Positions 1 through 14,618 of a stretch of 14,618 nt of DNA are shown here, in pieces. The stretch is taken from NCBI RefSeq assembly GCF_018854495.1, contig NZ_JABBDR010000082.1, forward strand, positions 1-14,618, written 5' to 3'. Below the pieces are notes generated by a model. That model was not told the DNA's origin. It did not search any database and worked only from the letters and a program-made list of their open reading frames with translations. Made by a program: the position numbers and the translations under genes. This DNA comes from Acidithiobacillus ferruginosus (GTDB lineage: Bacteria; Pseudomonadota; Gammaproteobacteria; Acidithiobacillales; Acidithiobacillaceae). How positions within the stretch are numbered: position 1 is the stretch's first letter; every line of letters begins with the position of its first letter.

Positions 1-22
1 CGCCCAAATTACCCAATCACCG

Positions 23-217
23 TGGTTACCAGATGGGGCGATTCCTGCTCTGGCCGGACCGTAACTGCTTTTTTTAGGTTTATGGGAACGCTTCTGCCAA
101 TCCAAGGTGTTTGTGCTTTTTTATGCGCCGCATCGGCGGCGTCTTTTAGCACACGAGCTGTCTCTGGCTGCACGAGGCGCGTCTGCTTACAAAGCAGTCG
201 CCTCGCTGGTAACCAGC
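23..217. promoter_or_regulatory. Pair of related short palindromes upstream of the first gene
   Basis: TGGTTACCA at 23-31 is a 4-bp palindrome around one T. GCTGGTAACCAGC at 205-217 is a 6-bp palindrome around one A, and its inner nine bases are the exact reverse complement of the first site. The second copy lies 21 bp before the start codon at 239. A GC-rich stem-loop (CGCCGC, loop ATCG, GCGGCG, 126-141) followed by TCTTTT lies between them and could be a weak terminator of a gene left of the window. The two palindromes could be regulator-binding sites, but such short sites can arise by chance. Confidence 0.2.
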
Positions 218-238
218 AAACTCGAAGAGGAGAGCAGT

Positions 239-490
239 ATGAAGATCGAACTGGATGGTGGCGGTAAAGTGAAGATGGCAGCGCCGCCGCAGCAATGGCA
301 CGGCGACGAAGTGATGCAGACGGCAGTGTTTGCCGGTGAGCAAATGATGGCGGTCACCGATGACGCCGGTCGGTTCGACCTGCACTACCTGGGCTTCAAG
401 ACTACTGGCTTTGCCTCTCTTGAAGATGCGAAAGCATCGGCACAGGCCTTTGCCAGGGCAGTCCTTGCTCACATGGCCGGGTTGATCTAA
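239..490 (+). CDS. Small hypothetical protein, 83 aa
   Basis: I do not recognise the family. The ATG at 239 is preceded by GAGGAG about nine bases upstream, a good ribosome binding site. The open frame continues upstream to a GTG at 107, but the strong site favours 239. The product is a soluble protein with a beta-rich first half (MKIELDGGGKVKM, then a hydrophobic strand around AGEQMMAVTDDAG) and an alanine-rich helical C-terminus from about residue 58. There is no signal peptide, membrane segment or cysteine motif. It is a single-gene unit closed by the strong terminator at 581-606. The gene is likely real; its function is unknown. Confidence 0.7.
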   Translation: MKIELDGGGKVKMAAPPQQWHGDEVMQTAVFAGEQMMAVTDDAGRFDLHYLGFKTTGFASLEDAKASAQAFARAVLAHMAGLI

Positions 491-580
491 GCAGTCCAGA
501 AAAGAGCGTTATCTTTGAGAGGCGCAATCTCAGCGCTCCGAGCGCCATCTACCCGACGGCACTTCCTGATCCATCCCCAC

Positions 581-606
581 CCCCATGCTTCGGCTTGGGG
601 TTTTTT
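581..606 (+). terminator. Rho-independent terminator after the 239-490 gene
   Basis: Stem CCCCATGC at 581-588, loop TTCG at 589-592, return arm GCTTGGGG at 593-600, then six T at 601-606. The stem has one T-T mismatch. The TTCG loop and uninterrupted T tract make this a strong intrinsic terminator. It lies about 90 bases after the stop at 490, and its T tract ends seven bases before the end of the convergent gene at 613. Confidence 0.85.
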
Positions 607-612
607 GTTGCC

Positions 613-1236
613 TCAAGGTTCAAAAACCGCCACAACATCCTCCGGCTGCCCTGCAAACTGGACCTGTACGATGTCCAGCAAATCCTCTTCCTTGTCCACC
701 CAGCCGATCCCAAAGCGATCCATTGTAGTAATGGATTGGTCTGATGGCCGCCAGTAGATAATCCGGTCAGGATGCGCTGTGTCCTTATTTCTCATGGTGT
801 TGAGAATTCTGTCAGGAAGGCAGTCTATGTAGGTGATAGGCTCGACCCCTGGCGGATACCCGATATTCCGCAAAGCAACTATAGCCGAAAGCGGCATGGG
901 CTTTGGCCAGAGATATTCGGCTTTACCAAAGTAAGTGCTGAGGCCGGATTCCAACAATGCCAAGTCCCATAGTCCGGCACCACTTCTGTGTGCAGGAACA
1001 GAGAGCATCACCAGTGGATCATCCGCACCATGGTATCGCCCTCGTATTTCACGCATGAACTCTTCTAGCCACGGCGAACAGACCCAGCCCCTCCCGTCAT
1101 GAAGAACCAGTGTTCCTACCGGATTGATTACGATGTCCGGTGTTCGCCAGTCGCGCCGCTGCGCGAAGAACGCTTCAATCTGTTGCTGCCGTGCTGCTCC
1201 CATATCAAACCCCCGTGCTGCTATCGCGTATTCCAT
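613..1236 (-). CDS. Hypothetical protein, 207 aa
   Basis: Family not recognised. The product is a soluble mixed alpha/beta protein with no signal peptide, no membrane segment and no obvious cofactor motif. It is rich in W, P, D and charged residues. The ATG at 1236 has no good ribosome binding site. The ATG at 1203 (MGAARQQQIEAFF) has GGGGG about five bases upstream, so a 196-aa product is equally plausible. The stop at 613 faces the terminator of the convergent 239-490 gene. Upstream is the hairpin array at 1276-1412, so that array would lie in its 5' leader or in the intergenic transcript. Calling it a gene rests on frame length and balanced composition. Confidence 0.6.
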   Translation of the reverse strand: MEYAIAARGFDMGAARQQQIEAFFAQRRDWRTPDIVINPVGTLVLHDGRGWVCSPWLEEFMREIRGRYHGADDPLVMLSVPAHRSGAGLWDLALLESGLSTYFGKAEYLWPKPMPLSAIVALRNIGYPPGVEPITYIDCLPDRILNTMRNKDTAHPDRIIYWRPSDQSITTMDRFGIGWVDKEEDLLDIVQVQFAGQPEDVVAVFEP

Positions 1237-1275
1237 CGTGCCAACAGGAATATTGCTGGATATTGGTATTCATCA

Positions 1276-1412
1276 CCCCCTCCGGGGGGATTTCAGGATT
1301 GCGCTATCGCGCATCCCAGTCAGGCCCTATCGGGCCATATCAGGCTCTTCGAGCCGGGTCACGCCCTGCGGGCGGGGCACGTCCGGGAACGTGCGGGCCG
1401 CTATCGCGTCCC
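1276..1412. repeat. Array of seven short consecutive hairpins with different stems
   Basis: Seven stem-loops follow one another with almost no gaps: CCCCC/GGGGG (1276-1288); GGAT-T-GCGC/GCGCATCC (1296-1316, one bulged T); GGCCC/GGGCC (1323-1336); GGCTC/GAGCC (1343-1355); CGCCC/GGGCG (1362-1374); GCACGT/ACGTGC (1377-1394); GGGcCGC/GCGtCCC (1395-1412). Stem sequences differ but the architecture repeats about every 20 bp. The first five are each immediately preceded by TCA on the plus strand. Read on the minus strand, the loops are GGA, GATA, GATA, GAA, GCA, TCCCGG and GATA, so six of seven begin with G and end with A. The array fills most of the gap between the genes at 613-1236 and 1452-1796. 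Confidence 0.8.
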
Positions 1413-1416
1413 TTGG

Positions 1417-1551
1417 AGGTGCCCAGTTCGCCGGATCGCTGCCAGTGTTTACTAAGCGTCCTTGCTCACACTCCAGGTGCCCCCGTCTCCGGTATTCCGC
1501 CATGTACCTTTGCCGTGACTGCCTTTCAGGTATCCGGCGAACTGGGCACCT
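1417..1551. repeat. 20-bp perfect inverted repeat spanning a stop codon
   Basis: The 20 bases at 1417-1436 (AGGTGCCCAGTTCGCCGGAT) are the exact reverse complement of 1532-1551, with 95 bases between. The right arm lies inside the exported-protein gene, where it encodes roughly GAQFAGYL. The left arm lies just beyond that gene's stop at 1452. A transcript of the gene could fold so that its stop codon sits in the loop. The left arm starts four bases after the hairpin array ends. Confidence 0.9.
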
Positions 1552-1796
1552 GTTCCGGCGATTCCGAAATGGATGGTCGAACCGCGCACAAATCCTGCCA
1601 CCTGGAACGGTGTGTTGCCCTCTTTGCGCCCGTGGCAAATGCCGGTGAGCCGTCCAGATACCTGGATCTGGATCGCGCAATGCCCCTGGTCTCCACCAGA
1701 GAATCGCGCTTCCCATTTTCCCGCATACGGCGTTGTCGCAAAAGCGATTCCTGAAGTTCCTAATGCAATAATTGCAAACAGTATTCTCTTCAACAT
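1452..1796 (-). CDS. Small exported (periplasmic or secreted) protein, 114 aa
   Basis: The start at 1796 has AAGGAG eight bases upstream, so the in-frame ATG at 1829 is unlikely. The N-terminus is a clear Sec signal peptide: MLKR, a hydrophobic stretch of about 12 residues, then a likely cleavage after IAFA (about residue 20). The mature part is about 94 residues, glycine- and aromatic-rich, with alternating beta-strand-like segments (YAGKWEARFSGG, AIQIQVSGRLTG, TIHFGIAGTG, GTWRN, GGTWSVS). This suggests a small beta-sandwich or barrel. Two cysteines (GHCAI, GICHG) could form a disulfide. Family and function are unknown. Its 3' end contains one arm of the 20-bp inverted repeat at 1417-1551. 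Confidence 0.75.
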   Translation of the reverse strand: MLKRILFAIIALGTSGIAFATTPYAGKWEARFSGGDQGHCAIQIQVSGRLTGICHGRKEGNTPFQVAGFVRGSTIHFGIAGTGAQFAGYLKGSHGKGTWRNTGDGGTWSVSKDA

Positions 1797-1823
1797 CCTT
1801 ATCTCTCCTTTTTCCGGGACAAC

Positions 1824-1838
1824 CCACAATTTTTGTGG
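1824..1838. promoter_or_regulatory. Palindrome upstream of the exported-protein gene
   Basis: CCACAA, three T, TTGTGG form a perfect 6-bp inverted repeat, 28 bases before the start at 1796 and upstream of its ribosome binding site. On the minus strand it follows TTAT. It could be an operator or a leader hairpin. No convincing -35/-10 pair was found beside it. Confidence 0.3.
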
Positions 1839-1952
1839 ATAACTCTATGCGCATTGTCACAATCCTGAAACAATCCATGTGCTTTTCGGGATGCCGCTTT
1901 TTTAGGCGTGCCTGGTTTCCGTTTCCCTATTGGATCCCGGCAGGACGACAGA

Positions 1953-2333
1953 TCAGGTGTATCTGGGCTCTCGTCCACAGGACCGCTCGTATTGTTCCCA
2001 GGCCTCCACATCCCTACGATCAATGCCCCAGCATAGCTCGCTGGTACCGTGTACCCACATAACGGTTCCACCACGTCGCGCACCGGGGAATGTCCAATGT
2101 GCCTGGTGGCTTCCCATCCTGTTTTCCTTTGTCGCTTTTTCAAAGGTGAATGCCAGATCCGGCCTTGCCTGACGCACCTGCGCCACAAAATCGTCGAAGT
2201 TGCTTTCATCATCATCATCGCGGCGGTTCTTGAGAAATTCAATTCGCTCTACCAAGCGCTTTTCCTGTGCGCGTTTGCGTGCCAGTTCCTCTTCAAGTTC
2301 TGCCAATCGCGTTTTGCGTTCTTCTATAGTCAT
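1953..2333 (-). CDS. Hypothetical coiled-coil protein, 126 aa
   Basis: The first ~40 residues are a strongly charged helix with heptad-like spacing (ERKTRLAELEEELARKRAQE, then RLVERIEFLKNRR), predicted as a coiled coil. An acidic linker (DDDDES) and a globular C-terminal part with several Trp (AHWTF, VMWVHG, LCWGID, EAWEQY) follow. The layout of coiled coil plus small C-terminal domain recalls nucleoid proteins such as H-NS, but no H-NS DNA-binding motif is visible, so no function is assigned. The start overlaps the stop of the preceding gene by four bases (ATGA), implying translational coupling to the 87-aa protein. Confidence 0.7.
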   Translation of the reverse strand: MTIEERKTRLAELEEELARKRAQEKRLVERIEFLKNRRDDDDESNFDDFVAQVRQARPDLAFTFEKATKENRMGSHQAHWTFPGARRGGTVMWVHGTSELCWGIDRRDVEAWEQYERSCGREPRYT

Positions 2334-2593
2334 GCCGCTTCCTCTTCCGTGGATTTCGACCCGGCAATATCCGCTACCGTATCCAGGGTATCCCGTTCTT
2401 CTTCCACCACGTCGCCCGTTTCGCGCTCCTTTTCTACCAGACTGATGATCTTGTTCAGCTTGGCAGGTTTGATGTCGAGATATTCCGCGATGGCCTTCAC
2501 GTCTTCCTTCAACTGCTCCTGCATCGACGCAACCGCGGCACGTCGGTTGATGATATCCTCAATCGCCTTTCTGGACTTCGTATCTATCTGCAT
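2330..2593 (-). CDS. Small acidic helical protein, 87 aa
   Basis: The product is almost entirely helical and charged. It starts MQIDTKSRKAIEDIINRR, has a central segment VKAIAEYLDIKPAKLNKIIS, and ends in an acidic tail. The central pattern resembles small phage-type double-stranded DNA-binding proteins such as T4 DsbA, in which a helix with a similar K-hydrophobic pattern occurs; this resemblance is weak and by eye only. AGGAG lies about eight bases before the ATG at 2593. It follows topA on the same strand after an 81-base gap and is coupled by ATGA to the coiled-coil gene after it. Confidence 0.7.
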   Translation of the reverse strand: MQIDTKSRKAIEDIINRRAAVASMQEQLKEDVKAIAEYLDIKPAKLNKIISLVEKERETGDVVEEERDTLDTVADIAGSKSTEEEAA

Positions 2594-2644
2594 GGCTCAT
2601 ACTCCTATCGTCGTCTAACGGTTCCGGCGTATTTTGTGCATCAC

Positions 2645-2667
2645 CCGCATATCGCCGTCCTATGCGG
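2645..2667 (-). terminator. Stem-loop just after topA
   Basis: CCGCATA at 2645-2651 pairs perfectly with TATGCGG at 2661-2667 across a nine-base loop, eight bases beyond the topA stop. No T tract follows on the minus strand, so it is not a typical intrinsic terminator. It could protect the 3' end of an upstream mRNA segment. Confidence 0.3.
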
Positions 2668-2674
2668 ATAATCC

Positions 2675-4804
2675 TTAATCCATGATCGTTGATCGCCGCG
2701 CTGCGGGCTTACCCGTGCGCTTCCTCGCAGGTTTGCCCGCGGACTTTTTGGCGGCGGCTTCGGGCTTGGCCTTGCCGCCCTTGCCCGCCGGCAGCGTCTC
2801 CCAGAGCTTACCGATGGCACCTTTGTCGTCCCACCAGGTTCCGTGACCCTTGGCGCATCTGAAAAAACCGTGTCTATTGGATGTCTCGTAGCGTCCGGTC
2901 GGCTTTCCGCATTCCGGGCACGCTGGCCCGTCCGTATTGGATTCCACTTTATCCCCGAAGGGTTCACCCGGTGTCCCGTCTTTGTCCTGGAGCAGATTGT
3001 GGTTATCCCGGTTGGAGCACGCCCAGAAAAAAGATCCTTTTTTCTTCTTGCTCTCGCGCCGACTGACGGTGCCGCCGCATCCGTCTACCGGGCACGGTTG
3101 CGAGTTATCTGCCCCCTTGGGCATGGTTGCGATGGTGCTTTGAATATCCGCATAGGATTTGGCTAACAGATCGCGGGGTGGCATTTTGCCTTCGGTGATG
3201 AGATCCAGGCTCTCCTCGATCAGCCGGGTGTATTCCAGACCCGCAAAGTCGAAAGGGCGCAGCGCATCGACGACCTGCTCACCCAGATCCGTCGCGTAGA
3301 GGGCCGGCGCCTTGCCTTTGCGCTTCATGTAATCACGTTTGTAGAGCACTTTAATGATACTTGCGTAGGTGGACGGGCGGCCTACGCCGTGGTCCTCCAG
3401 CGCCTTGATGAGCGTCGATTCCGTGTAGCGCGGTGGTGCCTTGGTCTTTTTGCTGACCATTTCTCCGCGCTCGGCCTTGAGCTTGTCACCGACGGAGAGC
3501 TTGGGTACCGGATTTGCGGCCTCTGTCTCTTTGCCCTCACCCTCGTCTTCGCTCTCGGTATAGAGGGCACGCCAGCCGGGGTCCGTAAGCACCGATCCCA
3601 CGGCGCGGAACAGGGCCGGGTGCGACAGGTCTCTCCAGTGAAAAGTCCCGCCATTCAGCGTACATGAAGTTTGCTGATAGATCGCATCCGGCATCTGAGA
3701 CGCCAGCGCCCGCTTGCGAATGAGCTGATAGAGGGCGCGTTGATTCGCATCCTCACCGGCTTCCTCCAACATGGGCTTCGTGGGGCGAACCGCCTCATGG
3801 GCCTCCTGGGCATCGCCCTTGGCCTTCCAGCGTCGCGGTTTGTCCACAACGGGTAGCCCGGTTTTCTCCAGCGCCGCACGCAACAGGCCTTCGCCTTCCT
3901 CAGAGAGGTTCGGGCTGTCGGTACGGTGGTAAGTGATGTGGCCATTATCAAAGAGCGCCTGTGCGGCTTTCATGATGTCTTCCACCCCAACCTTGAGGGC
4001 GCGGGCGCCATCCATCTGCATGGAGCTGGTGGTGAAGGGGGGAGCAGGGGCGCGGCGTACAGGTTTCGATTCCGCTTTGGATACGACCAGCGGCATGGAG
4101 GGCAGCGCATCGGCAAGTGCCTGGGCGAATGCCTTGTCCTGGAAGTATTCGCCCTCTTTGGTGCCGTCGATCCAGGATGCTCTCCAACCGGATACCCCGT
4201 CTTTGCCCGGCATGTGTGCGAGTACCTGGTAGAATGCCGTGGGCTTGAACGATTTGATGGCTCGCTCGCGCTCGACCACCAATGCCAGTGCCGGGCTCTG
4301 CACCCGTCCCGCCGAGGCCTTCGCCCCGATGGAATTGCTGAGGACAGGGGAGACTTCCCATCCGACCATGCGATCCAGCGCCCGGCGAGCTTCTTGCGCA
4401 GCTACCAGGCGCATGTTCACCGGGCGCGGAGCCAGTAACGCCTTACGGATCGCGGTCTCCGTCACTTCCTGGTAGGAGACGCGCTTGGCTTCACCGGGTT
4501 TGATCTTCAACACCTGGCAGACATGCCAGGCGATGCCTTCGCCCTCCCGATCCGGATCAGTGGCGATGTACACGGCATCGGCGCTCTGCGCCGCGGCACG
4601 GAGTCCGGAGACGATCTCTTTGTGCTTCGTATCCAGAATCTCGTAGCGCATGGCGAAGTCTGGCGGGCGGACATAAGCAGCTTCCCCGGTTACGGGAAGA
4701 TCCCGGATATGGCCGAGAGTGGCCTTCACCTGCCAGCCGTTTCCGAGAATATGCCCGATATGCTGGGCTTTCTTGGGTGACTCGACGATGAGGAGGGCAC
4801 TCAC
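2675..4804 (-). CDS. topA: DNA topoisomerase I (type IA), 709 aa
   Basis: A type IA topoisomerase, which relaxes negatively supercoiled DNA by single-strand cleavage through a 5'-phosphotyrosine. The N-terminal TOPRIM domain has LIVESP (Glu8) and DPDREGEG (Asp83, Asp85, Glu87). The catalytic tyrosine is Tyr292 in ITYHRTDS, and the family motif SAGRVQSP lies at 164-171. C-terminal zinc-finger-like segments follow at about 571-602 (Cys571, Cys576, Cys596) and 629-654 (Cys629, Cys632, Cys650, His654), then a Lys/Ala/Arg-rich tail. It is shorter than E. coli TopA (865 aa) and has topoisomerase I features rather than those of Topo III. The start is GTG at 4804, overlapping the stop of the 21-codon ORF by GTGA. 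Setting among TraR/DksA and Rep-like genes suggests an accessory copy carried by a mobile element. Confidence 0.95.
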   Translation of the reverse strand: MSALLIVESPKKAQHIGHILGNGWQVKATLGHIRDLPVTGEAAYVRPPDFAMRYEILDTKHKEIVSGLRAAAQSADAVYIATDPDREGEGIAWHVCQVLKIKPGEAKRVSYQEVTETAIRKALLAPRPVNMRLVAAQEARRALDRMVGWEVSPVLSNSIGAKASAGRVQSPALALVVERERAIKSFKPTAFYQVLAHMPGKDGVSGWRASWIDGTKEGEYFQDKAFAQALADALPSMPLVVSKAESKPVRRAPAPPFTTSSMQMDGARALKVGVEDIMKAAQALFDNGHITYHRTDSPNLSEEGEGLLRAALEKTGLPVVDKPRRWKAKGDAQEAHEAVRPTKPMLEEAGEDANQRALYQLIRKRALASQMPDAIYQQTSCTLNGGTFHWRDLSHPALFRAVGSVLTDPGWRALYTESEDEGEGKETEAANPVPKLSVGDKLKAERGEMVSKKTKAPPRYTESTLIKALEDHGVGRPSTYASIIKVLYKRDYMKRKGKAPALYATDLGEQVVDALRPFDFAGLEYTRLIEESLDLITEGKMPPRDLLAKSYADIQSTIATMPKGADNSQPCPVDGCGGTVSRRESKKKKGSFFWACSNRDNHNLLQDKDGTPGEPFGDKVESNTDGPACPECGKPTGRYETSNRHGFFRCAKGHGTWWDDKGAIGKLWETLPAGKGGKAKPEAAAKKSAGKPARKRTGKPAARRSTIMD

Positions 4805-4866
4805 TGCAGTTCCTGGCGATCATGAGTACGCAGGTCAACTTTGAGCTTGAGATTTTCCGTGATCAT
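4801..4866 (-). CDS. 21-aa ORF translationally coupled to topA
   Basis: A 21-codon frame beginning MITENLKLKVDLRTHDRQEL. The ATG at 4866 has GGGAG about five bases upstream. Its TGA overlaps the GTG start of topA as GTGA, so ribosomes finishing it could restart on topA. TopA also has its own weaker AGGAA site. It may be a true small protein or a leader that sets topA translation. Sequence alone cannot separate these; the ribosome binding site and exact overlap are the evidence. Confidence 0.45.
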   Translation of the reverse strand: MITENLKLKVDLRTHDRQELQ

Positions 4867-4881
4867 AAACACTCCCTGTTT

Positions 4882-5211
4882 CTATAATTCGGTTCCAGCG
4901 TTGAATACTTCTCGCGGCCTCGCCAAGTCTTCGACGATGCGATTGACGCCGCCGTGCCGCCGGAGCCGGCTATCGTCGCGGGCCTCCCGCGCGGTGGCAC
5001 ACACCACACAGCGCACGGCGTTTACCGCGGCTACCCGGCGCGGATCAATGACCTCGGCACAGTCGAGACAATACCGCGTACCGTTTTCGTCTTCGTCTGG
5101 CTGTTCCGAGCACTTCGCCCGGTCCAACTGTTCCTGAATCCTTTGTCGATTCTCGTTTTCCGTGATTTTCGTCGCCATATCCAGAGGATCGGCGCACCAT
5201 TCAGTATCCAT
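4882..5211 (-). CDS. TraR/DksA-type zinc-finger protein, 109 aa
   Basis: The C4 zinc finger reads YCLDCAEVIDPRRVAAVNAV then RCVVCATARE, with Cys48, Cys51, Cys68 and Cys71 (C-x2-C-x16-C-x2-C). This is the TraR/DksA signature, including the I-x-x-x-R-x-x-A-v pattern. Family members bind the secondary channel of RNA polymerase and alter promoter use; TraR is the short version on conjugative elements and phages and acts without ppGpp. This protein (109 aa) is longer than F TraR (73 aa) and shorter than DksA (151 aa). An N-terminal helix (about 15-35) precedes the finger. AAGGAG lies before the ATG at 5211. It probably belongs to the same transcript as topA and the HTH genes. Confidence 0.8.
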   Translation of the reverse strand: MDTEWCADPLDMATKITENENRQRIQEQLDRAKCSEQPDEDENGTRYCLDCAEVIDPRRVAAVNAVRCVVCATAREARDDSRLRRHGGVNRIVEDLARPREVFNAGTEL

Positions 5212-5252
5212 AAGAACTCCTTTTCACTTTCACGCTACCGATTCGAGTGATG

Positions 5253-5618
5253 TCATCGGTAACAGCCTTTGGGATCATAGAGAAGTCCGGCGATGGCGGC
5301 GACGCGATGCGTCAGTACCGTGCGCACTGTGGCCAAGCGCCCGTGAGTCTTTCGTTCTTGCGGCTCCCGGATGATGTAGTCCGCCTCAACGAGTTCCCGT
5401 AATGCCCGGCGAATCGTGGATTCCGAGCATCCAAGCCACTTCTGTAGTGTCACCACCCTTGGGAATACGGGGAGCGCGAGGTTATAGGTTTTTGCGCAAC
5501 TCAGGATGTCTATAAGCACTTCCCGTGCCTTATAGGAAACGTCATTCACCTGCAGAACAATGGAGCAAATAGGACCGGCCATCATTGGATTAAACCGTGG
5601 TCTGAGATTTTTTGACAT
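5253..5618 (-). CDS. Short winged-helix DNA-binding protein, paralogue of the upstream gene
   Basis: The central region (PVFPRVVTLQKWLGCSESTI, then RRALRELVEADYI and a basic wing REPQERKTHGR) is a helix-turn-helix with wing, of the kind found in MarR/GntR-like and plasmid Rep-associated proteins. It matches the N-terminal domain of the upstream 5590-6741 protein at roughly 50 of about 80 positions by eye, ending in matching Y-(N/D)-P-x-GC motifs. It lacks the long C-terminal region. The gene overlaps the end of the upstream gene by 29 bases. I chose the ATG at 5618, with AAGGGGG upstream; a GTG at 5621 and paired ATGs at 5579-5582 are alternatives. Confidence 0.75.
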   Translation of the reverse strand: MSKNLRPRFNPMMAGPICSIVLQVNDVSYKAREVLIDILSCAKTYNLALPVFPRVVTLQKWLGCSESTIRRALRELVEADYIIREPQERKTHGRLATVRTVLTHRVAAIAGLLYDPKGCYR

Positions 5619-6741
5619 CACCCGCCCCCTTCAGCATCCGAATACTCCGTTGTAGAAGCCCCAATCCTTTACTCCTATCCTCACCATAGGACTGTCTGTA
5701 CTCATGGACCACTTTCGCCGATCCATCGTGGACATAGTTATCGAGCGCCACCACGGACATGGTTTGTGTCGCTCTGGCAGCGGTGTCCGCCCTTGGGTCC
5801 GCCATAAACACCACTCCGTTGCATTGATCCTTTCCGGTTTTTATCCATCGTGGCCCTCCTGGCGAACTCCACTCGACGAGCGTGTCGCCGTACCTTTTCA
5901 TCGCCGTTTCCTGGTCGAGCAGATATTTTCGCGCATTGGCGGCGGCTCGATCCTCTTCGCCAGAACCAACATTCCCCCAAGCCTTGTACTGCGTGATTTT
6001 TTCACCGCGTTCCGCCGCCTTCAACACGCTGACCAGGTATCCAACCGGATTTTCCGCATTCAGGATTTTCTCTTTACGCAACTGCACCAAGTCGCTGAGT
6101 TTCCATGCTGCTTCTCTGGCACGAGCCATCCAGCGGCACACCTGAAAAACATGCGCCCCTTTATCGAGCAAAAACACAAGGTCTTCCGGGATGCTGGCGT
6201 GAGCACCCACCTGTTGAACGGCGACGAATTTGTCGTGAGGGACGGGGTTGCTGGGCCGCCGCAGGGTGGTAGGCGCAGGCGATTTTATCGAATAGCTTTC
6301 CTGCCGATCCTCTGGGTATTGAACGCCTGCCACTGCGGATTGCTGGCGGGCTGCCGAGCTTTTGTTGTCAAACAGGAGGCGCTGGCTGCATCCATACGGA
6401 TTGTAGGGGAGCCCAACGATAGCGGCGACGCGGTGTTTCAGCATAGTATGAACAACGGCCAACCCGCCCCTTTTTTTGTGGCCTTGAGGTTTTCTTTCGA
6501 TGTAACCCGCGTCAACCAAGGCCTTCAGGTGCCGATGGATCGTGGATTCTGAGCACTCAACGCGCTTCGCCAATGTTGCCACACTTGGGAATACGGGTTC
6601 CGCCAGATTGCGGGTTTTTGCACAACTAACGAGTTGTGCCAGCACTAAACGCGCCCTCATGGGTACGTCAGACGCTGCGTTCAGGACGGCCTGCATTGCC
6701 CCGACGATAGCCATTGGTATGACGTATGGCTTTCCTGCCAT
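5590..6741 (-). CDS. Winged-helix protein, possible plasmid-type replication or regulatory protein, 383 aa
   Basis: Residues about 50-90 form a winged HTH (PVFPSVATLAKRVECSESTI, HRHLKALVDAGYI, basic wing). The C-terminal half has no motif I can name; it contains a helical segment WMARAREAAWKLSDLVQLRK and NPVGYLVSVLKAAERG, a style seen in HTH proteins of plasmids and integrative elements. The frame is open to 6855, but a TATAAT at 6781-6786 would start transcription near 6775, so the ATG at 6741 (MAGKPYVIPMAIVG) is preferred; it also aligns with the start of the shorter paralogue. It is the first gene of the minus-strand block. A role in replication initiation is inference; autonomous regulation is an alternative. 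Confidence 0.65.
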   Translation of the reverse strand: MAGKPYVIPMAIVGAMQAVLNAASDVPMRARLVLAQLVSCAKTRNLAEPVFPSVATLAKRVECSESTIHRHLKALVDAGYIERKPQGHKKRGGLAVVHTMLKHRVAAIVGLPYNPYGCSQRLLFDNKSSAARQQSAVAGVQYPEDRQESYSIKSPAPTTLRRPSNPVPHDKFVAVQQVGAHASIPEDLVFLLDKGAHVFQVCRWMARAREAAWKLSDLVQLRKEKILNAENPVGYLVSVLKAAERGEKITQYKAWGNVGSGEEDRAAANARKYLLDQETAMKRYGDTLVEWSSPGGPRWIKTGKDQCNGVVFMADPRADTAARATQTMSVVALDNYVHDGSAKVVHEYRQSYGEDRSKGLGLLQRSIRMLKGAGDVKKSQTTV

Positions 6742-7060
6742 CGACACGGCACGGGTGTTGTAAAACCCGTTTTCTGCTATATTATAAGCAGGTGTTGTGC
6801 AGTGCATGTTGTGGTACCGAGTATGTGGTGCAGAGTGAAATTTGAATCGGTGCAAGATGACGTCCCTCGAAAAGAAGACATCTTGTATCCGGAATGGAAA
6901 TGGGTTTCTGATATGGCATTTTGCCCTCTTTCAGAAAGAGGCCAGCATAACACCAAGCAGCTGATTATGTTGTTCATTATGGAAAGAGTAGCCATTTTGT
7001 AACGGGTCGCCTCATCCGCTGCAAAAATCCGGTGAAGAGCAGCAACAGCGAATAGAAAGG
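6742..7060. other. Control region upstream of the Rep-like gene; no convincing gene
   Basis: The minus-strand promoter region is at the left end, with ACGGGT/ACCCGT (6750-6769) as a leader hairpin between it and the start at 6741. Two similar 12-mers, TGTTGTGCAGTG (6793-6804) and TGTGGTGCAGAG (6824-6835), plus a partial copy TGTTGTGG (6807-6814), could be protein-binding iterons. A perfect 7-bp hairpin CCTCTTT-CAG-AAAGAGG lies at 6925-6941. A 66-codon plus-strand frame (GTG at 6802 to 7002) has no ribosome binding site and weak protein character, so it is not called as a gene. Confidence 0.4.
6781..6786 (-). promoter_or_regulatory. -10 element for the Rep-like gene block
   Basis: A perfect TATAAT on the minus strand, preceded by TGCT. 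No good -35 box is present at 16-18 bases. Predicted transcription start is near 6775, giving a leader of about 34 bases that contains the ACGGGT/ACCCGT hairpin. Confidence 0.45.
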
Positions 7061-7089
7061 CAGGTCCAGTTTTCTGGGCCTGTTTTTTT
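7061..7089 (+). terminator. Strong plus-strand intrinsic terminator with no clear gene before it
   Basis: CAGGTCCAG (7061-7069), loop TTTT, CTGGGCCTG (7074-7082), then seven T (7083-7089). The nine-pair stem includes one T-G wobble. On the minus strand the same hairpin follows the stop at 7106 after an A tract, but the minus-strand exit (CCTTTCT) is poor, so it works best for a plus-strand transcript. Confidence 0.8.
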
Positions 7090-7105
7090 GTGGGCGTGAA
7101 CGACC

Positions 7106-7333
7106 TCAAGAGGCCTCCCTCATGTCGATGACCACAAAGCTGTGCCAGCCGCGTTGCCAGCCGCCGAGCCCCATGTGTCGCCTGAAGGACATCGCGCAAT
7201 CCAGATCACCCAGCGCAGTCTCCGCAGACGCCCGCGTCGCATAACGGAATCCCCGCAGGGGGTGGATGCCATCACCGTCCTCGCAGCAGACAGCGTATGG
7301 CCTGGGTCTCCCTTTTGGGTTTGGGATTGTCAT
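7106..7333 (-). CDS. Small hypothetical protein, 75 aa
   Basis: Family not recognised. The ATG at 7333 lies seven bases after the stop of the Cro-like gene, and AAGGCGAG is upstream within the end of that gene, suggesting a two-gene operon. A longer frame begins at 7387, but it would overlap the Cro-like coding sequence by 47 bases. The protein is soluble, with PYAVCCEDGDGIHPLRGFRY near the N-terminus, a helix around ASAETALGDLDCAM and WHSFVVID near the end. Position next to a Cro-type regulator suggests an element accessory protein; this is inference. Confidence 0.55.
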   Translation of the reverse strand: MTIPNPKGRPRPYAVCCEDGDGIHPLRGFRYATRASAETALGDLDCAMSFRRHMGLGGWQRGWHSFVVIDMREAS

Positions 7334-7340
7334 TAGGGCA

Positions 7341-7586
7341 TCAACTCGCCTTGCGGATCGGGTTCCGCTGTGACCAAGTGCGGTCAAAAATTTCGGGCAA
7401 TAACTCCTCGCGTAGCACGGCGGAATCGGTGGCCTCCTCCATTTTTATTGCAAGAGCAGGTGACAATCCGCGCTTGCCGTTGATAACCAGCGAGAGCGCA
7501 GACTCGTGATAACCCAGTTTTTCCGCAAAGGCTCGCTGGTTATACTGGAATATACCGAGCGCTTTGTGCACAGCTTCCATGTTCAT
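7341..7586 (-). CDS. Cro/YdaS-like HTH regulator, 81 aa
   Basis: The HTH spans about residues 14-40 (YNQRAFAEKLGYHESALSLV, INGKRG), followed by LSPALAIKMEEATDSAVLRE and LLPEIF. That trailing pattern (…I-E-x-A-T-x-x-x-V-x-R-x-x-L-x-P-x-I-F) is typical of YdaS/Cro-like regulators of prophages and integrative elements. GGAGG lies about six bases before the ATG at 7586; the frame upstream to 7646 would run through the promoter region and is rejected. It is divergent from the CI-like gene at 7700 and probably represses or activates in the shared 113-bp region. Confidence 0.75.
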   Translation of the reverse strand: MNMEAVHKALGIFQYNQRAFAEKLGYHESALSLVINGKRGLSPALAIKMEEATDSAVLREELLPEIFDRTWSQRNPIRKAS

Positions 7587-7621
7587 AAAAGTCCTCCGGG
7601 AGAAGAGTCCAAGCCACTTCT

Positions 7622-7653
7622 TATAATAAACCCTAGCTTTTATCATATGTCAA
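7622..7653. promoter_or_regulatory. Overlapping divergent promoters of the cro-like and ci-like genes
   Basis: For the minus strand: a perfect TTGACA (plus-strand TGTCAA at 7648-7653) and TTTATT (7625-7630) with 17 bases between. For the plus strand: a perfect TATAAT at 7622-7627, without a good -35 box. The two -10 elements overlap, so binding of either regulator here could switch between them, as in lambdoid genetic switches. No clear repeated operator was found. The ci-like gene has only AGG adjacent to its ATG as a possible ribosome binding site. Confidence 0.55.
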
Positions 7654-7699
7654 GCGGCAAAGGCTTCCCCCGACAACGTAACTGCGTAATCCTTCTAGG

Positions 7700-8101
7700 A
7701 TGCAAAAAGACCCAACGAACGATGATGTTGCAGAACGCATAAGGATTGCCTTCGAGCGGAAGGTTAAGCGCGAAGCTGCGGCTGGCCGCAGGTACACAAA
7801 AGCGCTTCTGGCTAGACGTATGGATGAATCGCCACAGGCGGTGCAGCACTGGTTTGTTGAGGGATTCGTCGAAAAGCTTAAATTGCCCAGGGTTGCGAGA
7901 GAGCTTGAGACCTCCGTTGATTGGCTCCTTGGAGGTGAACAAGATATTGAATCAGTTGTGATTACTTCCAGTCGCGTGAAGGTGCTTGTAGAAATTTTCC
8001 AGGAGCTTCCGGAGCATGAGCAGGATCGTATATTCAAAGAAATCCAGGACGCTGAACGGCACCGCCGAGAAAAAATAGATACCCTCCTGGCAAAAAAATA
8101 A
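7700..8101 (+). CDS. CI-like HTH repressor without protease domain, 133 aa
   Basis: Residues about 33-78 resemble a phage repressor HTH domain (YTKALLARRMDESPQAVQHW, then PRVARELETSVDWLLGGEQ). The SVDWLL-GG ending is characteristic of Cro/CI N-terminal domains. The rest (80-133) is helical and charged (VLVEIFQELPEHEQDRIF). There is no S24/LexA-like peptidase domain with its Ser/Lys pair, so induction by RecA-driven self-cleavage is unlikely. Length is about half that of lambda CI. It starts at the only upstream ATG (7700); an in-frame stop lies just before. Likely role: holds the divergent cro-like gene, and perhaps excision, off. Confidence 0.75.
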   Translation: MQKDPTNDDVAERIRIAFERKVKREAAAGRRYTKALLARRMDESPQAVQHWFVEGFVEKLKLPRVARELETSVDWLLGGEQDIESVVITSSRVKVLVEIFQELPEHEQDRIFKEIQDAERHRREKIDTLLAKK

Positions 8102-8121
8102 GGGCGTAACACCCGCGCCCT
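8101..8121 (+). terminator. Stem-loop at the end of the ci-like gene
   Basis: AGGGCG (8101-8106) pairs with CGCCCT (8116-8121) across a nine-base loop, starting at the last base of the stop codon. Only two further T follow (TTGCC), so termination would be weak. The remaining sequence up to alpA (8122-8343) contains TGGAC repeats and an AT-rich promoter region but no gene I can support. Confidence 0.35.
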
Positions 8122-8211
8122 TTGCCAGGGCACCACACCGCTACGCCAACTTCCCCCTCCGAAATCGACGGCTCAGGCTTACCGCTCCCGTCCGCAGAGA
8201 CGCGGATAGCG

Positions 8212-8241
8212 TTGGATGCCATTGGACAACAATGACGTTTT
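8212..8241. repeat. Decamer repeat cluster C1
   Basis: Successive 10-mers TTGGATGCCA, TTGGACAACA and ATGACGTTTT. This cluster aligns with C4 (9934-9958) at 20 of 25 positions in the same orientation. The two lie outside alpA and int, one on each side. Confidence 0.7.
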
Positions 8242-8270
8242 TTAATGAAAAACAGCATTCAGAATGTACT

Positions 8271-8299
8271 TTGAATAAATGTATGTTGTATGATATTTA
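8271..8299 (+). promoter_or_regulatory. Possible alpA promoter
   Basis: AT-rich stretch with TTGAAT (8271-8276) and TATTTA (8294-8299), 17 bases apart; TATGAT at 8289-8294 is an alternative -10. Transcription would begin about 8301-8306, so decamer cluster C2 would lie in the initially transcribed region and leader, where a bound protein could block it. Confidence 0.35.
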
Positions 8300-8306
8300 G
8301 ACCTTA

Positions 8307-8346
8307 CTGGACTTCTCTGAACACTAATGGACGGTAATGGGCAATG
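8307..8346. repeat. Decamer repeat cluster C2, running into the alpA start
   Basis: Four successive 10-mers: CTGGACTTCT, CTGAACACTA, ATGGACGGTA and ATGGGCAATG. The last includes the alpA ATG at 8344. The 10-bp period puts every copy on the same face of the helix. Confidence 0.7.
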
Positions 8347-8613
8347 ACAACACATACCAATGGCAATCGCAAAGCAACTTCCCGGCAACCCGAAATCACA
8401 CAGAACCTTCGGGCAGAACAGAACACCGCAGACCGGATACTCCGCATCGATGAAGTATCCAAGATCGTCGGCATCTCTCGATCAAGCATCTATAACTACA
8501 TGAAGGAAGGTAGTTTTCCAGAAAAGATCAGGCTGGGGGTACGCATGGTCGGATGGCTTGAATCGCATGTTCAGACATGGATAACTGAACATACCCCTTC
8601 TCGGGAATCCTAA
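8344..8613 (+). CDS. alpA: AlpA-family DNA-binding protein, probable excision/recombination regulator, 89 aa
   Basis: Residues 31-80 match the AlpA/MerR-like winged HTH family: RILRIDEVSKIVGISRSSIY, NYMKEGSFPE, then a Gly-Val-Arg-x-x-x-W wing and HVQTWI. In P4 and CP4-type elements such proteins act as recombination directionality factors or control int. The first 30 residues are polar and probably disordered. The ATG at 8344 has a poor ribosome binding site and sits in decamer repeat C2, suggesting autoregulation. The stop lies six bases from the end of the convergent integrase gene, so the two transcripts would collide or overlap. Confidence 0.85.
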   Translation: MTTHTNGNRKATSRQPEITQNLRAEQNTADRILRIDEVSKIVGISRSSIYNYMKEGSFPEKIRLGVRMVGWLESHVQTWITEHTPSRES

Positions 8614-8619
8614 ATCCAG

Positions 8620-9801
8620 CTAATCTTCCTTCCGGGTCGCGTCGATCCAGTCGGCCCAGGCCTGCATCATGATTCGACGATCTTGCAGATATTCGGCGTG
8701 ATTGTAGGCCGCCTTAGTCGCGTTCCCCTCGACATGAGCCAATTGACGCTCAATGACCATACTCGCAAACCCCAGCTCATGCAGGCGCGTTGACGCCGTT
8801 GCGCGGAAATCATGGCCAGTCCAACAACCGGACGGATACCCCATGTACTCCAAAGCACGATTCACCGTAGTAAAGCCGATGCGTTCTCCAGGTGTTCGGG
8901 AATTATTAAACAGCCACTCGCCTGACCCTGTGATGGCATTCAGTTTTTTCAACAATTCAATAGCTTGATGCGGGAGCGGGACCAGGTGCGCCCGACGTTT
9001 TTTCATCCTCTCGGCGGGTATCAGCCACTCTCCCGCCTCCAGATTGAACTCCTCCCAGCGGGCCTTGCGTAGCTCTACCGTCCGCACGAACAAATACAGC
9101 AACAGCCGCAGAATGATGATCGTCGTGAGATTCCCACCGTAGCCGTCGAGCCTTCTCAGAAAATCCTTAATATCTGCTGCATTCATAGCCTTACTGTGGC
9201 TGATCTTGGGCCGGATTATCGCTCCCTTGAGTGCGGCGGCGGGGTCGCTGTCAGCCCTCAATGTCACCACCGCGTAGCAAAAAACAGCCGAGCACCAGTA
9301 CCGCAGGTGCATCGCATAAGTCTCCGCGCCCCGCGCCTCCATCTCCCTCATAATATTTAGAATATCTGCCGAGTTAATGCTGCGAATCGCCATTTTCCCA
9401 ATCGCGGGATAGGCATTTTTTTCGAGACCATCCTTGATCCGTGCATAATAACCGGGCGACCAATGTGGCTGTTTTTTAACCAGCCATTCGTCAGCTACCT
9501 TCTTGAATGTAATCGCGTTACCAGCTTCCTTTTCCCCTTGGTTCTTACGGCGGATATGGGCGGGGTGGACACCCTGTTTTACGAGGTCTCGGGCGTCCTC
9601 TCGGGCCTTTCTGGCCTCTTGCAGGGATATTTCCGGGTAGTTGCCCATGGCATAGACGTTTTCCTTGCCGGCAATGCGGTACCGATAGCGCCAGTGTTTC
9701 GCGCCCGTCGGGGTGACCTCCAGATAGAGGCCGCGCCCATCCGTCAGCTTACAGGTTTTGCCTGTAGCTTTGGCCTGACGGATCTTTATATCTGTCAGCA
9801 T
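8620..9801 (-). CDS. int: P4-type tyrosine integrase, 393 aa
   Basis: A full-length tyrosine recombinase of the P4/CP4-57 type, which joins element and host DNA at att sites. The N-terminal arm-binding domain has the usual LTDIKIRQAK start, KLTDGRGLYLEV and MGNYPEISLQEAR (about 1-85). The core-binding domain spans about 95-190. The catalytic domain has Arg240 (LFVRTVELR), a Lys near 267, His330/Arg333 (GHDFRATAS), His356 (QLAHVEG) and the nucleophile Tyr366 (AAYNHAEY). All key residues are present, so it is probably active. No good ribosome binding site precedes the ATG at 9801. Promoter and a large inverted repeat lie directly upstream. It points away from gshB, as P4-type integrases point away from their target site. 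Confidence 0.95.
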   Translation of the reverse strand: MLTDIKIRQAKATGKTCKLTDGRGLYLEVTPTGAKHWRYRYRIAGKENVYAMGNYPEISLQEARKAREDARDLVKQGVHPAHIRRKNQGEKEAGNAITFKKVADEWLVKKQPHWSPGYYARIKDGLEKNAYPAIGKMAIRSINSADILNIMREMEARGAETYAMHLRYWCSAVFCYAVVTLRADSDPAAALKGAIIRPKISHSKAMNAADIKDFLRRLDGYGGNLTTIIILRLLLYLFVRTVELRKARWEEFNLEAGEWLIPAERMKKRRAHLVPLPHQAIELLKKLNAITGSGEWLFNNSRTPGERIGFTTVNRALEYMGYPSGCWTGHDFRATASTRLHELGFASMVIERQLAHVEGNATKAAYNHAEYLQDRRIMMQAWADWIDATRKED

Positions 9802-9850
9802 ATAAAAGCGGGTAGACTGGAATCCATACCCGCTTTTATACCCGCTTTTT
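9801..9850. repeat. 14-bp perfect inverted repeat plus extra direct copy at the int start
   Basis: TATAAAAGCGGGTA (9801-9814) and its exact reverse complement TACCCGCTTTTATA (9827-9840) are separated by 12 bases. A further direct copy TACCCGCTTTTT follows at 9839-9850. The left arm includes two bases of the int start codon and the right arm contains its -10 element. Predicted transcription starts near 9828, so the whole hairpin would not be in the mRNA; the repeat more likely acts as a DNA operator or recombinase-binding site. Confidence 0.85.
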
Positions 9851-9863
9851 ACTTGGCTGTCAC
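9835..9863 (-). promoter_or_regulatory. int promoter
   Basis: On the minus strand, GTGACA (9858-9863) and TATAAA (9835-9840) are separated by 17 bases, each matching the sigma-70 consensus at five of six positions. The -10 lies in the right arm of the 14-bp inverted repeat and the -35 overlaps decamer cluster C3. The leader would be about 27 bases. Confidence 0.6.
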
Positions 9864-9892
9864 TGGACGCCGTTGGACGCTATTGGACACTA
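9853..9892. repeat. Decamer repeat cluster C3
   Basis: Four successive 10-mers: TTGGCTGTCA, CTGGACGCCG, TTGGACGCTA and TTGGACACTA. The first overlaps the int -35 region. Same orientation and 10-bp period as the other clusters. Confidence 0.75.
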
Positions 9893-9933
9893 GCTTTTAT
9901 TTCTTATATGGATTCTTGTTTTTCTGTACGTCG

Positions 9934-9958
9934 ATGGACGCTATTGGACGACAATGAT
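9934..9958. repeat. Decamer repeat cluster C4
   Basis: ATGGACGCTA and TTGGACGACA followed by ATGATTTTT. ATGGACGCTATTGGAC closely repeats C3, and the full stretch matches C1 at 20 of 25 positions. Confidence 0.75.
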
Positions 9959-9976
9959 TTTTGAGAGAAGAAAAGG

Positions 9977-9991
9977 TCATAGGCCCTATGA
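9977..9991. repeat. 7-bp palindrome between the element and gshB
   Basis: TCATAGG, one C, CCTATGA: a perfect palindrome with a single-base centre. It lies between the last decamer repeat and the gshB end, where the element boundary should be. No tRNA fragment was found on either strand between int and gshB. Whether this is an att core is not known. Confidence 0.35.
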
Positions 9992-10020
9992 TACGTCTTT
10001 CACACCAAAAACGGCAGGCA

Positions 10021-10040
10021 CCCGTGACCACCGGCACGGG
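10021..10040 (-). terminator. Stem-loop after gshB
   Basis: CCCGTG (10021-10026) pairs with CACGGG (10035-10040) across an eight-base loop, nine bases beyond the gshB stop. On the minus strand a TTTTT run follows only about nine bases after the stem, so it is an imperfect intrinsic terminator. Confidence 0.4.
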
Positions 10041-10049
10041 CGGGCCGCA

Positions 10050-10988
10050 TTATCGCCCCCGCTCCAGACGCTGCCAGAGCAGATCCGCCGCATCAACCCC
10101 AAAAAATCGCCTGATCTCCCGCGCCCCGGTGGGGCTGGTGACATTGATCTCCGTCACATACCCGCCGATCACATCCAGGCCCACAAAAAGCAGGCCCGCG
10201 GCGCGCAGGGCCGGGCCTATCGCCGCACAGATGTCTCGATCGCGGTCATTGATCTTCGCCGCCACCCCCGTTGCACCTGCCACCAGATTACCGCGAAAAT
10301 CCGCGGCCGAAGGCACCCGCAGCAGGGCACCCGGCACCGGGATGCCATCCACCATGAGAATCCGTTTATCGCCCTCGCGAATCGCGGGCAGGTAACGCTG
10401 CGCCATCACATAATGCTGGCCCCAGCCCGTCACCGTCTCCAGAATACTGCCGACATTGCGGTCCTGCAGGTGCAGATAGAACACCCCTTCGCCACCACGC
10501 GCCGAGAGCGGTTTGACGACGATTTCGCCGTGTTCGGCGAGAAAGGCCCGCAAATCCCCGAGATCACGGCTGACCAGCAAGGGCGGCAGGAATTCCGGGA
10601 AATGCAGGGCATAGAGCTTTTCATTGGCATTGCGCAGACTGACCGGATCGTTGACCACCCAGGTACCGGCGTGCTCCAGCAGATAGCAGGCGGTGAGATA
10701 TTCCAGACCCACAGGCGGGTCCTTACGCATGAGGACCACATCCATCTCGTCGAGGGGGCGCTCTTCTGTCTCACCCAGCGTAAAATAATCTTCCACATCA
10801 TCACGCACAACGATGGTATGTAGTCGCCCCCAGGAACGCCCATCCCGAAAAAACAGGTCCGGCAGGCCAAACACCCGGCATTGATGCCCACGCGCCTGCG
10901 CCGCCAGCAGCATGGCGAACGTCGTATCTTTGGCCGGTTTGATCCCGGTTATGGGATCCATAAGGATAGCGGCCTTGAGCGCACTCAC
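10050..10988 (-). CDS. gshB: Glutathione synthetase, 312 aa
   Basis: Joins gamma-glutamylcysteine and glycine with ATP, the second step of cytoplasmic glutathione synthesis. Motifs of the bacterial GshB ATP-grasp family are visible: the N-terminal MDPITGIKPAKDTTFAML (10-27), MRKDPP (87-92), the ATP-binding glycine loop KPLSARGGEGVF (159-170) and the metal-binding EINVTSPTG (280-288). Length is close to the E. coli enzyme (316 aa). The start is GTG at 10988, overlapping the gshA stop as GTGA, so its translation is coupled to gshA. It is the last gene of the gltA-gshA-gshB operon and borders the mobile element. Confidence 0.95.
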   Translation of the reverse strand: MSALKAAILMDPITGIKPAKDTTFAMLLAAQARGHQCRVFGLPDLFFRDGRSWGRLHTIVVRDDVEDYFTLGETEERPLDEMDVVLMRKDPPVGLEYLTACYLLEHAGTWVVNDPVSLRNANEKLYALHFPEFLPPLLVSRDLGDLRAFLAEHGEIVVKPLSARGGEGVFYLHLQDRNVGSILETVTGWGQHYVMAQRYLPAIREGDKRILMVDGIPVPGALLRVPSAADFRGNLVAGATGVAAKINDRDRDICAAIGPALRAAGLLFVGLDVIGGYVTEINVTSPTGAREIRRFFGVDAADLLWQRLERGR

Positions 10989-12295
10989 TGGCCTGTCTCC
11001 AGTGTACCTTGCCGCCGCCAGTCCGCCATTTCCCGGGCCGCCGCCACCAGGGTGAGGCGTGCGATGACGCCATAGGCATAGTAACGATTGACCGGCGCAT
11101 CCGGTGGTGACTTCCGGCAGGGGACCACGCAGGTCTGGCCAAAGGCCATAGGCTCAAAATGCGCACCCGGAGCGTTGAGATTCTCATCCCGTCCACGCTC
11201 CGTATGTACCCGGTAAAACCCCCCCAGCACCTGCTGGCCGATCATATAGACCACCGGCTCTGCGACTGCCTCCTGCGCGGTCTGTTCGAAGGTATATACA
11301 CCCTCCTGAATAAAGACGTCACTGACTGGCAGCCCTTCTTTACTCTTAGCCATCCGGGTGCGTTCCTTACGGTTGAGGTCAAGGAATTCCTCACCAGAAT
11401 AGGCGGTCATAACGCCCATACCGTAAGTACCCGCATCCGCTTTGACGATCACAAAAGGACGCTGACGAATACCATAGTGGGCATAACGCTCGCGAGTAAT
11501 CTCCAGTACGGCATCCACGTTCGCAACCAGGCACTCGCGGCCTTCGGAGCGCATAAAGTCAATGCCCTGACAACGCCGAAAAACGGGGTCAATCAGCCAG
11601 GGATCGATGCCAATCACCTCCGCCAGCTCCTGTGCCACGGCACGGTAATGGGTGAAGTGCTGAGATTTACGGCGGTTACGCCAACCTGCCGCGAGGGGAG
11701 GCAGAATAGGTTGCTCCAGGCCTGCCAATATTTCCGGCACACCACCAGATAAATCGTTATTCAGTAAAATCACTTGTGCATCAAAACCCCTCGTCGACAG
11801 ACGTCCGTCATCGCGACACAGCGGCTCCAGCAGCAACTGGCCACCTGAAGGCAGGTCATAGACCGTACGATCTTCCAGAATCAGGGAGCCCACCCGCACG
11901 TCCAATCCGGCGAGTTCCAACAACTCCCGCAACCGTGCCACGCTCTCCAGATAAAAAAGGTTACGCGTGTGGTTTTCAGGAATCAGCAGCACCCGCTCCA
12001 GACCTGGATGGTACTGGTTCAGATAATGCTGAATAGCCGAAACATAGAGCGCCGAAAACTCCGGATTGAGGTTATTAAAGCCCGCCGAAAACAGATTGGT
12101 GTCCACGGGCGCCAACTTGAAACCGGCGTTGCGCAAGTCCACAGAGGCATAGAAAGGCGGCGGCGTCCGCTGCCATTGTCCCCGAAACCAGCGCTCAATC
12201 GTGGATTGCTCGGCGATCAGGTGACGCTCAATATCCAGCAGAGCCTCCACCCGATCGGTGGCCAGGAAAGGAATATCCCGTATTACTTCCGTCAT
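10985..12295 (-). CDS. gshA: Glutamate-cysteine ligase, A. ferrooxidans-type, 436 aa
   Basis: First and rate-limiting step of glutathione synthesis (glutamate + cysteine + ATP). The sequence fits the distinct proteobacterial GshA family first defined in Acidithiobacillus ferrooxidans, which differs from the E. coli enzyme. Recognisable segments are YASVDLRNAGFKLAPVDTNL (49-68), LIPENHTRN (104-112) and the glycine-rich VIVKADAGTYGMGVM (282-296). AGGAA lies about six bases before the ATG at 12295. The start is nine bases beyond the gltA stop. Its presence beside gshB fixes the operon role. This family call is the main basis for the host guess. Confidence 0.93.
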   Translation of the reverse strand: MTEVIRDIPFLATDRVEALLDIERHLIAEQSTIERWFRGQWQRTPPPFYASVDLRNAGFKLAPVDTNLFSAGFNNLNPEFSALYVSAIQHYLNQYHPGLERVLLIPENHTRNLFYLESVARLRELLELAGLDVRVGSLILEDRTVYDLPSGGQLLLEPLCRDDGRLSTRGFDAQVILLNNDLSGGVPEILAGLEQPILPPLAAGWRNRRKSQHFTHYRAVAQELAEVIGIDPWLIDPVFRRCQGIDFMRSEGRECLVANVDAVLEITRERYAHYGIRQRPFVIVKADAGTYGMGVMTAYSGEEFLDLNRKERTRMAKSKEGLPVSDVFIQEGVYTFEQTAQEAVAEPVVYMIGQQVLGGFYRVHTERGRDENLNAPGAHFEPMAFGQTCVVPCRKSPPDAPVNRYYAYGVIARLTLVAAAREMADWRRQGTLETGQ

Positions 12296-12304
12296 GCGTC
12301 TTTC

Positions 12305-13465
12305 CTAAATACGTTGCGCCACAGGAACATAGCGTCGATCCTGTTCCCCTGTATACACCTGCGTAGGCCGGAAGATCCGGTTATCCGCCAGTTGCTCCCG
12401 CCAATGGGCCAGCCAGCCCGCAGAACGAGCCATAGCAAAAATAGGCGTAAAAAGGTCCGCTTTGATGCCCATCTCGTGATACAGCACGCCCGAGTAGAAA
12501 TCCACATTCGCGTGAATCCCCTTGGGGCCGAGCCGCTCCGTAGCCTGGCGTTCCACTTCGATGGCGATTTCAAAGAGGCCGCTATGACGCAGATTTCCAC
12601 GACTGGCCATATCCTCCATCATCTCCTTGAGAATCACTGCGCGCGGATCCCGGGTTTTGTAGATGCGATGCCCGAAGCCCCAGATTTTCTCCTTGTTGGC
12701 CATCTTCCTGTCGAGATAGGCACCCACCTGCTGGACGGAGCTGATTTCTTCCAGCATTTCCACCACCTTCTGATTGGCACCACCATGCAACGGGCCGGCC
12801 AGGGTTCCGATCGCCCCCCCGATGACATGGTAAGGATTGGTCAGGGTGGATCCGGTCACCAGCACCGAGAAGGTACTGGCATTGATGGTGTGCTCGGCAT
12901 GCAGAATCAGGCAGGAGTCGAGGATTTTGGTGTGTACCGGATCCGGTTCGCGACCCGACAGCATATAGAGAAAGTTGGCTGCATGGCTGAGATCCGGGCG
13001 AGGAGAAATAGGATCATTGCCGAAACGCATCTGCTCCCACATCGCGACAATGGTGGGCATGCGAGCAATAATCCGCATCGCCATGGCGTCCAAATGGAGC
13101 GTATTTCCGCGTTCGGCGTCGGAAAGCTCCTGCTGCGGGTAGAACATGCCCAGACTGGCCACGGCGCAGTGCAGCATATCCATCGGGTGTCCGGTCACGG
13201 GCATGAACTTCATGATTTCCCGGACATTATATTTGACTTGGCGGTGCGCACGCAGACCGTGGTCGAACCGTTCCAGATCTGCAGCGCCGGGCAGGGCACC
13301 ATCCAGCAGCAAGAGCGCCACCTCCTCGAAACTGCTGTGCGCCGCAAGATCCGCAATGGCAAAACCACGGTAACTCAGCAGGCCGGCCGCGCCATCGATG
13401 TTGGAAATGCTGGACTGGGTTGCAGCCACCCCCTCCAGACCTGGCGCAAAGTTCGGTTCCGCCAT
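12305..13465 (-). CDS. gltA: Citrate synthase (2-methylcitrate synthase-like), 386 aa
   Basis: Condenses acetyl-CoA and oxaloacetate to citrate. Catalytic residues are in place: His192 (AEHTINASTF), His227 (GPLHGGANQ), His266 (GFGHRIYK) and Asp322 (NVDFYSG), with MARSAGW (345-351) near the C-terminus. At 386 aa it is the short form found in Gram-positives, archaea and some proteobacteria, shorter than the E. coli hexameric enzyme, and close to 2-methylcitrate synthase (PrpC); substrate cannot be settled by eye. No prpB or prpD is nearby, which favours citrate synthase. AAAGGAG lies six bases before the ATG at 13465. First gene of the operon with gshA and gshB. Confidence 0.9.
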   Translation of the reverse strand: MAEPNFAPGLEGVAATQSSISNIDGAAGLLSYRGFAIADLAAHSSFEEVALLLLDGALPGAADLERFDHGLRAHRQVKYNVREIMKFMPVTGHPMDMLHCAVASLGMFYPQQELSDAERGNTLHLDAMAMRIIARMPTIVAMWEQMRFGNDPISPRPDLSHAANFLYMLSGREPDPVHTKILDSCLILHAEHTINASTFSVLVTGSTLTNPYHVIGGAIGTLAGPLHGGANQKVVEMLEEISSVQQVGAYLDRKMANKEKIWGFGHRIYKTRDPRAVILKEMMEDMASRGNLRHSGLFEIAIEVERQATERLGPKGIHANVDFYSGVLYHEMGIKADLFTPIFAMARSAGWLAHWREQLADNRIFRPTQVYTGEQDRRYVPVAQRI

Positions 13466-13496
13466 ACAGAACTCCTTTTATCATTCTGATGTTTGA

Positions 13497-13547
13497 CTGC
13501 CCGGACCTGCGGCGGTCGCCGCCAGCCGGGGCACTGCTCGCGGGCAG
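13497..13547 (-). promoter_or_regulatory. Structured leader of the gltA operon
   Basis: CTGCCCG (13497-13503) and CGGGCAG (13541-13547) are perfect 7-bp arms enclosing an inner hairpin GGCGG-TCG-CCGCC (13511-13523). The element lies 31 bases upstream of the start at 13465. A clear sigma-70 promoter was not found, so whether this structure is in the transcript is unknown. It matches no riboswitch class I know. Confidence 0.35.
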
Positions 13548-13602
13548 CATCCTGCACGAAGGCTTTCGGACGACAAGCCGCCGGATCATCATAACCTGCC
13601 CG

Positions 13603-13631
13603 TAAAATAAAAGGGAGGCCGTCAGCCTCCC
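13603..13631 (-). terminator. Intrinsic terminator of erpA
   Basis: GGGAGGC (13613-13619) pairs perfectly with GCCTCCC (13625-13631) across a five-base loop. On the minus strand the stem is followed by TTTTATTTTA. It lies 28 bases beyond the erpA stop and separates erpA from the gltA operon. Confidence 0.85.
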
Positions 13632-13659
13632 CTCGGGGCACTTCCGTACCAATCGGCGA

Positions 13660-14031
13660 TCAGGCCGAAAAGGAAGATCCGCAACCGCAGGTGGTCGTTG
13701 CGTTGGGATTTTTGATGACGAATTGCGCGCCTTCCAACCCCTCGCTGTAGTCAATCTCCGCTCCGACCAGGTACTGATAACTCATGGGATCAATCAGCAG
13801 ACTCACACCCAACTGATGCACTTCCGTATCACCTTCGTTCATATTCTCATCGAAAGTGAAGCCATACTGAAAACCGGAACAACCGCCCCCCGTCACAAAG
13901 ACGCGCAGCTTCAGATCGTCAGAACCTTCCTCTTCAATGAGCGACGCGATCTTGTCCGCTGCATTTTGTGTCAAGGTCATGACCGGGGGAATGGAATCCA
14001 GATCCGTCATCGTTTCCGTTGCTGTGCTCAT
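13660..14031 (-). CDS. erpA: Iron-sulfur cluster insertion protein ErpA, 123 aa
   Basis: An A-type Fe-S carrier that receives a cluster and passes it to target apoproteins. The three cluster-binding cysteines are present: Cys51 ([12 protein letters not shown]) and Cys115/Cys117 ([10 protein letters not shown]). The FVIKNPNA segment and C-terminal CGCGSSF favour ErpA over IscA. Length fits (E. coli ErpA 114 aa) with a slightly longer N-terminal tail. GGAG lies about nine bases before the ATG at 14031. It appears to be a single-gene unit with its own promoter (14081-14110) and terminator (13603-13631). Confidence 0.93.
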
Positions 14032-14080
14032 TATTCATCGCTCCATGCGCCATAGCGCTTCATCCAGTGGATACCCGAGT

Positions 14081-14110
14081 ATTTTGCTCGCTTTTGCGCG
14101 CAGGCGTCAA
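14081..14110 (-). promoter_or_regulatory. erpA promoter
   Basis: On the minus strand, TTGACG (14105-14110) and CAAAAT (14081-14086) are 18 bases apart, with a leader of about 43 bases to the ATG at 14031. The -35 is nearly ideal; the -10 matches four of six. Confidence 0.5.
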
Positions 14111-14163
14111 GCCACGACAGCACCCAGCCTGAGACTCGCTCCGTGCTGGAATGGCAAGCACAA

Positions 14164-14618
14164 TCAGCTCGCCGCCCGGGCACTGCGCCGCAGGCGGGAT
14201 AACAGGCGCCGCGCCATTTCGCCGAAGAGTTCGGTCTGAGTCGGATGAGGATGAATGGCGCCAGCCACCTGCTCCAGGGTCAAACCGGCGCTGACCATCA
14301 TCACCGCCTCACCCACCAGGGTATCCGCATGATCGGCGAGGAAATGCACACCGACGATACGGTGGCTGACCTTGTCGGCGACGATCTTGATCAGACCGTC
14401 GGTCTCGCCGGTCATCATGGCCTTGGCATCGATGCTCAGGGGCACCTTGACCTCGACCGCGTCGATCCCTTCCGCCTTGGCCTGCTCCAGGGAAAGGCCG
14501 ACAAACGCGCACTGCGGCCGGGTGAAGGTCACCCCGCAGTCTTTAGCCGCTTCATAACGGGCGCTGTGGCCAAGCAAGCTGGCGGCCGCCACCCGTCCCT
14601 GCTGACCGGCGGTGTGGG
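14164..14618 (-). CDS. FAD-dependent pyridine nucleotide-disulfide oxidoreductase, C-terminal part (dihydrolipoamide dehydrogenase-like)
   Basis: Partial: the frame stays open to the window edge, so the N-terminal FAD and NAD domains are missing. About 150 residues are visible. They form the dimerisation domain of the glutathione reductase/lipoamide dehydrogenase/mercuric reductase family: VTFTRPQCAFVGLSLEQAKA, then IVGVHFLADHADTLVGEAVM, and HPHPTQTELF, which carries the active-site His-Pro pair and following Glu of the family. There is no C-terminal Cys pair as in MerA. The tail is Arg/Ala-rich. Lipoamide dehydrogenase or a related disulfide reductase is the best call; substrate cannot be decided without the N-terminal CXXXXC region. 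Confidence 0.85.
   Translation of the reverse strand, partial: HTAGQQGRVAAASLLGHSARYEAAKDCGVTFTRPQCAFVGLSLEQAKAEGIDAVEVKVPLSIDAKAMMTGETDGLIKIVADKVSHRIVGVHFLADHADTLVGEAVMMVSAGLTLEQVAGAIHPHPTQTELFGEMARRLLSRLRRSARAAS

Follow-up and report, generated by a model that had tools for sequence, protein, structure and literature searches.

The window analysed here, a 14,618-nt stretch of Acidithiobacillus DNA, carries a tandem array of seven small hairpins at positions 1276-1412. What is this array for, and in which nucleic acid and on which strand does it fold? All seven of the successive hairpins described in a sequence-only reading of the locus are present on the minus strand, where they run from H7 to H1. 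The first, H7 (1412-1395, GGGACGC-GATA-GCGGCCC), contains one A.G mismatch, and it is followed by H6 (1394-1377, GCACGT-TCCCGG-ACGTGC), H5 (1374-1362, CGCCC-GCA-GGGCG), H4 (1355-1343, GGCTC-GAA-GAGCC), H3 (1336-1323, GGCCC-GATA-GGGCC), H2 (1316-1296, GGATGCGC-GATA-GCGC[A]ATCC, with one bulged A) and H1 (1288-1276, CCCCC-GGA-GGGGG). As that reading had it, six of the seven loops are GNA or GATA, the exception being H6, and five hairpins have TCA in front of them on the plus strand; that is, each of H5 to H1 is followed by TGA on the minus strand.

Spacer length from H5 to H1 is 6-7 nt in the window, against 5-8 nt among its relatives, and the window's successive TGAs are unevenly spaced, at 19, 20, 27 and 20 nt. 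In other lineages, H1 is followed by TGT or TTT instead of TGA: TGT stands after both H2 and H1 in genomes G001, G010 and G008, and in G007 H1 is followed by TTT, and the stem of H5 takes in the T of the TGA that follows it. H6, whose sequence GCACGTTCCCGGACGTGC is identical in 7/7 arrays, is the sole hairpin without a GN-type loop. Past H1 lies a conserved 3' flank, ACCAATATCCAGC (1255..1267, minus strand), which contains the motif ATCC(A/T)GC. This motif is found 13-14 nt past H1 in all seven arrays, and we take it to resemble the nick region of the IncP/Ti type. Further, an inverted repeat of 25 nt (92% identity; 1417-1441 and 1527-1551) joins the end of gene 1452-1829 to the sequence that, in the minus-strand sense, lies immediately 5' of the array. 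In G012, one position of this repeat differs on both arms with pairing kept; no such repeat is seen by eye in the upstream sequence of G005 and G001.

To what extent could such an array arise by chance? The 161-nt region was compared with 1000 dinucleotide shuffles. Under a loose rule (stems of at least 4 bp, any loop), the five hairpins observed were reached by 5/1000 shuffles, and the densest 140 nt of the window, with six hairpins, lies outside the array. Because this rule is met by shuffles and exceeded elsewhere in the window, short hairpins alone are unremarkable, and what sets the array apart is stem length together with loop type. When stems had to be perfect and at least 5 bp long, with loops of 3-4 nt, five were observed; the shuffles averaged 0.50 and never exceeded 4, none of the 1000 reaching 5. 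For stems of at least 5 bp with GN-type loops closed by C-G, five were again observed, against a shuffle mean of 0.019 and a maximum of 1. All five of the GN-loop hairpins with such stems on the minus strand of the window fall inside the array. When both strands of 409 kb of array-bearing contigs were scanned, the array was found in 7/7 contigs, with 3 to 5 hairpins each, and just two further clusters of at least three GN-loop hairpins came to light, one of which overlaps the end of a HEARO RNA. Thus, under the strict stem and loop rule, shuffled sequence does not give similar arrays; frequent arrays of this kind in shuffles were what the sequence-only reading had named as a refutation of its proposal. 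The array is not due to chance. As a separate observation, the HEARO RNA (RF02033, 91 bits; L021:3466-3706, minus strand) is on the contig of G005, an A. ferrivorans genome, 6 kb from the array, and adjoins a gene of the RRXRR/HNH (IscB-like) type (L021:2027-3397, minus strand).

The array is present in one copy in each of 7/17 Acidithiobacillus genomes, the window's and six others, and lies within an F-type conjugative element. A covariance model of H7-H3, built from four of the seven arrays, was searched under stricter filters against 96 genomes (17 of the genus and 79 others). It recovered the same seven arrays, all in the genus, at 85.8-120 bits; the three that had not been used in the model scored 85.8, 93.9 and 103.4 bits, and the next row scored 25.2 bits. 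Chance probably explains the 17 weak rows (25.2 bits or less, E 0.005 to 0.81), and a reading of the middle 600 nt of 7 of these 17 found no array. A search for H6 with up to 2 mismatches matched 7/17 genomes of the genus, once each and always exactly. Because a reversed H6 control, likewise allowed 2 mismatches, also matched in 7/17 genomes, the H6 counts rest on the exactness of the matches and on the array that surrounds them. Over genome contigs, exact H6 occurred in 22 stretches, five of them arrays already among the seven, carried by A. concretivorus ATCC 19703, MAG YP4.bin20, A. ferrivorans DSM 22755, A. marinus SH and Acidithiobacillus sp. HP-2; the other 17 showed no array in up to 122 nt after H6. 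There was no exact H6 in viral contigs, and blastn found no array in plasmids and phages. A survey of the open-access literature at the level of titles and the beginnings of abstracts found no description of the array; subscription papers, including the first description of ICEAfe1, were outside its scope. The seven arrays amount to about three lineages: the window with G012 and G005; G001 with G010 and G008; and G007.

The comparison of these arrays bears directly on whether pairing is what is conserved. All seven hairpins were drawn by hand, and a script located each in its sequence. Among the 298 cells of the hand-drawn stems, 287 are Watson-Crick, none is G-T and 11 are purine-purine mismatches (ten G.A or A.G and one G.G). 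Given the small number of lineages, and because stems drawn by hand are biased towards pairing, we regard the absence of G-T as suggestive and not as proof. In the alignment fitted to the model (H7-H3, seven arrays), 99.5% of 189 cells are paired, with two-sided changes in seven pairs and one-sided changes in none. H7 is the most variable of these stems, having two-sided changes in 4/6 modelled pairs. Sliding the stem partners left 18 to 55% paired and gave no two-sided change. On four of five measures, none of 500 shuffles scored as high as H7-H3, and on the fifth 2/500 did. In H2, one A of the 3' arm has no partner in any of the seven hand-drawn arrays, despite the differing stem sequence. 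The sequence-only reading had proposed that pairing is conserved and stem sequence is not, and had named stems broken by uncompensated changes at homologous loci as a refutation. At these loci the stems are kept; pairing and loop type persist through two-sided changes, as proposed, but the proposal does not extend to H6, the stem of which is invariant.

The loops are similarly constrained. Outside H6, 42/42 fit one rule (GNA 19, GNNA 20, GNAT 3), and the loop-closing pair is C-G in 41 of these 42; the GAA loop of H4 occurs in 7/7 arrays. The RNA-type GNRA loop accounts for 5/23 tetraloops, the other 18 not being GNRA. PMC8373063, citing Nakano 2002, describes stable DNA tetraloops of the GNNA and GNAB (B = C, G, T) types, to which GNRA corresponds in RNA. 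GNA triloops form very stable DNA mini-hairpins, to judge from the title of Yoshizawa 1997 in the reference list of PMC11101458. Because the loops belong to these published families of stable DNA loops, our best reading is that the array folds as single-stranded DNA of the minus strand, with DNA rather than RNA being what we infer from the loops. This reading is limited by the few lineages and by the hand drawing of the stems.

Calculated folding energies are consistent with a structured array. For the minus strand as DNA, the chain of hairpins is the best fold (-42.0 kcal/mol, z -3.95, 0/200 shuffles as good). The plus strand as DNA reaches -40.3 kcal/mol (z -3.33), the minus strand as RNA has z -3.40 (0/200 shuffles as good) and the plus strand as RNA z -2.44. 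The energy models do not separate DNA from RNA, or one strand from the other. Thus, the minus-strand, single-stranded folding put forward in the sequence-only reading is upheld insofar as the loops fit stable DNA families and are mostly not GNRA; DNA over RNA is unproven, as plus-strand DNA and minus-strand RNA also fold well. Of the two other copies that were folded singly, the G010 array folds strongly as DNA (z -6.02), and the G007 array weakly (z -1.53, 14/200 shuffles as good).

The genes around the array place it in a mobile element. That of the window includes a topoisomerase (topB), HTH/RepC-like proteins and an integrase, and the elements of its relatives add a lytic transglycosylase and genes of the TraF, TraH, TraG, TraK or TrbI types. 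In G007, ORFs of 337, 711 and 1218 aa match the published TraF, AFE1047 and TraG of ICEAfe1; by these sequence matches, G007 appears to fit A. ferrooxidans ATCC 23270 with ICEAfe1. The orientation and place of the array, between the topB side and the tra genes, are constant in G001, G005, G007, G008 and G010, which are the five elements with enough flank for the comparison, the contigs of the window and G012 being short at one end. Genes of the HU/IHF family lie about 9 kb from the array, not adjacent to it, in G007 and G008. A tyrosine integrase (8620-9801, minus strand) marks the border of the element with genes that, by ORF reading only, seem to be chromosomal genes of glutathione synthesis.

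Directly 3' of the array in 6/7 elements is the gene at 613..1236 (minus strand), which codes for an orphan protein with a predicted HAD-like alpha/beta fold. It is found in 7/7 array-bearing genomes and in 0/10 without the array. A tblastn search of plasmids gave no match, the protein database holds eight such proteins, two of them with Acidithiobacillus names, and among 274 genomes of the class it matched its own genome only, no other member of the genus matching there. In G007, the relative of this gene sits in an operon with traD and an HD-domain gene, 143 kb from the array, and the gene after the array, which has relatives in G005 and G012, is on the opposite strand. For these two reasons, the G007 array is not the leader of the relative of gene 613-1236. 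The HD-domain gene of the traD operon is present in 6/7 array-bearing genomes and in 0/10 without the array (Fisher 5.7e-4); the array-bearing genome without it, G012, is 85% complete. In G007 its product has 835 aa and is encoded 1.5 kb after traD and 140 kb from the array, and in the five further genomes that have it, it is on a different contig from the array. Because the genomes share ancestry and each element is passed on as a unit, the co-occurrence of the HD gene and of gene 613-1236 with the array indicates shared membership of the element, not direct interaction. The role in replication or transfer envisaged in the sequence-only reading would fit the fixed place of the array in a conjugative element and its co-occurrence with the HD gene.

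Is the array, then, where transfer begins? The origin of transfer of ICEAfe1 is not located in the part of PMC6370655 available to us. We consider the chances to be about even that the array is the origin of transfer of ICEAfe1-like elements, or a part or the core of one. Such an origin should occur once per element at a fixed place, and the array is found once per array-bearing genome and at a constant place wherever the flank suffices. It should also comprise inverted repeats, often with an essential, conserved one among them, and here there are seven hairpins with an invariant H6. Further, hairpins followed 13-14 nt on by ATCC(A/T)GC, all on the folding strand, is what a nicked strand would show, although the motif is short and common, with 2 to 46 same-strand copies per contig. 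Other facts also weigh against an origin of transfer: as DNA the G007 copy folds poorly, RNA of the minus strand folds too and in 6/7 elements that strand has a gene just after the array, and the seven arrays, with their hand-drawn stems, represent only about three lineages.

The mechanism that we propose is as follows. The array would be a cis-acting site of an ICEAfe1-like integrative conjugative element with an F-type transfer apparatus, and would act when the minus strand is single-stranded. Each stem capped by a GN(N)A loop would then form a very stable DNA mini-hairpin, and the invariant H6, together with the ATCC(A/T)GC just 3' of the array, could be the sequence-specific part. The hairpins may mark the strand and hold it open for nicking and export, with the proteins of the relaxosome loading there. 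The traD operon's HD-domain protein may act as relaxase, or else some unrecognised protein may. We infer the nick, the identity of the relaxase and the part played in transfer. The array gives a concrete candidate of 160 bp for the transfer start of ICEAfe1, and the HD protein a candidate relaxase, both of which are directly testable. Compensatory evolution by the loop rules of DNA, not those of RNA, would also be a signature by which further single-stranded DNA structures with a function could be found. More tentatively, and with some doubt on our part, the array might be a new kind of genetic element, one made of DNA mini-hairpins. Selection would keep loops whose ultra-stability is specific to DNA, namely d(cGNAg), d(cGNNAg) and d(cGNABg), and let the stems drift by paired changes without G-T intermediates; the strand would stay folded against single-strand-binding protein as a loading platform for conjugation, and the one invariant hairpin would serve as a recognition site.

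The HD protein, judged by its sequence, is a candidate relaxase only. The HD domain PF01966 is recognised in all six members (E 0.1 or better, with 3.6e-6 as the best), but 1/6 matches TraI_2 (PF07514, MOBH), and that weakly (E 0.0082); in the search of the seven genomes, this relaxase model has no match at the HD gene, its single match being on another contig, in G010. A distant relative of the HD protein is found on the plasmid pSTY, which MOB-suite types as MOBF. This typing, the scarcity of TraI_2 matches and the 140 kb between the HD gene and the array in G007 all tell against the array as an origin of transfer. So does the presence of PF03432-type relaxases, elsewhere than at the array, in 7/7 array genomes (weakly in G007). 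The same search found MobA_MobL in 3/7, TrwC in 5/7 and TraI_2 in 1/7. The PF03432 proteins were looked at for their neighbouring genes only, and they could have a link with the array. In the other six genomes, none of these relaxase matches shares a contig with the array; G007 consists of one contig, and its two PF03432 matches are 444 kb and 1.2 Mb from the array. The published relaxase of ICEAfe1, TraA (AFE1047, 711 aa; G007:C1:943789-945924), scores 625.9 bits as a RecD2 helicase (cut-off 500) and 125.7 bits as TraA_Ti (cut-off 590), the latter over the helicase part only.

The large plasmids pAt1 of Allochromatium and pSTY of Pseudomonas share much of the F-type backbone of these elements (TraL/E/K/V/C, TraFHG, topoisomerase, DUF3150, GspE ATPase and the distant HD protein). 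pAt1 is typed as non-mobilizable. In the whole of pAt1 (176 kb) and in 50 kb of the 322 kb of pSTY, no GN-loop hairpin array of at least four was found, which also counts against an origin of transfer. pAt1 does have three clusters of three GN-loop hairpins: the first is immediately upstream of iscB, the second, 3.5 kb further on, repeats its three loops, and the third is in a repeat-rich stretch. At L109:42073-42212 it also has six clustered stems of at least 5 bp, counted with any loop and mixed in loop type.

The chief rival to an origin of transfer is a single-strand initiation site or promoter on the same strand, of the ssi, sso or Frpo kind, where hairpins on the incoming strand would load primase or RNA polymerase for second-strand synthesis or early gene expression. 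We hold this to be unlikely. It would account equally for the signature of single-stranded DNA in the loops and the two-sided changes, and for the position of the array near genes of transfer and replication types; promoters of F and of an IncI1 plasmid are active only in single strands, according to PMC7736820. A scan of 1000-2000 with the double-strand consensus, which is blind to a folded promoter, found no sigma-70-like site, and the G007 copy faces a gene on the opposite strand. Known sites of this sort have fewer hairpins than seven.

That the array is instead a structured RNA, either the leader of gene 613-1236 or a separate non-coding RNA, seems to us distinctly unlikely. Its place just upstream of that gene in 6/7 elements and the good folding of the minus strand as RNA speak for it, and an RNA would give identical two-sided changes. 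The loops and stems speak otherwise. G-U is absent from the 298 hand-drawn cells and one-sided changes from the 189 modelled ones, and most tetraloops are not GNRA, whereas GNRA loops cap all three of the GN-loop hairpins overlapping the HEARO RNA's end in G005. None of the 4227 models of Rfam release 15 reached its gathering threshold in the window or matched 1200-1480 to E 10, and on the G007 copy the sole match was GA-cis (12.6 bits against a cut-off of 34.7, E 6.1). In G007, moreover, the next gene is on the opposite strand, with the relative of gene 613-1236 at its distance of 143 kb.

A site that works as duplex DNA, be it a replication origin or operator with repeated protein sites or a set of cruciforms in supercoiled DNA, is very unlikely in our view. 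The recurrence of TGA after five hairpins, the replication-type genes on one side and the nearly equal folding of the plus-strand DNA would suit such a site. However, the TGA spacings are uneven, the GN(N)A loop rule holds on one strand only, and the stems other than H6 change in pairs, which a protein that reads the sequence of a duplex would not readily allow. Lastly, chance, to which the ease with which GC-rich sequence forms short hairpins lends some color, and the dispersed palindromic or REP-like repeat entertained in the sequence-only reading can both be set aside with near certainty, given the strict shuffles, the conservation, the rarity of comparable clusters in 409 kb and the single copy of the array, inside an element, in each array-bearing genome.

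How does the array compare with known systems? REP and BIME palindromic units are dispersed in many copies with conserved stems; the array, unlike them, is single-copy in each genome that bears it, and six of its seven stems are not conserved. Its closest likeness as an origin of transfer is to those of the IncA/C (MOBH) plasmids and SGI1, as far as the portions of PMC5587640 and PMC6414798 available to us describe them. The IncA/C origin is AT-rich, spans about 150 bp, contains several inverted repeats and lies immediately before the orphan transfer gene mobI, and the F-type transfer genes of IncA/C lie in two clusters, one of them traFHG; the SGI1 origin is a GC-rich stretch of 125 bp in which inverted repeats form an array, one of them fully conserved. 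Like these, the array offers short inverted repeats over a length of this order (125-150 bp), with one conserved, as in SGI1, and an orphan gene adjoining, as in IncA/C. The likeness is one of description. The AT-richness of the IncA/C origin, set against a GC-rich array, counts against an origin of transfer here, and the IncA/C origin also differs in having direct repeats. In those same portions, transfer activity is measured for both origins, and the array is known from sequence alone; the GN(N)A loop rule and the TGA-spaced tandem belong to the array and are absent from the descriptions there.

The predicted origins of transfer of other Acidithiobacillia elements, as described in PMC10561277 and PMC12375680, are inverted repeats beside relaxase genes. 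They take the form either of two inverted repeats beside mobM, with stems of 8 and 10 nt and 4-nt loops, or, in F. caldus plasmids, of a palindrome beside a nick site next to mobA. These origins go with MobM, MOBQ and MOBP relaxases, whereas the array has seven hairpins and no such relaxase gene adjoining. The Frpo/ssi sites of F and an IncI1 plasmid, described in PMC7736820, are likewise folded single-stranded DNA in conjugation, and the array differs from them in having seven hairpins in a row. Finally, STAXI, as PMC2864571 presents it, is a tandem motif near genes for ssb, topoisomerase, antirestriction and integrase, and a role in single-stranded DNA was considered for it. The array resembles STAXI in its tandem structured units near DNA-handling genes. 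STAXI, however, is a repeated pseudoknot whose UUCG loops stabilise RNA, and its authors read these loops as a sign against DNA, whereas the loops of the array point to DNA.
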